NCBI GenBank assembly: GCA_963205275.1
Contig: CAUJIH010000093.1
Coordinates: 1-64,000, forward strand
Reading direction: 5' to 3'
DNA from: Verrucomicrobiota bacterium
GTDB taxonomy: Bacteria; Verrucomicrobiota; Verrucomicrobiia; Verrucomicrobiales; DEV007
Length of the DNA: 64,000 bases
A program made the translations under genes and the position numbers. The notes under the pieces were generated by a model. The model ran no database searches. It was not told the origin of the DNA and worked only from the letters and a program-made list of their open reading frames with translations. Below, in pieces: positions 1 through 64,000 of this stretch. How positions within the stretch are numbered: the stretch's first letter is position 1; each line of letters starts with the position of its first letter.

Positions 1-2
1 TC

Positions 3-101
3 CCTTATGCGTTTCTGCTGGGACAGAACGATCTCCACGAGTTGCTTCCGTGGCTGACGCATCAGGTCTTTCCGATTGAATCCCATCGGAGGCACGATTA
101 G
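3..101 (+). CDS. 3' end of an unidentified gene (partial)
   Basis: An open frame enters from the left edge and ends at TAG 99-101, giving the last 32 residues of a protein (ending PIESHRRHD). The fragment is too short to assign. It resembles no Cmr C-terminus I know. It is in the same frame as the cmr6 remnant that follows, so the TAG separates the two. Either this is the natural end of the upstream gene, or it lies at the edge of a deletion that removed the cmr6 5' half. Confidence 0.4.
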   Translation, partial: PYAFLLGQNDLHELLPWLTHQVFPIESHRRHD

Positions 102-794
102 ATCAGAATTATCAATTGTCAAGAGGCGCTAATCAATTACCTTGACGGTTATCCTACATCGCATCAATGCAAGTTGGAATTGGATGTTCTGACCGTCCAT
201 TTCCCGAAATATTATGCGGGTAAAGATAAGAACTATTCGCAGGCTGAAGACACAGATTCTCCGATCCCGGCACCTTTTCCTGTAGTCGCCCGAGATCAGG
301 AATTCAAATTTGTTTTGATTGCTTTGGGATCGACTGAGAATCAAGCCGAATCCATGCGTCTTCTTGAAATCGCCGAAACATGTCTGAAAAATGCTTTGAA
401 AGAACATGGCGTAGGAGGAAAGACCCGTGCCGGATATGGGCGGTTTCGCGAGGCTGGAGGGCCACAGCAAATCCTGAGTGAAACCTTTGACGATCTATTC
501 GTCGCCCAGACAGCCTCGTCCACCAGTACCCAAAACGCAGATCCACATGAGAATCCCGCATCTCCGCAAGATCAAAGACTACTCGATTTTGTGGCAACGT
601 GGCAGACGGCATTGATTCCTGATGGCATCAATAGGTTTGCAGCGGAGCTTCGAAAACTCCCGAAAGAAATGCAAGTCGAAGCATTCTCCCAATGCGTGCC
701 GGAAGAACGACGCGTTCAGGACGATGCTCTCTGGTTTGCATTCAAGAACCGCCACCACGGCAAAGAACTTTTGCTTCATCTCAACATTCGGTAA
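102..794 (+). pseudogene. cmr6: Cmr6 RAMP protein lacking its N-terminal half
   Basis: Cmr6 is a RAMP-fold subunit of the type III-B effector that helps cap the crRNA-bound backbone. The reading frame opens right after the TAG at 99-101. Seen here are the middle Cmr6 motif (LDGYPT, then LELDVLTVHFPKYYAG) and the C-terminal glycine-rich RAMP loop GVGGKTRAGYGRF, followed by a polar extension of about 110 residues. The N-terminal RAMP half, which normally carries a PYIPGSSLKG-type motif, is in none of the three + frames upstream. The first usable start is TTG 174, which cuts into the conserved core. TAA 792-794 sits 2 bases before cmr1, as in an intact operon. The gene is probably broken by an internal deletion. 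A second, full-length cmr6 elsewhere or an assembly fault cannot be excluded. Confidence 0.65.
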
Positions 795-796
795 TA

Positions 797-1738
797 ATGT
801 CCACACAAACACTGGAACTGCTCTCCCCGTGCTTTTGCGGCGGTGCAAACGGAAAAGAAGGTGACGCCGAGTTGCGCATCCCGAGCATCCGCGGGCAGTT
901 GCGCTACTGGCTGAGAATCGTCTGCCATGATAAAGATTATCCCAACACGACAACAAAAAAAGAACATGCCGTTTTTGGTGGGATTCGCGGACGGGCATTG
1001 GGATTCCATGTCTCGGCCAAAGGCGGAGCCGTCGTGGATTCGGTCGCTTCACGAGTCGCTTTGGAGACATCTGTGATGTCTCCCCTCGGGAAAGAATCCT
1101 ATCCCATGTGCCCTCATAAAACCGGAACAGACGCCGCGCCTCGAAACGGTCTTTCACCAGATCAATCCTTCCATCTCTCTTGGCAACTACTCTTGGACGA
1201 TGCGGCGGTCAAATCCGATTTCCTTTGCGCGCTCAAGGCATGGGTGCTGTTGGGCGGTCTGGGAGCACGTTCCAACCGGGCTGCTGGTTCCATCTGGCGA
1301 AAGAATTGGAAACCCACTGAAGCCGATTTCCTCAAACTGGTGAAATCGTTATGGGGAGGAAATGCCCTACCCGATTATCTCCGGGTAAAGGTGCTTCGGC
1401 TTTTGACTCAAGAGGAACTCGATAACTATAAGCCCGAGTCGAAACGCAGCGGATGGGGCTCGACTTCATGTGATGATCCCATGCTTCTCCGAACCATCGC
1501 TACCGATACGCTTCAATTGGGGAATGACTGCGGCGGCGCATTGGGCTTTGGAGGACCGAACGGCAGAAAGGCATCCCCCCTCAAGTTGAAAATCGGCCAT
1601 TTTTCTGATGGTCACAGGCTTATCGCCGTCTTGGATAAAAGGAATAATCGCGACGGCGACATCGCATGTGCGGTGAAGCGCCTTCAAGCTGTCAACAAGC
1701 CGCTTGGTCTGCTGCTTGCCGAAGCTAAGATCGGCTAA
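797..1738 (+). CDS. cmr1: Cmr1 (Cas7-like RAMP subunit of type III-B complex)
   Basis: This 313-residue RAMP protein is predicted to sit at one end of the Cmr effector and help position target RNA. The N-terminus has the Cmr1 signature: LLSPCFCGGA, then AELRIPSIRGQLRYWLR, then VFGG. The second glycine-rich loop is GGLGARSNRAAGSIW (about residues 160-175). A third glycine-rich stretch, GGALGFGGPNG, lies near residue 250. I start at ATG 797, two bases after the cmr6 stop, because the family begins with this hydrophobic strand; the frame is open further upstream over cmr6. Length and motifs look intact, in contrast to cmr6. Confidence 0.88.
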   Translation: MSTQTLELLSPCFCGGANGKEGDAELRIPSIRGQLRYWLRIVCHDKDYPNTTTKKEHAVFGGIRGRALGFHVSAKGGAVVDSVASRVALETSVMSPLGKESYPMCPHKTGTDAAPRNGLSPDQSFHLSWQLLLDDAAVKSDFLCALKAWVLLGGLGARSNRAAGSIWRKNWKPTEADFLKLVKSLWGGNALPDYLRVKVLRLLTQEELDNYKPESKRSGWGSTSCDDPMLLRTIATDTLQLGNDCGGALGFGGPNGRKASPLKLKIGHFSDGHRLIAVLDKRNNRDGDIACAVKRLQAVNKPLGLLLAEAKIG

Positions 1739-1778
1739 CGAATATGAAATCCGCCCACACATCCAGAATATCTATCTT

Positions 1779-2656
1779 ATGAACCTCATCACAGTCAGCA
1801 TGCTCCTGACCAACGCCATCCAATTCGCCGCGCGCGCTCATCTGGGGCAAGTTCGCAAAGGCACCGAGACGCCCTACATCGTGCATCCGTTCGCGGTGGG
1901 GATGATCCTTGCCCGGCTTGGATTCCCCGACCAAGTCATCGCCGCCGGTCTGTTGCACGATACACTGGAGGATACGGGAGTCACGCGGACGCAACTGGCT
2001 GAAGCGTTCGGCGACGAAATCGCCTCCATCGTGGTTGCTTGCTCCGAACCCGACAAATCCCTCGGATGGCGGGAACGCAAACAACACACCATCGACACTC
2101 TGGAGTCCGCTCCTTGGACCGTGAAGGCCGTGGCTGCCGCCGACAAACTGGACAACTTGCGAGCCATGAGGCCGATTTCGCCCAAGTCGGCGCGGTGCTC
2201 TGGCAGCGCTTTAGGCGGGGACGGGACGAACAGGAATGGTACTACCGCTCGATTTTCCAAGCCTTGATCAGCCAGAGTTCACATACTCCTCCCGAATTTT
2301 TGAGCTTGCTCGCAAAGTATGATGAGACATTGGAACATTTCTTTCTGCGAACACGCTGTTCGCGCACCATCACCGTGAAGCGCGACGAGGCGGAGCGTTG
2401 TCGCGACGAGAAAGTTGACGGACGCTGCCGTTGGCTTCTGGCGATTGACGGTGAAACTTTGGCGGCGAGGTTCGTTCAGCACGATCACTCAGGTTTTGTC
2501 GCCGAAGCTCAGGGACACGAGGATTTTTTCCCCGTCGGAATGCTCTTTGAACACGAGGATGCCTTCCTCGAAGCTGGCGACTGGACGTCGGTGTCGACTT
2601 CCAAGCTGAGGCTACATGACGGTGTTTACCGCAGCTATCATGTCAAATGGGCGTAA
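1779..2656 (+). pseudogene. MESH1/RSH-like HD hydrolase, frameshifted near 2160
   Basis: From ATG 1779 the protein has the HD hydrolase motifs of small (p)ppGpp hydrolases (MESH1/SpoT N-domain): YIVHPFAV, LLHDTLED and ADKLDNLR, with the metal-binding His, HD, ED and Asp all present. After DNLR the frame loses similarity and stops at 2267. The -1 related frame continues the fold at once (SHEADFAQVGAVLW, then WYYRSIFQAL) and runs to 2656. Loss of one base at 2160-2162 explains this: restoring it gives DNLRSHEADF. Beyond the HD fold lie about 100 residues of unknown type (LLAIDGETLAARF). It lies between cmr1 and a ring-nuclease candidate, so it could be an ancillary nucleotide hydrolase of the CRISPR locus (inference). 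A sequencing error is an alternative to true inactivation. Confidence 0.7.
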
Positions 2657-2765
2657 TTTATCCGTATTTTCGTCGCAAGCAATCCAACATCGGCCATGCC
2701 AGCACTCGAAAACTCACTGAATCCCGCGCCGTGAAAAGCAATTTTGACCTAAAATTTCTCATCTC

Positions 2766-3134
2766 ATGATCCTTCTCGGTAACACCTATCCTCTCAGTCT
2801 CATTCGCCGCCCCGTGAGCATCGTGCCCACGTCGCTGGACGAGTTGCGCCGCCGCGCTCAATCCGAAGGCATCCTTTCCTTCTGGGGACACAGCAACACC
2901 ACGAAAGTGGCGGCGGAATTCCTGGGCTTTGATCCGACCCCGCACACACAAAGACCTGCGATCACCCTTAGTCAGGAAATGCTCCCATCGCTGGACGGGC
3001 AGACCTTCAACGAAGTCTGGGTGTTGTCTCCCGACTACATCCCCGGCTATCGGCCACAAATCGGCGAGGAGGTTTCAGTGAATCAGATTGCAGGATGGCA
3101 GGTACTGCGGATCGGGTTTTCAATCAATCCATGA
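2766..3134 (+). CDS. DUF1874-like probable ring nuclease (Crn2/AcrIII-1 type)
   Basis: This 122-residue protein is related to DUF1874, whose viral (AcrIII-1) and cellular (Crn2) members degrade cyclic tetra-adenylate and switch off type III signalling. The order of elements fits: an N-terminal LLGNTYPLSLI strand; GHSNTTKVAAEFLG near residues 41-54, with the His at 42 where the family has its catalytic GH-x-x-TA histidine; then RPAITLS and a C-terminal YRPQIGEE region in place of the usual RLPEG-type stretch. Similarity outside the GH motif is modest, so a related family such as Csx16 remains possible. It stands alone, 109 bases after the HD gene and 67 bases before the membrane CARF gene, as expected for a negative regulator of cOA effectors. 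Confidence 0.6.
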   Translation: MILLGNTYPLSLIRRPVSIVPTSLDELRRRAQSEGILSFWGHSNTTKVAAEFLGFDPTPHTQRPAITLSQEMLPSLDGQTFNEVWVLSPDYIPGYRPQIGEEVSVNQIAGWQVLRIGFSINP

Positions 3135-3201
3135 TACTTTCATCCCTTGCACCAAAACGACTTGCGGAAACACTTAGACATCGTTCACTTTAAAGTTGCT
3201 C

Positions 3202-4323
3202 ATGAGCTCCCTTCGTCAATTCCTGAACTTCCTTCGTCAACCTCTCGATTGGCCTCGGCTGAGAAAATCAGTAGATGGCTCTCTTTGCAAACTCGCTTTA
3301 TTTGCCCTTGGGGTCTTGACCCTCGGTCACACCTTTGCTGTCACCACATGGGAAATGCTCGAATATCGCTTCCCGTGGTATCTGTTCCTCGTTTCTTGTC
3401 TTGTCGTCTTCATCTTGTCCTCCGCTTGGCTGCGCGTGCATCGCTTTAGAAACAGGTGGGAGAACTTTGCCGCATTTATCCTCGCATTGACAGTAGGGCA
3501 CTGGATTGCTTTGGATTTCCACCATCTTCTCGCTCATGGGTGGCACCTGCCGAAATGGATTATCACCTTGATCACGCTTTTCGGTTTGGTTCTCTGCACC
3601 TTCTTTCTTCACCACGTTCGTCACTCTTGGCGCGGCGTGGTCACCTTTGAACGCATCTCAGCCACAGAACGGGTAAAAAGATCGCCCATACATAATCTCG
3701 TAATCTTTCTCTCTCCTCCTACAACCGTACCTAAAATCGCCAACAAAATTAGCTTCAAAAAAACGAAAACGGGAGATGAATGGTTGGAACTCAGTGGCAT
3801 TCTGGCCGATGACATTTCACGAATGAACGACCTCGGGTTTCACAACTGGCAACAACCTCTTCGCGCCATCTTGCCACACGTGGAGAATCTCCGATCGCTA
3901 TGGATCGTCGTGTCCCGATCAAGCAATGGGAATACCGAAATCGCCGAACCTAAGCTGCCGGGAGAGAGCCCTGACAACACCCTAGGTTCGGCCCCCTATG
4001 GTAAAATCGCCGAAACGATCTTCGGACGCTATCTGGATTTGGCGACGACCGAAATCTACATCTCCGACCCGGTGGACTTCGAGGACTTCAAAACCTTGGA
4101 ACACTACATCCGCAGCAAGATTCTAGATGTCCTCCCGCGCGGTTCGAGTCGGTCGACTGCCATTGACATCACCGGCGGCATGAAGGTCAGCAGTGCTTTG
4201 GGAAGCTTACTCACCGTCAATGACGAAGCCGTTTTCCAGTATGTCCAGACGATCGCTACGGATGATCCCAAGGCCCAGATCTACGATGTCCGCAACAACA
4301 TCGCACCAGGCACGCCCGGATGA
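3202..4323 (+). CDS. Four-helix membrane protein with cytosolic CARF-like domain
   Basis: This 373-residue protein has four predicted membrane helices at about residues 29-49, 58-77, 86-107 and 119-138. A soluble part of about 230 residues follows. It begins with a strand-like HNLVIFLSPP and carries DITGGMKVSSALG near 320-333, a motif typical of the ligand-binding loop of CARF domains, which sense cyclic oligoadenylates. Placement among Cmr genes, beside a ring nuclease and Csx14, supports a cOA-triggered membrane effector, comparable in concept to Cam1 or Csx23. I cannot assign it to either. ATG 3202 is preferred over TTG 3196. No nuclease or protease motif is visible, so the output is probably made by the membrane part (inference). 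Confidence 0.7.
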   Translation: MSSLRQFLNFLRQPLDWPRLRKSVDGSLCKLALFALGVLTLGHTFAVTTWEMLEYRFPWYLFLVSCLVVFILSSAWLRVHRFRNRWENFAAFILALTVGHWIALDFHHLLAHGWHLPKWIITLITLFGLVLCTFFLHHVRHSWRGVVTFERISATERVKRSPIHNLVIFLSPPTTVPKIANKISFKKTKTGDEWLELSGILADDISRMNDLGFHNWQQPLRAILPHVENLRSLWIVVSRSSNGNTEIAEPKLPGESPDNTLGSAPYGKIAETIFGRYLDLATTEIYISDPVDFEDFKTLEHYIRSKILDVLPRGSSRSTAIDITGGMKVSSALGSLLTVNDEAVFQYVQTIATDDPKAQIYDVRNNIAPGTPG

Positions 4324-4495
4324 TCCTGTTCCCCTGCAAGTTGTCATCAACTCGATCACGAGCTTTGCCGCTTGGACCACCCTGCGAACAGGCTCTGGAT
4401 GAGGTGGCGCGGCGCACTCATGGATAGTGTTGAGTCATTTCCGTCGCCTCTGTATCCCCGCAGAATTCTCTATGCCCCCTCCTGTTGCCCCTCTC

Positions 4496-5614
4496 ATGAA
4501 AACCACTCTCATTGCCGTCAGCGGGATGTCGCCCGCGATCCTCACCGAGACTGTCTGGGCGCTCGCCCATGAGACGCCGCTCGTGGTGCCGGACGAGGTC
4601 GTCGTGATCACGACCTCTCGAGGTGTGTGCGACATCGAGGAACTGCTGCTGACACCTCTCGATGTCTGGGGCGGCGAAACCGTGTGGTCTTGCCTGCGAC
4701 GGGACATATTCGCCCTCGCCAAGCTGCCCCAGAAGAGCGCTAGGCTGCAACTCGCCACACGCGTCATTGAGCTGCCCGACGCGGCGACCGGTGTGAAACG
4801 AAAGGCCTCCGACCTGCGCAGTCGCGAGGACAACGACAGCGCGGCCGACTTCATCGTCCAGGTTCTCGCGCCCTACGCCGATGCGGAGGACAATCGCGTC
4901 ATCGCCAGCATCGCCGGCGGGCGCAAGACCATGGGTGCGCTGCTCTACGCCGCCATGAGCCTACTGGGTAAGGAGGGCGACCGCGTTACTCATGTGCTAG
5001 TAAGCGAGCCCTTCGAGAACTGCCGCAGTTTCTTCTACCCCGGTCAACCCGTCCAAGCCCTAGAGGCGCGTCCCTATGGGCAGTCCCCTACTTCCATCCA
5101 AGCTGCGGACGCCGCCATCGAGCTGGCCGACATTCCCTTCGTCCCCCTACGCAACAAATTCGAGGAACTCAACGAACCCCGCCGCACCTTCGCGGGGCTG
5201 GTGGAAGCGTATTCAAAGGCCGAGCGTCAGGTGCTCAAACATGCTCCCCAAGTCTCGCTGGATATCGCGAAAGGTATTCTGAAGGTGGAGGGTCGATCTC
5301 TCAAGTTGACTGGACGCGACTTGCTCATCATCGCCTTCCTCCACGATCACGCTATCAAAGGCGGTCGGCATTTTCGCAACAAGGACGAGGCCGCCGACGA
5401 TCTCGCCTCTTTCATGGATTCCTGGAAAAAGCGGCATCCCTTTCATCAAGCGACCACGCGCCTGAGCGGAGGCATGGCGACGGTGGACGACATCCCCAAA
5501 GCCCTGAACTCTCTGCGAACGCAACTCAGAAATAAGGGGCTCTCCGGCGCCGTTCCTTGGCTCGCCCCCGAACGAAGCCGCATCGGCTTCGACATCGCGA
5601 ACGGATCCGGCTGA
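4496..5614 (+). CDS. csx14: Csx14/NE0113-family CARF protein
   Basis: This 372-residue protein begins MKTTLIAVSGMSPAILTET and continues VVPDEVVVITTSRG, the N-terminal signature of the CRISPR-associated NE0113 family (PF09623, Csx14). SIAGGRKTMGALLYAAM (about residues 138-154) is the second conserved CARF loop. The C-terminal 130 residues are mostly helical with a helix-turn-helix-like segment (GRDLLIIAFLHDHAI). Such proteins are thought to sense cyclic oligoadenylate; whether they regulate transcription or degrade the ligand is unsettled. ATG 4496 is chosen because family members start at this strand; ATG 4472 is the alternative. The 172 bases upstream hold no recognisable gene. Confidence 0.8.
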   Translation: MKTTLIAVSGMSPAILTETVWALAHETPLVVPDEVVVITTSRGVCDIEELLLTPLDVWGGETVWSCLRRDIFALAKLPQKSARLQLATRVIELPDAATGVKRKASDLRSREDNDSAADFIVQVLAPYADAEDNRVIASIAGGRKTMGALLYAAMSLLGKEGDRVTHVLVSEPFENCRSFFYPGQPVQALEARPYGQSPTSIQAADAAIELADIPFVPLRNKFEELNEPRRTFAGLVEAYSKAERQVLKHAPQVSLDIAKGILKVEGRSLKLTGRDLLIIAFLHDHAIKGGRHFRNKDEAADDLASFMDSWKKRHPFHQATTRLSGGMATVDDIPKALNSLRTQLRNKGLSGAVPWLAPERSRIGFDIANGSG

Positions 5615-5695
5615 GGAGACCGTTCTCTCCGCCTTCCGAAATCCCCGGATTTCCCCGAACGCGCAAGGACCACCTTTCGCATCGAAGCTTGGAGC

Positions 5696-7297
5696 ATGAA
5701 CCACCAACCCTCCTCCTCACACAATCGTCGCTCCGACGACAACCCTGTCATCCAACTAGTTCGCGCTGATCTCTCCCGGCGCGGCGGTTTGGCACTGAAC
5801 CGTTTCTTCTTTTTTGCCACGATCTTCCTCCTCTCGCTGCTCTTCCTCGCGGGCTTCGTCCGCATCGGAGCACTGCTCTGGGTGAGGAGCGAGATCTCCA
5901 GTTCCACTGGCGAACTCGCCCGTGTAAGCGGCTTCGATGCACGCACCACTGGATGGCTCACCGGCCCGGTCTCCCTTATTTCCTCGGCGCTGGTGGCCGG
6001 GACCGTGCTGCGCATCCTGTTCGCGTTCCTCCTGCCGTGGACGAGGGGGCCCCACTTCTTTCGCTCGGTTTTCCTCGTGCTGGCGGCGACCGGATTCTTC
6101 GCGGTGGCGCCCGGAATCATCACCGACTTTCGCGGGCTGGATGAAGGTGGCCTGCCCGCAAAGATGAGCGAGATCGATCCTGCGGAGGTGGACTGGTTCA
6201 CTCCGGGCAACGTACCGCTCCTTTTCTACGCCGACCATCTCGACGGACAGCGCCGCTTCTGGAACCGGCCCGGACACACTCCTAAGGACGGGGCCGTGGC
6301 CTATCCAGTGACTGAGGAAGTGCGTCGCTCTTGGGAGGAGGCAGAACAACGTAAATCCGCCGAGCAGCGCCGTCTCGAGCGGGAAGCCTCTCTGCGGCAG
6401 CAGGAGCAGAGGAACGAAAAGCTGGCGCGGGAGCATAAGGAAGCGCTCGCCAAGCTGGAGACAACCCGTGAAGAACTCGTGCGATCCGCCGGAAAATTTA
6501 CTAATGCTTCCGGCCATCCAGTAGGAATGGAGCAGCGAGGTTCCTCCGACGCTAAGCCTGTCGTGTCTTTCGGGAAGGCAGCGCCCGGTGGTTCCGGCAA
6601 AAGGACGGTGCCTCCCGGATTCCTCTCTCCCCAACCCAGTGCCCCGTCACCACTGCCGCCCGCCGATTTTGATTTCGAGGTGTTTCCGGGGCGCTTCCTC
6701 CAACTCGGGTTGTCGCGGCGATCCGCAGAAATCTGGGCCGACGGCACCGTGGAAATTTCACGTCCCGGATCCGACGATGTGATTGTGGTTGGATCTGGGA
6801 TGCGCCGTAGCTTCAACCAGGCCGATACCCTGCTAGTGAGCCCGGTAGGCACGTCTTCCGTCCGCCTGCGCTTGCGCTGGCTGGAAGGGGGGCGGGAGAG
6901 CCCTTCTGTGGCCTATCTGCCTGTCGCTCCCGTCAAGGAAGCCACCACGCCGTCTGTGTCGCCTTCCGATCTTTGGCCTGCGGCACTGGTATCGGTTCCC
7001 AGCATAGCACCAGTGCCAGCATCGCCACGACCTCCGCAATGCTTCCCTTTGTATCCGGGCAAAGTTTTCCATATTTCGGTTCACAGCGATACCGTGGAAT
7101 GCTGGAGCGACGGCCCTGTGATCGTTGGTGCGGGCAGCTCTGGGGGCGGGGTCCGGGAATTGGAGGCGTATCAGCGCATCCGGATTTCAGGTTCCCCCAA
7201 AATTCATGCCGCTCCGGCGGCCCGGGAAACGCGGCATTTTTTTGTCCAACCGATTGCACCGAGTCCGGCGCGAATGCAGCAGATGGTCGGCTACTGA
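5696..7297 (+). CDS. Unknown membrane protein with coiled coil and duplicated beta domain
   Basis: I do not recognise this 533-residue protein. It has two strong membrane segments (about residues 36-60 and 87-115) and a third weaker one (about 124-145). A charged Glu/Arg/Gln coiled coil follows at about 210-265, then a Pro/Ser linker. Two related beta-rich modules come last: one starts FPGRFLQLGL and reads AEIWADG, the other starts YPGKVFHISV and reads VECWSDG, so the second looks like an internal duplication. It starts 81 bases after csx14 and ends 10 bases before the reverse transcriptase, so it is probably co-transcribed with the CRISPR genes. Long minus-strand frames over it lack these features and are treated as spurious. 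Confidence 0.72.
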   Translation: MNHQPSSSHNRRSDDNPVIQLVRADLSRRGGLALNRFFFFATIFLLSLLFLAGFVRIGALLWVRSEISSSTGELARVSGFDARTTGWLTGPVSLISSALVAGTVLRILFAFLLPWTRGPHFFRSVFLVLAATGFFAVAPGIITDFRGLDEGGLPAKMSEIDPAEVDWFTPGNVPLLFYADHLDGQRRFWNRPGHTPKDGAVAYPVTEEVRRSWEEAEQRKSAEQRRLEREASLRQQEQRNEKLAREHKEALAKLETTREELVRSAGKFTNASGHPVGMEQRGSSDAKPVVSFGKAAPGGSGKRTVPPGFLSPQPSAPSPLPPADFDFEVFPGRFLQLGLSRRSAEIWADGTVEISRPGSDDVIVVGSGMRRSFNQADTLLVSPVGTSSVRLRLRWLEGGRESPSVAYLPVAPVKEATTPSVSPSDLWPAALVSVPSIAPVPASPRPPQCFPLYPGKVFHISVHSDTVECWSDGPVIVGAGSSGGGVRELEAYQRIRISGSPKIHAAPAARETRHFFVQPIAPSPARMQQMVGY

Positions 7298-7307
7298 AAA
7301 TCTCAAG

Positions 7308-8834
7308 ATGAAGGATGATCGAAGACACCGCTACGACGGGGCTTGCCACGACTCCAGAGTGGTGGACATGGAAGCCGTCCTGTCGCCCGAATCCGGTCGC
7401 ATCGCGTTCGGGAAGGTGCGTTCCAACCGGGGAGCACCGAGATGCGACAGCGTCACTGTCGAGGAACTGGAAGCTGTGTTTCCTGCGCAATGGGCGGAAC
7501 TGGGACGCAGCATCAAGGCAGGAACCTATCGGCCCCATCCGCTCCGGCGAGTCGAAATCCCAAAAGCGGATGGAGGCGTGAGGAAGCTCGGCATCCCGTC
7601 GGTGATGGACCGGGTCGTGCAGCAGGCTCTGGCTCAGGCGCTCGCTACGATCTTCGAGCCTAGGTTCTCGCCGTCGAGTTTCGCTTACCGTCCGGGACGG
7701 AGCGCCATCGATGCGGTGAAAAGCATCCAAGCCCGTCTCCGCCACGACGACGGGTTTTCAGCCTTGCATCTCGACATCCGCTCCTTTTTCGATTCGGTGG
7801 ACCACGGTCTGGTGCGGGACCATTTGTCCGGGCAACCCGTCACAGCCGAAGTACTCGATCTGGTAGATGTGTCGATCCGCTGCGGCGTGCTTGAAAAGGG
7901 CTTGGTTCGCTCGTCGGCGGCGGGCATCCCGCAAGGCAGTCCGCTCTCGCCGCTGCTCGCCAACGTGGTGCTAGATTCCTTCGACAGATGGTTGACGCGG
8001 AGACATGTCGCCTTCGCCCGCTACGCCGACGACCTCTTGTTGCTCGTGCCCAGTCTCGCGGAGGGGCGGCGGCTGATCGAAGAGGCGGCGGATTTTCTCT
8101 CCCGCGTCCTCCGGCTCGAACTCAACAAGGAAAAAACTCGGCTCGGCCATTGGTCGCGGGCGTCTTTTCTCGGATTCGGATTCCGAGCGGATGCAGCAGG
8201 AGGCGTCCGCCGCTGTGTCAGCCCGGAATCCCTCGCCGCCTGTCGGGCCGAGGTCGAAAATCTCGCTGCGGCAAACGGGGGAGGGCCGGAAAGGGCCATT
8301 GTGGAAACGAGGAGGTTTCTCAGCGGCTGGACCGCCTACTACCGCCATACCGAATTCGCCGAAGACATCCGCGAACCATACGCGGTGGCGCGCGACCGCG
8401 TGCGCATGTGCCGCTGGGCCGCATGGGAGAGCGCGGAAAACCGACAGCGGGAATTGATCTGTCTCGGCATCGATCCAGAGTCGGCGGCGGCAGCGGCCCG
8501 CGAAATCCCGCCGCCCCTGCCGCTGCTGAGATGCGCCATGCCCGACGAATCATTCCGGGGCCACGGGCTCGCCGATCCGCTGGCACCGGCCTGGCCCGGC
8601 GAACCCGGGAGACAGGCCGCCGCCCGCATGGAATACGGAGGCTCCATCCCCCGCAGCACGTCACACGCCCGGATCCGCTGGGGCGACTCCTTGCTGTGGT
8701 TCCTGCGCCGTCTCTTCCGCTCCCGGCTGCTCCGGGTGCGCTTGGAAACCTGCCGATCCCGGCGGGGATTTCTGCCCCGCCCCTCCGCCATTGGCATCGA
8801 AATCGGTGGCTTCTGTTTCCGTTTCCGTTTGTGA
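7308..8834 (+). CDS. CRISPR-associated reverse transcriptase (group II intron-like)
   Basis: This 508-residue RT is predicted to support spacer acquisition from RNA with Cas1 and Cas2. RT motifs appear in order: PKADGGVRKLGIPSV, SFAYRPGRSA, ALHLDIRSFFDSVDH, AGIPQGSPLSPLLAN, the catalytic FARYADDLLLL, and LNKEKTRLGHW. A maturase-like thumb segment (FLSGWTAYYRH) follows near residue 340. It is not fused to Cas1 but lies 21 bases upstream of it. ATG 7308 follows the previous stop by 10 bases. The Arg-rich, low-complexity C-terminal tail (after about 420) is unusual. No group II intron RNA or DGR template repeat is seen nearby, which argues for a dedicated CRISPR RT. Confidence 0.88.
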   Translation: MKDDRRHRYDGACHDSRVVDMEAVLSPESGRIAFGKVRSNRGAPRCDSVTVEELEAVFPAQWAELGRSIKAGTYRPHPLRRVEIPKADGGVRKLGIPSVMDRVVQQALAQALATIFEPRFSPSSFAYRPGRSAIDAVKSIQARLRHDDGFSALHLDIRSFFDSVDHGLVRDHLSGQPVTAEVLDLVDVSIRCGVLEKGLVRSSAAGIPQGSPLSPLLANVVLDSFDRWLTRRHVAFARYADDLLLLVPSLAEGRRLIEEAADFLSRVLRLELNKEKTRLGHWSRASFLGFGFRADAAGGVRRCVSPESLAACRAEVENLAAANGGGPERAIVETRRFLSGWTAYYRHTEFAEDIREPYAVARDRVRMCRWAAWESAENRQRELICLGIDPESAAAAAREIPPPLPLLRCAMPDESFRGHGLADPLAPAWPGEPGRQAAARMEYGGSIPRSTSHARIRWGDSLLWFLRRLFRSRLLRVRLETCRSRRGFLPRPSAIGIEIGGFCFRFRL

Positions 8835-8855
8835 ATTACCCCTCCATCGCTTGTC

Positions 8856-9854
8856 ATGCCCACTCTCGCTATCCAAAGTTCCGACTCCAAAGTGTCGCTC
8901 GAGTCCAAGTGCCTCATTGTCTCCTCCCGTGCAGATGGGGAGGAGAAATGCTCTTCCGTGCCGCTGATTGAGATTGAGCGTGTCCTGCTGTGCAGCCGCG
9001 CCCACATCACCACGCCCGCGCTCGCGGAGCTGATGCGGCGCGGCATCCCCGTGTCCGTAGTCACATCGCGCGGGCGTTTCCTCGGTTCCTTCGAAGCTCC
9101 CGGTCCCGCCCGAGGTCTCATGCGCCTAGCCCAGTATCAGCGGCAGGGCGATCCTTCTTTCTCTTCCGTGATCGCCGGAAAGCTGGTGACCGCGAAGATA
9201 TCCAACCAGAGAAGGCTGTTGCAGCGCGTCGATTCGAACCACGGAATCCTCAGCGATTTGGTCGGCAAACGGCTCGCCTCCTTCGCGGAACGGGCCGAGA
9301 ACTCTGCATCGGTCGATCTCATCCGAGGATTGGAAGGTGCAGCAGCAGCGGAATTCTACGAGGCCTGGGCGTGTTTCCTGCCTGCGGCTTTCCCTTTCGA
9401 GAAGCGATCCTTGCGCCCGCCTCTCAATCCTGTCAACGCATGTCTCTCCTACATCGCGTCGCTGCTCTACGGCGAACTCCTCAGTGCCTGCCATGCGAGA
9501 GGACTCGATCCGGCGCTCGGGCATCTCCACCCGTCCACCGACCAGCGCTGGTCCCTGCCGCTCGACCTGATGGAACCCTTCCGCCCTTGCGTCATCTACG
9601 CGCTGACGTTGCGCCTCTTCTCCCACCGCATCCTCAAACAAGGCGATTTCGAGGCGAAAAGTGGTGGCACCTATTTGAACGACGGTGGGCGCCGCACTCT
9701 CCTGAATCACTACGAAAAAACCATGGAGCGAGAGCATTTCTCTGAGTTTGCGCAATGCCGCACAAGTCTTCGGCGGCAGATTCAGGAAGCACCCCTGCAC
9801 TACAAGACGAGTTTGGCCGATCCAGCTCGCTTCGCCCCCTTTCGCATGAATTGA
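8856..9854 (+). CDS. cas1: Cas1 integrase
   Basis: Cas1 is the metal-dependent integrase that inserts prespacers at the leader end of the array, as a Cas1-Cas2 complex. The 332-residue protein has the N-terminal beta domain (residues 1-80) and a helical catalytic domain. The conserved Glu sits in RGLEGAAAAEFYEAW, and the His and acidic residues sit in GHLHPSTDQRWSLPLDLMEP, so the active site looks intact. Length is normal. It follows the RT gene by 21 bases and precedes cas2 by 22. Confidence 0.95.
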   Translation: MPTLAIQSSDSKVSLESKCLIVSSRADGEEKCSSVPLIEIERVLLCSRAHITTPALAELMRRGIPVSVVTSRGRFLGSFEAPGPARGLMRLAQYQRQGDPSFSSVIAGKLVTAKISNQRRLLQRVDSNHGILSDLVGKRLASFAERAENSASVDLIRGLEGAAAAEFYEAWACFLPAAFPFEKRSLRPPLNPVNACLSYIASLLYGELLSACHARGLDPALGHLHPSTDQRWSLPLDLMEPFRPCVIYALTLRLFSHRILKQGDFEAKSGGTYLNDGGRRTLLNHYEKTMEREHFSEFAQCRTSLRRQIQEAPLHYKTSLADPARFAPFRMN

Positions 9855-9876
9855 ATGCCCCCATCTTCTCGCCGTC

Positions 9877-10251
9877 ATGGGAAGCGTCACTACCATCTCC
9901 CGGGCCGAAACCGATTGGTGGGACGACTTGCTTCCGCCCCGCCCCCATCCCAAACCGCCTGCCTCCGAAGAAATGCTCCGCCTCATCGCCTACGACATCG
10001 CCGACGAACGCCGTCTCCGCCGCATCGCCAAGGTATGCGAGGGCTTCGGAGTGCGCGTCCAGAAAAGTCTCTTCGAATGCTGGTTGGACGAAGACTGCTT
10101 CGAGGAGATGTGGTCTCTACTTTTGGGAGAAATGAAGGAAGCGGAAGATTTCCTCGTCGCCTACCCAATCGATGTTCGTAGCGCCCGCAAACGCCGCACC
10201 GCCGGGCGAGGCATGATCATCACCGAGAAGCGTTCTCGGTATGTTTTTTGA
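9877..10251 (+). CDS. cas2: Cas2
   Basis: Cas2 is the small structural dimer that bridges two Cas1 dimers during integration. The core starts MLRLIAYDIADERRLRRIA at residue 33 and includes VQKSLFECWLDE, the usual ferredoxin-like Cas2 fold. From ATG 9877 the protein has a 32-residue Pro-rich N-terminal extension and 124 residues in total. Starting at ATG 9973 gives a canonical 92-residue Cas2 and is equally plausible. The start is 22 bases after cas1, and the array leader follows directly. Confidence 0.93.
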   Translation: MGSVTTISRAETDWWDDLLPPRPHPKPPASEEMLRLIAYDIADERRLRRIAKVCEGFGVRVQKSLFECWLDEDCFEEMWSLLLGEMKEAEDFLVAYPIDVRSARKRRTAGRGMIITEKRSRYVF

Positions 10252-10470
10252 CGCGCAGGGAGTAGGTCGAGGTCAGAGCTTTGCCGAAGCGGAAACCGAG
10301 GGAGGCCTGACTTCGATGATTGCGATCATGTTATCTGTTTATAGAGAATAATATAGGAAGATTTTTGTAGACGAGTAAACAGGAGTGGTATCCCGATTTC
10401 GGCGTGCCCGAACGACCTCTGACTTTTCTAGGAAGTTGACAACTGAATTAAAAGGAAATACGAATTAGGT
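10252..10470 (+). promoter_or_regulatory. CRISPR leader
   Basis: These 219 non-coding bases lie between cas2 and the first repeat. The last 140 or so are AT-rich compared with the surrounding coding DNA (for example ATAGAGAATAATATAGG near 10340). Position next to cas2 and before the first repeat, together with the repeat's ATTGAAGAC 3' end, places the leader here and transcription on the + strand. No specific promoter hexamers are claimed. Confidence 0.7.
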
Positions 10471-11623
10471 GTCCGCTAAGGACACACAGCCGAAAGGCAT
10501 TGAAGACCAGTATTCCGCGATCTTTTCTGGTGCCGATATATCCGTCCGCTAAGGACACACAGCCGAAAGGCATTGAAGACATTTCGACGAAGCCCCAATG
10601 CAGCAATCCCGCCGTCTTCGTCCGCTAAGGACACACAGCCGAAAGGCATTGAAGACCACGAGCTAATTCGTACTGAATACGACTCATATTTAACTGTCCG
10701 CTAAGGACACACAGCCGAAAGGCATTGAAGACCATCCCTGTTGGGACATCCTCATACCCGTACTCTGTGTCCGCTAAGGACACACAGCCGAAAGGCATTG
10801 AAGACTCCGGCCACTCGATCGCCACCCGGCACTCACTGATCCGCGTCCGCTAAGGACACACAGCCGAAAGGCATTGAAGACCAAAATTACAATGGTGACA
10901 GTCTTCAATCCTTTGAAGAAGTCCGCTAAGGACACACAGCCGAAAGGCATTGAAGACAAGGTTGGTTCTGGCCAAAGAGAACACTAATATGGCGTCCGCT
11001 AAGGACACACAGCCGAAAGGCATTGAAGACTATGGCGTTTTTCTTGGGTAGAGCCTCCAGACGCATAGTCCGCTAAGGACACACAGCCGAAAGGCATTGA
11101 AGACTGATAATCCCAGAGCTTCAAAGAAATCCCCTTGCTTCAAGTCCGCTAAGGACACACAGCCGAAAGGCATTGAAGACAAGGTTGGTTCTGGCCAAAG
11201 AGACCACTAATATGGCGTCCGCTAAGGACACACAGCCGAAAGGCATTGAAGACGGCGTGAGCGATGGCCACAGCCACCGGCAACGACGCCGGTCCGCTAA
11301 GGACACACAGCCGAAAGGCATTGAAGACGGGACCTCACACCCTCAGGCATAGGACACTTCATTTGTGTCCGCTAAGGACACACAGCCGAAAGGCATTGAA
11401 GACACCGTGAGAAATTGCCACAGCCACAGGTAGGCTGGCGTCCGCTAAGGACACACAGCCGAAAGGCATTGAAGACCGGCGGTCTTCCCATCATTGGTGG
11501 TCTTCCCATCGGCGTCCGCTAAGGACACACAGCCGAAAGGCATTGAAGACTGGTGACAGATTTTCGAGTCTAACTCGATTTCCCTCGTCCGCTAAGGACA
11601 CACAGCCGAAAGGCATTGAAGAC
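10471..11623 (+). CRISPR. CRISPR array, 16 repeats and 15 spacers
   Basis: Sixteen copies of a 37-base repeat begin at 10471, 10544, 10620, 10696, 10769, 10845, 10921, 10994, 11068, 11144, 11217, 11292, 11367, 11440, 11514 and 11587. I found no mismatch in any copy, including the last. The repeat begins GTCCGCTAAGGAC, which can fold as GTCC/GGAC, and ends GGCATTGAAGAC, an ATTGAA-type 3' handle typical of type III arrays. Spacers are 36-39 bases. Spacers 7 (10958-10993) and 10 (11181-11216) differ by one base. Spacers 11 and 13 are related. Spacer 14 contains an internal repeat. The uniform repeats suggest a young or homogenised array. Apparent reading frames through the array are artefacts. 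Confidence 0.98.
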
Positions 11624-11699
11624 CGGCGTTGCCAATTAACAATTAACAGTTAATAGTGAACAATGAGTTCCTGAAATGGCGATATGATTGGCTCGCTAC

Positions 11700-11820
11700 T
11701 GGGTTGGCGGGGACATGCTCAAAGGCTTCACTTGAGCACCCTTTCAGGGCTTTGTGTTTCCGAATCTTCAAATTCACAGGGTGTTGCCCTAGGCATATAG
11801 TGCGCCTCTTTGAGGCTGGG
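11700..11820. repeat. Multi-hairpin palindromic intergenic element
   Basis: Three inverted repeats occur close together: TGCTCAA (11716-11722) with TTGAGCA (11732-11738), AGGG (11778-11781) with CCCT (11787-11790), and GCCTC (11804-11808) with GAGGC (11812-11816). The first hairpin has a diverged relative at 21512-21534. The layout resembles REP-like elements thought to be spread by RAYT/IS200-type transposases, but no such transposase gene is in the window. The 70 bases before it (11624-11700) contain short AATTAAC repeats at the trailer end of the array and no gene. Confidence 0.55.
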
Positions 11821-11841
11821 AATACACGTCATCGGGAGTGA

Positions 11842-12093
11842 AGGAAGAGTAGCGTGGACAATCCTGTCCGCGAAAGCCGTTCATGGGAGCGCCAACGAGG
11901 ACGTAGGCGGCCCCAGGCTGGGGTAGTGGAGGAAGAGTAGCGTGGACAATCCTGTCCGCGAAAACCATTCCTGGGAGCGCCAACGAGGACGTAGGCGGAC
12001 CCAGGCTGGGGTAGTGGAGGAAGAGTAGCGTGGACAATCCTGTCCGCGAAAGCCATTCCTGGGAGCGCCAACGAGGACGTAGGCGGCCCCAGG
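11842..12093. repeat. 88-bp tandem repeat, 2.9 copies
   Basis: Copies start at 11842, 11930 and 12018, each beginning AGGAAGAGTAGCGTGGACA; the third is cut short at about 12093. Copies differ at only a few positions. Each contains a near-perfect hairpin (GGACA, ATCC, TGTCC) and a second stem around CCCCAGGCTGGGG. A related single copy lies at 21415-21470, so the element is dispersed as well as tandem. No coding potential is credible. The rest of this intergenic stretch (12094-12152) holds nothing recognisable. Confidence 0.85.
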
Positions 12094-12152
12094 GGATTCT
12101 AAAGGACAGGCGATTTTAAATTTCTTCATCCTTCCGCCTTCATCCTTTTTTC

Positions 12153-13331
12153 TCACCCTCCTACCAGCGCCTTCGTCGCATTCCCGAGCATCGCCTGAAT
12201 ATGCGGAGTGTAGAGATCGGGTTCTAAGAGGAAGGAGTCGTGGCCTTTTTCTGAATGCACGGTGAAGAAGAGATGGGGGACATCCGCTCGCTTGAGGGCG
12301 TCCACTAGCGCTTGCTGCTCATCTGGATAGAAACAGTAATCTTCCTCGATGCTGAAGATCAGATATTGGTGCTCGGCCTGATGGGATCGAGCGAAAAGGG
12401 CGTCGCTATCGGTTGCGCCTGACTCCCGCACTGGATCGAAGCGACTCCACGCTTCGCAGATGCGCAAATAAGTGTTGGCGTCGAAGCGATTCGTAAATTT
12501 TTTCCCCTGATGGAGCATGTAGCTTTCGACGTGATCGTGAACCTGATACCAAGAAAAGCGCTCGTCCGGGTGAATTAGATCGCGACTGGCGCGGTTTTCG
12601 ATCGCATTGAGATGGACGAAGGTCTTGTGGCTGATCATGCGGGCGAGGGCGAGCCCGGTCTCTGGCACCCCGGATTCATAGTAATCGCCTCCTCGAAAGC
12701 GGGGGTCGTTCTCTATGGCGAGAATCTGTTCGAGCAAAATGATGCGGTTGAGCACTGTGGTTTTCACCCCGGTCGCAATGGGGATCACCTTGCTGACGCG
12801 GTGTGGATGGGTGGTCGCGAAGGTGATGGCACCCAATCCTCCTGTGGAAGGACCGACCACAGCGAGCAGGCGATCAATCCGGAGCGAATCCAGCAGCATG
12901 ACCTGACTGCGGACGATGTCGGCAAAAGTGACATGGGGAAAGCGCGAGCCGTAGCGCTGGCCAGTGGCGGGATCGATGCTGGAAGGCCCGGTGGAACCGT
13001 AACAGCCGCCCAGATAGTTCGCGCAGATGATGAAGTAGCGGTCGGTGTCGAGGGCCTTGTCCGATCCGATAAAGGGCTCCCACCATCCGGTGACGCACTC
13101 CTGAGTCCAGAATTCCACGCCGGGGACCCCTGGATTGATCCCGGCTGCATGTTGACTGCCCGAAAATGCGTGAAACAGCAGAATGGCGTTCGAGCGATCT
13201 TCATTAAGTTCGCCAAAAGTCTCATACGCGATCTGGGCGTGCTCGAGCACTTCTCCGCTCCGAAATACGAAGGGAGCATCCGGCGTTGCGATTTCCAGAA
13301 ACTGTGAGTTGATGATACCAAGGTCACTCAT
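12153..13331 (-). CDS. metX: Homoserine O-acetyltransferase (MetX-type)
   Basis: This 392-residue alpha/beta hydrolase transfers an acyl group to homoserine in methionine synthesis. Seen are the oxyanion-side FHAFSGSQHA, the family NYLGGCYGSTGP, the nucleophile elbow GPSTGGLG (Ser near 162), the acid region SIEEDYCFYPDEQ and the catalytic His in SEKGHDSFL. The elbow differs a little from the common GGSMGGMQ. Acetyl versus succinyl specificity cannot be read with certainty from sequence. It is a single gene, divergent from polA across 218 bases, with no other methionine gene beside it. I looked for a SAM riboswitch upstream and did not recognise one. Confidence 0.9.
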   Translation of the reverse strand: MSDLGIINSQFLEIATPDAPFVFRSGEVLEHAQIAYETFGELNEDRSNAILLFHAFSGSQHAAGINPGVPGVEFWTQECVTGWWEPFIGSDKALDTDRYFIICANYLGGCYGSTGPSSIDPATGQRYGSRFPHVTFADIVRSQVMLLDSLRIDRLLAVVGPSTGGLGAITFATTHPHRVSKVIPIATGVKTTVLNRIILLEQILAIENDPRFRGGDYYESGVPETGLALARMISHKTFVHLNAIENRASRDLIHPDERFSWYQVHDHVESYMLHQGKKFTNRFDANTYLRICEAWSRFDPVRESGATDSDALFARSHQAEHQYLIFSIEEDYCFYPDEQQALVDALKRADVPHLFFTVHSEKGHDSFLLEPDLYTPHIQAMLGNATKALVGG

Positions 13332-13549
13332 TCAACGAGTCGATAAAAAAGGTGAAAGGCTAGTCCAGTTCGCCTGCCTCTGCCACCCTTTTACGTGTCA
13401 TAATTGGCCCAGGCTTGTTTTCGGGCGGTGCCTGTCGAGACAAAATTGAATTTCCGGAGCCTCTCAGCTCGCAAATCACGCCGTCTGGCACTCGGGGAGA
13501 GGATCGAGTTCCCTTTGACTTCTTGCTGCCTCCGTCGTTCTCTACACAC

Positions 13550-16357
13550 ATGGCTGACGCTCCCAAGCGACTCTTTCTTCTCGACGGGATGGCTCTCGTA
13601 TATCGGGCGCACTTTGCCCTGATCCGCTCCCCCATCTACACGTCCAAGCGTGTGAACACCTCGGCTATCTACGTGTTCGCCACGACTCTGCTGGACTTGC
13701 TGGAAAAACAGAATCCGACGCATATCGCGGTGGTTTTCGATACGCCTGAACCTACGGCTCGCCATATTCTCTATCCGGCCTATAAGGCGACGCGGGAGGC
13801 GATGCCCGAGGATTTGTCTCTGCAGCTACCTCATGTAAAACGCCTGATCGAGGCCTTTCGCATTCCAGTGATCGAGCATCCGGGCTGGGAAGCGGACGAC
13901 GTGATCGGTACGCTGGCAAAGCGAGCGGAGGCTGTGGGCGGATTCTCCACCTACATGGTGACGCCGGATAAGGACTTCGCCCAACTGGTCACGGAATCGA
14001 CTCGTATTTATAAGCCCGGACGTCAGGGGAAGGGGGCGGAAATTCTCGGGGTGGAAGAAATTCGCACGCAATGGGAGGTCGATCCCATCCAGACGATAGA
14101 CGTGCTGGGGCTGTGGGGAGATGCCTCGGACAATGTGCCCGGCGTGCCTGGGATTGGTGAAAAGACAGCGAAAAAACTGATCTCCGAGTTCGGATCGATC
14201 GAATCTTTGCTGGAACACACTGATCGACTGAAGGGGAAGCAGCGGGAGAATCTGGAGGCTCATCGCGAGCAGGCGCTCTTGTCGAAAAATCTGGTCACGA
14301 TCCTGACTGATGCGCCGGTTACGACCACGTTCGAGGAAATCGCGCTTTCTCCACCCGATGAGGCCGCACTCCGATCTCTTTTCGTCGAGTTCGAGCTTAA
14401 TTCGCTCGGGAAGCGAATCCTGGGCGATGATTTTCAGGCGGGTCGTGGATTTGATACCGCGAAAGGCGAGGATGGTGAAAAAATCGCGCAACTGCGCACG
14501 ATTGCGGATTTCTCCAAGCAATATCGGCATATCAGACCGAGTGATGCAGAGGGGCGTGCGGCCTTGATTCGGGAGTTAAAGTCCCGTCCTGCCTGGTGCT
14601 TCGACGTGGAAACCACCTCTCTGGATGAAAAGACCACCACTCTACTAGGGATCGGGTTCTCCTGGGAGGCTCATCACGGGGCTTATGTCGAATTTCCCTC
14701 GGGAACACAGGCTGCTGCGGTATTGGACGAATTTCGCGAAGTCTTCACCGATCCCGGGATTGAGAAAATCGGCCACAATCTAAAGTTCGACATAGGAGTT
14801 CTGGGATGGCAGGGCATTCGCGTCAGCTCACCCGTATTCGACACGATGTTGGCGCACAGTCTGATCGAGCCAGAACAGCGCCATAAGATGGACTTTCTGG
14901 CCGAGTCCATGCTCGGATACACTCCGATCCCCTACGAAGCCGTCTTCGGCGGCCCGTCGGCAGAGCCGAGTGGTCAACTGAAGCTCTTCGACGATCTTCC
15001 TGAGGAAGGCGTAGCCTCTCACTCGCCTAATCCCGAGGATGTCGCCCGCTACTGCTGTGAGGATGCCGATGTCACTTGGCAACTCGCGGAGAAACTGCGG
15101 CAGCAAATCCATGAAGCGGGACAGGATCACGTTTTTCACGAGATCGAATGCCGCCTGATTCCCGTGCTGACGGCCATGGAGCGCGAGGGCATCAGAGTCG
15201 ATCCCCTAGTTCTCCGCGAGATCGGGGGCATCCTGCAGCAGCAGATCGGAGCGTATGAAAAGTCGATTTACGAGGCTGCGGGTGGCGCTTTCAATGTGAA
15301 CTCACCCAAACAGGTCGGCGAAGTTCTCTTCGAACGACTCCATCTAGTGGATCAGCCGAAAAAGACCAAGACTGGACAGTATCGAACGGACGAGCAGACC
15401 CTGTCTACTCTGGCCGCCACCCACGCAATCGTGCGAGATTTGCTCGCCTATCGTGAAGCAGCGAAGCTGAAGAGCACTTACGTCGATGCCCTACCCGATG
15501 CCATTTTCTCCGGCACCGGGCGGATTCACACCACGTTTCATCAATTGCTCACCGCCACTGGACGCTTGGCATCGAACAATCCCAATCTCCAGAATATCCC
15601 GATCCGCTCGGAATATGGGCGAGAGATCCGGAGAGCTTTCGTACCGAGAAGTCAGGAATACCTCCTGCTCTCCGTCGACTATTCCCAGATCGAACTTCGC
15701 GTGATGGCTTCACTCTCGGGCGACGAGGCGATGATCGGGGCCTTCCTTGCGGGAGAGGACATCCACGAGGCGACTGCGGCCCGGGTTTTCGGCGTTCCTC
15801 TGAATAAAGTGACGTCCACTATGCGCCGCACTGCCAAGATGGTGAATTTCGGCATCATCTACGGGATCTCTGCCTTCGGACTCTCCCAGCGACTCAATGG
15901 GGAACTTTCCCGAAGCGCCGCCCAAAATGTGATCGACGAATATTTGCGCCAGTATCCAGGTGTGAAGCGATTTCAAGACCACACCATTCAACAAGCTCGA
16001 CAGGACGGATATATCGAGACTCTATCTGGTCGGCGTCGCTATCTACGCGACATCAATTCTAGGAACGGGCCGGTCCGCGCCGCCGCCGAACGAACGGCGA
16101 TCAATACGCCCATCCAGGGTTCCGCAGCCGACATGATCAAGATCGCGATGGTGAAGGTGGCCGAACTCCTCGATTCCGAGAGCTATCGCACCCGGATGCT
16201 TCTCCAGATCCATGATGAACTGGTGTTCGATCTGCATCGTGAGGAAAGAGATCTGTTAATTCCGAAAATCGAGCAGGCGATGATCCATGCTCTGCCGCTG
16301 AAAGTTCCGGTCGTCGTCGAATCCGGCGTGGGTGAAAACTGGCTGGAAGCGCATTGA
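13550..16357 (+). CDS. polA: DNA polymerase I
   Basis: This 935-residue family A polymerase acts in Okazaki-fragment processing and repair. All three domains are present. The 5' nuclease starts LFLLDGMALVYRAH and includes VTPDKDFAQLV. The proofreading exonuclease keeps its acidic residues (CFDVETTSLD, HNLKFDIG, CCEDADVT). The polymerase has motif A DYSQIELRVMA, motif B RRTAKMVNFGIIYG and motif C QIHDELVFD. ATG 13550 is chosen because the protein then begins 6 residues before the first conserved strand; the frame is open back to 13415. The next gene, rpmI, starts 81 bases downstream. Confidence 0.97.
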   Translation: MADAPKRLFLLDGMALVYRAHFALIRSPIYTSKRVNTSAIYVFATTLLDLLEKQNPTHIAVVFDTPEPTARHILYPAYKATREAMPEDLSLQLPHVKRLIEAFRIPVIEHPGWEADDVIGTLAKRAEAVGGFSTYMVTPDKDFAQLVTESTRIYKPGRQGKGAEILGVEEIRTQWEVDPIQTIDVLGLWGDASDNVPGVPGIGEKTAKKLISEFGSIESLLEHTDRLKGKQRENLEAHREQALLSKNLVTILTDAPVTTTFEEIALSPPDEAALRSLFVEFELNSLGKRILGDDFQAGRGFDTAKGEDGEKIAQLRTIADFSKQYRHIRPSDAEGRAALIRELKSRPAWCFDVETTSLDEKTTTLLGIGFSWEAHHGAYVEFPSGTQAAAVLDEFREVFTDPGIEKIGHNLKFDIGVLGWQGIRVSSPVFDTMLAHSLIEPEQRHKMDFLAESMLGYTPIPYEAVFGGPSAEPSGQLKLFDDLPEEGVASHSPNPEDVARYCCEDADVTWQLAEKLRQQIHEAGQDHVFHEIECRLIPVLTAMEREGIRVDPLVLREIGGILQQQIGAYEKSIYEAAGGAFNVNSPKQVGEVLFERLHLVDQPKKTKTGQYRTDEQTLSTLAATHAIVRDLLAYREAAKLKSTYVDALPDAIFSGTGRIHTTFHQLLTATGRLASNNPNLQNIPIRSEYGREIRRAFVPRSQEYLLLSVDYSQIELRVMASLSGDEAMIGAFLAGEDIHEATAARVFGVPLNKVTSTMRRTAKMVNFGIIYGISAFGLSQRLNGELSRSAAQNVIDEYLRQYPGVKRFQDHTIQQARQDGYIETLSGRRRYLRDINSRNGPVRAAAERTAINTPIQGSAADMIKIAMVKVAELLDSESYRTRMLLQIHDELVFDLHREERDLLIPKIEQAMIHALPLKVPVVVESGVGENWLEAH

Positions 16358-16438
16358 GTCTGCCCCATCTCTGACTTTCTCTGTCTGAAATAGAAAAACT
16401 ATTGCAATTGAGAGAGGCGAGCTTAGAGTGCCCGCCCT

Positions 16439-16645
16439 ATGGCAAGAATCGCCGGAAAAAGTAAAACACGAAAAGGGGTCGCCAAACGATTTAAGGTGAC
16501 CGGCAGCGGACGAATTCTGCGTCGGAAACAGGGCAAACGCCACCTGAACCGCCGTAAGAACTCGAAACGTCTTCGTCGTCTCGGCCAGGCTACACTCGTG
16601 TCGCCTGCTGACGAGAAAGCGGTGAAGATGAATCTTCTCCTCTGA
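16439..16645 (+). CDS. rpmI: Ribosomal protein bL35
   Basis: This 68-residue basic protein of the large ribosomal subunit has the family pattern: KSKTRKGVAKRFKVTGSG, then RRKQGKRHLNRRKNSKR and a C-terminal short helix. It precedes rplT by 162 bases, the usual pairing. The usual upstream partner infC is absent; polA is there instead. Confidence 0.96.
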   Translation: MARIAGKSKTRKGVAKRFKVTGSGRILRRKQGKRHLNRRKNSKRLRRLGQATLVSPADEKAVKMNLLL

Positions 16646-16807
16646 TAGGGTAACCTGTCCGGGTGGAGGAAATTCATTCCGCTGAGCTGAGTGAGTCAGC
16701 TCGAGATCGAAGCGACTGGCGTCGCGGCAGAAATGCCTACCGATGTCTAACGAGAGGGTGAGTCGCCCGATCTGAACAAAACAACAGCCCGCTCAAGAAA
16801 GAAAAAA

Positions 16808-17185
16808 ATGCCAAGAGCAACCAATTCGGCCGCAAGCCGCAAGCGCCGCAAGCGCATCCTGATGAAAGCGAAGGGCTTCCGCTCTGCTCGCTCCAAGCTG
16901 ATTCGTACCGCCAAAGATGCTGTCACCAAGGCGCAGCAATGGTCCTATCGCGACCGCAAGGTCCGCAAGCGCACGTTCCGAGGGCTGTGGATTCAGCGGA
17001 TTAACGCCGCTGCGAAACTCAACGGGATGACCTATTCTCGATTGATGGAAGGCCTGCGGGCAGCTGGGATCGAAGTGGATCGCAAGATCCTCGCAGATCT
17101 CGCGATCCAAGATGAAGCGGGCTTTGCCTCTCTCGTTCAGAGGGCTTCTAGCGCCCTGAGCGAAAAAGCGAACGCGAGCGCCTAA
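16808..17185 (+). CDS. rplT: Ribosomal protein bL20
   Basis: bL20 is an early 23S rRNA-binding assembly protein that also autoregulates in some bacteria. The 125-residue sequence begins MPRATNSAASRKRRKRILM, with the family KAKGFRSARSKL, WIQRINAAAKLNGMTYSRL and IEVDRKILADLA. A strong hairpin at 17229-17261 ends the rpmI-rplT unit. I saw no clear L20 autoregulatory leader in the 162 bases between rpmI and rplT. Confidence 0.97.
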   Translation: MPRATNSAASRKRRKRILMKAKGFRSARSKLIRTAKDAVTKAQQWSYRDRKVRKRTFRGLWIQRINAAAKLNGMTYSRLMEGLRAAGIEVDRKILADLAIQDEAGFASLVQRASSALSEKANASA

Positions 17186-17228
17186 TCTCTCGAATCTCTC
17201 GACGGAGCTACTCGCGAGTCCGAGTAAT

Positions 17229-17261
17229 CGAAGACCGCTATCAAAGTTGAGGCGGTCTTCG
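17229..17261 (+). terminator. Probable terminator after rplT
   Basis: A perfect 10-bp stem, CGAAGACCGC (17229-17238) and GCGGTCTTCG (17252-17261), encloses a 13-base loop 43 bases after rplT. The downstream run (TTCTGTCTCTC) is pyrimidine-rich, not a pure T-tract, so the efficiency is uncertain. Confidence 0.6.
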
Positions 17262-17597
17262 TTCTGTCTCTCGGTCGTAAATTCTGCTGAGCATCGGGAG
17301 GTAGTCTCTCGGGTGCCGCTTCCTTTTGATTTCTGGCTGAGGGCGAGTCTTCCATTCTCTGATCGTGAAGCCTGATCGCTAGGATTGATCGCGGGGATCG
17401 GTTAAGTTGCTGTCGAAATATGACATCGCTCTTTTCACGGCGGCTTTCAGCCCTGTGATACAGAAATTCCGGATGGATGGGAGACTTCCGGTTTCGAGAA
17501 TCTCGCATCGTGCTATCTTCGTTCTTCCCCCTCCGTTCACTGGCGTTCAAAGTCACCGCTCTGCTCGCATAAAATTTTTACCCTTTTGATTTTTCCC
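17262..17597. other. Intergenic region before pheS, nothing recognised
   Basis: These 336 bases between the rplT terminator and pheS show no convincing gene, tRNA or riboswitch. A minus-strand frame (17182-17556) has no recognisable protein pattern. The pheS promoter presumably lies here. Confidence 0.6.
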
Positions 17598-18617
17598 ATG
17601 CTCGAAGAACTCGAAACGATACGGAAAGACGCTCTCGCCGCCATTGCTACGGTGACAGATGAGCCAACGCTGGAAGAACAGCGCATCGCCTTTTTAGGAA
17701 AAAAAGGACGATTAACGATGATCGCCGCCAACATGCGATCCATCCCCGCTGATCAAAAAAAGGCCGTGGGCCAGGCTCTGAACGAGGTGCGACAGGCGAT
17801 CACAGAGGCGATGGAGAAAACAGCCAGCGATCTGACAGCGAAGCGAGACGCTGCCGCCTTTGCCTCCATCGATCCGACTCTACCCTCGCGCGCTCTGCCT
17901 CAAGGCGCCCTCCATCCCCTGAGTCTCATCCTAGATGATGCCGTTCGAGTCCTGCGTCGCATGGGTTTTGCGCTCGCCGATGGCCCCGAGATCGAGACTG
18001 AATGGCACTGCTTCGACGCACTGAACACGCCCGCCGATCATCCGGCGCGGAACGAGTCTGACACATTTTATTTCGACAGCGGGAAGCTCCTGCGCACTCA
18101 TACTTCCTCTGTCCAGATTCGGACGATGGAGGCTCAGGTACCCCCTGTGCGGGTTATTGCTCCCGGCAGTGCTTTTCGTCGAGACGAGATCGACGCCACG
18201 CATCTGAGTGCTTTCCACCAGCTCGAAGGTCTCTACGTGGATCGCGGAGTCACCTTGGCCGACCTGAAAGGGACTCTGGAGCATTTCTTTCGCGAAATGT
18301 TCGGCTCCTCCACCGAGGTTCGCTTCCGGCCTCACTTCTTTCCGTTCACTGAGCCGAGCTTCGAGGTCGATCTGAAGCTTCACGCCGTCGGGCGTGCTGC
18401 GAAGTGGGTGGAGATCGCTGGTTGTGGGATCGTCGATCCGGCGGTGTTCGCAGAGATATCTCGCAAGCGAGGGGATCAGGCCTACGATCCGACACAGGTG
18501 ACTGGTTTCGCCTTCGGCATGGGGCTGGATCGTCTGGCGATGATACGCTATGGGATCCCCGATCTTCGTCTCTTGATCGAAAACGACCTACGCTTTCTCT
18601 CCCAATTCAGCGCGTGA
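17598..18617 (+). CDS. pheS: Phenylalanyl-tRNA synthetase alpha subunit
   Basis: This 339-residue class II catalytic subunit charges tRNA-Phe together with PheT in an alpha2-beta2 enzyme. The N-terminal coiled coil (residues 1-85) has the family FLGKKGRLT. Motif 2 is GSAFRRDEIDATHLSAFHQ, and motif 3 is FGMGLDRLAMIRYGI. EVDLK and VEIAGCGIVDP are typical of the bacterial alpha chain. ATG 17598 is preferred over TTG 17586. pheT starts 48 bases downstream. Confidence 0.96.
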   Translation: MLEELETIRKDALAAIATVTDEPTLEEQRIAFLGKKGRLTMIAANMRSIPADQKKAVGQALNEVRQAITEAMEKTASDLTAKRDAAAFASIDPTLPSRALPQGALHPLSLILDDAVRVLRRMGFALADGPEIETEWHCFDALNTPADHPARNESDTFYFDSGKLLRTHTSSVQIRTMEAQVPPVRVIAPGSAFRRDEIDATHLSAFHQLEGLYVDRGVTLADLKGTLEHFFREMFGSSTEVRFRPHFFPFTEPSFEVDLKLHAVGRAAKWVEIAGCGIVDPAVFAEISRKRGDQAYDPTQVTGFAFGMGLDRLAMIRYGIPDLRLLIENDLRFLSQFSA

Positions 18618-18665
18618 GGCCAGACGCCTCGGCCCGGCCCGACAATTATTCTCGATTTTCGTCTG

Positions 18666-21053
18666 ATGAAAGTTTCTCTCCAATGGCTCGAATCTCACCT
18701 CGATCTCGCGGACTTCTCTACCGAACAGCTCTGCGATTTGTTGACCTTTTCCGGCATTGAGGTCGAGGGGGTGGAATCTCTCCCGGATCATCTCGTCGTC
18801 GCGCAGATTCTGTCGTCTGAGCCCCATCCCGGTGCCGACAAGCTCTCCGTCTGCCAGGTCGATGACGGATCGGGCCAGGCTCGCCAGATCGTTTGCGGCG
18901 CGAAAAATTATCGAGTGGGGGACAAAGTGCCTCTGGCCTTGCCAGGATGCGTGCTCACAGCTCCCGATGGGAAAACGTTTGAAATCCGCGAAGGAAAACT
19001 TCGAGGGGTCGATTCGCTGGGAATGATGTGCTCGGCACAGGAGCTCGGTCTGGCGAAGGAGTCTGATGGTCTGCTCATTCTTGACTCGGAAGCGAAAGTG
19101 GGCATCCCGATGGCTGAACTTTATCCCACGGTGTTTGAACTCGAGATCACTCCGAATCGCCCTGACTGCCTGAGTCATCTCGGGGTCGCAAGAGAGCTGA
19201 CGGCGCTGCTCCGCCGACCGCTGAAGGGGCGACGAGATTACGGCGACTCCCAGACCTCAGTGCGACCCGGAAGTCCGTCTGAGTTGCGACTGGAGACTCC
19301 AGGCTGCTCCTTCTACACCGCTCGTATCATCCGGGGAGTCAAAGTCGCCGATTCCCCTGCCTGGCTGAAGCAGCGATTGAAATCAATCGGGCTTCGACCC
19401 ATCAACAACATCGTCGATCTCACAAATTACGTCCTCTTCGAGACAGGGCAGCCACTGCACGCCTTCGATTTGGCGAAGCTCGAAGGGGCCGTCGTGATCC
19501 GGCAGGCGAGTGAGGGCGAAGGTTTTCTAGCGCTCGATGGAAAGGAATACACCCTGAGCGCACAAGATGTCGTGATTGCTGACGAGCACAAAGCCTTAGC
19601 TATCGGTGGCGTAATGGGTGGCGAGGACAGCGGAGTGACGGAAGCGACCACGGACATCCTCCTAGAAGTCGCTCACTTCGATCCACCTTCGATTCGGCGC
19701 ACCAGTCGTCGTCTCGGGCTGCATTCTGATTCGAGCTATCGATTCGAACGAGGCGTCGATCCCTTGCAAGTAATTGGGAATTCCGAGCTGGCAACGCGCC
19801 TGATCGAAGAACTCTCTGGAGGAAAAGCGGATCCAGAACTTCTGACCGTCGGATCGCCGGGCGAGTCGCCGACTTCCATCAAGCTTGACGGCGATCTCTG
19901 CCGTGCCGTCATCGGCGCTCCCGTGAGCGATTCCGAGATCGCTGAAGTGCTCTTGGCTCTGGGATTGAAAAATTCGACTGACGGGTGGGAGATTCCTAGC
20001 TACCGACGCGATCTGGAACGACCGATCGATCTGATCGAAGAGGTCGCTCGCATTCGTGGACTCGACGCTGTCCCCGCCTCAAATCGTGCGATCTATACTC
20101 CTGCGTCGAAGGCGGATCTGGCGTATGACTTTCTCTGCTCCTTGCGGAATCGACTCGTCGCGCTGGGCTTTTTCGAGACTCGTAGTTTGAAGCTGATTTC
20201 GGCAGCACAGTTGAATAACGACCTCGCGAATCAATACCGCGGTATGAACCCTCTTCGCCTGAAGAATCCTCTGAATGATGAGCAGGATTACCTCCGCTCA
20301 GGCCTCCTACCGGGCTTGCTGGCTACTGCGGCCAGGAATCAGCGTTTCGGGCAGTCCAATCTGCGCTTGTTCGAGGCAGGCCGTGTATTCACCGCCACTC
20401 CCAAAGGAGATGAAATCGAGCACGAGCATCTCGCCCTATTGCTCACGGGGTCGAGAAACCCCAGAAGCTGGGCGCACGATGCCTCCGCCACCCTCGATCT
20501 GCACGACCTGCGTGCTGCTCTCGATGTCGTGTGTGGGCAGAAGGTCAATCTCACCCCCCTTCCGGATGGGAAGCTCATGTGTGCCTGCTCGATCGAATTA
20601 GGATCGGGGAAGAAGGCTGTGAAGCTCGGGTCAGCGGGAATCCTGCCACCTGCGCGTGCACGAGAACTGGATCTCCCTGCTCCCGTTGTCCTAGCGGAAC
20701 TGGACCTGAAAAAGCTCATGACCGCCTGTTCGAGAGAGTGCGTTTTCGCCGAACTCCCCCGATTTCCGGGTAGTTCGCGAGATGTCGCGATACTCGCTCC
20801 CATTTCCCTAGCAGCGGGGGAACTCAAGGATTTCATCGAGACCTATGACGAACCTCTCCTAGTCTCGGTCGAACTCTTCGATGTCTTCGCTGATCCTACG
20901 GGAAACAAGCTGCCTGCCGACAAGAAGTCCCTAGCATTCTCCCTCCTGTATCGCAGGGAGGATCGCACGCTCGAAGCCTCGGAAGTGGAAGCCTCTCATG
21001 CGAAACTTTTGGATTCCATCCGACAGAAATTTGGGGTAGAATTCCGGCAGTGA
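18666..21053 (+). CDS. pheT: Phenylalanyl-tRNA synthetase beta subunit
   Basis: This 795-residue beta subunit carries the editing and tRNA-binding domains. Seen in order: an N-terminal OB-fold tRNA-binding domain (residues 40-150, HPGADKLSVCQVD), the B3/B4 editing region (TPNRPDCLSHLGVARE, then NNIVDLTNYVLFETGQPLHA), B5 (IPSYRRDLERPIDLIEEVAR), the inactive catalytic-like core (DYLRSGLLPGLL), and the C-terminal anticodon-binding domain (FPGSSRDVAILAP). Length is normal. The 493 bases after it hold only palindromic repeats. Confidence 0.96.
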   Translation: MKVSLQWLESHLDLADFSTEQLCDLLTFSGIEVEGVESLPDHLVVAQILSSEPHPGADKLSVCQVDDGSGQARQIVCGAKNYRVGDKVPLALPGCVLTAPDGKTFEIREGKLRGVDSLGMMCSAQELGLAKESDGLLILDSEAKVGIPMAELYPTVFELEITPNRPDCLSHLGVARELTALLRRPLKGRRDYGDSQTSVRPGSPSELRLETPGCSFYTARIIRGVKVADSPAWLKQRLKSIGLRPINNIVDLTNYVLFETGQPLHAFDLAKLEGAVVIRQASEGEGFLALDGKEYTLSAQDVVIADEHKALAIGGVMGGEDSGVTEATTDILLEVAHFDPPSIRRTSRRLGLHSDSSYRFERGVDPLQVIGNSELATRLIEELSGGKADPELLTVGSPGESPTSIKLDGDLCRAVIGAPVSDSEIAEVLLALGLKNSTDGWEIPSYRRDLERPIDLIEEVARIRGLDAVPASNRAIYTPASKADLAYDFLCSLRNRLVALGFFETRSLKLISAAQLNNDLANQYRGMNPLRLKNPLNDEQDYLRSGLLPGLLATAARNQRFGQSNLRLFEAGRVFTATPKGDEIEHEHLALLLTGSRNPRSWAHDASATLDLHDLRAALDVVCGQKVNLTPLPDGKLMCACSIELGSGKKAVKLGSAGILPPARARELDLPAPVVLAELDLKKLMTACSRECVFAELPRFPGSSRDVAILAPISLAAGELKDFIETYDEPLLVSVELFDVFADPTGNKLPADKKSLAFSLLYRREDRTLEASEVEASHAKLLDSIRQKFGVEFRQ

Positions 21054-21218
21054 GTCAGAGAGCTGCTCGCTGCTTTGATTGGCTGATTTAGCCTTCTCGA
21101 AGCCTCGGATCTTTTCATATTTCTTCGAATTTTCCTGCCGTGTTCGACCTTTACCCATCAATTACAGGCCCGGACCGTTAATACGTTAATGGGAACTGAA
21201 CCGGTCGTCGGCTGTCAG

Positions 21219-21353
21219 GCCTTCATTGGAAGGCAAAAGTCGATAGGTGGTTCCCGCCCTGTAGAGATACGGGAACGTGAGCCTCAAGATCGGGAGACGG
21301 CACTGGTGGGAAATCCTGTCTAGGCTTCCCGGCGATGATGTAACGCCGGGAAG
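21219..21353. repeat. Three-hairpin structured intergenic region
   Basis: In the gene-free stretch after pheT lie GCCTTC-attg-GAAGGC (21219-21234), GTTCCCG (21250-21256) with CGGGAAC (21270-21276), and a perfect 10-bp stem CTTCCCGGCG (21325-21334) with CGCCGGGAAG (21344-21353). No reading frame is credible. It could be a palindromic repeat, a structured RNA or the end of the pheT transcript. The rest of 21054-21414 shows nothing else I recognise. Confidence 0.5.
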
Positions 21354-21414
21354 TCTTCTAGCGCGACTTTCGCGATTCGACTCGTAAAGCGACTGGAAGC
21401 TTGAATGCAGAAGT

Positions 21415-21545
21415 AGGAAGAGTAGCGCGGACAATCCTGTCCGCGAAAGTCGTTCCTAGAACCGCCGACGTCTTCAGCGGCAGCTTTTCATGGAACTGCC
21501 TAGCGGGCACATGCCCAAAGGTTCCACTTGGGCCGCCCTTTCTGA
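21415..21545. repeat. Dispersed copy of the 11.7-12.1 kb repeats
   Basis: Bases 21415-21470 repeat the start of the 88-bp unit (AGGAAGAGTAGCG, then GGACAATCCTGTCCGCG) with an 8-bp perfect stem CGCGGACA/TGTCCGCG. Bases 21505-21545 match 11708-11745, where GCCCAA (21513-21518) pairs with TTGGGC (21528-21533); the earlier copy has the compensated pair CTCAA/TTGAG. The order of the two elements is reversed relative to 11.7-12.1 kb. Confidence 0.75.
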
Positions 21546-21546
21546 G

Positions 21547-22041
21547 TCAGCTTTCCAGACTCAGACGCATCGGAATCATATTCGAATGCCGGAAATTCAG
21601 CTTCGCAAAGAAACGCTGGCTCTCGTCGCTGATCTTATCCGTCAGAAGCGTGATGCGCTTGAAATCCTTCCTCTTCGCGAAGGCGATCACATGCTCCAGC
21701 AAACGAGTCCCCAAGCCCTGCCCACGAAAATCCGGATGAATAATCACATCTTCCAGCAGAATCACGAATCCGCCCATCGCTGTACTGATCGTAAACAGCG
21801 TATTCACCATCCCGATGATTTCATAATCCGTGCGCAGGACGAAAATGCGCCCTCGACTCGCTTCTTCCAAAATCGCACGCAAGCCGCGTTCTTGCTTCTG
21901 ACGATCAGGAACGAAATCCTGCTCCATCGCGAACAGGGACATGGTCAACTCGACCAACTTGGGCAGATCGTCCAATGTTGCAGGTTCAATACGAGCCGCC
22001 TGTCCTAGTGGCGAAGTGGTCGTGTTTTTTGAGGCTTCCAT
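21547..22041 (-). CDS. GNAT-family N-acetyltransferase
   Basis: This 164-residue protein has the GNAT fold, with the acetyl-CoA-binding motif A VIIHPDFRGQGLGTRLLEHV (about residues 110-128) and a motif B-like RFFAKLNFRHSN near the end. The substrate is unknown; nothing in the sequence points to a particular amine. It is a single gene convergent with pheT across the repeat region. ATG 22041 gives a short polar N-terminus before the first strand (RIEPATLDDL). Confidence 0.85.
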   Translation of the reverse strand: MEASKNTTTSPLGQAARIEPATLDDLPKLVELTMSLFAMEQDFVPDRQKQERGLRAILEEASRGRIFVLRTDYEIIGMVNTLFTISTAMGGFVILLEDVIIHPDFRGQGLGTRLLEHVIAFAKRKDFKRITLLTDKISDESQRFFAKLNFRHSNMIPMRLSLES

Positions 22042-22245
22042 AAAGGATTTTCGAGATGGGCCGACGAAAACTTGTGCTCGCGCAGCTCACTTCTTCCATA
22101 GGGTAGCAAATTCGACGCTTCTGTAAACTTCAGCTTTGCGCCAATTCGAGGATCATAGGATTCGCCTTCGCTTTGAAGTCGGTCCACCAATGCTTGTAAT
22201 TTCGATTTACTTTCTGTTGTATTGATGCTTCGTAATGCAGATTAC

Positions 22246-22758
22246 ATGAAGCAATTCCTCCTTTTTCTTTCCTCCGCTTTTTTCCTTAATCTGATGTCTC
22301 TCTCTGCTGAACCTCTCTCCGTGGGGGCTGATGCCCCGAAAGTCCAGACTGCTGACCAACACGGCAAACCTGTTGATCTAGGGAAGGAGCTAGCCACGGG
22401 GATCTCACTGGTCTATTTTTATCCGAAAGCAGATACGCCCGGCTGCACAAAGCAGGCCTGCAATCTTCGCGATGCCTTTGAGGAGGTGAGTCGCGCCGGA
22501 ATCAGGGTGTTCGGAGTCTCCGCTGACACGAGCGAAGAGCAACTTGCCTTCGCTGACAAGTATCAGATTCCATTCGTACTCTTGGCAGATAAGAAGGGCG
22601 AAGTGATCGATGCGTTCGGAGTCCCGAAAAGCGATAGCGGGCGGGCGGCTCGTCAGAGCTTTCTCATTAAAGACGGCAAGATCATCTGGCGCGATTTGAA
22701 GGCGACGCCGACTACACAGGCTCAGGATGCGATCACTGCTGCGCAGGCGAATCGGTGA
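22246..22758 (+). CDS. Exported peroxiredoxin, BCP/PrxQ type
   Basis: This 170-residue thiol peroxidase has an N-terminal signal peptide (hydrophobic residues 3-20, then SLSAEP), so it probably acts outside the cytoplasm. The active site is YPKADTPGCTKQACNLRD: the peroxidatic Cys is followed five residues later by the resolving Cys, the atypical 2-Cys arrangement of PrxQ/BCP. FGVSADTSEEQLAFADKY and the C-terminal FLIKDGKIIWRDLK are family features. ATG 22246 is preferred over TTG 22222 because it yields a clean signal peptide. It is a single gene, divergent from the GNAT gene. Confidence 0.9.
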   Translation: MKQFLLFLSSAFFLNLMSLSAEPLSVGADAPKVQTADQHGKPVDLGKELATGISLVYFYPKADTPGCTKQACNLRDAFEEVSRAGIRVFGVSADTSEEQLAFADKYQIPFVLLADKKGEVIDAFGVPKSDSGRAARQSFLIKDGKIIWRDLKATPTTQAQDAITAAQANR

Positions 22759-22842
22759 GCGAAATTGTGTGGTGAGCCAAATTGTGATTCCCGAAGGCTT
22801 GGGTCCCGAAGGCCTGGGAATTCTCGATCATCACCTTCACCT

Positions 22843-22867
22843 TCAGATCTCAGGTCAGATGATCTGA
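22843..22867. terminator. Inverted repeat between convergent genes
   Basis: TCAGATC (22843-22849) pairs with GATCTGA (22861-22867) between the peroxiredoxin gene and the convergent cyclic-nucleotide-binding gene. No T-tract follows on either strand, so a terminator role is a guess. A 15-base tandem duplication around CCCGAAGGC lies just upstream (22788-22820). Confidence 0.25.
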
Positions 22868-22875
22868 GCACCGCC

Positions 22876-23457
22876 TCACTCGGCTTTCAGTCGCTGAAGT
22901 TCCTCGTCCAGACGGGCTAAATATTTCGATGTAGCTTTGAGTCGCTCCGTTGTCAGCTTCGCGATGAATTCAAAGAGACAAGCGTAAAAGGCGGGGTTCT
23001 CTTCCCGCGGCAGAACGTGCTCTAGGAATTTCTGATCGACTGCGAGGCAGATGGAATCCTTGACCGCGACGACAGAGGCGGAGCGCACTTCATCATCTAA
23101 GGCCGCCAATTCGCCAAAGATGTCTCCAGAGTGACTCATGGTCACCAAAAATCGATTACCTTTCACTACGGCGACTTCACCTTCGAGGAGGATGAAAATG
23201 CGCGAGGCCTCGTCGCCCTCAGCGATAATCACGTCACCCGGCTCACATTCGATGAAGGCGGAGGCGTAAAGAACCTGATCGAGATGTTCTTTAGAAAAGG
23301 ATTCGAGAAACGGCACACGCAGGAGTGTCTCCGGAATGTCGTCTTCGTCGTGGATGTATGCGTATTCTTGCACGATGGGAATGATAGAGAATCGCTTTCT
23401 CCGTGTCGAGTTCGGAATGAAAAATGATGATTTTTCCGGACGCGAACTCGTTCCCAC
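22876..23457 (-). CDS. Cyclic-nucleotide-binding domain protein
   Basis: One cNMP-binding domain is visible: LLRVPFLESFSKEHLDQV, then PGDVIIAEGDEASRIFILLEGEVAVV, then GDIFGELAALDDEVRSASVVA (a phosphate-binding-cassette-like stretch). A helical tail follows, without the helix-turn-helix of Crp. The role is therefore probably sensory or scaffolding, not DNA binding. The start is uncertain. The frame is open to ATG 23604, but that would overlap the end of the upstream chaperone gene; GTG 23457 or GTG 23373 fit better. It is transcribed in the same direction as the PpiD/SurA-like gene, 13 bases after it, and probably with it. Confidence 0.8.
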   Translation of the reverse strand: MGTSSRPEKSSFFIPNSTRRKRFSIIPIVQEYAYIHDEDDIPETLLRVPFLESFSKEHLDQVLYASAFIECEPGDVIIAEGDEASRIFILLEGEVAVVKGNRFLVTMSHSGDIFGELAALDDEVRSASVVAVKDSICLAVDQKFLEHVLPREENPAFYACLFEFIAKLTTERLKATSKYLARLDEELQRLKAE

Positions 23458-23470
23458 TGAGATCAGCGAA

Positions 23471-25009
23471 TCAGATTTCGAGAGGCCCACCGTTTGCCGA
23501 GCGAGATGGACTTGATTCTTTGCGCTTTTGGTTAAACCACGCGCGGAACAGACTGTGATCAGTCTGCACTTTGATCGATGCAGCGAGCGCTTTCTTTTTC
23601 GCATCGGCCTGATCGTCCTTGTAAATCTCGATGGAGTTCACATGCGCGATCATGTATCCGGCTCCGGCGGGGCGCTCGACGACTCCTGATGTTCCTTTTT
23701 CCGAAAGGCCTTCGACTGTGCGAACGATGAGATCCGCATCCGCGACATAGGCCGGTGGTTCCGTGATGGAAAATCCCGACAGAGTTTCCTGCTTCAGTCC
23801 CAGAGCCTTCGCTGTCTCCGCAAAGGATTTCCCCGCTTTTTCGGCCTCATTCAGCTTGGCTAGGGAATCACTAGCCGCTGCATTGACCGCTTCGTTGGAC
23901 CGCCGCGTGAGCAGCACTTCGCGAATCGCAGGAGTGGCTTGCTCGAGAGTCAGCGGAGCTGGCGCGACGACAGAAGCGAGGTGGAACACGAGGAATACGC
24001 CCTCCTGTGCCTCCACGGGCACACTCACGCCGCCGACCTGCATCGCTTCGCTGAAAAGAGCGTTGAGAGCTTCATCCCGACCTTCGAGAATCTTCGCCGG
24101 TTCTTTCCGTGCGAAGGCGGGTAGCGAGCCGACTTCTGCCGTGAACTCGGCCTGTGTTCCTGCGAGCTTCTTGGCTACTTCGCTAAAATTCACACCGTCT
24201 TCAGCGAGATCGGCATAGGCGTAGTTCGTCGCATTGGCAAAGTTGAGCTTTGCTTTCGCTTTCGCCTCATTCGTGGCATCAGCAGCCACAGGTTTCGCCG
24301 TAAATTTGACGAAGTCGAACACCCGCTTGGGTTCACTCAGAAGAGATTCTTTATTTTCTTCGTAGTATTTCTTCACATCTTCGTCAGACACTTTTACGTC
24401 CTTGAGGTGATCGGCCCGGTCAAAGCGGACGAGAGTCGTGTTATATCGCTGATTATTCTGAATGTAGCGTCTGGCGGCCTCGCTCGGTAGAGCCTCGACA
24501 CCGGCACCGATCAGATCACGCAGCTTCTGATAAGAGAGATAGTCTTTCACGAGCTGAGCTAGGTCGCTCTGTGTAAAACCATTCGGTCCGAGGACGTTAT
24601 TATCCACATACGCCGCATTGACCCAAGGCTGTTGAAAAATGGGGAGCTGGGGAATGGCTGCCTTGATCTCTTCCGGACTTGGCTCGATCCCTAGCTTCTG
24701 CGCCTCGTGACGCAGAACAACAAGACTGATTACGAATTCCGTCATATCGCGATCCATCCGATTTTCACCGAACAGCACCATGGCGAAGTCGTACATCCCC
24801 ATCTGATAGGCTACCTCGAAGTTGGAAGCCAGTTTTTGCGCTTCCTTATTGCGATAGCAGCGGTCATATACTTTTACGACGCAATTGCCTCCCCCCATCG
24901 CACCGGCGACGAAGTCGTAATCGGAGTAGAGAAAGGCAAAGGAGACGACGACCACAGCGGTGACGGCAATCAGGATACCTTTCTGGATGTGTCGGAGTTG
25001 GGCGAGCAT
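23471..25009 (-). CDS. Membrane-anchored PpiD/SurA-like chaperone
   Basis: This 512-residue protein has one N-terminal membrane anchor (about residues 12-32), then a SurA_N/PpiD-like helical domain (residues 60-180, with FVISLVVLRHEAQKLGI and SPEEIKAAI). A long domain follows with parvulin-like stretches (VSDEDVKKYYEENKE, FSEVAKKLAG, GSLPAFARKEPAKI). A clear parvulin active-site pattern is not obvious, so it may act as a holdase for exported proteins rather than as an isomerase. Repeats of A/E/K-rich helices resemble PpiD. It faces the ceramidase pair across 227 bases. Confidence 0.75.
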   Translation of the reverse strand: MLAQLRHIQKGILIAVTAVVVVSFAFLYSDYDFVAGAMGGGNCVVKVYDRCYRNKEAQKLASNFEVAYQMGMYDFAMVLFGENRMDRDMTEFVISLVVLRHEAQKLGIEPSPEEIKAAIPQLPIFQQPWVNAAYVDNNVLGPNGFTQSDLAQLVKDYLSYQKLRDLIGAGVEALPSEAARRYIQNNQRYNTTLVRFDRADHLKDVKVSDEDVKKYYEENKESLLSEPKRVFDFVKFTAKPVAADATNEAKAKAKLNFANATNYAYADLAEDGVNFSEVAKKLAGTQAEFTAEVGSLPAFARKEPAKILEGRDEALNALFSEAMQVGGVSVPVEAQEGVFLVFHLASVVAPAPLTLEQATPAIREVLLTRRSNEAVNAAASDSLAKLNEAEKAGKSFAETAKALGLKQETLSGFSITEPPAYVADADLIVRTVEGLSEKGTSGVVERPAGAGYMIAHVNSIEIYKDDQADAKKKALAASIKVQTDHSLFRAWFNQKRKESSPSRSANGGPLEI

Positions 25010-25236
25010 GGATAAATTACGGGGCTATTCCGGAGAAAACAGAATGATTCAAACCGGGCTGGCAATTGTAGTGAGTCGGAAGCGCTTCTTCAACCGCTTT
25101 TTATGATTCATCCTCGATCCTCAATCACAAGCGCCTGCTCATTCCTCTGAAAATCCGCAAATGCGCCCAAGATTGAGACGGAGATGCGCCGGGTTCGCGC
25201 TTGATTGACTCCTGAATTTCTGACACCCTGTTTCTC

Positions 25237-26709
25237 ATGAAGCACCTCCTTTTCATTGTCCTTTTCATGGTAGTTTCCGCATCCCTCTGCTGGGTTGATC
25301 GGATCGAGGGAGCGGAAGGTCAAGCGGTATTTCGTGCGGGAGCCGCCACGAGTGTCATCACTCCACCTCTGGGGGGACTCATTATCGGAAGTTTTTCCCC
25401 ACATCCGGCCACTCATGTCCATGATGAACTCCATGCTCGCTGTCTGGTGCTGGACGATGGAAAGACCAAGGTCGCAATCGTCGTCTGCGATCTGTTGGGA
25501 GTGCATCGCAGTCTGGCTGTCGAGGCGAAATCGCTCATCGAAAAGGAACTAGGGATTCCAGCCTCGCACGTATCCGTCTCGGCTACGCATACACATTCTG
25601 CGGTGAATGCGCTCTACAACGAGATTCGCACGTATCAATCAGATATTGAGCTAACTGATTACCAGCACTTCGTCGCTAGGCGTATCGCTGATGGGGTAAA
25701 ACGGGCGGACAATCTGCTGCGCCCTGCCGAGATGGCTTTTAGCACCGTTGATATTCCCGAGCACGTCTTTAATCGACGCTGGTTTCTGAAAGAGGGGACC
25801 ATGCCAGAGAATCCCTTTGGGAAGACGGATGAAAAGGTAAAAATGAATCCTAAGCCAGGTTCCCCTGACAATATCAAGCCGGCAGGACCCACCGATCCCC
25901 GTGTTTCCTTTCTAGCATTCCGCGAACCGGACGGAAAGGCCATCGCACTCTACTCCGCGTATTCGCTGCACTATGTGGGAGGGGTGCCTCGTGCTACTGT
26001 CTCGGCGGACTACTACGGCTATTACTGCCGAGATGTGGAAAAGGCTCTGAGTCAGCCGGATCAGGATCCGCCTGTCGTCGCGCTGATGGCGAACGGAACG
26101 AGTGGTGACGTGAATAATATCAATTTTTTTCAGCCACAGCCTTCAAAAAAGCCCTTCGAGCGCATGCGATTCGTCGCGAGTGATATCGCCACGAAGGTGA
26201 CGACGGCGCTGAAGTCCGCTCAGTGGAAAAGCGACGTGACGCTCGATGCTCGTTACGAGGAAATCGCCGATTTAAAATGGCGTAAGATCCCGCAGGAGCT
26301 CGTGGACTGGTGCAAGCGCATGGAAGCGGAGGCGACGAAGGGTGAGAAAAAGTCCGTCGCGACCTTGCTCTACGCTGAGCGCATCCAGAATCTGGCCAAG
26401 GCGAGTCCTCAGACGAAGTATCCCGTCCATGCCGTGCGGATCGGCGATGTGTGCATCGGCATGGCCCCGTGCGAAGTGTTCGCAGAGACGGGAATGGAAT
26501 TCCGTGAGCGCAGCCCCTTCAAGCATTCCTTCATGACCGAATTGACGGACGGCTACTACGGCTACATGCCAACGCCGAGACATTTCGAGCTCGGTGGTTA
26601 TGAAACCTGGCCCGCGTCGAACTATCTAGAACCACAGGCTTCCGTAAAGATGCTGAATACCGTCATCAAGCTGGCAACAGAATTAAAGGACGCACAATCA
26701 TCCAAGTAA
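25237..26709 (+). CDS. Neutral ceramidase-like secreted hydrolase (copy 1)
   Basis: This 490-residue protein has a signal peptide (residues 1-26) and the N-terminal domain of neutral/alkaline non-lysosomal ceramidases (PF04734): FRAGAATSVITPPLGG, CLVLDDGKTKVAIVVCDLLG, SATHTHSAVNALYN (zinc-binding His cluster), YSLHYVGG and NGTSGDVNNINF. Many bacterial members do not act on ceramide, so the substrate is open. The C-terminal ceramidase beta domain seems absent or short. A close paralogue starts 48 bases downstream, so the two form a tandem duplication and probably one transcript. Confidence 0.85.
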   Translation: MKHLLFIVLFMVVSASLCWVDRIEGAEGQAVFRAGAATSVITPPLGGLIIGSFSPHPATHVHDELHARCLVLDDGKTKVAIVVCDLLGVHRSLAVEAKSLIEKELGIPASHVSVSATHTHSAVNALYNEIRTYQSDIELTDYQHFVARRIADGVKRADNLLRPAEMAFSTVDIPEHVFNRRWFLKEGTMPENPFGKTDEKVKMNPKPGSPDNIKPAGPTDPRVSFLAFREPDGKAIALYSAYSLHYVGGVPRATVSADYYGYYCRDVEKALSQPDQDPPVVALMANGTSGDVNNINFFQPQPSKKPFERMRFVASDIATKVTTALKSAQWKSDVTLDARYEEIADLKWRKIPQELVDWCKRMEAEATKGEKKSVATLLYAERIQNLAKASPQTKYPVHAVRIGDVCIGMAPCEVFAETGMEFRERSPFKHSFMTELTDGYYGYMPTPRHFELGGYETWPASNYLEPQASVKMLNTVIKLATELKDAQSSK

Positions 26710-26757
26710 TTTTCAGACCTCATTTTCCTTTTCTCTCCCTCATCTCAAACTCTTCTC

Positions 26758-28260
26758 ATGAAATCAATCCCATTCCATTGGCCACGCATCGCTCTTTGTC
26801 TCGTCTCTAGCCTCGCTCTCGGTTCCGTCATCACGACCACAGCGGCTGAGTCAAACACCCCGGAACCGAAAGTCTTTCGTGCAGGGGCCGCCACCAGCGT
26901 GATCACTCCGCCACTGGGCGAGAAAATCATCGGAGGATTTGCCCCTTTCCCGGCGACCAATATCCATGATGAGCTTCACGCCCGTTGCCTAGTTCTGGAC
27001 GACGGAAGCTCGAAAGTCGTTTTTGTGGTTTGTGATTTGCTTGGGATCCATCGCAGCGTGGGAGTCGAGGCGAAGGCTCTGATCGAAAAGGAACTGGGCA
27101 TTCCAGCCTCGCATGTGGCGATCTCCGCGACTCACACGCACTCCGCGACCAATGCTCTGTATGGCGATCTGCGAACCTATAACTCAGACGTCGAATTGAC
27201 GGATTATCAGCGCTTCGTCGCTCGACGAATCGCTGATGGTGTTCAGAGAGCGGCGCATCACTTGCGTCCGGCGGAGATGGCGTACGGAACCGTCGATATT
27301 CCGGAGCACGTCTTTAATCGTCGTTGGTTCCTGAAAGAAGGAACGATGCCAGAGAATCCTTTCGGAAAAACGGATGAAAAGGTGAAGATGAATCCTCAGG
27401 CCGGATCAGATACTCTCGTGGAGCCAGCGGGACCGACCGATCCTCGCGTTTCCATCTTGGTCTTTCGCGAGCCGGGCGGAAAGCCCATCGCACTTTACTC
27501 CGCCTATTCTTTGCACTACATCGGAGGAGTAAAAGGTGCTGATATCTCTGCCGACTACTATGGCTATTATTGTCGCGACGTAGAAAAAGCACTCGGGCAG
27601 GCAGATCAGGATCCGCCTTTTGTCGCCATGATGGCGAATGGGACGAGCGGCGACATCAATAATATCAATTTCCGAGAACCTCGTCCGAGCCGCAAACCCT
27701 ATGAGCACATGAAATACGTGGCGAATGACATCGCAGAAAAAGTGACTGGTGCCATCGCTTCCTTTGAGTGGAAGTCCGACATTACCTTGGATGCCCGTTA
27801 TGAGGAGTTGGCCAATGTGAAGTGGCGCGAGGTTCCAAAGGAACTCCTGAACTGGGGAAAGAAGACTCTCTCTGAGATTCCAGCCGACGTAAAAGACATG
27901 AAGCTCATCATGCGTCGCGTCTATTCCCAGCGTGTTCAGACACTGACCGAGGCCAGCCCTGAGACAAAATTCCCTGTCCACGCAGTGCGCATCGGCGATG
28001 TTTGCATCGGCATGACTCCCTGTGAGACCTTTGCCGAAATGGGTATGGAATTTCGGGAAAAGAGTCCATTTAAAAAGTCCTTTATGGTCGAATTGACCGA
28101 TGGCTATTACGGCTACATGCCTCCTCCGAGGCATTTTGAACTCGGCGGCTACGAGACTTGGCCCGCCACGAACTGCCTGGAGCCGCAGGCGGCGGTGAAA
28201 ACGCTCGATGCGATCCTAAGCCTCTCGAGAGAGATGGTGCCGCCTCGTCCGACGAAGTGA
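26758..28260 (+). CDS. Neutral ceramidase-like secreted hydrolase (copy 2)
   Basis: This 500-residue paralogue of the preceding gene has the same motif order: FRAGAATSVITPPLGE, CLVLDDGSSKVVFVVCDLLG, SATHTHSATNALYG, YSLHYIGG, NGTSGDINNINF. Long stretches are identical or nearly so in protein (RRWFLKEGTMPENPFGKTDE occurs in both). Divergence is largest in the signal peptide and in the region around residues 365-395. The signal peptide covers about residues 1-30. Both copies keep the metal-binding histidines, so both may be active. Confidence 0.85.
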   Translation: MKSIPFHWPRIALCLVSSLALGSVITTTAAESNTPEPKVFRAGAATSVITPPLGEKIIGGFAPFPATNIHDELHARCLVLDDGSSKVVFVVCDLLGIHRSVGVEAKALIEKELGIPASHVAISATHTHSATNALYGDLRTYNSDVELTDYQRFVARRIADGVQRAAHHLRPAEMAYGTVDIPEHVFNRRWFLKEGTMPENPFGKTDEKVKMNPQAGSDTLVEPAGPTDPRVSILVFREPGGKPIALYSAYSLHYIGGVKGADISADYYGYYCRDVEKALGQADQDPPFVAMMANGTSGDINNINFREPRPSRKPYEHMKYVANDIAEKVTGAIASFEWKSDITLDARYEELANVKWREVPKELLNWGKKTLSEIPADVKDMKLIMRRVYSQRVQTLTEASPETKFPVHAVRIGDVCIGMTPCETFAEMGMEFREKSPFKKSFMVELTDGYYGYMPPPRHFELGGYETWPATNCLEPQAAVKTLDAILSLSREMVPPRPTK

Positions 28261-28307
28261 GGCTGAGCCATCTCTCGATCAGTCGTTACTTTAGAAATCG
28301 TAGATTG

Positions 28308-29114
28308 ATGGAAGCTGCCATACACCTGAAGCGCAAGCTCGATTCCGGAGCGATCGTCACCGGAATGCTCGCGACCAACCATTTCTGGCCGGGTATGGTC
28401 GAATTGGTCATGGACGCTGGGCACGACTACCTGATTATCGATCTGGAGCATTTCACCCACGATGCAGAGTCAGTCGCAGCGGGGTGTGCCATCGGACGGC
28501 GAGCGAATTTCGCTGTCTTCGTCCGTCCTCCGGCCGCTGAGTATGTACCCCTGCGGCTCGCGATGGATCTCGGTCCCTGCGGGTTGTTGATCCCCTGCGT
28601 GGAGTCGCTGGAGACGATGCAGCTCATCCAGGATGCTGTGTGGATGAAGCCTCGGGGACGACGCAGACCGGGAGGCCCTGGAAATTCGTGGGTGAAGGAT
28701 TTTCACTACGAGACTTGGAAACAAACCGTGGAGGATCATCTCATCATTCTGCCACAGATCGAGAATCGAATCGGACTCAGGTCAGCGCGTGAGATCGCAT
28801 CGCATCCTCTCACTACGGCGCTTGCCGTCGGTCCCTATGATCTCTCCGCAGATCTAGGAGCATGCTGGCATCCCGATTCTCCCGAGATGCAACAGGCTCT
28901 GGGTGAAATCCGCGCAGCAGCGGATGCTGCGGGAAAGCGACAGTGGATGATAGGGCACGGCCCCGATTTAGTCCGTCGAGGATACACTTTTCTGTGTCTG
29001 GGTGAACCGACCGCCGCTCTGGGGGCAAAGCTGGCGGAACTGAATCAATCAGCACACCAGGCATCGGAATCGGTCGACGAAGGAGATCGATCACGAGACG
29101 ATTTCATCCCCTGA
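28308..29114 (+). CDS. HpcH/HpaI-family aldolase
   Basis: This 268-residue TIM-barrel protein of the 2-keto-3-deoxy-sugar acid/HpaI aldolase family would cleave a 2-keto acid to pyruvate and an aldehyde with a divalent metal. Seen are YLIIDLEHFTHDAE, VFVRPPAAEY (substrate Arg), GLLIPCVESLE and LPQIENRIGL, which carries the metal Glu. The pattern ALAVGPYDLSADLG is typical. ATG 28308 lies 47 bases after the ceramidase stop, probably in the same transcript, although a functional link is not evident. The C-terminal 20 residues are polar and likely disordered. Confidence 0.85.
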   Translation: MEAAIHLKRKLDSGAIVTGMLATNHFWPGMVELVMDAGHDYLIIDLEHFTHDAESVAAGCAIGRRANFAVFVRPPAAEYVPLRLAMDLGPCGLLIPCVESLETMQLIQDAVWMKPRGRRRPGGPGNSWVKDFHYETWKQTVEDHLIILPQIENRIGLRSAREIASHPLTTALAVGPYDLSADLGACWHPDSPEMQQALGEIRAAADAAGKRQWMIGHGPDLVRRGYTFLCLGEPTAALGAKLAELNQSAHQASESVDEGDRSRDDFIP

Positions 29115-29157
29115 GCTGCTCTCGATCCTATTCTTGATCCCATTCTTGATCTTTTCG

Positions 29158-29631
29158 ATGAAACCGAATCCCGAAGCAGTCGATCCCACGCAGCTACCTC
29201 AGCTCGCCCATGCTGTCATCCGCGAAGCGAAATTCCCGATGCTGGCGACGGTGGATACGACAGGGCAGCCTCGAGTGCGTCCCGTCTCACCCGTACGCGT
29301 GGATCGGGATTTCACCGTGTATGTTGCGAATCTGCGCGTTTATCAAAAAACGGCTGAGATCGCAGCGAATCCGCAGGTAGAGCTGGCCTATCTGGCACCG
29401 AATCACGATCAGGTTCGCATCACGGGGAGGGCAGAGCGAGTGACTGAGCGCGAAGTGATCGATGCCATCTGGGAGAAAAATCCTCTCCTGCGGCAATATC
29501 TTGGAGCTCCGGAGAATCCCGAGTTTCTGCTCTATCGCATCGTCCCCGAGAGAGTGCGCTTCATGCGGGAATGGGCGCTGGAGTATTACGAGGTGCCGTG
29601 TCAGGAGAATGTGAGCGATACGGAGGAGTGA
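29158..29631 (+). CDS. Pyridoxamine 5'-phosphate oxidase-like flavin-binding protein
   Basis: This 157-residue split-barrel protein has KFPMLATVDTTGQPRVRPVSP, TVYVANLRVYQKTAEIAANP and VELAYLAPNHDQVRITGRAE, the pattern of FMN- or F420-binding PNPOx-like proteins. It lacks the C-terminal extension of genuine PdxH, so pyridoxal synthesis is not implied. ATG 29158 is preferred over upstream TTG/ATG options because the conserved helix starts soon after. It is convergent with the GH42-like gene, 36 bases apart. Confidence 0.8.
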   Translation: MKPNPEAVDPTQLPQLAHAVIREAKFPMLATVDTTGQPRVRPVSPVRVDRDFTVYVANLRVYQKTAEIAANPQVELAYLAPNHDQVRITGRAERVTEREVIDAIWEKNPLLRQYLGAPENPEFLLYRIVPERVRFMREWALEYYEVPCQENVSDTEE

Positions 29632-29667
29632 AGCCACTCCCCATCCTTTGATCGCAGCTCGTATCGG

Positions 29668-32481
29668 CTATTTCGGGCTCTCGAGGTAAAACCATCGAGT
29701 TTCTCCTCGTTTCATCGTGAGTTGCAGCGTTTGCGCATGATCTGCGATGACTTTCCCATCGACGAGATCGGTGACTGTGGACGGATGGAGGAGTTGGACC
29801 TTCTTTTCACCGGGATAAAGGGCATGAATCGTCAGAAAGTGCTGATTAGCAAAGACAGCATTTCCCGCAGGGGCGGCGACCCAGGCCCCGGCTTCTCGTG
29901 CAAGGGCGTTGAAGAAGAACTGATCGATGCCGATTCCACCGAAAAGGACGCTCTTCCAGTTCCCAAACTCTCGCAGTGCGACCGCAGGCGTTTGATCGCT
30001 CTTATGTCGCGCCAAGACACGCACTTGGGGATCCTCTATGGAGAAGGTGGGAATCGTGAGTTCTCCATAGCTGACCACGGCGAGTCGATCAGGAAGCGCT
30101 CCCGCCACGGGCTCTAGGGCAGACTTCTGAAGTCCGCGTTCCGCTACGCGGATCCCACTCACTTTCTCTATCGCAGCTGCAATCGAATTTACGCCCAAGT
30201 CTTGTCGACTCACCGCGCCGGGAGCGTGGATGAAGCAGACGAGTTTGCCATCGCGCCTCAGTCCCTGGATCGCCTTCCATTCCGCTTCTGTCAGGTGATA
30301 GGCGCAGAGAAACACATACATTTTGTAATCCGGCAGACGAGGGTCAGCGATGTCTTCCTGAAGATAAGTATGGAAGGGGACGCCGGAGGAATTGAGTTCA
30401 ACGAATTGTCGGTTCAATCCGATGGATCGCACTCCAGGGGCCTGTTTTCTACCCAGATAGTCAGAGCTTTGCTCATCCACGAAAACCGCCACATCCGCTT
30501 GCGGTAAAGCGCGATCCCGAAGATCGAGCTTGTAGGCCTCGACGGACTCTTTGACCGCCTTCATGATGCTCGGATCACTGAACCAGCCTCCGCTCATATC
30601 ATACCACCAGTTGCCCTGACCATAGGCGATCATGCGACCGGTATCGCGCCGGATCATGGCATTGCTTTCCGCCGCTGTCTCGACGCGTGCTACGTGGTAG
30701 TTCTGGGCGGGTGTAGAAACTCCGGACTTCCAAGAGCGAAAGTCCTCCTCAGCGAGACCGAAAGTATCGTGAAGCAAGAGCGACCCCCAGGCTTGGTGCG
30801 CTTTCCCCGGTCCACCCGGCCATCGAATCTCGTCGTAGGCGAGGACGGAGGCTACGTAGTTATAGAGGCCGCCTTTCATCAGATAGCCCGTCGCGAGGTG
30901 ACTGATCGCTCCTGCGGTTGGTCCGGCGTAATAGGTGCCGAGAATCAGAGGTGATCGGTGAGAGTCGCGCAGTGTCCTCGCATAGCCATTCAGCGTATCG
31001 ACGATCCCTTCTGAATGGAATCGGTTAAAGTCGGCGATATCTTGTTCGCTCAGAGGATCGAGGAAAAAGGACGAATTTAGCCGCCTCTCCGCTGTCGGGA
31101 TCGCTGCGGTCTCGAAAGTCACCTGAGGCTGGTTCCATGCCTTTCGGAGAGCGCTCTCACTCTCGTATTTTACCCTGAGCCATTCACGGAAGGCATCGCG
31201 CGAAGCGATGCTATAGTCGCTGAGATGATCCGTGCCGAAATCTCCCCAAGCGAACATTTGGCCATCATTGCCGCCGATGACGTGGTAGCCGATCACCGCC
31301 TTTCCCGGCAAGCTGTTCTGAATAAACTGATCGAACTCTCGCAAGACCTTCTCTGTGTCCGTACGCAACTGCGAGGAAACGTAGGAATGCCCATAGCGTT
31401 CCACGTAACCCTTGCCCGGTGTCGGCTGCGGTTTCCCGCCCCAGCGAAGAAAGTCCATTTCTACGATCGCTTTCTCACCGTGCTGATCTGTAACGACATC
31501 GTCTGGATTTTCCTCGGCCCATTGTGGATACGGGTCGGTGGCTAGATAAAACAAGATGTAGCCATGAGGGTCGGCTCGCAATACCCGCCACATCATCTGT
31601 TCTAGTTCACTGAAGTCGGTCTGGTCTCGGGCGATCCATGCTCCCATGTTTCCATAGACACCGCGGCCAAGAATGTACGGGATCAGATGCACATGGACGC
31701 CAGAATCGGCGAAGTCATGGATCTGAGATCGAGTTGCCTGCCATGCAGATCCGACATAGAAGCCCGGAAAACTCTCCTTTCCATCGATCCAAAGGCGTGG
31801 GCGATCTCCGACGCGGCGAACCTCAGCGGTCGCACGAGGGCGGGCAGAGAGGATTTTCTCCGCATCTTCCTGTGGCATCAATGCCTCGGGAGTAGGGCGC
31901 TCGAAGCGCGGACGATGGTCCGTCAAATTCGTCAGTTCGACATCATCGATGAATACATCGATGGGAGCGGCACTGAATACGAGGCTCAACTGAACCTGAT
32001 TCACCTTTTCCTGAGTCGCAAAAACCAGTTCCAGTTTTTCCCATTCGCCTCCGGTGGAATACAGAGGGCGGCTCGGACCAAAAATATTGGGAATTTTCTT
32101 CGCTCCATCCTCCGATGCGAACTGGCTCACCATGAAGTAAACCTTCGCCGCAGAAACGACTTTGCAGTTGAGCCAAGCGCTGACCCGGAAAGTGCTCTTT
32201 TCCGCTACTGCAATTCGTTCGCTTCTCATGACCACGAAGCCCTCAGCGTTCGATTGACTGACGTGTAGCGACATTGTTCCGTGATGAGCCAAAGTGTCTT
32301 CGACAGCAAAAGTGCTCTGACTGCCCGCGTTATCGGAGATGCTCCAATGAGGAACGGGGAAGCCACCCTGTTCGAAGCCAGCATTCGGGATAGGGATGTC
32401 GAGCGCGAACGCTGAAATTCTCAACATCGAGAACGACAGAGCTGCGATGATGAGGAAAAAATGAAAACGTGTTTGAATCAT
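29668..32481 (-). CDS. Secreted GH42-like glycoside hydrolase
   Basis: This 937-residue protein has a signal peptide (residues 1-27), then a carbohydrate-binding-like beta domain (about 28-185, PNAGFEQGGFPVPHWSI) and a GH42-like TIM barrel (about 215-620). Barrel landmarks include VHVHLIPYILG, FYLATDPYPQWA and YSIASRDAFREWLRVKYESE. A glutamine-amidotransferase-like domain follows (YKMYVFLCAYHLT) and a C-terminal beta domain. Where GH42 beta-galactosidases usually have a DNEY acid/base segment, this protein reads GGNDGQMF, so the catalytic residue is changed or displaced. It may act on another substrate or be non-catalytic. It is a single gene. Confidence 0.72.
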   Translation of the reverse strand: MIQTRFHFFLIIAALSFSMLRISAFALDIPIPNAGFEQGGFPVPHWSISDNAGSQSTFAVEDTLAHHGTMSLHVSQSNAEGFVVMRSERIAVAEKSTFRVSAWLNCKVVSAAKVYFMVSQFASEDGAKKIPNIFGPSRPLYSTGGEWEKLELVFATQEKVNQVQLSLVFSAAPIDVFIDDVELTNLTDHRPRFERPTPEALMPQEDAEKILSARPRATAEVRRVGDRPRLWIDGKESFPGFYVGSAWQATRSQIHDFADSGVHVHLIPYILGRGVYGNMGAWIARDQTDFSELEQMMWRVLRADPHGYILFYLATDPYPQWAEENPDDVVTDQHGEKAIVEMDFLRWGGKPQPTPGKGYVERYGHSYVSSQLRTDTEKVLREFDQFIQNSLPGKAVIGYHVIGGNDGQMFAWGDFGTDHLSDYSIASRDAFREWLRVKYESESALRKAWNQPQVTFETAAIPTAERRLNSSFFLDPLSEQDIADFNRFHSEGIVDTLNGYARTLRDSHRSPLILGTYYAGPTAGAISHLATGYLMKGGLYNYVASVLAYDEIRWPGGPGKAHQAWGSLLLHDTFGLAEEDFRSWKSGVSTPAQNYHVARVETAAESNAMIRRDTGRMIAYGQGNWWYDMSGGWFSDPSIMKAVKESVEAYKLDLRDRALPQADVAVFVDEQSSDYLGRKQAPGVRSIGLNRQFVELNSSGVPFHTYLQEDIADPRLPDYKMYVFLCAYHLTEAEWKAIQGLRRDGKLVCFIHAPGAVSRQDLGVNSIAAAIEKVSGIRVAERGLQKSALEPVAGALPDRLAVVSYGELTIPTFSIEDPQVRVLARHKSDQTPAVALREFGNWKSVLFGGIGIDQFFFNALAREAGAWVAAPAGNAVFANQHFLTIHALYPGEKKVQLLHPSTVTDLVDGKVIADHAQTLQLTMKRGETRWFYLESPK

Positions 32482-32853
32482 ACCTGACTCTTAGGGGATG
32501 ATGGGGATTGCTCCTCAGAGCTTTCTAATTTCCCTGAACCATCCTTCCTCGCAAGGAGAACGATTACTACCTGTCAGATTGTGATTCAGAGCCAGCGATT
32601 TGACAATCGAGCAATTCCGAGATACTGGTTCACACACAAGTGCCGCAATCGAGAAAGCAGGCGGAACAGACCTAAGTGATTAAAAGCTGAGTATCTGAAA
32701 GTCTTGCCTGAAAACCTTGATTCGTTCCTTCGTCGGAGAGTTTCTCGTGGCGAAAGATGTTTCTGAAAGATTCATTTTCCTCGATTTTCACTTGCGGCTG
32801 ATCCGATCTGACTTTTAGTCTCCACCCTTCTAATTTTTACCCCATAGCCCCCC
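32482..32853. other. Divergent intergenic region, nothing recognised
   Basis: These 372 bases separate the divergent GH42-like gene and rpmF. No gene, repeat or RNA structure stands out. Both promoters must lie here. The stretch 32700-32850 is T-rich, but I do not assign a hexamer. Confidence 0.55.
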
Positions 32854-33036
32854 ATGGCAGTACCAAAGCGCAGAACCTCCAAGATGAAAAAGCGTCTCCG
32901 CCGTTCCGGTCAACGGTGGCGTGCGATCAAGCTGAACACCTGCTCAGAATGTGGCAGTTCCGTGCCATCACACATCGTCTGTCCAAGCTGTGGAACCTAC
33001 AAGGGGCGACAAGTCGTCGTAATCAAGGATCTCTGA
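32854..33036 (+). CDS. rpmF: Ribosomal protein bL32
   Basis: This 60-residue protein begins [20 protein letters not shown], the bL32 signature, and keeps the zinc-ribbon cysteines in [18 protein letters not shown]. The zinc-binding (C+) form is therefore encoded here. It heads the classic rpmF-plsX-fabH cluster, although a hairpin at 33068-33102 may partly separate it from plsX. Confidence 0.97.
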
Positions 33037-33067
33037 ACCTCCGGGATCACACACATTAACATTTGTG

Positions 33068-33102
33068 AAGTCGCTTTGACAAAGAGCGACTTTTCGCTTT
33101 TT
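33068..33102 (+). terminator. Intrinsic terminator or attenuator between rpmF and plsX
   Basis: AAGTCGCT (33068-33075) pairs with AGCGACTT (33085-33092), an 8-bp stem followed by TTCGCTTTTT. It is well placed to reduce read-through from rpmF into plsX. Confidence 0.6.
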
Positions 33103-33155
33103 GGGCTTGCATGACAGCTCGGACCGTTCCTCAGTGACGAATCTATATTCGGGAT

Positions 33156-34175
33156 ATGAGGATCGCTCTGGACGCCATGGGAGGTGATTTCGCACCAGAA
33201 GCTACTGTTGTTGGTGCAGTGGACGCTCTGAATGAATTCGGAGCGCATCTAAAAAAACTCTATCTCGTCGGAGACGAGGCTGTGATCAAAAAAGAACTGG
33301 ATCGCCTTTCCTGCCGCAATCCTAAAGTAGAAATCGTCCACGCTTCGGAGGTGGTGGGGATGGATGAGTCCCCCGTGAAGGCGATTCGACAGAAAAAGAA
33401 TTCTTCTATCAGTATTTCGGCTGATTTAGTGAAACGCGGAGAAGCGGACGCCATCGTCAGCGCCGGACATACGGGGGCGGCAGTCGCCGCAGCTACGATC
33501 AAATGGAGGCTCATCAGCGGTGTCGAACGAGCCGGGATCGCCTCACCTCTGCCGAACGAGAATGGCCCCTGCAATATCATGGACGCGGGAGCCAATGTCG
33601 ATGCCAAGCCTCGGCATCTGTTGGGCTATGCGATCATGGGCAGTGTTTACGCCCAGCATGTGCAGGGAAAAAAGAATCCGGTAGTGGGTCTGATGTCGGT
33701 GGGAGAAGAGGATTCCAAAGGAAACAATTTCACACGAGAAGTGTTCGAGCTGATCAGAGCTACGGGCCTGAACTTCCGGGGAAATATCGAGGGGCACGAT
33801 CTCTTCGAGAGCAAGATCGATGTCGTGGTCTGCGACGGCTTTGTCGGAAACGTCGTGTTAAAGTCCTGCGAAGCGACAGCGAAGGTAATGTTCAAGTGGC
33901 TGAAACAGGAGATCAATGCGAATCCGATCCGAAAGATGGGGGCTCAGCTCGCGAAAAGTGCCTTCCTTTCCGTGAAAGAGCGAGGCAATTACGAAACATA
34001 CGGAGGAAGTCCCTTGCTCGGAGTCAACGGGGTGTGTATCATCGCACACGGTTCGAGTTCGAATCGTGCTGTGAAAAACGCCATTCGCGTAGCGCTCGAA
34101 TCGGTCAAGCATCAAGTCAATCCTATCATCGAAGCCGAGATGGAACGCTACTCGAATCTCTTTGACGTAGATTAG
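33156..34175 (+). CDS. plsX: Phosphate acyltransferase PlsX
   Basis: This 339-residue enzyme converts acyl-ACP to acyl-phosphate at the start of phospholipid synthesis. The start MRIALDAMGGDFAPEATV, then DAIVSAGHTGAAVAAA, CNIMDAGANVDAKP and VVVCDGFVGNVVLKS are family signatures. Length is normal. fabH begins 31 bases after the stop, or 1 base after it if the upstream ATG 34177 is used. Confidence 0.96.
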   Translation: MRIALDAMGGDFAPEATVVGAVDALNEFGAHLKKLYLVGDEAVIKKELDRLSCRNPKVEIVHASEVVGMDESPVKAIRQKKNSSISISADLVKRGEADAIVSAGHTGAAVAAATIKWRLISGVERAGIASPLPNENGPCNIMDAGANVDAKPRHLLGYAIMGSVYAQHVQGKKNPVVGLMSVGEEDSKGNNFTREVFELIRATGLNFRGNIEGHDLFESKIDVVVCDGFVGNVVLKSCEATAKVMFKWLKQEINANPIRKMGAQLAKSAFLSVKERGNYETYGGSPLLGVNGVCIIAHGSSSNRAVKNAIRVALESVKHQVNPIIEAEMERYSNLFDVD

Positions 34176-34206
34176 AATGCGGTATCGTGTCCCGCTCGCC
34201 AGTCCA

Positions 34207-35223
34207 ATGTCTCAATCTGTCTCTGATTCTCAATCGCTTCCCCGCCCAGTTCGCATTGCTGGCACGGGGAGTTATGTTCCCGAACACGTTATGACGAATC
34301 ACGACCTGGAAAAGATGGTCGAGACTTCGGATGAGTGGATCACCACGCGTACTGGCATACGGGAGCGAAGAATCGCGAAGGAGGGAGAGTTCACCAGTCA
34401 TATCGCGAGCGAAGCAGCGCGGAAGGCTCTGGAAATGGCCGGTATTACAGGATCAGATGTGGATCTGCTCATCGTGGCCACGATCACTCCGGACACATTG
34501 ACTCCGGCGACCGCCTGCTATGTCCAACAGCACATCGGGGCCACTCATGCCGTCGCATTTGACATTTCAGCTGCTTGTTCCGGCTTTCTCTATGCGATGG
34601 AGATTGCGCGTCATGCGATCGGAGCGGGCGTGTATCAGAATGCTCTGATCATCGGAGCGGAGAAACTCAGCGCCTTCGTGAACTGGAAGGACAGAAATAC
34701 CTGTGTTCTCTTCGGTGATGGAGCGGGAGCGGCTGTGCTGACTCCTTCCACGAACGGATGCGGACGGATCCTGTCCACGACTCTCGGGACTGATGGTTCT
34801 CAGGTGGAATTACTGAATATCCCCGGCGGCGGTTCTGCCTGTCCGGCGTCTCCCTGTGGAGCGCCTGAGCAATCTGCCACGCTCGCGATGCAGGGGAGGG
34901 AGGTGTTTAAACACGCCGTCAATGCGATGCGAGCGGCGGCCAATCGAGCTGTGGAACTCGCGGGACTTTCGATCACGGAAATCGATCTGCTGATACCCCA
35001 TCAGGCAAATCTTCGCATCATAGATGCGATTCTGGAGCGGATCGATCTAGATCGCGAAAAAGTCTTTATCAATTTGGATAAGTACGGCAATACCTCGGCG
35101 GCGGCGGTCGCGATCGCGCTGGATGAAGCGAATCGAAAAGGCCTGATTCAACCCGGAAACTACGTCCTGTTAGTCGCCTTTGGCGCTGGACTCACATGGG
35201 CGGGAGCAGTGGTCGAGTGGTAA
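34207..35223 (+). CDS. fabH: 3-oxoacyl-ACP synthase III (FabH)
   Basis: This 338-residue condensing enzyme starts fatty-acid synthesis from acetyl-CoA and malonyl-ACP. The catalytic triad is visible: Cys in DISAACSGFLYAME, His in LLIPHQANLRIID and Asn in LDKYGNTSAAAVA. TRTGIRERRIA and the thiolase fold are typical. ATG 34207 is preferred because the N-terminus is then close to the usual length; ATG 34177 is in frame. The plsX-fabH order is conserved in many bacteria. Confidence 0.95.
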   Translation: MSQSVSDSQSLPRPVRIAGTGSYVPEHVMTNHDLEKMVETSDEWITTRTGIRERRIAKEGEFTSHIASEAARKALEMAGITGSDVDLLIVATITPDTLTPATACYVQQHIGATHAVAFDISAACSGFLYAMEIARHAIGAGVYQNALIIGAEKLSAFVNWKDRNTCVLFGDGAGAAVLTPSTNGCGRILSTTLGTDGSQVELLNIPGGGSACPASPCGAPEQSATLAMQGREVFKHAVNAMRAAANRAVELAGLSITEIDLLIPHQANLRIIDAILERIDLDREKVFINLDKYGNTSAAAVAIALDEANRKGLIQPGNYVLLVAFGAGLTWAGAVVEW

Positions 35224-35277
35224 ATTGGCAGCCGTGTTGAGTCCTTTTGCGCGAATGAGTGTCCAAGGGCGTATCGC

Positions 35278-36291
35278 ATGATGATCCGGCTCGCAGAAAC
35301 CAACTTCTCTTTCGCTTACCCCGAGGTGCTATCTTTGCTCCTGCTGATCCCTCTTCTCGCCATCGCCCGAGCGCGATCAGGGAATGAAGGAGCCGTACAA
35401 TTTTCATCATTGCACATCCTCAATCGCCTGGGCCCTATCGCTCGAGCGCGAGCAGGTGGATTTCGCCTGGCAAGCCTCTTCCTTTCACTGACTTGCCTCA
35501 TTGTTGCCCTGGCTCGTCCGCAAAAAACGGATACGACAGAAACGATCTCAGAAAGCGGCGTGGAGTTGATTCTCGCTCTGGACGTCTCGCGATCCATGCA
35601 GGTGGAGGATTTCACGATAGATGGCAGGAAGGCGAATCGGCTCGAGGCTGCTAAAAAAGTGACGCGAGATTTCATTAAGGAACGTCCCAACGACCGTATC
35701 GGACTACTTGCCTTCGCCGGGAGACCTTATCTCGCCAGCCCGATCACGCTTTCTAAAGAATGGCTGGAGGGACCAACCGGACTGGGACGCATTCAGATCG
35801 GTCTGGTGGAGGACGGCACCGCTATCGGCTCTGCCATCGCAGCGGGAGCTAGACGCCTAGACAAGCGATCTTCCAAGAGTAAGATTCTGGTGCTACTCAC
35901 AGATGGAGTGAACAATGCAGGCCGTCTCTCTCCCATCGAAGCGGCGAAGCTGGCCAAAACGATAGGTGTCCGCATCTATACGATCGCCGTGGGCACCTAT
36001 GGTGACTATGTCGTGCAGACACCCATCGGTCCGCAGCGACTACGACAGGAATTCGATGAGAAAACACTGAAGGAGATTGCTCGTATCGCTGATGGAGAGT
36101 ACTTTCGAGCACAAGACACAACCGGACTGGAGCGCATTTTTGCCAGCATCGACCAAATGGAGAAATCAGAAGTTCATCGGCGCACGCATGTGGAACGCGA
36201 GGAGCGATATCATTGGTTCGCATTTGCCGGGCTGGCGCTGGGTTTCCTCACCATGTTCGGGAACGAAACTTTCTGGAGGCGATATCCATGA
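35278..36291 (+). CDS. batA: BatA: membrane-anchored von Willebrand A-domain protein
   Basis: This 337-residue protein has two N-terminal membrane segments (about residues 14-32 and 61-80), a VWA domain (about 90-290) and a C-terminal membrane helix. The metal-ion-dependent adhesion site is present: LALDVSRSMQVED (DxSxS), a Thr region and VLLTDGVNNAG. Bat proteins are linked to stress tolerance and periplasmic complexes. The usual MoxR ATPase and DUF58 genes do not precede it; fabH does. Its stop overlaps the next start (ATGA at 36288-36291), so the two are translationally coupled. Confidence 0.88.
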   Translation: MMIRLAETNFSFAYPEVLSLLLLIPLLAIARARSGNEGAVQFSSLHILNRLGPIARARAGGFRLASLFLSLTCLIVALARPQKTDTTETISESGVELILALDVSRSMQVEDFTIDGRKANRLEAAKKVTRDFIKERPNDRIGLLAFAGRPYLASPITLSKEWLEGPTGLGRIQIGLVEDGTAIGSAIAAGARRLDKRSSKSKILVLLTDGVNNAGRLSPIEAAKLAKTIGVRIYTIAVGTYGDYVVQTPIGPQRLRQEFDEKTLKEIARIADGEYFRAQDTTGLERIFASIDQMEKSEVHRRTHVEREERYHWFAFAGLALGFLTMFGNETFWRRYP

Positions 36292-38447
36292 ATGGACTGA
36301 CGTTTGCTCAACCCCTCTGGTTCTGGGGGATGCTGGCCCTGCTGCCGTTGATCGTACTGCGCATCGTCGGGCACTTTCGCACGGCGAGGAGCCTTGCTGG
36401 ACTGGTATCGCCTCGTCTGGTGGGAAATCTGGTCGCAGGGGCGAGTATTTCCCGCCGCTGGACGGTCTTTCTGATGCGACTGCTGGGACTCGCCTGCGTG
36501 ATCGTAGCTCTCGCCCGTCCTCAGATGGGATTCGAAGAAATTCCAGTTGAGACGGACGCTCACAATCTGCTGCTGGCCATCGATACATCGAAAAGCATGA
36601 TGGCTGACGATCTGACGCCGAATCGCCTGGCGCGATCAAAGCTGGCGGCCATCGATCTAGTCCGCGCCCTGCCCGAAGATCGCATCGGCGTGATCGCATT
36701 CGCCGGCATGGCTTTTCTCCAGGCTCCGTTCACGGTGGATCACGAGGCGATCATCGAGACCATCGACGAGCTGGATACAGAGATCATCCAGCGAGGTGGG
36801 TCTAATCTGAGCGCCGTCGTTAAACTGGCTGTGGATACCGTAAAAGAACTGCAGAGTGGCTCTAGCGTGCTCGTCCTCTTCTCCGACGGCGAGGCCTTCG
36901 AAGGTCTGTCTGAAATCGAGAAAGTCCGAGAGGCTGCCAAGGAAGCTGGACTGAGCATTCTCGCCGTGGGGGTCGGGACCGAGGCAGGTTCCATCATTCC
37001 GGAGACAAGCGCGGAGGGGCGAGTGATTCCTGGGAGCTTCGTCAAAGATGAACAGGGGCAGATCGTAAAGACTCGACTCGATCCCGCATCCCTGCAGGCA
37101 CTGGCATCAGACGGTGGTCGTTATCTCCATTTGGACGGTGCGACACCTCTGGCTGGGGCTGTCGATCAGCTCCTGAGCGATATTACGCGCACTCGTGAAG
37201 AGGGAAAGGCTGCCATGCGCCCCCTAGAGCGCTTCCTTTGGCCACTTTCCGTCGGCTTTGCGCTGCTCGTGCTCTCCCATCTCATTCCGCTATTTTGGAG
37301 AAAGCCTGCTCCCGCTCGACGCTCGGCGATGACGAAGCTGTCTCCCATTTCTGTGCTCGTGCTGGTGCTCCTGCTTCCGCTCCCCTTGATCTCGGCGGAC
37401 GGTCTGCGAAAAGGATGGGAGGCGCTGAACAAGGAAGACTATCAGAGTGCCATGTCTGCGTATGAAGAGGTGTTGAAAGAGGTGCCTTCTTCTGCAGCGC
37501 AGGCACAGGCCTATCTCGGACTAGGTTCTGCTGCGTATCGAATGGGGAACTATGAGCAGGCGGCAGATGAATTTAGCCGTGCCGTCACCACTGGCGCACC
37601 TGAGATTCAAACACTGGCGCTTTATAACTTGGGGAATACTCTCTTCCGGCGAGGGGAATCTGCTCTGAAGGCGATGCAGTCCAAGCAATCGGGGCAGCCC
37701 GGACCGCAAATGAATGAGCAATCCAGAGCATCCGCGATCAAAGATTGGGAGGCGGCGATTGAGCATTATCAAGGCTCTCTCTCCCTCAATCCTCAGAGCA
37801 AAAATACTCAGCACAATCTCGAAGTCGTGAAAAAGCATCTCGAAGAGCTGAAAAAAGAACAGGAAAAGGACGAGGAAAAGCAACAGCAGCAACAGAATCA
37901 GAATCAAGACCAGCAGAAGAAAGATCAGGATCAGAAGGACAAACAAGACTCCCAACAGGGACAAAATCAGCAGCAGGGACCGCAGAAAAAGGACCAAGAC
38001 AAGTCGCAGGACGGAAAACAAGGTGATTCCTCCCAACAGAATCAACCTGGCTCAGAGAATCAGTCGAACGGGATGAATCCCGATCAGAAAGATCAGAAGG
38101 GACAAGGCGACCAAAAAGATTCGGAAAAGGATTCGCAGCACGATCCGAATTCTCAGGATCAAAAGCAGAATTCTCCCGCGTCTAAACCCGACCCTGCAGA
38201 GGCGCCTCCTGAGAGCCAAGAGCCACGGGATGGCAAATTGGAGGCAAATCCGAACCAGGCGTCTCAGGATCAGCCCGCACAGACTCGTCCCATGCAGGAA
38301 GGTGATGCTGAGCAACAGATGAATCCGGAAACCGGATACGCTCCTAGCGAGGTGCGTCATCTGCTGGAGTCTCTAACCGACGAGACGGCAGTGCGTTTGC
38401 GCTCTCCGAAGCCATCCGGATATGAAAAGAAATATAAAGACTGGTGA
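36288..38447 (+). CDS. batB: BatB-BatC fusion: VWA domain plus TPR and Gln-rich tail
   Basis: This 719-residue protein joins two units. Residues 1-345 are BatB-like: membrane helices near 11-28 and 60-78, a VWA domain with LLAIDTSKSMMADD and VLVLFSDGEAFEG, and a helix near 315-336. The next ATG in frame (37329, residue 348) is followed at once by a signal-peptide-like stretch (VLVLVLLLPLPLISADG), then TPR repeats (about 370-520) and about 170 residues rich in Gln, Asp, Lys and Asn. The second unit is BatC-like. The buried Met plus signal peptide suggests a read-through fusion, or internal initiation that yields free BatC. The 3' end abuts batD. Confidence 0.85.
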   Translation: MNGLTFAQPLWFWGMLALLPLIVLRIVGHFRTARSLAGLVSPRLVGNLVAGASISRRWTVFLMRLLGLACVIVALARPQMGFEEIPVETDAHNLLLAIDTSKSMMADDLTPNRLARSKLAAIDLVRALPEDRIGVIAFAGMAFLQAPFTVDHEAIIETIDELDTEIIQRGGSNLSAVVKLAVDTVKELQSGSSVLVLFSDGEAFEGLSEIEKVREAAKEAGLSILAVGVGTEAGSIIPETSAEGRVIPGSFVKDEQGQIVKTRLDPASLQALASDGGRYLHLDGATPLAGAVDQLLSDITRTREEGKAAMRPLERFLWPLSVGFALLVLSHLIPLFWRKPAPARRSAMTKLSPISVLVLVLLLPLPLISADGLRKGWEALNKEDYQSAMSAYEEVLKEVPSSAAQAQAYLGLGSAAYRMGNYEQAADEFSRAVTTGAPEIQTLALYNLGNTLFRRGESALKAMQSKQSGQPGPQMNEQSRASAIKDWEAAIEHYQGSLSLNPQSKNTQHNLEVVKKHLEELKKEQEKDEEKQQQQQNQNQDQQKKDQDQKDKQDSQQGQNQQQGPQKKDQDKSQDGKQGDSSQQNQPGSENQSNGMNPDQKDQKGQGDQKDSEKDSQHDPNSQDQKQNSPASKPDPAEAPPESQEPRDGKLEANPNQASQDQPAQTRPMQEGDAEQQMNPETGYAPSEVRHLLESLTDETAVRLRSPKPSGYEKKYKDW

Positions 38448-38470
38448 CTCCTGATCATCTCGATTGTGGT

Positions 38471-40252
38471 ATGCGACCGCTTCTCTCCATCCTTCTGCTC
38501 TTCACTCTGTTCGCTTCCCTGGGATCAGCCGCGCCCGGAATCGTGTCCCCCATCAGTCCAGGCACCCCCGGTCAAGCGGACTCGTCAGAGAATAATCTCG
38601 TATCCGTCACGGCGCTCTCCGACCGAATCGCCGTAGGGGAGATCGGTCAGCTTTTCGTCAAAGTGCGCAACGCTAACGCCACCATGCCCGACCGGATCGA
38701 GGCTCAAGGGCTGGAAGTCCTGTTTTCCGGCGAGCAGACATCCGCTCAAATCGTGAACGGAGTGCAGTCGATGGAAACGACCTATTTTTATCGCTTCCAG
38801 GGGAATAAACCCGGCGTTTACACCATTCCCGAGTTCGAGATTCATGTCGTCGATCACGCGGGACAGCACACGGCGAAAACGCGAGCCCTCAACATCACTG
38901 TAACCGAGGGAGAATCGCCTCCGGACGGTGGAGGCGACGATTCGAAGCCTATATTTGCGAAGCTAGAACTCTCCCGGACCACCTTCTACGTAAACGAAAT
39001 CGTACCCTTCACATTGACCGCCTTCGTGACGGGGCGAAATTCGATCCATGATGTAGTTTCGGCGAAATTGGAAAAGGAAAGCTTCGTCATCAAGGGGTTT
39101 CGCGAATTACGAACCGATGGAACCACCGTTGGTAGTCATTATTACACCTTTGCGACCATGCCATCTCACCTCTTCGCGCTCAAAGCAGGCACAGAAAAGA
39201 TCGGTCCCGGTGAGGTCGCTCTGCGTGTTGTTGATAGCAGTTCGGGCTTTGGTTTTTCCTCCCTATTTCAGAGAACACTCACCCAAGAGGTCAAAGCCCC
39301 CTTTGTAGAAGTCACGGTGAAAGCTCTGCCTGCTCCGAGTCCGGTCAGCTTTACGGGTGGCGTTGGCAGCTTTCAAATGACAGGGACTCCCTCGACGACA
39401 ACTCTCGGAATCGGCGATCCGGTATCGATGGAGTTCGAAGTGACGGGCGTTGGCAATCTCCGCACGATGGGTGCCCCCATCTTCGCCATCCCACAAAAAG
39501 GTATTTGGAAAACATACGAGGCGAACAAAAAGCTGGATGACGAGAATGATTCCGACGGATTCAAGTCGGGCAGAGTGCGCTTTTCACAGGTGATCCTTCC
39601 CGAGGCACGAGTGAATGAGATCCCGGAATTCCAGCTTACCTTCTTCGACCCTCAACAGGAGAAATATGTGACTCTGAAGGCCGGTCCTTTTCCGGTCACA
39701 ATGACGGAATCTACGGGTCCGGCGCTAGCGGGCGGGGTTCGATCCGAAAGTCCCGCATCCGCAGCAAGCCTGAACTCCCCTCCGACCAAGTCAGAAGTGG
39801 CCTTTCAGGACATTCTCTACATTCGGACCGCTCCGCCTGTGTGGATGGCAGCAGGTGACCTGACTCGAAGCAGTACATTGTTCTGGACTGTGCAGGTTTT
39901 GTTATCAGTCCTGTTTTCCACGCTGCTCGGAGTCGCTCTAGTCCGCAAAATGCAGGTGTGGATGCGCCGACATGTCGAAAACAAAAAGCAGGCATCCTTT
40001 GCCAATCTGCTCAAGCGACTGCGCGGGCGATCCACCTCGAGGCAGAATTTTTACCGGACGGCGAGCGAAGCTCTCTCGGTATGGAGAGTTGAACATCCTG
40101 ATGCAGGGTTAGAGGAAAAGTCCATAGCCGATGCTCTGACCCAACGCTGCGAGGTCGCTCTGTACAGCTCGGGATCTGACACGCAAAGCCCTCTTCCCTC
40201 TGATGAGCTTCGTGATTTCATCGCGCAACTCTCTCGACTCTCTCGCCGATGA
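38471..40252 (+). CDS. batD: BatD: exported oxygen-tolerance-type protein
   Basis: This 593-residue protein has a signal peptide (residues 1-20, ending GSAAPG), successive beta-sandwich modules (DRIAVGEIGQLFVKVRN, TTFYVNEIVPFTLTAFV, TLGIGDPVSMEFEVTG), a membrane helix near 477-498 and a cytosolic helical tail. This is the BatD/oxygen tolerance family layout. GTG 38444 overlaps the previous stop, but ATG 38471 gives the clean signal peptide and is chosen. The stop overlaps batE (ATGA, 40249-40252). Confidence 0.85.
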   Translation: MRPLLSILLLFTLFASLGSAAPGIVSPISPGTPGQADSSENNLVSVTALSDRIAVGEIGQLFVKVRNANATMPDRIEAQGLEVLFSGEQTSAQIVNGVQSMETTYFYRFQGNKPGVYTIPEFEIHVVDHAGQHTAKTRALNITVTEGESPPDGGGDDSKPIFAKLELSRTTFYVNEIVPFTLTAFVTGRNSIHDVVSAKLEKESFVIKGFRELRTDGTTVGSHYYTFATMPSHLFALKAGTEKIGPGEVALRVVDSSSGFGFSSLFQRTLTQEVKAPFVEVTVKALPAPSPVSFTGGVGSFQMTGTPSTTTLGIGDPVSMEFEVTGVGNLRTMGAPIFAIPQKGIWKTYEANKKLDDENDSDGFKSGRVRFSQVILPEARVNEIPEFQLTFFDPQQEKYVTLKAGPFPVTMTESTGPALAGGVRSESPASAASLNSPPTKSEVAFQDILYIRTAPPVWMAAGDLTRSSTLFWTVQVLLSVLFSTLLGVALVRKMQVWMRRHVENKKQASFANLLKRLRGRSTSRQNFYRTASEALSVWRVEHPDAGLEEKSIADALTQRCEVALYSSGSDTQSPLPSDELRDFIAQLSRLSRR

Positions 40253-41076
40253 ATACCATATTTTCCATTCATTCTGAGCGTATTCTGCGGGCCTTGGTCG
40301 CCCTGCTCCCCCTAGTCTCTCTGCTCCTCGCAGTTACCTCGGTCTCCAGCGCTGACGATTCGAGTGATCCGACGGCGCAGTATGAAAAGGCGAATCAGCT
40401 CTATGCGGCGGGAGATTATAAAGCCGCTGCCCGCCAGTATGAAGCGATCCTCCGTGCAGGGCATTTCTCTGCCGATGTCTGTTACAATCTCGGGGCCGCA
40501 AAGCAACGTTTGTCCGAGGACGGCGAGAGCACTCTGTGGATGAAACGAGCGTTGATTCTGCAACCGGGAATGCCCGAAGCCACCCAGAGTCTCACCTTTC
40601 TGCGCAAGCAAGGAGGGATACTGGAATTCGCCGATACGCCCCTGCGGCGATCCATTCTGCGTCTATCACCTGTTGCCGAGCGCTGGTTGATGACGCTGGG
40701 GCTGTGGGGAGTTGCGATCTCCCTAGTGAGCGCCTTCTCCGTGCGTCGCCTGCGCTCCTATCGTCGAACCCTGATCACCTTCACCGTGCTGCTTTTACTC
40801 TTGGTCGGGGCAGTCTGGCGCCTGGCTCTCTACCGGGCGACTCAGCTCGACGCCCAGAATTTCTGGATCGCGATTCCGGACAAAACAGAAGTAGTTTCCG
40901 CTCCGATTCCAGGGGCGAAAGCTGTCATATCGCTGCCCGCTGGTTCTGAAGTCCGCCTCGTTCAGGACGCAGGAGCATGGGGATATGTAGAAATTCCGGG
41001 CGGAACTCGCGGATGGGTGAAAAAAGACACCATCGCTCCTACGTGGCCGATTTTTACCGGAACCTCCGAATCATAA
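40249..41076 (+). CDS. batE: BatE: TPR and SH3-like membrane protein
   Basis: This 275-residue protein has an N-terminal hydrophobic segment (residues 14-34), TPR repeats (about 42-125: YEKANQLYAAGDYKAAARQY, VCYNLGAAKQRL), two membrane helices (about 145-162 and 175-197), and a C-terminal bacterial SH3-like domain ending GGTRGWVKKDTIAPTWP. The layout and operon place match BatE. It ends the Bat operon; rsmB starts 24 bases later. Confidence 0.83.
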   Translation: MNTIFSIHSERILRALVALLPLVSLLLAVTSVSSADDSSDPTAQYEKANQLYAAGDYKAAARQYEAILRAGHFSADVCYNLGAAKQRLSEDGESTLWMKRALILQPGMPEATQSLTFLRKQGGILEFADTPLRRSILRLSPVAERWLMTLGLWGVAISLVSAFSVRRLRSYRRTLITFTVLLLLLVGAVWRLALYRATQLDAQNFWIAIPDKTEVVSAPIPGAKAVISLPAGSEVRLVQDAGAWGYVEIPGGTRGWVKKDTIAPTWPIFTGTSES

Positions 41077-41100
41077 CTGATTTCTTCAAACAGCTTATTT

Positions 41101-42345
41101 ATGTCTCGTCCCACTCTCTCTCCTGCACGTCGCTGCGCCTATGACGCTCTGATCGAGTGGGAGGATACCTCTCGCTACGCAGTGGATATTCTCGATGAAT
41201 TCGCTCATCGTCGTCATCTCTCCCCTTCAGATCGGGGACTCGCTCAGGATCTTCTCTACGGAGTGATTCGCCATCTTTACTTGTTGGACGGTCTCATCGA
41301 GGCGTTGCGCAAAGGATCGATCAAACCCCATACCCGTCAGCTTCTCCGATTGGGACTCTATCAACTCTTCTGCACTCAAATCGCCGAACACGCGGCAGTT
41401 CATGAAACCGTCGAGCTAGCTCGCCCGCACGAGCGATCTCTGGTCAATGCGATTCTCCGCACTGCCCAACGCCAAAGCACAGAACTGCAGGCGGAGATCG
41501 CTACGTGGTCAGCAGAGGACAGGCTCTCTCATCCGGAGTTTTTGATTCAGCGATGGACTGAACAATATGGAGCAGAGGCAGCCGAAGCTCTTTGTGTCTG
41601 GAATAACGAACCTGCACCGGTATATGCCCGCCTGAACGCTCTGGCTCGCGATACGGAGGCACTCGACAGGGTCAGATCGCAGATCGAACCCTCTTCATTG
41701 GGCGCAGAATTTCCCGATTTTTTTCGTATGACGGGCTCAGTCGAGTCCGATTGGATTCGGCAGGGCCTCATCTACGTCCAGGATCCCAGCACCACCCTCG
41801 CCTGTCGCCTGCTCGATCCACAAGCGGGAGAAACCGTGCTCGACGCTTGTGCCGCGCCGGGAGGAAAGACTTCACTCTTGGCTGCGATGATGCAGAATCA
41901 GAACCAACTCTTTGCTACCGATTCCTCAGAGTCGAGATTGGAGAAGATGAGGCAAAATCTTCAGTGTCTGGGGATTGAAAAGATTCACACGCGCTGCATC
42001 GACTGGACGCAGGCGGATGCGGCATGTGATCTACCTCTCTTCGATGCCATCCTGCTCGACGCCCCTTGCTCAAATACAGGCGTCATGCGTCGCCGAATCG
42101 ACGTGCGCTGGCGTCTGATGGAACGAGACTTTGATTTCATCGCTCGACAGCAGCTCGTTCTCCTCCAGAGCGTCGCCACGGTTCTGAAGCCCGGAGGACG
42201 CATTATTTACAGCACCTGCTCCATTGACCATACAGAAAATGAAGACGTAATCGCTTCCAGTGGTTATAGTGTGGAGAAGACCGTGACATCCCTTCCGTGG
42301 AGAGACGGATACGATGGAGCGTTCGTGGCGATTCTTCGTCCGTGA
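41101..42345 (+). CDS. rsmB: 16S rRNA m5C967 methyltransferase RsmB
   Basis: This 414-residue enzyme has an N-terminal NusB-like RNA-binding domain (residues 1-135) and a C-terminal SAM-dependent methyltransferase. SAM motif I is VLDACAAPGGKTSLLA; motif IV with the release Cys is ILLDAPCSNTGVMRR; motif VI with the nucleophile Cys is IIYSTCSIDHTENE. Both catalytic cysteines are present. Length is normal. Confidence 0.93.
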   Translation: MSRPTLSPARRCAYDALIEWEDTSRYAVDILDEFAHRRHLSPSDRGLAQDLLYGVIRHLYLLDGLIEALRKGSIKPHTRQLLRLGLYQLFCTQIAEHAAVHETVELARPHERSLVNAILRTAQRQSTELQAEIATWSAEDRLSHPEFLIQRWTEQYGAEAAEALCVWNNEPAPVYARLNALARDTEALDRVRSQIEPSSLGAEFPDFFRMTGSVESDWIRQGLIYVQDPSTTLACRLLDPQAGETVLDACAAPGGKTSLLAAMMQNQNQLFATDSSESRLEKMRQNLQCLGIEKIHTRCIDWTQADAACDLPLFDAILLDAPCSNTGVMRRRIDVRWRLMERDFDFIARQQLVLLQSVATVLKPGGRIIYSTCSIDHTENEDVIASSGYSVEKTVTSLPWRDGYDGAFVAILRP

Positions 42346-42412
42346 GCTCCCACCTCCGTGCGACTTGCAAGAAAACCATTCATCGGATAATTAAACACAG
42401 CCAAAGACTGCC

Positions 42413-43861
42413 ATGTTCCGCACCCTTTCCAGTTCGTTCATCAGCTTTATCGCCATCCTGATGTTTGCTCTCATGCTCCTCTTCCTCTGGAAAGGCAGCG
42501 ATGAACTCAGTTTTTCACGGAATACGATGGACGGCGACAAGTCCACCATGGCTGTGCTACAGGACTTCCGCAGTAAGCAAATTCAGGCTGCTGAAATGGA
42601 AGAGAAGGAGAAAAAGCCGGAGATGCCTGTCGAGGAGAAGCCTGCGGCTCCGGAGGGCGGGGGAGCCGGACCTGCCGTCGTGGTATGGATTAGCATTCCG
42701 GGATTCCGTGGGGACTACGTGGACAAATCTGAAGTCGCCTTCTTTAAAAAACTCACCGAAGAAGGGGCATCAACGAGCAAAATGCGTCCCAATTTCCCCT
42801 GCATGACCTTTCCCGCCCATGCGACGATGGTCACGGGCGTGACAGCGGATAAGCATGGAATCGTCGCAGACGTCATCCGACAGCCGAATGGAGAACTCCT
42901 CAACCATCCTACCGATCCTAAAGCGCTCCTCGCCGAACCGATCTGGGCGACAGCGACACGGCAGAAGATGAAAACTCTGGTGTACGACTGGCCGCTTTCC
43001 CAGAATCAGGAGGGGGAGAACAAAGCAGCCTACTTCCTCGATTCCTACGATCCTGAAATGGGTGATGAGGCACGGCTGAATCGCGCACTGGAGCAGTGGC
43101 GGAAGGACTCAGCAGCCGGCGGCGACAAGCTCCGGCTCGTCATGCTGCGGCTGGATGACATCCTCCGTCAGGGGCTCCTGCACGGTCCGCGATCCGGAGA
43201 GGTGTATGCGGCGGTGTCGGCTACGGATAAAGCACTCCAGACTTTTGTCGATACACTTCAGAAAGAATGGGCGACACTGGCGACCGCTGAATCAAATCTG
43301 GTCCTCTTCATCACCACGGATCACGGACTGGCCGAATTGGATAAGAACGTGAACCTTCCCCAGCTGCTCGGTGATGAAATGATGAAGAACTGCGACGTCG
43401 TCGCTCACGATGCGATTGCCAATCTGTTCTTCAAGGATCTGCCGGCCAGCGATGGAGAAAAGAAGCTCTTCCTCGATAAATTCGACAATGAGTTGAGCAA
43501 GCGCATCTACTTCCGCACGCTGAAGAAGGAAGAACTCCCTCCCGAGTGGGGGTATCTCAATCCGGAACGCACGGGCGACCGGGTGTTGGTGCTGAAGACA
43601 GGATATGCCTTCTTCGACAAAAAGGCGGCGGAACCCGTGTATGCACCCTCTGAAGGTTCGGGATTCTTCGGTAGTTTCGGCTATCCCGTCGAAGAGTCGA
43701 TCCGGATGTCTGGTCAGATCTTTCTGGCAGGATTCCCGAAGCAGGTGGCCAGCGGGAATCTCGACACAGCGACGCAGGTCTCGTTCCACTCCACGGTTTG
43801 CAAACTACTGGGGATCCAGCCCGCTGAGGGTGCAGCAGGCGAGACGATTACCCTGAAGTGA
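42413..43861 (+). CDS. Membrane-anchored type I phosphodiesterase/alkaline phosphatase-like protein
   Basis: This 482-residue protein has a single N-terminal membrane helix (residues 8-28), then a charged linker, then an alkaline-phosphatase-superfamily domain of the nucleotide pyrophosphatase/phosphodiesterase group. MRPNFPCMTFPAHATMVTG has the expected catalytic Thr region, and LFITTDHGLAEL and FHSTVCKLLGIQP carry the metal-binding Asp/His. The substrate is unknown. Its TGA (43859-43861) overlaps GTG 43858 of the next frame. Confidence 0.85.
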   Translation: MFRTLSSSFISFIAILMFALMLLFLWKGSDELSFSRNTMDGDKSTMAVLQDFRSKQIQAAEMEEKEKKPEMPVEEKPAAPEGGGAGPAVVVWISIPGFRGDYVDKSEVAFFKKLTEEGASTSKMRPNFPCMTFPAHATMVTGVTADKHGIVADVIRQPNGELLNHPTDPKALLAEPIWATATRQKMKTLVYDWPLSQNQEGENKAAYFLDSYDPEMGDEARLNRALEQWRKDSAAGGDKLRLVMLRLDDILRQGLLHGPRSGEVYAAVSATDKALQTFVDTLQKEWATLATAESNLVLFITTDHGLAELDKNVNLPQLLGDEMMKNCDVVAHDAIANLFFKDLPASDGEKKLFLDKFDNELSKRIYFRTLKKEELPPEWGYLNPERTGDRVLVLKTGYAFFDKKAAEPVYAPSEGSGFFGSFGYPVEESIRMSGQIFLAGFPKQVASGNLDTATQVSFHSTVCKLLGIQPAEGAAGETITLK

Positions 43862-43878
43862 TTCATCCATACGGCGAC

Positions 43879-44451
43879 ATGCTGATCGCCCTGTACAAGC
43901 CCTACGACATGCTCTCGCAGTTCACGCCCGACTGCGAGGGTCAGCGCACGCTAGCACTCTGCGGCCTGCCTACTGCCGTTTATCCTCTGGGGCGACTTGA
44001 TCGAGACAGCGAGGGCCTCCTGCTCCTCTCGGATGAACCAGGGCTCAACACTCGCCTGCTCGATCCCGAGCGTGGGCACTCGCGCACCTATCACGCCCAG
44101 GTCGAGGGTCAGGTGGATGAGACCGCGATCCATCGCCTGCAAGCAGGAGGACTCGAGATTCGGGGCCATCGTACTCGTCCCTGTCGAGTGCGGTCCATTT
44201 TTCCGATCCATCCCGACCGCGATCCGCCCATCCGCTTTCGCGCAACGATTCCTACCAGTTGGATTGAACTCACCTTAGTCGAGGGGAAAAATCGTCAGGT
44301 GCGTCGAATGACAGCAGCCGTGGGATTCCCCACACTACGCCTGATTCGGGTCTCCATCGAGACCTTGCACTTAGCTGATCTCAGACTTGCCCCGGGAGAG
44401 TGGCGAGAGCTGACGATAAAAGAGCGAACGAGGCTTTCCCTGCGCCGTTAA
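43879..44451 (+). CDS. rluE: 23S rRNA pseudouridine synthase, RluE type
   Basis: This 190-residue enzyme of the RsuA/RluB/RluE group begins MLIALYKPYDMLSQF. It keeps the catalytic Asp motif YPLGRLDRDSEGLLLLSDEP and the C-terminal KNRQVRRMTAAVGFPTLRLIR. It lacks an S4 domain, as RluE does, which favours that subfamily. ATG 43879 is chosen; GTG 43858 overlaps the upstream stop and would add 7 residues. Confidence 0.9.
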   Translation: MLIALYKPYDMLSQFTPDCEGQRTLALCGLPTAVYPLGRLDRDSEGLLLLSDEPGLNTRLLDPERGHSRTYHAQVEGQVDETAIHRLQAGGLEIRGHRTRPCRVRSIFPIHPDRDPPIRFRATIPTSWIELTLVEGKNRQVRRMTAAVGFPTLRLIRVSIETLHLADLRLAPGEWRELTIKERTRLSLRR

Positions 44452-44569
44452 AATACCACGAAGCCGATCCGCGCCTTTCGCGTCTTTAGCCGCTAGAAAC
44501 AGGGGGCCACTCGCCTCGCTCTTTTTCTCTTGCTTTTCCGATCCAATCTCATCATTCTATTTATTGTAC

Positions 44570-47500
44570 ATGTCCGCCATGTGGGAACCCCCTTTACCGG
44601 AAGAGCTTCAGGCGCTCCTCCCCCAGTACGAGATTACAGGCATCCTCGGTCGAGGCGGCATGGGTGCCGTCTATCGCGGTCGCCAGCCCCGGCTGGATCG
44701 TGATGTCGCCATCAAGCTCCTCCCGGAAACTCTGCTGGCGGGCGGCGATGAGATGAACTACGCCAAGCGCTTCGAGCAGGAAGCCCAAGCGATGGCCAAG
44801 CTCAGTCATCCGGGGATTATCGCCGTCTATGACTTCGGCGAAACCAGCGCAGGGCAGTTCTACTTTGTGATGGAGTTCATCGACGGGATGGACATCCATC
44901 AATATCTAAAACAGTCGGGTGGCAAGATTCCACAAAATGATGCCATCGCCATCGTTTCCCATGTGCTCGATGCACTCAGCTACGCCCACTCCCACGGGAT
45001 CGTCCATCGCGACATCAAGCCCGCTAATATTCTGCTCGACCGCGAAGGGCGAATCAAAATCGCCGATTTCGGCTTAGCGAAACGCTTCACCGGAGGCGAA
45101 ACCTCGGGTTTGACACTGAGCAACGTCGCCGTGGGTACCCCCGACTTCGTCGCCCCCGAGTCGCTGGTCATGGGAAGGACAGTCGATCAGCGTGCTGACA
45201 TCTACGCCGTCGGCGTGATGCTCTACCAATTGCTCACCGGACAGATCCCGCGAGCTGGTTATAAATTCCCAAGTGAACTCGATCCGGAGATTGATTCACG
45301 ACTCGACGAGATCGTGAGTAAAGCCATCGAGCCAGACCCAGAATTTCGCTACAGCAGCGCAGAAGCAGTCAGAAGCGCCATCGATATCGTTCTGACTCGG
45401 CCTATTTCGCGAGTGAAGAAGGGAACGGTCGGGAGTGTCGCAAAATCAAAAATTCCTCTGTATGCGGGAATCGGAATTGCCGCCGTGCTCGTGATCAGTC
45501 TGATCGCGTTCTTTGCGATGCGCCCTGGCGAGCCGGAAAGTAAAACTGGCACTCTGCCATCGTCATCGCCAGCAACTTCCGGCCCCCGTGACCCTGCTCT
45601 CGCTCGTGCCACGAAAGACCAGCCCTTCGTCAACAGCCTTGGGATGAAGTTCGTCCCCGTACCCGGAACCAAGGTGCTCTTCTGCATCCACGAAGCCCGC
45701 TACAAGGATTACGCAGAATACGCCAAGGAGGAGAAGATCGATGATAGTTGGAGGGACCAGACCTACGACGGCTTCAAGATCACGCAAGATGGCGACAATC
45801 ATCCTGTCTCTCGGGTGAGCTGGGACGATGCGCAAAAGTTCTGCGAATGGCTGAGCAAGAAAGAGGGCAAAACATATCGTTTGCCAACCGACGAGGAATG
45901 GAGCTATGCGGTCGGGATAGGCGACCGGGAAACTCGAGGCGCTGGGGTGACGCCGGAAAGTCTCAGTGACCAGATAAAGGACCATTTCCCTTGGGGTACG
46001 GAATGGCCACCTCCTGTGGGAGCGGATAACTACAGCGATCAGAGTCGCAAGAAGAAAGCACCTCGCCCGACGGCGAATTACCTAGAGGGATACGACGACG
46101 GATTTCCGACGACTGCACCGGTGATGAGCTTTGCGCCGAACAACTTCGGGCTGTACGATTTGGGCGGGAACGTGTTGGAATGGTGCGAAGATTTGATTTC
46201 AAATGGACAGAAAGACCGCGTGTTGCGCGGCGCGTCTCAGAATAACAGTGATCGCTTCTCTCTGCTCTCGTCCCGGCGCACACGCAACTCCCCCGAAGTT
46301 CGAAATCCCTTCTACGGATTTCGCGTTGTCCTCGTATCGGAGGGAGGCCCAAAAGCCCCCACCGAAACCAACAAACCCTCATCATCCCAAGTCTCGGCAT
46401 CGCCTTCTCAAATCATTGCGCCCTCATCCTCGCCAGCGGTTTCAGGCTCCCGCGACTCAGCTCTCGCCGGAGCAACGAAAGACCAGCCCTTCGTGAATAG
46501 CCTCGGGATGAAATTCGTCCCCGTACCCGGCACTCATGTGCTCTTCTGCATCCACGAAACCCGCTACAAGGACTACGCGGAATACGCTAAGGAGGAGAAG
46601 ATCGATGATAGTTGGAGGGACCAGACCTACGACGGCTTCGAGATCACGCAAGATAGCGACAATCATCCTGTCTCTCGGGTGAGCTGGGACGATGCGCAAA
46701 AGTTCTGCAAATGGCTGAGCAAGAAAGAGGGCAAAACATATCGTCTGCCCACCGACGAGGAATGGAGCTATGCGGTCGGGATAGGCGAGCAGGAGGTTCG
46801 CGGGGACAGCATCACGCCTGCGAGCCTCAATCAAAAGATCCCGGATCACTTCCCCTGGGGGGCTGAGTGGCCACCGCCAGCGGGAGCGGGCAACTACAGC
46901 GACGCGAGTCGCAAAGCGAAGGCACCTTCTTCCAACACGAGTTATCTGGATGGTTACGACGACGGCTTTACGACGACTGCGCCGGTGATGAGCTTCGCGC
47001 CGAACAAGCTTGGACTGTACGATATGGGAGGCAACGTGTGGGAATGGTGCGAAGATTTGGTTTCAGAGGAACACAAAGAGCGCGTGTTGCGCGGCGGGTC
47101 CTGGGGTAACTGCGAGCGCGGCGGTCTGCACTCGTCGAGCCGCACTCGTTTCCTCCCCGGCTATCGGAGCGATTACTACGGCTTTCGCGTTGTCCTCGTA
47201 TCGGAGGGCACCCCAAAAGACTCCACCGAAACCAGCAAGCCCACATCGCTCCAAGTCTCGGCACCGCCTGCTCAAACTGCTCCGGCATCATCTTCGCCAG
47301 CGACTTCAGACTCCCGCGACTCAGCTCTCGCCAGAGCCACAAAAGACCAGCCCTTCGTGAATAGCCTCGGAATGAAATTCGTCCCCGTACCTGGAACCAA
47401 GGTGCTCTTCTGCATCCACGAAACCCGCTACAAGGACTACGCGGAATACGCTAAGGAGGAGAAAGAGAAGGTGAACGACGAGTGGAAGAATCAGACCTAC

Positions 47501-48091
47501 GGAGGCTTCGAGATCAAACAGGATGGGGGCGATCATCCCGTAACGAAGGTGAGTTGGAATGACGCACAAATGTTCTGCGAATGGCTGAGTAAGAAAGAGG
47601 GCAAAACCTATCGTCTGCCTACAGACGAGGAATGGAGCTACGCCGTCGGGATCGGTGAGCAGGAGGCCCCTGGGGACCACATCGCGCCTGCGAGCCTGAG
47701 CAGAAAGATTTCGGACCGTTTCCCCTGGGGTACGGAATGGCCACCTCCTGCGGGAGCGGGTAACTACAGCGATCAGAGTCGCAAGAAGAATGCACCTTAC
47801 AAGGACCAGAGCTATCTGGAGGGATACGACGACGGCTTTCCGACAACTGCGCCAGTGATGAGCTTCACACCGAGCAAGCTTGGGCTTTACGATTTGGGCG
47901 GGAATGTGTTGGAATGGTGCGAGGATTGGGCTTCAGAGGAACGCGAATTGCGCGTGGTACGCGGCTCGGCTTGGCTGAACTGCGAGCGTCACCTTCTGCT
48001 CTCGTCCGTCCGCCCTCGATACGTCCCCGACGCTCGGTACGACAGCTGCGGGTTTCGCGTTGTCCTCGCTCTCGCGCCGTCGGTTCCGTGA
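44570..48091 (+). CDS. Ser/Thr kinase with three extracytoplasmic FGE-sulfatase domains
   Basis: This 1,173-residue Pkn2-type kinase has an N-terminal catalytic domain (about residues 20-280): GRGGMGAVYRG, VAIKLLPE, HRDIKPANILL, IADFGLAKR and a TPDFVAPE loop, all intact. One membrane helix lies near 296-318. Three formylglycine-generating-enzyme/sulfatase-modifying-factor domains follow (about 350-595, 637-885, 925-1172), separated by Ser/Pro linkers. The FGE cores are nearly identical in DNA over long stretches, pointing to recent duplication or gene conversion. The last 29 codons before GFRVVL in each domain differ sharply. The FGE domains are probably binding modules outside the cell. ATG 44570 is preferred; ATG 44579 and TTG 44564 are alternatives. 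Confidence 0.9.
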   Translation: MSAMWEPPLPEELQALLPQYEITGILGRGGMGAVYRGRQPRLDRDVAIKLLPETLLAGGDEMNYAKRFEQEAQAMAKLSHPGIIAVYDFGETSAGQFYFVMEFIDGMDIHQYLKQSGGKIPQNDAIAIVSHVLDALSYAHSHGIVHRDIKPANILLDREGRIKIADFGLAKRFTGGETSGLTLSNVAVGTPDFVAPESLVMGRTVDQRADIYAVGVMLYQLLTGQIPRAGYKFPSELDPEIDSRLDEIVSKAIEPDPEFRYSSAEAVRSAIDIVLTRPISRVKKGTVGSVAKSKIPLYAGIGIAAVLVISLIAFFAMRPGEPESKTGTLPSSSPATSGPRDPALARATKDQPFVNSLGMKFVPVPGTKVLFCIHEARYKDYAEYAKEEKIDDSWRDQTYDGFKITQDGDNHPVSRVSWDDAQKFCEWLSKKEGKTYRLPTDEEWSYAVGIGDRETRGAGVTPESLSDQIKDHFPWGTEWPPPVGADNYSDQSRKKKAPRPTANYLEGYDDGFPTTAPVMSFAPNNFGLYDLGGNVLEWCEDLISNGQKDRVLRGASQNNSDRFSLLSSRRTRNSPEVRNPFYGFRVVLVSEGGPKAPTETNKPSSSQVSASPSQIIAPSSSPAVSGSRDSALAGATKDQPFVNSLGMKFVPVPGTHVLFCIHETRYKDYAEYAKEEKIDDSWRDQTYDGFEITQDSDNHPVSRVSWDDAQKFCKWLSKKEGKTYRLPTDEEWSYAVGIGEQEVRGDSITPASLNQKIPDHFPWGAEWPPPAGAGNYSDASRKAKAPSSNTSYLDGYDDGFTTTAPVMSFAPNKLGLYDMGGNVWEWCEDLVSEEHKERVLRGGSWGNCERGGLHSSSRTRFLPGYRSDYYGFRVVLVSEGTPKDSTETSKPTSLQVSAPPAQTAPASSSPATSDSRDSALARATKDQPFVNSLGMKFVPVPGTKVLFCIHETRYKDYAEYAKEEKEKVNDEWKNQTYGGFEIKQDGGDHPVTKVSWNDAQMFCEWLSKKEGKTYRLPTDEEWSYAVGIGEQEAPGDHIAPASLSRKISDRFPWGTEWPPPAGAGNYSDQSRKKNAPYKDQSYLEGYDDGFPTTAPVMSFTPSKLGLYDLGGNVLEWCEDWASEERELRVVRGSAWLNCERHLLLSSVRPRYVPDARYDSCGFRVVLALAPSVP
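46232..46318 (+). other. Hypervariable 29-codon segment of FGE domain 1
   Basis: This segment lies between a conserved CGCGTGTTGCGCGGC and TTTCGCGTTGTCCTC. It aligns without gaps to the matching segments of domains 2 and 3, yet most codons differ at bases 1 or 2 while the flanks are almost unchanged. Codons such as TTC, TCT, AAC, TCC and GTT occupy positions that read GGC, GGT, TTC, CTC and TAT in domain 2. Confidence 0.6.
47096..47182 (+). other. Hypervariable 29-codon segment of FGE domain 2
   Basis: It has the same flanks as in domain 1 and aligns gap-free. The protein reads GSWGNCERGGLHSSSRTR and on to DYYGFR, the place where C-type-lectin-fold FGE proteins expose a variable surface. This is the copy closest to the common FGE consensus (RGGSW). 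Confidence 0.6.
47966..48052 (+). other. Hypervariable 29-codon segment of FGE domain 3
   Basis: This is the third gap-free copy, near the 3' end of the gene. Across the three copies, 18 of 29 codons differ at base 1 or 2, and 12 of those 18 keep a pyrimidine third base in all three copies. That is the pattern expected if the ancestral codons were AAY and adenines were mutated. Confidence 0.6.
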
Positions 48092-48142
48092 GTGACTGAT
48101 TTGCCACGTAGCCCCCCCTTGTCACGTCGTCTGCAAGTTTCC

Positions 48143-49018
48143 CTAGGCGGAAGGCGTTGTCGTCCCCGTACGGATTTGAGCCTCGCGAAAGTAGCCCTCG
48201 TCGATTTCGAATCCGATAAAGCGCCCGATGCCTGCCTCTCCGGCAGCGATCGCCGCATGTCCGATCCCGAGAAATGGCTCCAGCATCGTCATCTCAGCCG
48301 GCGGCACCCCATGCAGAGCGATGCACTGAGCGGCCAGAGCCGATGGGAAGGTGGCCGGATGAGGTCGCTCTCCCTTGCGGGAGTTGATGGTCTTGTACGG
48401 AATGAACCAGTTATTTCCCTTGCAGCGTTTATCCTGTCCCTCCGTGTGACCCCAGCGAGAAATATTGCTTTTGTAAACGTAGGGCACACCCACCGCTCGC
48501 CGATTCACTGGAACATGACCAGAGTGAGTGAAATGGAAGACGAACTCATGGCAGTCGTTGATGAAGCGCTCTGAATTAATCGGCTTAAAGTGCCCGACCG
48601 ACAGAACGGCCCCATCGACCGTTTCCACTGAGATTGATTTGATCCAGTGGATCGTATTTTGGAGGGTGAACAGAGGACGCAGCGCGAGAGCGAGCTGATG
48701 TGGCATCCAAGGATTTGCAGGTGCTGATCCCACGTTCAGGAAGAATGAGCCTTGAGGCTTGAGAAGTCGCTTCACCTCCCCTGCCCACTCGATCGACCAG
48801 GCTAGGTAGGCATCCTCTGACAGAGTATCCCGATATTTTCCGTAGGAAATACCGAGGTTATATGGTGGTGAGGTGACGACCAGATCGACGCAGGCATCGG
48901 GCAGTGTTTTCATGCCTGCGACACAGTCGCCTAACCGGAGATCGAAGTGTGTCGCTTCGAACTTGGAAGGATCGGGAGAATCTGTTGAAAAACCAGGGAG
49001 AAAGTTGTCGTCGCTCAT
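48143..49018 (-). CDS. DNA methyltransferase (N4/N6 type), apparently orphan
   Basis: This 291-residue SAM-dependent methyltransferase has the catalytic motif DLVVTSPPYNLGISYG (residues 45-60) and a C-terminal SAM motif LEPFLGIGHAAIAAGEAG with FIGFEIDEGY, the order of beta-class enzymes. SPPY is most common in N4-cytosine enzymes but also occurs in N6-adenine ones. No restriction endonuclease or specificity subunit lies beside it. It may be regulatory or a stand-alone protector. Convergent with the FGE kinase, 51 bases apart. Confidence 0.85.
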   Translation of the reverse strand: MSDDNFLPGFSTDSPDPSKFEATHFDLRLGDCVAGMKTLPDACVDLVVTSPPYNLGISYGKYRDTLSEDAYLAWSIEWAGEVKRLLKPQGSFFLNVGSAPANPWMPHQLALALRPLFTLQNTIHWIKSISVETVDGAVLSVGHFKPINSERFINDCHEFVFHFTHSGHVPVNRRAVGVPYVYKSNISRWGHTEGQDKRCKGNNWFIPYKTINSRKGERPHPATFPSALAAQCIALHGVPPAEMTMLEPFLGIGHAAIAAGEAGIGRFIGFEIDEGYFREAQIRTGTTTPSA

Positions 49019-49045
49019 GAAGCAGAGATTAAAAAGCGCATCAGT

Positions 49046-50173
49046 TTAGGGTAGGTCGGCATCGGGCGAGCGCAAGAGCGGAGCATAGTCCCTGGCGACT
49101 GTGCGAAGTCGCGTCGCTCCAGTCGCCATATTTTCAGAGAGGGAGAGCGAAGGATCTCGACTCTCGAGAATTGTTCCCAGTTCATCCTCCAGTGAGCGAT
49201 CTTCCAGCATCCCACAAAAAATCAGCGTCGATTTTCCCGCCGAACGAGCGAGTCGGATCACACCACAGGGCCCTTTTCCTTCGAGGGATTGACGGTCGAG
49301 CCGTCCCTCGCCTGTGATCACGAGATCCGCCCAGGCGATCGCTTCTGCAAAGCCTGTGTGGCCGGCGACCAGATTGAATCCAGGGACGAGGCGTGCTTTG
49401 AGAAACACGAGAGCACCAAAGCCCAAACCACCCGCAGCGCCCGATCCGGGAATCGCAGCGGCATCGCGTCCGGTGGCTTCGAAGAGCGCGACCAGATGAG
49501 CGAGCCGAGCTTCGTGAAGAGAAAATTCCTCCTCGCGAATCCCCTTCTGAGGACCATAAACGCGGGTGCATCCGGCGTCGCCGAGTAGCGGATTACCCAC
49601 GTCACAGGCCACGGTGATCGAAGGCAGCGCCAGCTTCGGCGTCTCGATTCGAGTGACTGATTCCAAGTTGAATGGCAGATCAGTGATCGCCTCTCCCTCA
49701 CGGTTAAAAAAGCGAAATCCCAGAGCCTCAGCCAGCCCCGTGCCGCCATCGTTCGTCGCGCTGCCGCCGATCCCGAGCACGATTTCGCCGACGCCTCGAT
49801 CAATGGCGTCGAGCAGAAGTTCCCCCGTTCCGTACGACGTGGCGTGGAGAGGATCATTTTCTCCAGACATCACCAGCGAGATTCCAGAAGCTGCGGCCAT
49901 CTCGATGATGGCTGTCCGTCCGCCATCTAGGAGCGCATACGCGGCCTCGACCGAAGCACTCATCGGGCCTCGGACGTTTTTCTTGATCCAGCGCCCGCCC
50001 TTCGCGGTGAGTATGGCCTCGGCGATGCCCTCTCCACCGTCGGCGATAGGAAATGTGCGAATTTCTAGAGACTCCGATTTGCTTCCCTCGCGCAGGCCCT
50101 CGGCGATGGCCTCACAAGCCTCGGAGGCGGTGAGTGAACCCTTAAATTTATCACAGGCAATCAGGATTTTCAT
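49046..50173 (-). CDS. Glycerate kinase (GarK/GlxK family)
   Basis: This 375-residue type I glycerate kinase (PF02595) begins MKILIACDKFKGSLTASEA and contains FPIADGGEGIAEA, LGIGGSATNDGGTGLAEALG, GAAGGLGFGALVFL and DLVITGEGRLDRQSLEGKG. It phosphorylates D-glycerate, usually to 2-phosphoglycerate. Length and motifs are complete. It is transcribed with the ATPase upstream (17 bases away) and followed by the methyltransferase, 27 bases on. Confidence 0.92.
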   Translation of the reverse strand: MKILIACDKFKGSLTASEACEAIAEGLREGSKSESLEIRTFPIADGGEGIAEAILTAKGGRWIKKNVRGPMSASVEAAYALLDGGRTAIIEMAAASGISLVMSGENDPLHATSYGTGELLLDAIDRGVGEIVLGIGGSATNDGGTGLAEALGFRFFNREGEAITDLPFNLESVTRIETPKLALPSITVACDVGNPLLGDAGCTRVYGPQKGIREEEFSLHEARLAHLVALFEATGRDAAAIPGSGAAGGLGFGALVFLKARLVPGFNLVAGHTGFAEAIAWADLVITGEGRLDRQSLEGKGPCGVIRLARSAGKSTLIFCGMLEDRSLEDELGTILESRDPSLSLSENMATGATRLRTVARDYAPLLRSPDADLP

Positions 50174-50190
50174 GATGAGGGAGGATCGGT

Positions 50191-51417
50191 TTAGCGCTTT
50201 CCGAACGAGATCATCTCGTCGATCAGATTCGCCAATTCATCCTCCTTCTCCGACTCGCGGATGGCACGTTTCAGTCGCTGAGTGTGGCGATGCGCGGTAT
50301 CAGAATCCCGCGACGGACTCGGCGAGGCGACGATATTTTCCATGCCAAAGTCACGCTGTAGAATGCGATCAAAGTCCCGATCCTTGCTTCGGATGGTAAT
50401 CAGCGTGCCTGCGGAATCGCTGTCTAGGCGCAGTCGTTGTTCAGGCGAAAAGCTTGCGGCGAGTTCCGGGCTGTGCGTCGCCAAGTAAAGAATCGGCGAA
50501 TGAAGCTCCGAACTCTGAATTGGGGTTCGCAGAAAAGCGAAATAATCCATCACCAGACGAGGGTGCAGCGCCAGCTCTGGGCTGTCGCAGAAAAGCCTGA
50601 TCGGCGACGTGCCTGCGGCCACGGCTCGCTGAACATGGGCGAGCACGAATGCGCTACGGAGCAGGAGTCTCTGGATCGCACCACTCAGTCGGGGCAGAGC
50701 GGATTCTCCGGATTTGACGAGGAATGGACCTTGGGGAGCGCTGAAATCGACCTGAATTCCGGTGGATGCGAGCAATCGCTGCCAGATGGACCGAAGATGC
50801 AGCAATGCCTCTGGGGATTCGGTTTCGAACGCGACCTCCACCTCGGCGACAGTCTTGTCCCGATTCTGCGGATCACGAAGAAACTGGTGAAAGCACTCTT
50901 CACGTCGACGAGTCAGACTCTGGAGGAAGGCGGGAAAGTCCTCTGTCTGTCGGACTCCATCTAGATCACAGCTTTCCCCCAGCCAGAGGCAGTGATCACG
51001 TAGAAACGGTGAGAGAGATGGATTGGGGAGGATGTATTTCGAGAGGGCAGCGTTGAAAGCAGCGAGGTCAAGGGAGGTATCCGTTCGCATTTTCCAGAAG
51101 TCGGATTTTTCAATATCGACTGGAAAGAAGTTTCCATCGGATACAGAAGCAGATCGGGCATAATAAAAATCGCCCTCCGACGAGCCAAATTTCGCAAGCA
51201 AGAATCCTGGATGATCTTCCGAGTCGGGACAGGGGCGACCTGACAGAAGTGCTTGTAAATAGCCCAGAATCGTAGTTTTTCCGATTCCATTGGGACCGAT
51301 CAGGCAGCACCCAGCAAGAGCCGATCCGGTCGTCGCATCTGAGAAATCGAGATCGGCGAAGGGCAGACGAGGGTCTCGGAAAATGAGTAGCCGCTTCAGC
51401 GCGGGGAGTTCTGTCAT
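50191..51417 (-). CDS. AAA/SMC-like ATPase with altered Walker B
   Basis: This 408-residue predicted ATPase of the AAA_15/AAA_21 group (RecF/OLD-like) has Walker A LIGPNGIGKTTILGYL near residue 38. A mid-region helical insert follows. The C-terminal signature-like PRLSGAIQRLLLRSAFVLAHV is next. The Walker B region reads LFCDSPELALHPRL, where relatives usually have IDEPE, so the catalytic Glu is replaced by Ser. A switch-like ATHSPELAASFS follows. No nuclease (Toprim) domain is seen. The role is unknown; such ATPases occur in defence systems, but here the neighbour is glycerate kinase. Confidence 0.75.
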   Translation of the reverse strand: MTELPALKRLLIFRDPRLPFADLDFSDATTGSALAGCCLIGPNGIGKTTILGYLQALLSGRPCPDSEDHPGFLLAKFGSSEGDFYYARSASVSDGNFFPVDIEKSDFWKMRTDTSLDLAAFNAALSKYILPNPSLSPFLRDHCLWLGESCDLDGVRQTEDFPAFLQSLTRRREECFHQFLRDPQNRDKTVAEVEVAFETESPEALLHLRSIWQRLLASTGIQVDFSAPQGPFLVKSGESALPRLSGAIQRLLLRSAFVLAHVQRAVAAGTSPIRLFCDSPELALHPRLVMDYFAFLRTPIQSSELHSPILYLATHSPELAASFSPEQRLRLDSDSAGTLITIRSKDRDFDRILQRDFGMENIVASPSPSRDSDTAHRHTQRLKRAIRESEKEDELANLIDEMISFGKR

Positions 51418-51473
51418 AGCGCTATGATACGCAGCCCGGGACTTCGCTCAAATGAGAAGAATTGTCACGGTAA

Positions 51474-52937
51474 TCAGATCAGGATGTCTTTGACGACGTG
51501 CCCCGATACATCGGTGAGCCGGAAGTCACGACCGCCCTGGAACCAAGTCAGCATCTCGTGATCAATTCCCATCAAATGGAGTAGAGTCGCGTGAAAGTCA
51601 AAGATATCAACCTTGTCATCCACCGCATAATACCCGAAGTCATCTGTCGATCCGTGGTGGTGGCCACGCTTGACCCCTGCGCCTGCCATCCACACGGTGA
51701 AGCCGTTCGGATTGTGGTCGCGCCCGCTCTGGTGCCGCCCCGTAGCTCCATCGAAGAATTCGAAGGTCGGCGTGCGTCCAAACTCGGTACCACAGACCAC
51801 CAGAGTATCGTCCAGCAGCCCTCGACGCCCGAGGTCGTGCAGCAGTCCAGCGATGGGACGGTCAACGGCACGAGCATTGCCGCGATGGCCATTTTCCAGT
51901 TCAGAGTGCTGATCCCAGAGGTTGCCGTAGCGCGTACTGGCATGATTCACCGTGATATAGCGTACCCCCGCCTCGGCGAAGCGACGAGCCAAGAGCAGGG
52001 CGCGCCCGAAGGGGTCCGTGTGATCTTCGTCGATCCCATAGAGTTTTTTCGTCGCAGCTGATTCAGTATTGAGATCGAGAAGCTCTGGAGCCTCCGTCTG
52101 CATCCGGAAAGCCAGCTCCATCGCATCGATTTGAGGATCATCACCGTTAGCAGAGGAAAATTCACGCAGAAATTGCAGATGTCGCTGCTGCTCAGGAAAG
52201 GCGGGAGATAAGTTCTCCCAAGCGAGGCGAGAGGAATTTTTATCGGGTCGGTCCACAGTCGCACCGCCGTATTTCGTGGGGAGGAAGGCGGTAGGTCGAT
52301 TTGGATCCGTGGGAGTGATATCGATATACGCCGGCAGATTCTCGTTCATCGCACCGAGTCCATAGACCAGCCAACTCCCGAGGGTGGGACGGATTTCCAC
52401 GTTCGAACCTGTGTGCAGCGTCCGTTTGGCGGTCACGTGATCGTTGGCTGGATGATGCAGAGAGTGGATGAAGCAGAGATCATCGATGAAACGACCGTTT
52501 ACCTCGGGAAAAATATCGCTCGCGTAGGTTCCACTTTCTCCCCAGTGACGCCATTCGAAGGGCGAGGGAATCACGGCTCCCTGCTTGGAGAAAGTGAACT
52601 GTGGCGGCAGGATGGACTTCGGCAGCGGCTTCCCGGCGAATTTCGCCAAGGTAGGCTTGAAGTCGTACGTGTCCAGATGTGAGAATCCACCTTCCAAGAA
52701 AATCAGGATGATGCGCTTCGCAGCAGCTGGGACGGGACGAAATTTTTTCTGGAGAGAAATCGTCTTCGCCGTCAGCGACTGGCGCAGACTCAGGTCCGTG
52801 GCTGCGATGGCACCGAGTCCGAGACAGCTCCGACGCAACCATTCGCGGCGTGAGAGGAAACGGGGACTGGAAAAAGACGAATGCAAGGAAGGTCTGGCAG
52901 ATTCTGCGGAAAGATACTCTGATTCTGTCGCTTGCAA
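51474..52937 (-). CDS. DUF1501 family Tat-exported protein
   Basis: This 487-residue DUF1501 (sulfatase-like fold) protein begins with a twin-arginine signal (SRREWLRRSCLGLG, residues 30-43). LIFLEGGFSHLDTYDFKP, SLHHPANDHVTAKRTLHTG, GVRYITVNHASTRYGNLWD, VVCGTEFGRTPTFEF and GRDHNPNGFTVWMAG are family blocks. In planctomycetes and verrucomicrobia DUF1501 genes usually pair with a cytochrome-containing DUF1549/DUF1553 gene; no such partner is adjacent. The start is divergent from the P450, whose ATG lies 85 bases away. Confidence 0.88.
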   Translation of the reverse strand: MQATESEYLSAESARPSLHSSFSSPRFLSRREWLRRSCLGLGAIAATDLSLRQSLTAKTISLQKKFRPVPAAAKRIILIFLEGGFSHLDTYDFKPTLAKFAGKPLPKSILPPQFTFSKQGAVIPSPFEWRHWGESGTYASDIFPEVNGRFIDDLCFIHSLHHPANDHVTAKRTLHTGSNVEIRPTLGSWLVYGLGAMNENLPAYIDITPTDPNRPTAFLPTKYGGATVDRPDKNSSRLAWENLSPAFPEQQRHLQFLREFSSANGDDPQIDAMELAFRMQTEAPELLDLNTESAATKKLYGIDEDHTDPFGRALLLARRFAEAGVRYITVNHASTRYGNLWDQHSELENGHRGNARAVDRPIAGLLHDLGRRGLLDDTLVVCGTEFGRTPTFEFFDGATGRHQSGRDHNPNGFTVWMAGAGVKRGHHHGSTDDFGYYAVDDKVDIFDFHATLLHLMGIDHEMLTWFQGGRDFRLTDVSGHVVKDILI

Positions 52938-53021
52938 CAGCGCGTGATCGTGCCCTGGCTGAACGATTCGGGGCAGACCCAGTGCGTCTTGGCCGACCGT
53001 GGGGACGTATTGATTTCACAG

Positions 53022-54191
53022 ATGACACACTTTGCACAGGAATGGGACCCGCGCTCTCCCGAGGTCCAGCGTGACCAAGTGGCTGCCTTTGATGACATGC
53101 GCCGTCGCCAGCCAGTCGCCTGGAGCGACCTCTTGGGGTGGACTTTTTTTCGTCATGCCGATGTCGTGCGAGCCTTGCTGGATACTGATACTTTTAGCAG
53201 TGAGGTGTCTCGTCATCTCTCCGTGCCCGGAGGGATGGATCCGCCGCGACATACGAAATATCGCCGTCTGATCAATCCGTATTTTTCCCCGGCTCGCATG
53301 GCGGAATTTGAGCCAGTGTGCCGCGAGGTGGCGCGAGATCTGCTGGAGGTCTTGCGTGATCGCGAGGATGTGGAGTTCACTTCGGAGGTGACGCTTCCCT
53401 TCGCCGTGGCCGTGCAAAGTCGTTTCCTGGGATGGCCTCGCGAGATCGAATCCGAGATCGCTCGATGGATTCGGCGAAGCCAGCGAGCCACGCGTGAGCA
53501 GGATAGAACCGTGCTTTCTCAGGTAGCGGGGGAATTTGAAGAAATCATCCATCGCCTGCTCGATGCTCGGGTGAGCGCTCCCGATGGACGGGATTTGACG
53601 GCTTCGCTGATGCGGGAGCAGATAGAGGATCGTCCGCTGACACGGGAGGAGCTCACAAGTATTCTCCGGACTTGGACGGCGGGTGAGATCGGAACGGTCT
53701 CTGCTTCCGTTGGAATTCTGATTCACTTTCTCCGAAATCGTCCGGAGCTCTGTGAGATTCTGCGCTCACAGACACAGAAGATTGAAGAAGCCAGCGACGA
53801 GATTTTGCGACTGCATGGTCCGTTGGTGATGAGTCGTCGCGTGACGACCCGTGAAGTAGAAGTCTGTGGGCGAGTGATTCTCGCTGGGCAGCGAGTGTCG
53901 CTGAATTGGATCTCAGCGAATCGAGACGAAGAAGTCTTTGCTGATGCTCACGAGTTTCGTTTCGGTCGTGATCCAGGGAAGAATCTGCTCTATGGAATCG
54001 GCATTCACGCCTGTCCCGGTGCGCCGATGGCGCGGCTAGAGATGCGCGTGTTTTTGGAAGAATGGCTCAACTCGGGAATCGAGTGGGAACTGGATCCGGA
54101 AGAAGCGCCAGTCAATGCATTCTTTCCAGACAGCGGATTTTCAAAGCTCCCTCTGATTCTTCACGCGAGCGAGCCAATGCTGCGATCATAG
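53022..54191 (+). CDS. Bacterial cytochrome P450
   Basis: This 389-residue soluble haem monooxygenase has the haem-binding loop FGRDPGKNLLYGIGIHACPG with the thiolate Cys and APMARLEMRVFLEEW after it. The ExxR motif is in EILRLHGP, and the I-helix region is WTAGEIGTVSAS, where most P450s have AGxET or AGxDT, so the proton-delivery Thr seems shifted. MDPPRHTKYRRLINPYFSP is typical. Substrate cannot be predicted. No ferredoxin or reductase gene is adjacent. ATG 53022 is preferred; the frame stays open to TTG 52932, overlapping the divergent gene. Confidence 0.92.
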   Translation: MTHFAQEWDPRSPEVQRDQVAAFDDMRRRQPVAWSDLLGWTFFRHADVVRALLDTDTFSSEVSRHLSVPGGMDPPRHTKYRRLINPYFSPARMAEFEPVCREVARDLLEVLRDREDVEFTSEVTLPFAVAVQSRFLGWPREIESEIARWIRRSQRATREQDRTVLSQVAGEFEEIIHRLLDARVSAPDGRDLTASLMREQIEDRPLTREELTSILRTWTAGEIGTVSASVGILIHFLRNRPELCEILRSQTQKIEEASDEILRLHGPLVMSRRVTTREVEVCGRVILAGQRVSLNWISANRDEEVFADAHEFRFGRDPGKNLLYGIGIHACPGAPMARLEMRVFLEEWLNSGIEWELDPEEAPVNAFFPDSGFSKLPLILHASEPMLRS

Positions 54192-54285
54192 GAGGGACTC
54201 ACGAAAGTAGCAAAATCGATGGGTTAAATCGCCAGAGTAATCTCCGAAGCGCCTTTCAAAATCTCGTATTTTTACGCCTCTGGGA

Positions 54286-56988
54286 TCACGCCTTTTTCTT
54301 CGGCGCCGACTTCTTTTTTACCGTCTGGGCGGATTTCGCTGCGGCTGTCTTCCGAGCCGCAGGTGCCTTGCTCGCCGTCGCCGTTTTCTTCGTCGTCGCC
54401 GCTTTTTTGGTGGTAGATTTTCCCGCAGTTCCTTCGCGAGGCGGGAATTCCCAGCCTAGAAGTCGCTTACCTTTCGCATTGCATACGAGAGAGGCAGAAA
54501 AGGGCTTGCCCTTCTTGCTGATCCACTGGTCGATGACGTCCGTACGACCTTCGGTGAAGAATTTTTTCGCCTGCTCCCGAGGGATCTGGAACTTGCACAT
54601 TTCCTTGCTCAGTCGAGCCCGACATCCTGCTCCGGCGACACGCTGATCGCAAATGTAGCTGCTCGGAGTCTCGTAGATCTCCCCCTTCTCACACGAGGGA
54701 CACTTGCAAATACGATTTTCAGGACGGATGGCCTCGGCTTCACCCTCTTCTTCTGCCGTCTTTTCGAAGACAAACGCCGCTTTCAAACCCGATTTCGCGT
54801 CCTCCTGAAGTTCCAGGGCCGCATCAAACGGAGTCTTGAAGCGACTGACGAATCCTGTCAGAGGGCCGACAAATTTCTGAGTCAGCAGAGTGCGAGCTTC
54901 CTCTGCGGAAAGTGGCCGACTGGCGATGACCTTGGGAAGTGAGAATTTGCATCCCACTTGTTTACACTTATAGCGCCCGTCATCCTGTGCCAGGGAAGGA
55001 GCTCCACAGACGGGACAGGGGACGGGGAACTCAGGCCATTCGCGCTCGACGGAAGAGAGTGCATAGCTACGTGATGCTTCGACCACGTTGCGTGTGAGAG
55101 TTTTGATCTCCGACATGAAGGCTGGGCGCTCCAGCTTGCCCTGCTCCATTTGCTTCAGTTTATACTCCCACTCTCCCGTCATTTCCGGTGAGGTCAGGAT
55201 ACCGATTTTCATATTGCGGAGCTGTTCGATCAGGCGCATCCCGCGGGTGGTGACGAAGAGATCACGTCCCTCACGAGTGAGGTATTTGTCTAACAGGAGA
55301 CCTTCGATGATCGAGGCGCGGGTGGCAGGGGTGCCGAGTCCGCGCTCGGACATGGCATCGCGGAGATCTTCGTCATCGACGCGCTTTCCGGCTGTTTCCA
55401 TGGCAGAGAGAAGAGTGCTTTCGTTGTAGCGTGCCGGGGGCCTGGTCTCTTTCTCCAGCAGATCGATCTGTCTGAGACGAGCGGTTTCACCTGGTTTCAG
55501 CGGTACGATCTGTCGATCTCCACGCTTGGTCTCGTCTTCGTCTTCCTCTTGATCGTCCTCCGCTCGATTACTTTTGTCGGCGGTTTTTCCATATACGGCG
55601 AGCCAGCCTGGTTCGATCAGGATTTTGCCTTCGCTCTGGAAGTGATCTTCTCCGATGGTGGAAATTCGCGAGGTCGTTTCGAACTCGGCCTGGGGATAGA
55701 ATGCTGCAATGAAGCGCCGGGTGACCATGTCATAGAGCTTCAATTCCGCTTCATCAAGGTGTCCGGGAATCTGACCCGTGGGAATGATCGCAAAGTGATC
55801 GCTGACTTTCGCTCCGTTGAACACCCGGCGATTGGACCCGGAGACGAGACGATCAGCCAGCGCTTTGCCCGCGTGTCGAGGAAGATCGGAGACGGTATGC
55901 CCGCTGGCATGAGAGAGTTTCTCCAGCGTACCAATCGTCGTGCCCACGTAATCGTCGGGCAGATAGCGAGAATCTGTCCTCGGGTACGTCAGAACCTTGT
56001 GTCTCTCATAGAGGGCTTGAGCGATTTGGAGGGTTCGTCGTGCGGAGAATCCGAAGCGACCGTTCGCTTCGCGCTGTAGGGTCGTGAGATCGTAGAGCTG
56101 AGGGGCGATCTGCCGAAGAGGCTTCTTTTTCTCCTCGACCGAAGCGACTTTCCCACGACAGCGCTCAATGATCGCCTCTGCATGGGCGCGATCCCAGATT
56201 CGCTCGGCTCGGGCGTGCGGCTTGTCCTCTCTCTTCCGAAAAGATGGATCGAACCAGCGTCCGGGGTATTCTCCGGCAGACACGAGGAATCGCCCGTGGA
56301 CTTCGAAATAATCTTCGCTGACGAAGTCGCCGATTTCCTGTTCGCGCTCCGCCAGCAGGGCAAGAGTGGGCGTTTGAACTCGACCTACGGGAGTTTTGTT
56401 GAATCCTCCGAATTTACTGTTGAAAGCGGTCATCGCCCGCGTCGAGTTGATCCCGACTAACCAGTCTGACTCGGATCGGCAGCGTGCGGCATCCGCCAAG
56501 GGTCGCATTTCCTTCTCCCCACGTAGGTGGGCAAAAGCCTCGCGGATGGAGCCATCGGTCATCGATTGCATCCACAGGCGACGAATCGGTTTCTGGCTGC
56601 CGCAATATTGAACGATGTAGCGGAAAATGAGTTCTCCCTCGCGTCCGGCGTCACAAGCGTTGATCAGCTCTGTGACATCCTTGCGAGCCATGAGTCGCTT
56701 AAGCAAGTTCAGACGGGCTTTGCTTCCTTTGTCCTCACTGGGCTCGAGAATAAATTCTTCCGGAATCACGGGCAGGCAATCAAAGTTCCAGGGCAGGTTT
56801 TTCCCGTCCGGCGTCATGGGATGCGCCTGCTGCACGAGGTGTCCGATCGCTGATGAGATGATGTATCGATCATTCTCAAAATGATCGGCTTGCTTTTCAA
56901 AACGTCCGATCGCTGGATCTTTCCCGAGAACTCGGGCAAGATCGGCTGCGACACTGGGCTTCTCGGCGATAATGAGGGACTTGGACAT
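54286..56988 (-). CDS. topB: DNA topoisomerase III (TopB-like) with basic tail
   Basis: This 900-residue type IA topoisomerase relaxes or decatenates DNA through a tyrosine link. The N-terminal Toprim domain is [19 protein letters not shown] with [13 protein letters not shown]. The active-site Tyr is in [17 protein letters not shown] (near residue 320). [16 protein letters not shown] and the central gate pattern follow. The C-terminus has zinc-ribbon-like Cys clusters ([20 protein letters not shown]) and two topoisomerase C-terminal repeats, then a Lys/Ala-rich tail of about 50 residues. ATG 56988 starts at [15 protein letters not shown] 57021 would add 11 residues. Confidence 0.92.
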
Positions 56989-57062
56989 GGGATTGAGGAA
57001 TCGCACGATCCTTTGATTCAATCAAAGGTCAGGAAAGGTAATTCCCTGATTTAAGTAAAAGG

Positions 57063-58196
57063 TCAATCAGCTTTCGTAAAGGTTTTGCCTGCATGTTGTC
57101 GAATGAGGTGCTTCATCTCCATCTGCAGGAGCGTCACGGAGAGCGGACCAGGTGCTAGGGAAAGGACCTCGGAAAGGGCATCGATCCCGGATGGCCCGAG
57201 CTCGAGCTGATCGAGAATCTGGCGTTCGAGCGGGCTGAGTTCTGCCTGACGAGCCGGGACCGTCGGGCGAGAGATTTTCGCTGATTCGGGCGATGAGGAG
57301 AAGTCCAGCGGCAGAGAATTGAGTTCGAGATCCAGTTCTTGGATGATGTCTTCCGCATCGCAGACGAGTTTGGCTCCGCTCTGGATGAGGCGATTGCATC
57401 CGACCGAACTGGGACGGTCAATCGGACCCGGCACGGCGAAAACCGTGCGACCCTGTTCGATCGCTTGATTCGCCGTGATCAGCGCTCCACTCCAGGCTGG
57501 GGCTTCCACGACGATGATGCCCCGCGACATGCCTGCGACGATACGGTTCCGCAGAGGGAAAGATTGTTTATCCGGAACGTAGAGAACGGGAAACTCTGAG
57601 AGAACGGCACCATTTTCTGCGATTCTGTCTGCCAGAGCCTGATTTTCCGGTGGGAAGACATTCCCGATCCCGGAGCCGAGGACTGCTATGGTGCGTCCGC
57701 CTGCGGCGATCGCTGCCTCGTGGGCCGCAGTATCGATCCCACGAGCCAGTCCGCTCACGATCGTGAAGCCTGCTTTCGCCAGCTGAAAGCTCAGCTTGCG
57801 CGACTGATCGCGGCCATAATGCGTCATCCGACGCGATCCCACCACGGCCACAGAAATCTCGTCCGCTGGACGGATCGAACCGCGCATGTAGAGGAGAAAG
57901 GGGGCATCGTGAATTTGCTTCAGAGCAGGCGGATACAATGGATCTTCGATACTCAGGAGCGAGACCCCGTGCTCTCTCATCCGACGCTTCTCTTCCATCA
58001 GATCGATCTGCTGCTCCCATCCAGTGATGTGGGCTGCCATTTCTTCGCCAATACCCGGGACGCGAAGCAGATCGCGGATCGGAGCTGCCAAGACTGCTTC
58101 TGGCGATCCGAATTGTTCGATCATGCGTTTGACACGGATCGGTCCCACTTTGGGCAGGAGATTGAGGGCGAGGTAGGCGTCCAGAGTCGTGAGCAT
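57063..58196 (-). CDS. dprA: DNA processing protein DprA
   Basis: This 377-residue protein loads RecA on incoming single-stranded DNA in natural transformation. It has an N-terminal helix-hairpin-helix region (LPKVGPIRVKRMIEQFG, LLRVPGIGEEMAAHI), then the Rossmann core with VAVVGSRRMTHYGRDQSRKL, GFTIVSGLARGIDTAAHEAA, IAVLGSGIGNVFPPEN and ALITANQAIEQGRTVFAVPG, then a C-terminal winged-helix domain (LSPLERQILDQLE). ATG 58196 is chosen by family alignment; ATG 58235 lies in a hydrophobic extension unlikely to be real. It follows topB in the same direction. Confidence 0.93.
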   Translation of the reverse strand: MLTTLDAYLALNLLPKVGPIRVKRMIEQFGSPEAVLAAPIRDLLRVPGIGEEMAAHITGWEQQIDLMEEKRRMREHGVSLLSIEDPLYPPALKQIHDAPFLLYMRGSIRPADEISVAVVGSRRMTHYGRDQSRKLSFQLAKAGFTIVSGLARGIDTAAHEAAIAAGGRTIAVLGSGIGNVFPPENQALADRIAENGAVLSEFPVLYVPDKQSFPLRNRIVAGMSRGIIVVEAPAWSGALITANQAIEQGRTVFAVPGPIDRPSSVGCNRLIQSGAKLVCDAEDIIQELDLELNSLPLDFSSSPESAKISRPTVPARQAELSPLERQILDQLELGPSGIDALSEVLSLAPGPLSVTLLQMEMKHLIRQHAGKTFTKAD

Positions 58197-58349
58197 GTCA
58201 ATGCAATACGGGAAAATGATCAGGATAAATAGCACTTATGAACAATCAAGTGCAAAATGCTTTATTTGCTGCTTCTTGCCACGCAATTCCGCCGTGCGAT
58301 TCACGAGGCTTCTTCTTGATCTTATCGCGCATTCGTTCATTCGTCTTGC

Positions 58350-59990
58350 ATGATGAAAAGAAGACAATTGCTGGAAGTGGCTGCTGGTGCCTCAGGAGCG
58401 GGATTTTTGGGCACATCCTTCAGTTTCGCTGAGGAAAAGGCGAAGTCAGGTGACTATGAGAGTCCATACGAGGGGATTGCTTGGGATCAGTGCCAATTTC
58501 TGCATTCCATGTCGCATCAGCATCAGGGAACCAATGACACCTCTCGCGATCTCTTCCTGGCCATGGGCTACGGACACTTCGCCTTCAGCAATTACTATCC
58601 ATCTCGCCCGACTTATCCCCTGCCGGAGTCTTGGAGTAAAAAGCATCCGGAAATCATCGCTGCGCCGAATGCAGAGCAGCATTCCTTCACTGATTACGGA
58701 TTGCATGCAAATTCTCTCGGGAGTCTTTTTTCCTCAGGATACGGGGCGGGGATTCCGAGGAAAGGCTGGACGAGTTCTCCCATCGAGCATCGGGTCAGCG
58801 ATTTTCATCGTTTCACCACCGACCGCCCTTGGGAAGGGGTTTACCGGATTGATATTCGCTTTACTTCAAAAACGAAAGAAGCCCAGGTTCGACTGACGGT
58901 AGCGGGAGCGACCGAATGCAATCCGCGCCAGGAATATGCCGAGGTCGGAGCGATTCAGGGAAAAGCGCTCGATGCAGGGCGATACAGCATTCCCTTTCGC
59001 GTGAATGCTGACGAAGTGGTGTTTCGACTCGAGTTCGACCCGGAGCAGATCACTTTCACAGAACTCCGCCTGATGCAGGGAACCTATCGCCCTTGGCGAG
59101 ACGCCTTCCTCGCGATCCTCGACGGTGAAATCATCGATGGAGAAAAGCGCGGAGGGCTGCTCTACGCGGATAGCGGAGGGATCACTCTCAATCATCCAAC
59201 GGGAAAGATGGAAAACTATGTGGAGATGCTCGACTTCGACCCTCGTGTGCTCGGGATCGAAGTGTGGAACCACCTTTCCTCCGGATTCGGTGCTTCAGGA
59301 TACGTGGATTCCATGGATGGGACTCCTCCTCCCCACTACTTTTACGATCTCTGGGATCAGATTTTGGCCACAGGGCGTCGCTGCTGGGGGTTTTTCGTGA
59401 AGGATCATACGACTTATGGTCGCGGTCGAAATGTTCTCCTCGTCCCTTCTGTGGAATCGGCCTCATGTGAAGAGAAGGAGGCCACGGCTCTACGAGCCTA
59501 CCGAAACGGCAATTTTTTCGGAGCGGTATCTGCGATCACACTGAACGAGGAAGGAAAAGTCGATGCTCCCTACGATCACAGCGACTTCCGATTCCGTCGC
59601 ATCGACCTGCGTCGCGATGTTGCGGGCAAAGTAGAGGCCCTAGAGGTGGAGGTGGGGGATCAGGACGTGAACAAGCGTCCGAATCTGCAAATTCGCTTCG
59701 TCACAGAGGAAGGAACGGTTCTGATCGTCGATGGTGATCGAGCGGAGTTTCCTTTGAATGGCGACAAGAAACCGCAGTTTGTCCGCATCGAAGCCATTGC
59801 CTATCCTTCGCAAGCCAAAGGCGAACCACTGACCTCCGAGAAAATCCGCAAGCTGAGCATCGCGGAAATTTCCAGAATCCACGATAAAATCCTAGAGAAA
59901 CAGCCCATCTTTTTCGGTAATCCCGTCGAAACTCGTGTTCCCGTTCCCACGGTAGATCTGATCTTTTCCCAGGCGATCCGCAGAATCTGA
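58350..59990 (+). CDS. Tat-exported PHP-fold protein, function unknown
   Basis: This 546-residue protein begins MKRRQLLEVAAGASGAGFLG, a short twin-arginine-like signal (Arg pair within MMKRRQ). PHP-domain metallohydrolase landmarks are present: CQFLHSMSHQHQGTNDT (metal His cluster), GGITLNHPTGKMENY, VLGIEVWNHLS and CWGFFVKDHTTYG. Between residues 140 and 230 there is a beta-rich insert, and the C-terminal 150 residues form another beta region. PHP proteins are phosphatases or nucleases in general; the exported form here suggests another ester or glycan substrate. It is a single gene. Confidence 0.68.
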   Translation: MMKRRQLLEVAAGASGAGFLGTSFSFAEEKAKSGDYESPYEGIAWDQCQFLHSMSHQHQGTNDTSRDLFLAMGYGHFAFSNYYPSRPTYPLPESWSKKHPEIIAAPNAEQHSFTDYGLHANSLGSLFSSGYGAGIPRKGWTSSPIEHRVSDFHRFTTDRPWEGVYRIDIRFTSKTKEAQVRLTVAGATECNPRQEYAEVGAIQGKALDAGRYSIPFRVNADEVVFRLEFDPEQITFTELRLMQGTYRPWRDAFLAILDGEIIDGEKRGGLLYADSGGITLNHPTGKMENYVEMLDFDPRVLGIEVWNHLSSGFGASGYVDSMDGTPPPHYFYDLWDQILATGRRCWGFFVKDHTTYGRGRNVLLVPSVESASCEEKEATALRAYRNGNFFGAVSAITLNEEGKVDAPYDHSDFRFRRIDLRRDVAGKVEALEVEVGDQDVNKRPNLQIRFVTEEGTVLIVDGDRAEFPLNGDKKPQFVRIEAIAYPSQAKGEPLTSEKIRKLSIAEISRIHDKILEKQPIFFGNPVETRVPVPTVDLIFSQAIRRI

Positions 59991-60081
59991 ATCGGAGTTA
60001 GCGTAGATACGGGCCTGCGTCACTTGCCTAAATGCGCTCTTGACGGGGGATGCGGTTCTCCCGGACCGTGCCTCAGTATCC

Positions 60082-61797
60082 ATGAAATTCTGTTTCTTTC
60101 TTTGTCTGGCGACACTGGCTCCGCTCTTCGTTTTTTCCGACGTACCTGAGTTTGTTTATATCAACGGAAAAATTGTTACTCTTGATGCCACAGATTCCAT
60201 CCACGAGGCCTTGGCCGTTGAGGATGGGAAAATCGCGGCTGTCGGATCGAATGATTCCGTTCGAATACTCGCTGGCCCGGATACGAAGATTATCGATCTG
60301 AAAGGGCAGACCGTGATTCCCGGCATCATCGAAAGTCACATTCATAGTCTCGGTGTCGTTAGGGCGGATCTCGCTGGCAAGTATGCAGAACTGCGCAGCA
60401 TTGCGGAAGTTCAGGACTGGATTCGCCAAAAGGCAGCGACGGTACCTCCTGGGACTTGGATTGAAGTGCCTCGCAATGAAATCACGCGACTTGCCGAACA
60501 ACGCTTCCCGACACCTGAGGAACTGGACGCTGGGACGAAAGATCATCCTGTCGCCTTCATTTCCGTCACGAAAACGGTTCTCAATTCTGCGGGCTGGAAG
60601 GCTCTGGGACTCGATCAGCCCTCGGCGACTGTTCCCGGCGGTGAACTGGTGCTCGAAGACGGACGCCCCGTGCTGATGCGGGGTGGACAAGTTTTTTTGC
60701 GTAGTCACATGCCGTCGCCGGTGATCTATCCCGATGAACTCGTCCAGAAAAAGTTGGAGGAACTGATGGGGATATACAATTCCGTCGGGATTACGACGAT
60801 CTTCGAGCGTGCGACGAATCGCACCGGATACGATCTCTTCCGGAAGCAGGAGAAGGAGAATCGACTCAACACGCGGGTGCGATGCACCTTCCGTTTTTCC
60901 GCTCACGACGGAGCAGGAGTGGGAAAATTCGTGAAAGCCCTAGGACTTTCCCCTGGGGACGGAGATGATCTCGTCCGAGCCACTTCCTTGAAGATCACCG
61001 TCGATGGTGGAATCCACTGGGGCACGACTTGGCTCAGCGAGCCACACGGGGAAAAGCGCACCACTTTTTATCGGAATACCGATCCGAATAACATGGGAGT
61101 TCATCACTACACTCCCGAGCAAATGGTGGAGATTTTCGCAGCAGTCGAGCGACTCGGCTGGCCCATGAGCGCCCATGTCACGGGTGACGGCGGAGCTACG
61201 GCTGTCCTGCAGGCAGTCAAAGCAGTCTCCAAGGATCAGCCTGAGATATTGAAGCGTCGCTTCAACTTGATTCACACGTACTTCCCGACTCCGGAACTGG
61301 CGGCTCTCGCCAAGTCGGTAGGTGCCGGAGTGGATACGCAGCCCTATCTGTACCAGCGCGATGCCAATTTCATCAACCGCATCTACGGCCCGAACTGGTC
61401 TGCTCGATTCATCGGCCTGGGAGAATGGGTTCGAGCCGGGATACCGGTGGGGATGAATAGTGATCACATGATAGGTCTCGACCCCGATCATGCGATGAAT
61501 TCCTTCGATCCCTTTCTGATGCTGGAAATCGCTGTCACTCGGCGAGATGATCGCGGGGACGTGTACGGTGAAAACCAGCGTCTGAGCCGATTAGATGCTC
61601 TCCGCTGCGCGACCATCTGGCCCGCCTGGCTGAGTTTTGATGAGGAGAAACTCGGGACGCTAGAAGTGGGGAAGCTCGCGGACTTCGTCGTGCTGGACCG
61701 TGACTATCTCAGCTGCCCTGACGAGGAAATCCACCTGATTCGTCCTCGCCTCACAGTCATGGGTGGACGAGTTGTTTTTTCATCGGAAAAGAACTAG
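60082..61797 (+). CDS. Secreted amidohydrolase (YtcJ/amidohydrolase 3 type)
   Basis: This 571-residue metal-dependent hydrolase has a signal peptide (residues 1-20, ending FSDVPE) and an amidohydrolase fold: FVYINGKIVTLD, VIPGIIESHIHS (metal ligands), LKITVDGGIHWGTTWL, MSAHVTGDGGATAVL, FNLIHTYFP, PVGMNSDHMIG and a C-terminal GTLEVGKLADFVVLDRDYL. This fits the amidohydrolase family 3 group, whose substrates include N-substituted amides. Export is unusual for cytoplasmic relatives. ATG 60082 gives the signal peptide; ATG 60040 upstream does not. Confidence 0.88.
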   Translation: MKFCFFLCLATLAPLFVFSDVPEFVYINGKIVTLDATDSIHEALAVEDGKIAAVGSNDSVRILAGPDTKIIDLKGQTVIPGIIESHIHSLGVVRADLAGKYAELRSIAEVQDWIRQKAATVPPGTWIEVPRNEITRLAEQRFPTPEELDAGTKDHPVAFISVTKTVLNSAGWKALGLDQPSATVPGGELVLEDGRPVLMRGGQVFLRSHMPSPVIYPDELVQKKLEELMGIYNSVGITTIFERATNRTGYDLFRKQEKENRLNTRVRCTFRFSAHDGAGVGKFVKALGLSPGDGDDLVRATSLKITVDGGIHWGTTWLSEPHGEKRTTFYRNTDPNNMGVHHYTPEQMVEIFAAVERLGWPMSAHVTGDGGATAVLQAVKAVSKDQPEILKRRFNLIHTYFPTPELAALAKSVGAGVDTQPYLYQRDANFINRIYGPNWSARFIGLGEWVRAGIPVGMNSDHMIGLDPDHAMNSFDPFLMLEIAVTRRDDRGDVYGENQRLSRLDALRCATIWPAWLSFDEEKLGTLEVGKLADFVVLDRDYLSCPDEEIHLIRPRLTVMGGRVVFSSEKN

Positions 61798-61817
61798 AAC
61801 GCTCAAGAATTATCGTT

Positions 61818-64000
61818 TCACTTCTCCGCTTTCGAGAAAGTGAGCTGATATTCGCCTCCCGTGGCGTCAAAGAAGATCGTGTTTTTTCCTTCTGCTACGG
61901 ATTCTTCTTGGATGGTCTTCTTGTTTTTGTCCTGAATCCGCCACTGACCACCAGAGAGTCCTGTGACCGCCACGTGATATTGCTTCTCGCCTGATGGCAG
62001 AGCGATGGAAAACTCTCCCGCGATCATTCCTTCTCCTTTCGGTAGGATCGCCGCATGATTTCCAATCAAGACAGTGTAGGAGACTGCGGACTCCGACAGA
62101 TTCACCGGGAGTTCCTCTTTCTTGTCCGCCGCCATCTGGAAGACTGTCAGAAAGCGGTCGCTCTGGCTCGCTTTCTTCGGTGAGATCATGATACGCGCTC
62201 CTTGGAATGCGCTGGATGGTTCATACTGTTGTCCGAATACGTCGTTGACTTTGTCGCCATTCATCACGGAGAGTTTTCGCTCCGATTCCGCAGGGATCAG
62301 CATGCGAACATGAGTCTTCCCGACCTGTCCTCCACGCTCGTTGTGCAGTGTAATTTTCCCTGATCCGATTTCTGGATCTTTATAGGCATTGATCTGCCAG
62401 AATTTTTGGAAGTCTGGCGAGGATGAGGTGATGTCATCCAGCAGAACGATGGCAGCGGGTACGTCGTCGTTTTGCAAATTGACGAAACAAAAGCGCCGCC
62501 GATAACTGCTGACTTTCGCCGTGTAGGCGCTTGCCAGATCCACGTCGAAGTAACTGAAAACAGGGCGCACTGCCTCTGGTCCAACGCTGGTAGAGATGAC
62601 TTTCCCATTTCGAAAATAGGGATCGGTCGTGACTTCTTTCGCCGACTTTGGTGCCCGTTGATTGAAGCGAGTTCCTCCATCGTTCGACTCTCCGGGGGCA
62701 AAGCTCTCCTCGGGATCCCGTATGAGCATCATACTGTGAGCGATAGAACGCTTGTTGAAATTAAAGTCATAGGGTATCCCATAGAACCCGTAGGAACCAA
62801 TATCCCCAAACTGGAATCCGCGATAATACACTTGGATCGCCCCGGCATCTGAATGTTGGTGATTCCCGAAGATATAACCGCCTCCTTTGATTTCAGCGAC
62901 GACGTCATTGCTGTTCAATCCACTCGTCCAGCCCGTTCTCGCCACTATTGATCCAAGGATTTTTCCGAAATCCTTGGTCAGAGGCAGCGAGTCTTGACTC
63001 GGCTCTGCTTTCAGATTCGGATCGTTTAGGAGGAGATAGAGTACCGGATTCTGACTGGCCCATTTTTTACCACTCTGACGTAGAAACTCTCCTTTAATGA
63101 TAGGGTCGCCCGAATAGGAGTAATTCATAAACGTATTCGTGGGAGCACTCCAGTAGGAGGGCTTGTTCGGTTCCATCGAAGAAAAGCCGTCTCCATCGCG
63201 CAGCATCTGGCCATCTGGCACACGCATGTACTGCCAGTAATAGCGCATATCTTTGATATTGTCGTCAAAGACGGACTTGCCCGTCATGCGCTGGAACAGC
63301 CAGGCCGCATGGAGTTCCCAAGCGAAGCGAAATCCTCCGTAGCCCACCCCCTGATTGAAGCGCGGTGACTGGTATTCAAATCGTCGCATAGGAACCAATT
63401 CCTCGAGGATGCGGTAGGAGGTGTATCGATAGGGTTCGGAATCGTCTCCCCAGAGAGCGATGGACAGGGCTAGTAGATCGCGGTTGATTTGGCTCTCGGC
63501 AGTGTGTCCAGTGGTGATCAAGCCTCTGAACGGAGGCCAGCCGCATTCCATGTCTCGAGCGAGGCGCATGAGATTTTTGTGGATTCGCTGTTTCTGTGAA
63601 GCATCCATCAGATCGTAACACCAATCATAGACGAGGGAACTGGTGTAGATCGCCCGACCAATTTCGCGGGTGATGTCGAGCAGATTTCCAAACTCGACGA
63701 CGCTCAGATAGCGATCAATCAGATTCACTGCCTCCTTTCCAACCTCAGTATCTCCAGCCATCAAAGAATAAAAGGCTTTGATCTCTGCTGCGGCCTCTAA
63801 CTTAGGCTGTTCATTGACTTCCTTGTCCGGAGTGAACTCGATCGAAAAGGGAACTTTCGCCTTTTTCACGAGAGCGTCCCAGATCGCCTGGTTTTCTCCC
63901 ACCTTCAAACGATCTCGAATCAGAGGCAGGGACTGAGCGTTCAGCCAGAGACGAGGATGTTCCTTCGGAGGGAGCACGGTTGGCTGATAGTTTTGCGCTG
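61818..64000 (-). CDS. Heparinase II/III-like polysaccharide lyase (N-terminus outside window)
   Basis: The frame is open to the right edge (AQNYQPTVLPPKEHPRLWL), so the start lies beyond 64000; the first in-window start-like codon is GTG 63977. The visible 720 or so residues begin HPRLWLNAQSLPLIRDRL and continue with an alpha/alpha-toroid (YDWCYDLMDASQKQRIHKNL) and a heparinase II/III-like beta domain (GGYIFGNHQHSDAGAIQVYYRG with the His-rich active-site region, then RSIAHSMMLIRDPEE). It probably cleaves uronic-acid polysaccharides outside the cell. Part of a signal peptide is presumably upstream. Confidence 0.78.
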   Translation of the reverse strand, partial: AQNYQPTVLPPKEHPRLWLNAQSLPLIRDRLKVGENQAIWDALVKKAKVPFSIEFTPDKEVNEQPKLEAAAEIKAFYSLMAGDTEVGKEAVNLIDRYLSVVEFGNLLDITREIGRAIYTSSLVYDWCYDLMDASQKQRIHKNLMRLARDMECGWPPFRGLITTGHTAESQINRDLLALSIALWGDDSEPYRYTSYRILEELVPMRRFEYQSPRFNQGVGYGGFRFAWELHAAWLFQRMTGKSVFDDNIKDMRYYWQYMRVPDGQMLRDGDGFSSMEPNKPSYWSAPTNTFMNYSYSGDPIIKGEFLRQSGKKWASQNPVLYLLLNDPNLKAEPSQDSLPLTKDFGKILGSIVARTGWTSGLNSNDVVAEIKGGGYIFGNHQHSDAGAIQVYYRGFQFGDIGSYGFYGIPYDFNFNKRSIAHSMMLIRDPEESFAPGESNDGGTRFNQRAPKSAKEVTTDPYFRNGKVISTSVGPEAVRPVFSYFDVDLASAYTAKVSSYRRRFCFVNLQNDDVPAAIVLLDDITSSSPDFQKFWQINAYKDPEIGSGKITLHNERGGQVGKTHVRMLIPAESERKLSVMNGDKVNDVFGQQYEPSSAFQGARIMISPKKASQSDRFLTVFQMAADKKEELPVNLSESAVSYTVLIGNHAAILPKGEGMIAGEFSIALPSGEKQYHVAVTGLSGGQWRIQDKNKKTIQEESVAEGKNTIFFDATGGEYQLTFSKAEK

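What the first reader, a model, noticed from the sequence alone, without database searches (positions are those of the whole stretch)
10958..11216. Near-identical spacers 7 and 10
Both 36-base spacers match except at position 24 (A at 10981, C at 11204). Their neighbours differ, so block duplication is unlikely. Independent acquisition from two variants of one target, or one acquisition with an RT copying error, would both fit.
Basis: seen in the sequence. Interest (0 to 1): 0.5.

Follow-up and report, generated by a model that had tools for sequence, protein, structure and literature searches.

The report
Same-site CRISPR spacers, one base apart
Two immune-memory entries in this bacterium's CRISPR array are identical except for one letter, most likely because the cell sampled the same spot of two near-identical invaders on separate occasions, which looks ordinary because similar pairs are seen in arrays with no reverse transcriptase found nearby.

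Summary
In detail: spacers 7 (10958-10993) and 10 (11181-11216) match at 35 of 36 positions (A/C at position 24), far beyond a shuffle control. The array (10471-11623, 16 perfect 37-nt repeats, 15 spacers) follows RT, cas1 and cas2 genes beside type III-B cmr/CARF genes. Best explanation: two separate acquisitions from one site in two near-identical invaders. Spacers 11 and 13, not mentioned in the finding, are a second same-site pair: same 5' start, 24 of 36 bases, but 10 of 12 encoded residues, with 7 of 12 differences at third codon positions. Isolated same-length pairs with 1-3 mismatches also occur in 5 of 78 arrays where no RT was detected, against 1 of 6 with one. A same-genus III-B locus with a near-identical repeat and no RT in the locus holds a same-boundary pair differing at 5 positions. 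An RT copying error is therefore not needed, though not excluded; duplication plus mutation also remains possible. No target was found in six exact-pattern viral scans for 7/10, one for 11/13, or 33 genus genomes. Interest is low.

The parts
10471..11623 (+). CRISPR array, 16 identical 37-nt repeats, 15 spacers of 36-39 nt
   Evidence: no other copy of this repeat (up to 3 mismatches) in the host genome
10958..10993 (+). spacer 7 (A at position 24)
11181..11216 (+). spacer 10 (C at position 24), 35 of 36 identical to spacer 7
11031..11067 (+). spacer 8, whose first 6 bases equal the last 6 of spacers 7 and 10
   Evidence: 0.083 expected by chance
11254..11291 (+). spacer 11; minus strand reads ASLPVAVAIAHA
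11404..11439 (+). spacer 13; minus strand reads ASLPVAVAISHG, same 5' start as spacer 11
10252..10470 (+). probable leader between cas2 and the first repeat
   Evidence: position only; orientation inferred from the repeat's 3' end (ATTGAAGAC) and the upstream cas genes
7308..8834 (+). reverse transcriptase of group II intron type (RVT_1, GIIM, YADD); start codon inferred, the listed ORF begins at 7125
   Evidence: no group II intron RNA match in 5000-13000
8856..9854 (+). cas1
   Evidence: PF01867, E = 1e-75
9877..10251 (+). cas2
   Evidence: PF09827, E = 5.2e-17
174..794 (+). cmr6 C-terminal part, cut by the contig start
   Evidence: PADLOC Cmr6 models; window base 1 is base 1 of contig C93
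692..1738 (+). cmr1 (RAMP); the true start is uncertain
3196..4323 (+). CARF/transmembrane ancillary protein
4427..5614 (+). CARF protein, Csx1/NE0113 type

Best explanation
Spacers 7 and 10 are two separate acquisitions by the RT-Cas1-Cas2 module from the same site of two near-identical invader genomes or transcripts. Spacer 10 was taken first, then spacers 9 and 8 were added, and later spacer 7 was taken from a variant that differs by one base. Shown: the two spacers, their identical ends, the array order, the RT-cas1-cas2-array gene order, and a second same-site pair (11/13) that reads as diverged homologous coding sequence. Inferred: that the array grows from the cas2 side, that both variants existed in targets, and that a site preference or selection for protective spacers makes the same site recur.
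For: Spacers 11/13 in the same array start at the same base and differ as homologous coding sequences do: 24 of 36 bases, 10 of 12 residues, differences at codon positions 1/2/3 = 3/2/7, including TCG/AGC for one serine. They are not a recent copy of each other, so same-site sampling of variants happens here. The same-genus genome G032 has a III-B locus with a repeat two bases different, cas1-cas2 and no RT in the locus (its only match to the window RT is a weak one on another contig, C81, E 4.8e-11, 25% identity). In its array two 40-nt spacers share both ends and differ at 5 positions (30/39's numbering, 31/40), and others overlap by 22-24 identical bases. In 78 arrays with no RT detected there are 6 isolated same-length pairs with 1-3 mismatches (5 arrays) and 7 end-shifted near-exact pairs in 6 arrays (L075, L081, L099 twice, L102, L113, L142), which simple copying inside an array would not give. 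All 16 repeats here are perfect: if mutation were even, a single hit would fall in the 72 bases of the two spacers rather than the 592 repeat bases only 11% of the time, which argues against copying followed by mutation.
Against: No protospacer was found for either variant, so the two target variants are not demonstrated. The A/C change alters the residue in all four open frames, whereas natural variants of a coding target are mostly silent, as in 11/13. Both ends are identical to the base, which copying explains more simply; 11/13 share only the start (38 and 36 nt). Exact duplications do occur in the census: 25 exact pairs in L097 and 3 in L140, mostly as blocks, and single exact pairs in L068, L086, L101, L103. 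SpacerPlacer (PMC11472070, passages) classes 86% of duplicate candidates as duplications, and about 1% each as reacquisitions and independent insertions. PMC12915315 (passages) says recurring spacers were previously attributed to duplication.
Confidence: 0.64

Rival explanations
1. Duplication inside the array: one repeat-spacer unit was copied by recombination between repeats (a 3-unit tandem duplication followed by loss of two units, or gene conversion), and one copy later mutated.
For: Both ends identical. Duplication is the explanation given for most repeated spacers in two papers (PMC11472070 and PMC12915315, passages). Block duplications exist in the census (L097, L140) and isolated exact copies exist in L068, L086, L101, L103.
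Against: Neighbours are not copied, so at least two rearrangement steps plus a point mutation are needed. All 16 repeats (592 nt) are perfect. Outside the block arrays L097 and L140, isolated 1-3-mismatch pairs (6) are about as common as isolated exact pairs (4) among arrays with no RT detected, although copying should leave mostly exact pairs; the numbers are small.
Confidence: 0.21
2. RT copying error: the same transcript site was captured twice and the reverse transcriptase wrote one wrong base on one occasion.
For: An apparently intact RT (YADD motif in the translation, RVT_1 E = 5.5e-32) lies directly upstream of cas1. The substitution is a transversion that changes the residue in every open frame, as an undirected error might. 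RT-Cas1 fusions acquire spacers from RNA and DNA (abstract of PMC11014452 as listed).
Against: Near-identical pairs occur where no RT was detected (5 of 78 arrays against 1 of 6 with RT, p = 0.37, low power), and a same-genus III-B array without an RT in its locus holds diverged same-site pairs. It still needs two captures of one site plus an error, whereas natural variation needs no error. No error rate for a CRISPR RT was found in the passages seen.
Confidence: 0.1
3. Assembly artefact: two strain variants of the array were merged, or the unit was duplicated in assembly.
For: The genome is a 109-contig draft, and the 110-nt repeat-spacer-repeat unit is nearly repeated. No reads were available.
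Against: The two units differ by a base and have different spacers on both sides, in a 153,913-base contig. The same kind of pair occurs in a single-contig genome (L142, G308).
Confidence: 0.05

Closest known systems
[quoted passage not shown]
   Same: Near-identical spacers within CRISPR arrays of one genome
   Different: There predominantly type I-E, and one type I-G; an RT is not mentioned in the passages seen. Here type III-B with RT
Duplicate-spacer candidates of SpacerPlacer (PMC11472070, passages read)
   Same: A spacer present more than once, treated as duplication, rearrangement, reacquisition or independent acquisition
   Different: That analysis works on spacer labels across groups of arrays; most cases were read as duplication
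RT-associated type III-B CRISPR-Cas (Marinomonas mediterranea RT-Cas1; PMC5513706, PMC11014452, PMC5576922, passages read)
   Same: RT beside or fused to Cas1, type III-B effector, spacer sources mostly unknown
   Different: RT and Cas1 are separate genes here; capture from RNA is untested here
Type III-B locus of same-genus genome G032 (L052/L053)
   Same: Repeat 35 of 37 identical, cas1-cas2-array order, Cmr and CARF genes, same-site spacer variants
   Different: No RT in the locus; longer array (64 to 67 repeats) with far more overlap among spacers

Membership tests
RT-associated type III-B CRISPR-Cas | Cas1 and Cas2 beside the array | tested here: met
RT-associated type III-B CRISPR-Cas | Group II intron-type RT adjacent or fused to Cas1, without intron RNA | tested here: met
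   RT ends at 8834, cas1 starts at 8856; RVT_1 and GIIM; no intron RNA match in 5000-13000
RT-associated type III-B CRISPR-Cas | Cas10 with Cmr subunits | tested here: inconclusive
   Cmr6 (cut by the contig start) and Cmr1 in the window; Cas10 lies on another contig, C83; linkage not shown
RT-associated type III-B CRISPR-Cas | Spacers acquired from RNA | not testable with these tools
   no targets found; needs an acquisition assay
Intra-array block duplication | Neighbouring spacers copied in the same order | tested here: not met
   neighbours 6, 8 and 9, 11 are unrelated
Independent re-acquisition from target variants | Both variants present in natural targets | tested here: inconclusive
   no target in viral contigs, phages, plasmids or 33 genus genomes
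Independent re-acquisition from target variants | Other same-site variant pairs in the same or a sister array | tested here: met
   spacers 11/13; G032 array

The most novel reading that the evidence does not exclude
The RT of this module writes occasional wrong bases while copying recurrent RNA sites, so that the array stores slightly varied guides against one target, a mild built-in diversification of immune memory.
Probability: 0.05. Interest if true: 0.65.

Novelty: already known. Interest (0 to 1): 0.2.

Why it matters
It shows that a near-identical spacer pair beside a reverse transcriptase is no sign by itself of RT error, because the same pattern is found in arrays where no RT was detected. 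The 11/13 pair and the sister array suggest that this III-B lineage repeatedly samples one site of diverging targets, which would make its arrays useful for tracing related invaders.

Tried and rejected
Target search: the 36-nt pattern with M at position 24 and a 21-nt core gave 0 exact matches in viral contigs. Four codon-degenerate patterns, one for each open frame of spacers 7/10, gave 0 each. The codon-degenerate pattern for 11/13 gave 0 in viral contigs and, in 286 genomes of the class, only the two array copies themselves. BLAST of spacer 7 in phages and plasmids and of spacers 8 and 11 in phages gave only weak matches (best E 0.5). The E 0.5 match of spacer 8 to a Klebsiella phage terminase gene was looked at and set aside: 22 of 24 bases, near the gene's end, not extended at protein level.

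Prophage or self target: spacers 7/10 occur nowhere else in 33 genus genomes, the host included, with up to 3 mismatches. Group II intron rather than CRISPR RT: no intron RNA match in 5000-13000.

RT census: adjacent RT-cas1 pairs seen in the phylum sample were few (own, G250:C960, G363:C598), read by eye from the lists, which were cut (RT at E <= 1e-40, and more matches not listed). G363:C598 (L106) gave no array. Six arrays with RT (102 spacers) against 78 without is weak power; of the four RT loci, the RT is next to cas1 in the window and L105, between two arrays in L023, and about 8 kb from cas1 in L108. 'Without RT' means no tblastn match of the window RT at 1e-6 in the stretch held, so an RT beyond a stretch would be missed. 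The 80 cas1 stretches were taken mostly from the top of the score-ranked list, not at random.

Rows dropped before counts: one search needed at least 4 repeats and dropped spacers outside 20-75 nt, so the 2-repeat contig-end array of G021 is not in it. It left out L001-L011, L047-L052, L055 and L056 (window copies, or repeats of stretches already held) and L021 (a false run seen). It found 86 arrays with 2122 spacers; two were then dropped as miscalled (L075:1196-1443, L137:1990-8316), leaving 84 arrays and 2032 spacers. In L138 the repeat was cut short by the script; its pair keeps 2 mismatches within about 35 nt. G032 spacer numbers differ by one or two between and because of a stretch with Ns and a degenerate repeat.

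Literature: seven searches in the held open-access library only; no claim is made that anything is absent from print.

Full report
What is there. The window holds a CRISPR array at 10471-11623 with 16 identical 37-nt repeats and 15 spacers of 36-39 nt. Upstream on the same strand lie an RT gene (about 7308-8834, start inferred), cas1 (8856-9854) and cas2 (9877-10251), and before them cmr6 (cut by the contig start), cmr1 and CARF genes. Cas10 is found once in the host genome, on contig C83. I read this as a type III-B locus with a separate RT gene just before cas1; that Cas10 belongs to it is inferred. No group II intron RNA match was found in 5000-13000. The host is an unnamed draft genome of 4.08 Mb in 109 contigs; its name was not determined.

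The observation. Spacers 7 and 10 are 36 nt and differ only at position 24, A against C. The alignment score of 34 compares with at most 14 in 100 shuffled sets; 1 of 292,994 pairs of spacers from different loci reached 16 and none 17.

A second pair. Spacers 11 and 13 score 17. Placed at the same 5' start they share 24 of 36 bases; their lengths are 38 and 36. On the minus strand one frame gives ASLPVAVAIAHA and ASLPVAVAISHG, 10 of 12 residues, against 5 or 6 identities in each of the other five frames; differences by codon position are 3, 2 and 7, and one serine changes from TCG to AGC. That is the mark of homologous coding sequences under purifying selection. These two spacers therefore most likely come from the same site of two diverged relatives. 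If the array is read from the cas2 side, as the repeat's 3' end suggests, both crRNAs are antisense to that reading frame, as type III targeting needs (inference from recalled biology).

A sister array without RT in its locus. Of 33 genus genomes, three carry the repeat within 3 mismatches: the host, G032 and G021. G032 has Cas10, Cmr3, 4, 5, 6, 1, two CARF proteins, Cas1 and Cas2, with no RT between the CARF gene and cas1. A whole-genome search of G032 with the window RT gave one weak match on another contig (C81, E 4.8e-11, 25% identity), so the genome is not proven free of RTs. Its array contains two 40-nt spacers with the same ends and 5 differences, overlaps of 24, 23 and 22 identical bases, and a 27-of-29 match. 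The core of that site was found only in its own array among three genomes tested. So repeated sampling of one site in variant targets occurs in a close relative of this repeat lineage whose locus has no RT.

A census. Cas1 was found in 186 of 387 genomes of the phylum sample. I fetched 80 stretches, each holding a listed cas1 hit, and scanned them together with loci already held. After two miscalled arrays were dropped, 84 arrays with 2032 spacers remained. A tblastn with the window RT found one in 4 of 72 array loci (window, L108, L105, L023). Same-length pairs with 1-3 mismatches occur in 5 of 78 arrays with no RT detected (6 pairs, 1930 spacers) and in 1 of 6 with RT (1 pair, 102 spacers); Fisher p = 0.37 by arrays and 0.30 by spacers. 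None of these pairs is part of a block. Three of the six have exactly one mismatch, one of them in a single-contig genome (L142). In addition there are seven end-shifted near-exact pairs in six arrays with no RT detected, four isolated exact pairs, and two arrays with block duplications (L097 with 25 exact pairs, L140 with 3). In the RT loci, L108 has eight related pairs, mostly diverged and shifted, and L023 and L105 have none. Power to see an RT effect is low.

Mechanism. End-shifted copies and diverged same-site pairs are not easily made by copying inside an array, so re-acquisition of a site is very likely real in these genomes. For 7/10 itself the ends are identical, so copying followed by mutation stays possible. 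Against it are the uncopied neighbours and the 16 perfect repeats: with even mutation a single hit falls in the two spacers rather than the repeats 11% of the time (repeats may be kept alike by other means). Against variant acquisition is that the change alters the residue in every open frame, which would be unusual for silent drift in a gene though not for a noncoding target. An RT error is compatible but needs an extra event.

Targets. No protospacer was found: six viral-contig scans for 7/10 and one for 11/13, phage and plasmid BLAST for spacer 7 and phage BLAST for spacers 8 and 11, and pattern searches in 33 genus genomes (7/10) and 286 class genomes (11/13).

Known or new. PMC12915315 (passages) already describes repeated spacers, some identical and some differing by a few nucleotides. 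PMC11472070 (passages) counts about 3% of spacers as duplicate candidates, mostly read as duplications. PMC7515739 (abstract and passages) shows that protective type III spacers can concentrate on a small phage region through selection, and PMC5576922 (passages) says type III tolerates target mutations better. PMC5513706 (passages) merges spacers within 1-2 mismatches before counting, so such pairs would not show there. The finding is ordinary.

Noticed in passing
window 11254-11291 and 11404-11439: Spacers 11 and 13 encode the same peptide stretch with mostly silent differences: two diverged homologous targets hit at the same start.
   Followed up: yes
window 11031-11036 with 10988-10993 and 11211-11216: Spacer 8 starts with the 6 bases that end spacers 7 and 10, so it may come from the adjoining stretch of the same target (0.083 overlaps expected by chance).
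   Followed up: partly
L053 (G032), 4687-9742: Many overlapping and diverged spacers that seem, by eye on the minus strand, to tile a coding region, pointing to an acquisition or selection hotspot in a type III-B locus without RT.
   Followed up: partly
L075, L079, L117, L138, L142 arrays: In near-identical pairs, 6 of 11 substitutions lie in the first 8 spacer positions as written (binomial p about 0.02; post hoc, array orientation not checked for all), which might mean re-acquisition from seed-escape mutants in type I systems.
   Followed up: partly
L108 (G222:C176), 6558-10730: Array in a locus with an RT about 8 kb from cas1 (1003-aa open frame) holding 8 related spacer pairs, mostly diverged and shifted.
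   Followed up: no
window 11834-12097: Three tandem 88-nt repeats (91-93% alike) just after the array, of unknown nature.
   Followed up: no
window 11477-11513: Spacer 14 contains GGTCTTCCCATC twice, so it is internally repetitive.
   Followed up: no
G000:C56:8056-9162 (L038) and G000:C21:30764-31651 (L107): A second RT with no array found in the 20 kb fetched around it, and a second cas1 inside a 609-aa open frame with its own 19-repeat array.
   Followed up: partly

What the first reader, a model, noticed from the sequence alone, without database searches (positions are those of the whole stretch)
44570..48091. Three DGR-like variable segments in one kinase-FGE protein
The three FGE domains are almost identical in DNA over long runs, yet the 29 codons before the shared TTTCGCGTTGTCCTC differ strongly and without gaps. 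Eighteen of 29 codons differ at base 1 or 2; 12 of those keep a pyrimidine third base in all three copies, and 8 keep the same pyrimidine (for example TTC/GGC/CAC, TCT/GGT/CTT, AAC/TTC/TAC, GTT/TAT/GCT). This is what adenine-directed mutagenesis of AAY codons gives in diversity-generating retroelements, whose targets are often FGE-type C-type-lectin folds. Here the segments would sit outside the cell on a receptor kinase, three per protein. Ordinary divergence of a surface-exposed loop is the main alternative.
Basis: partly seen in the sequence, partly recalled or inferred. Interest (0 to 1): 0.82.

Follow-up and report, generated by a model that had tools for sequence, protein, structure and literature searches.

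The report
Orphaned DGR-made loops on receptor kinase
A surface receptor kinase of an uncultured Verrucomicrobial bacterium carries three binding loops that look as if a diversity-generating retroelement (a gene-mutating reverse-transcriptase system) once wrote them, but the assembled genome no longer contains that system, so the loops are probably frozen relics.

Summary
The gene at 44570-48091 is a kinase with one TM segment and three FGE domains; three gap-free 29-codon segments differ as described (18/29 codons changed at base 1-2; 12 keep a pyrimidine third base, 8 the same one). An active diversity-generating retroelement (DGR) is not supported here: the 96.5%-complete assembly has no DGR-type RT, no Avd and no template repeat (TR), and the loops differ at third positions as much as their flanks. 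A DGR origin is supported. Congeners and order-mates carry intact DGRs whose variable regions sit at the same place in homologous FGE domains. In one congener (G033) a broken TR lies just downstream of a kinase-FGE gene, and three scattered FGE genes there (two verified kinase-FGE) match it at 71-73 of 74 non-adenine bases. The window's variable columns fall on that TR's adenines (p=3e-4). At the TR's AAY codons, 33/36 window codons end in a pyrimidine (flank 52%), and changed codons keep the TR's third base (7/30 differ; flank 98/186). Loops of a non-variable kinase-FGE paralogue lack this signature. Best reading: DGR-written loops, orphaned after loss of the machinery. Multi-loop DGR targets and kinase targets are already published.

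The parts
44570..48091 (+). Kinase-FGE receptor gene, 1173 aa, ATG at 44570
   Evidence: Translation; Pfam PF00069 E=1.1e-51 and PF03781 x3 E=1.3e-97
44627..45325 (+). Ser/Thr protein kinase domain (aa 20-252)
   Evidence: Pfam PF00069
45458..45520 (+). Probable single transmembrane helix LYAGIGIAAVLVISLIAFFAM, putting the FGE domains outside the membrane
   Evidence: Read from the sequence; topology inferred
45626..46342 (+). FGE domain 1
   Evidence: PF03781 and 78% identity to domain 2
46232..46318 (+). Variable segment 1 (ASQNNSDRFSLLSSRRTRNSPEVRNPFYG)
   Evidence: 15/28 TR adenine positions changed, 17/74 non-adenine mismatches to the congener TR
46490..47206 (+). FGE domain 2 (AlphaFold2 pLDDT 92; Foldseek hits FGE/SUMF and the DGR variable protein TvpA 2Y3C)
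47096..47182 (+). Variable segment 2 (GSWGNCERGGLHSSSRTRFLPGYRSDYYG)
   Evidence: 18/28 adenine positions changed, 12/74 non-adenine mismatches
47354..48070 (+). FGE domain 3
   Evidence: PF03781; 75% identity to domain 2
47966..48052 (+). Variable segment 3 (SAWLNCERHLLLSSVRPRYVPDARYDSCG)
   Evidence: 20/28 adenine positions changed, 16/74 non-adenine mismatches

Best explanation
The protein is a membrane receptor kinase whose three extracytoplasmic FGE (C-type-lectin fold) domains each end in a ligand-binding loop at the standard DGR variable-region site. The loops were most likely written by adenine-directed mutagenic retrohoming from an AAY-rich template repeat in this lineage, around the time the FGE domains were duplicated (shown: alignment to the A columns and third bases of a congener's TR; inferred: timing and writing in this lineage). 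The machinery was then lost or fell silent. The eight loops of this type on three kinases in the genome (C93, C94, C8) have since drifted as fixed sequences. Function inferred: different ligands bound by different loops regulate the cytoplasmic kinase.
For: Nine relatives' loci (eight TR/VR pairs by the scan plus G005 by homology to the G025 TR) carry DGR pairs, most with A-only mismatches and several with an adjacent RT and/or bAvd, writing FGE-domain targets at the same site. In G033 a TR lies about 155 nt downstream of a kinase-FGE gene, interrupted by 63 bp and without RT within the 4 kb held; VRs of three scattered FGE genes (C94 and C31 kinase-FGE; C7 fragmentary) match it at 73, 71 and 71 of 74 non-A bases with 7, 13 and 13 of 28 adenines changed. 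Window variable columns coincide with that TR's A columns (p=2.8e-4; codon positions 1-2 only, 1.9e-5). At the TR's AAY codons 33/36 window codons end in a pyrimidine versus 312/600 in the flank (p=1e-6) and 64/153 at variable flank codons. In changed codons the TR's third base differs in only 7/30 versus 98/186 for changed flank codons (p=0.003). Fourfold sites, box-matched, 15 family loops: 52/64 pyrimidine, 37 expected, p=6e-5. Control loops of a ~950-aa kinase-FGE paralogue: 58/103 versus flank 57%. Tree: own 8 domains lie in one supported clade (98/98) with the DGR-written G033 domains.
Against: For the window alone the box-matched fourfold test is only p=0.086, and for the genome's 8 loops other VR positions also show an excess (p=0.018). 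The TR compared is from another species. The three window loops are related, so p-values are not fully independent. Surface constraint alone would also place variation at exposed positions.
Confidence: 0.72

Rival explanations
1. An active DGR exists in the genome but lies in the unassembled part (or on a lost plasmid/phage contig) and still rewrites the three loops in trans.
For: Draft of 109 contigs, 96.5% complete. Trans-acting DGRs with scattered targets exist in G033 and in Thiohalocapsa PB-PSB1 (PMC10907252).
Against: No RT, Avd or TR found by family, protein or inferred-TR searches. Recently written VRs in G033 differ at 1, 3 and 4 of 27 third positions; the window trio at 11, 11 and 6 of 27 (p=2.5e-4). 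Silent divergence in the loops is as high as in flanks. The C94 contig end near its kinase gene holds an antitoxin-like gene, not a TR (gene identity read by eye).
Confidence: 0.12
2. Ordinary paralogue divergence under diversifying selection of an exposed ligand-binding loop; no DGR was ever involved in this lineage.
For: Silent divergence in loops equals flank; other parts of the FGE domain also vary (alignment); several paralogue loops contain codons not derivable from AAY.
Against: Pyrimidine third bases and retention of the TR third base in amino-acid-changed codons are not expected from selection on amino acids and are absent in the control paralogue loops. Proven DGR targets lie in the same clade.
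Confidence: 0.12
3. The loops differ because FGE cassettes were shuffled by recombination among paralogues; the variation was imported, not made in place.
For: Patchy identity along the domains, 3% to 31% nucleotide difference by block.
Against: The three window domains are one supported group (96/93) and no loop is identical to another one in the genome. It does not explain the codon-position signature.
Confidence: 0.04

Closest known systems
[quoted passage not shown] 2020, PMC7517822)
   Same: N-terminal Ser/Thr kinase, C-terminal CLec/FGE domain with the variable region at its 3' end; scattered paralogues with graded TR identity.
   Different: Verrucomicrobial; three FGE domains per protein; no DGR detectable in the genome.
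Thiohalocapsa PB-PSB1 DGR targets (Dore et al. 2024, PMC10907252)
   Same: Targets with several VRs (one with three), FGE-type CLec domains, kinase domain among target architectures, degenerate loci and trans writing.
   Different: There the RT/TR classes are present and population variation was seen; here none is found.
G033 (Akkermansiaceae bacterium UBA2367) kinase-FGE genes and relic TR
   Same: Closest homologues (67% identity of FGE domain); loops written from one TR.
   Different: TR still present though broken by 63 bp; other complete DGRs elsewhere in that genome.
Treponema denticola TvpA (PDB 2Y3C)
   Same: FGE-like C-type-lectin fold of a DGR variable protein; profile E=1.8e-16, Foldseek E=3.4e-9.
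   Different: 19% structural-alignment identity; not a kinase.

Membership tests
Complete (active) DGR | DGR-type reverse transcriptase in the genome | tested here: not met
   Only C93:7557 (GIIM domain, next to Cas1) and C56:8248 (PHROG 1423 RT, group-II-like)
Complete (active) DGR | Template repeat matching the VR except at adenines | tested here: not met
   DNA and protein searches with VRs and an inferred TR find only the VRs; assembly 96.5% complete
Complete (active) DGR | Accessory protein (Avd) | tested here: not met
   NF033474 and PF22296 no match; some DGRs lack Avd (own knowledge)
Complete (active) DGR | VRs identical to each other at non-adenine positions | tested here: not met
   Third-position differences 11, 11, 6 of 27; G033 trio 1, 3, 4 of 27
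Complete (active) DGR | Population-level variation at the VR | not testable with these tools
   No reads or same-species strains available
DGR variable protein (target), orphaned | C-type-lectin/FGE fold with variable region at the C-terminal end of the domain | tested here: met
   same site as VRs of eight DGRs in relatives
DGR variable protein (target), orphaned | Variation concentrated at template adenines, bases 1-2 of AAY codons, third base kept | tested here: met
   Against the congener TR; weaker in the paralogues on C94 and C8
DGR variable protein (target), orphaned | Close homologue demonstrably written by a TR | tested here: met
   G033 C94 and C31 kinase-FGE VRs (and fragmentary C7) versus relic TR, 1-3 of 74 non-A mismatches
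Formylglycine-generating enzyme | Catalytic cysteine pair and generation of formylglycine | not tested
   Domain used here only as a fold; catalysis not examined

The most novel reading that the evidence does not exclude
The lineage used a DGR to make a set of eight different receptor-kinase loops, then lost the DGR and kept the loops as a fixed repertoire, so DGRs can act as one-time generators of paralogue specificity rather than only as ongoing hypermutators.
Probability: 0.4. Interest if true: 0.58.

Novelty: new member of a known kind. Interest (0 to 1): 0.46.

Why it matters
It gives a codon-level way to recognise DGR-written loops after the DGR itself has gone (third base kept, bases 1-2 scrambled at former AAY codons, checked against a control paralogue). 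It also extends kinase-FGE DGR targets to Verrucomicrobial genomes, with one TR apparently serving several scattered genes. If confirmed, it means current DGR surveys, which need an RT and a TR, undercount proteins shaped by this mechanism.

Tried and rejected
RT at window 7125-8834: looked like a DGR RT candidate, rejected (GIIM domain, directly upstream of Cas1). C87:17077 weak RT hit (E=0.016): rejected, short alignment in a region that reads as helicase in another frame (helicase reading by eye). C68:13383 weak loop-like hit: has stops, not a TR. Idea that a contig break hides the TR beside the C94 kinase gene: the 437 nt to the contig end hold an antitoxin-like gene instead. The fourfold-site test on the window alone is not significant (p=0.086) and was not used as sole evidence. 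Viral contigs: distant FGE relatives only, 27-40% identity; not followed up. Structural mapping of variable residues onto the model surface was not done.

Full report
What is there. The ORF 44570-48091 encodes an N-terminal Ser/Thr kinase (aa 20-252), one hydrophobic helix and three FGE-sulfatase domains. The genome (G000; 4.08 Mb, 109 contigs, 96.5% complete) has 22 FGE domains in all; eight of them, on three kinases (C93 in the window, C94, C8), form one close group. Named relatives found with the protein are Verrucomicrobial MAGs such as Akkermansiaceae UBA2367, plus more distant groups. Neighbouring genes are housekeeping: rRNA methyltransferase, phosphodiesterase, pseudouridine synthase, DNA methylase, glycerate kinase.

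Search for the machinery here. RVT_1 hits: only two. One is next to Cas1 with a GIIM domain, the other group-II-like. A DGR RT query from G033 finds just these plus a spurious short hit. Avd: none. TR: none by VR DNA, VR protein, consensus-TR protein, or inferred-TR DNA.

Relatives. RT hits of about 330-390 aa led to eight TR/VR pairs with adenine-directed mismatches: G056 (two VRs, both caspase-FGE proteins), G033a (caspase-FGE), G033b, G013, G025, G030, G035 (one protein with two VRs from one TR) and G045; G005 matches the G025 TR. Pfam confirms caspase+FGE targets and bAvd in G056 and G033a. The VRs sit at the same place in FGE domains homologous to the window's.

Key comparison. In G033 (contig C94) a TR about 155 nt downstream of a kinase-FGE gene reads RVLRGGSWNNNERGN [63-bp insert] LLSSNRNRNTPENRNNNNGFRP. 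No RT is near it in the 4 kb held. Scored in two pieces, G033 loops on C94, C7 and C31 differ from it at 1, 3 and 3 of 74 non-adenine columns and at 7, 13 and 13 of 28 adenines; C31 is a kinase with two FGE domains; the C7 gene is split across frames, so its kinase part was not verified. One TR thus wrote scattered genes. The window loops differ at 17, 12 and 16 of 74 non-adenine columns (mostly third positions) and at 15, 18 and 20 of 28 adenines; their variable columns are enriched at the TR's adenines.

Codon-level test. At the 12 AAY codons of the TR, window codons end in a pyrimidine 33/36 times (flank 312/600; variable flank codons 64/153). Where the amino acid changed, the third base equals the TR's in 23 of 30 window codons, against 88 of 186 changed flank codons (p=0.003). 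Fourfold codons matched by codon box, 15 loops of the family: 52/64 pyrimidine, 37 expected (p=6e-5), other loop positions p=0.13. A control kinase-FGE paralogue found across the genus has conserved loops and no excess (58/103 versus 57% in flank). The signal is weaker in the C94 and C8 loops and, for the window alone, the fourfold test is not significant.

Timing. Conserved codons in the loops carry as many silent differences as the flanks (12/35 versus 119/477), and third-position differences are 28/81 against 8/81 in the G033 trio (p=2.5e-4). So the window loops have not been rewritten recently from one TR. They fit writing near the time of the domain duplications and drift since. Elsewhere in the genus some FGE loops are near-identical between species whose genes differ by 11-26% in DNA, so fixed loops are not unusual.

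Fold. Domain 2 models as an FGE fold (pLDDT 92) with matches to SUMF/FGE enzymes and to the DGR variable protein TvpA.

Known context. Kinase-CLec DGR targets and remote targets are described in cyanobacteria (PMC7517822); targets with several VRs, degenerate loci and trans writing are described in Thiohalocapsa (PMC10907252). What is added here is a DGR-lacking genome with loops that still carry the template's codon signature.

Limits. The TR used is from a different species; loops are related to each other; several tests were run and p-values are uncorrected; no same-species strains or reads were available.

Noticed in passing
window 692-11476: CRISPR-Cas locus with a RAMP protein (692-1738), a Cas_NE0113 protein (4427-5614), a GIIM-type RT (7125-8834) directly upstream of Cas1 (8856-9854), and a repeat array at 10769-11476 that looks like a CRISPR array.
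   Followed up: partly
window 11837-12093: 88-bp tandem repeat, 2.9 copies, 95% matches, just after the CRISPR-like array.
   Followed up: no
L094 (G033:C94), minus strand about 1990-1800: TR relic split by a 63-bp insertion whose ends read GGCAAT / CGCAAT, possibly a small mobile-element insertion.
   Followed up: no
L088:6487-10245 (G035): 1252-aa protein with two FGE domains, both VRs matching one TR at 93/93 non-adenine bases; an HRDC-domain protein is encoded between it and the RT.
   Followed up: partly
L104 (G033:C7): FGE gene whose loop matches the C94 TR but whose domain is split over two frames (frameshift or assembly error).
   Followed up: no
L025:1-436 (own C94): Antitoxin-like gene and start of a second gene, resembling a toxin-antitoxin pair, directly downstream of the C94 kinase-FGE gene (read by eye).
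   Followed up: no
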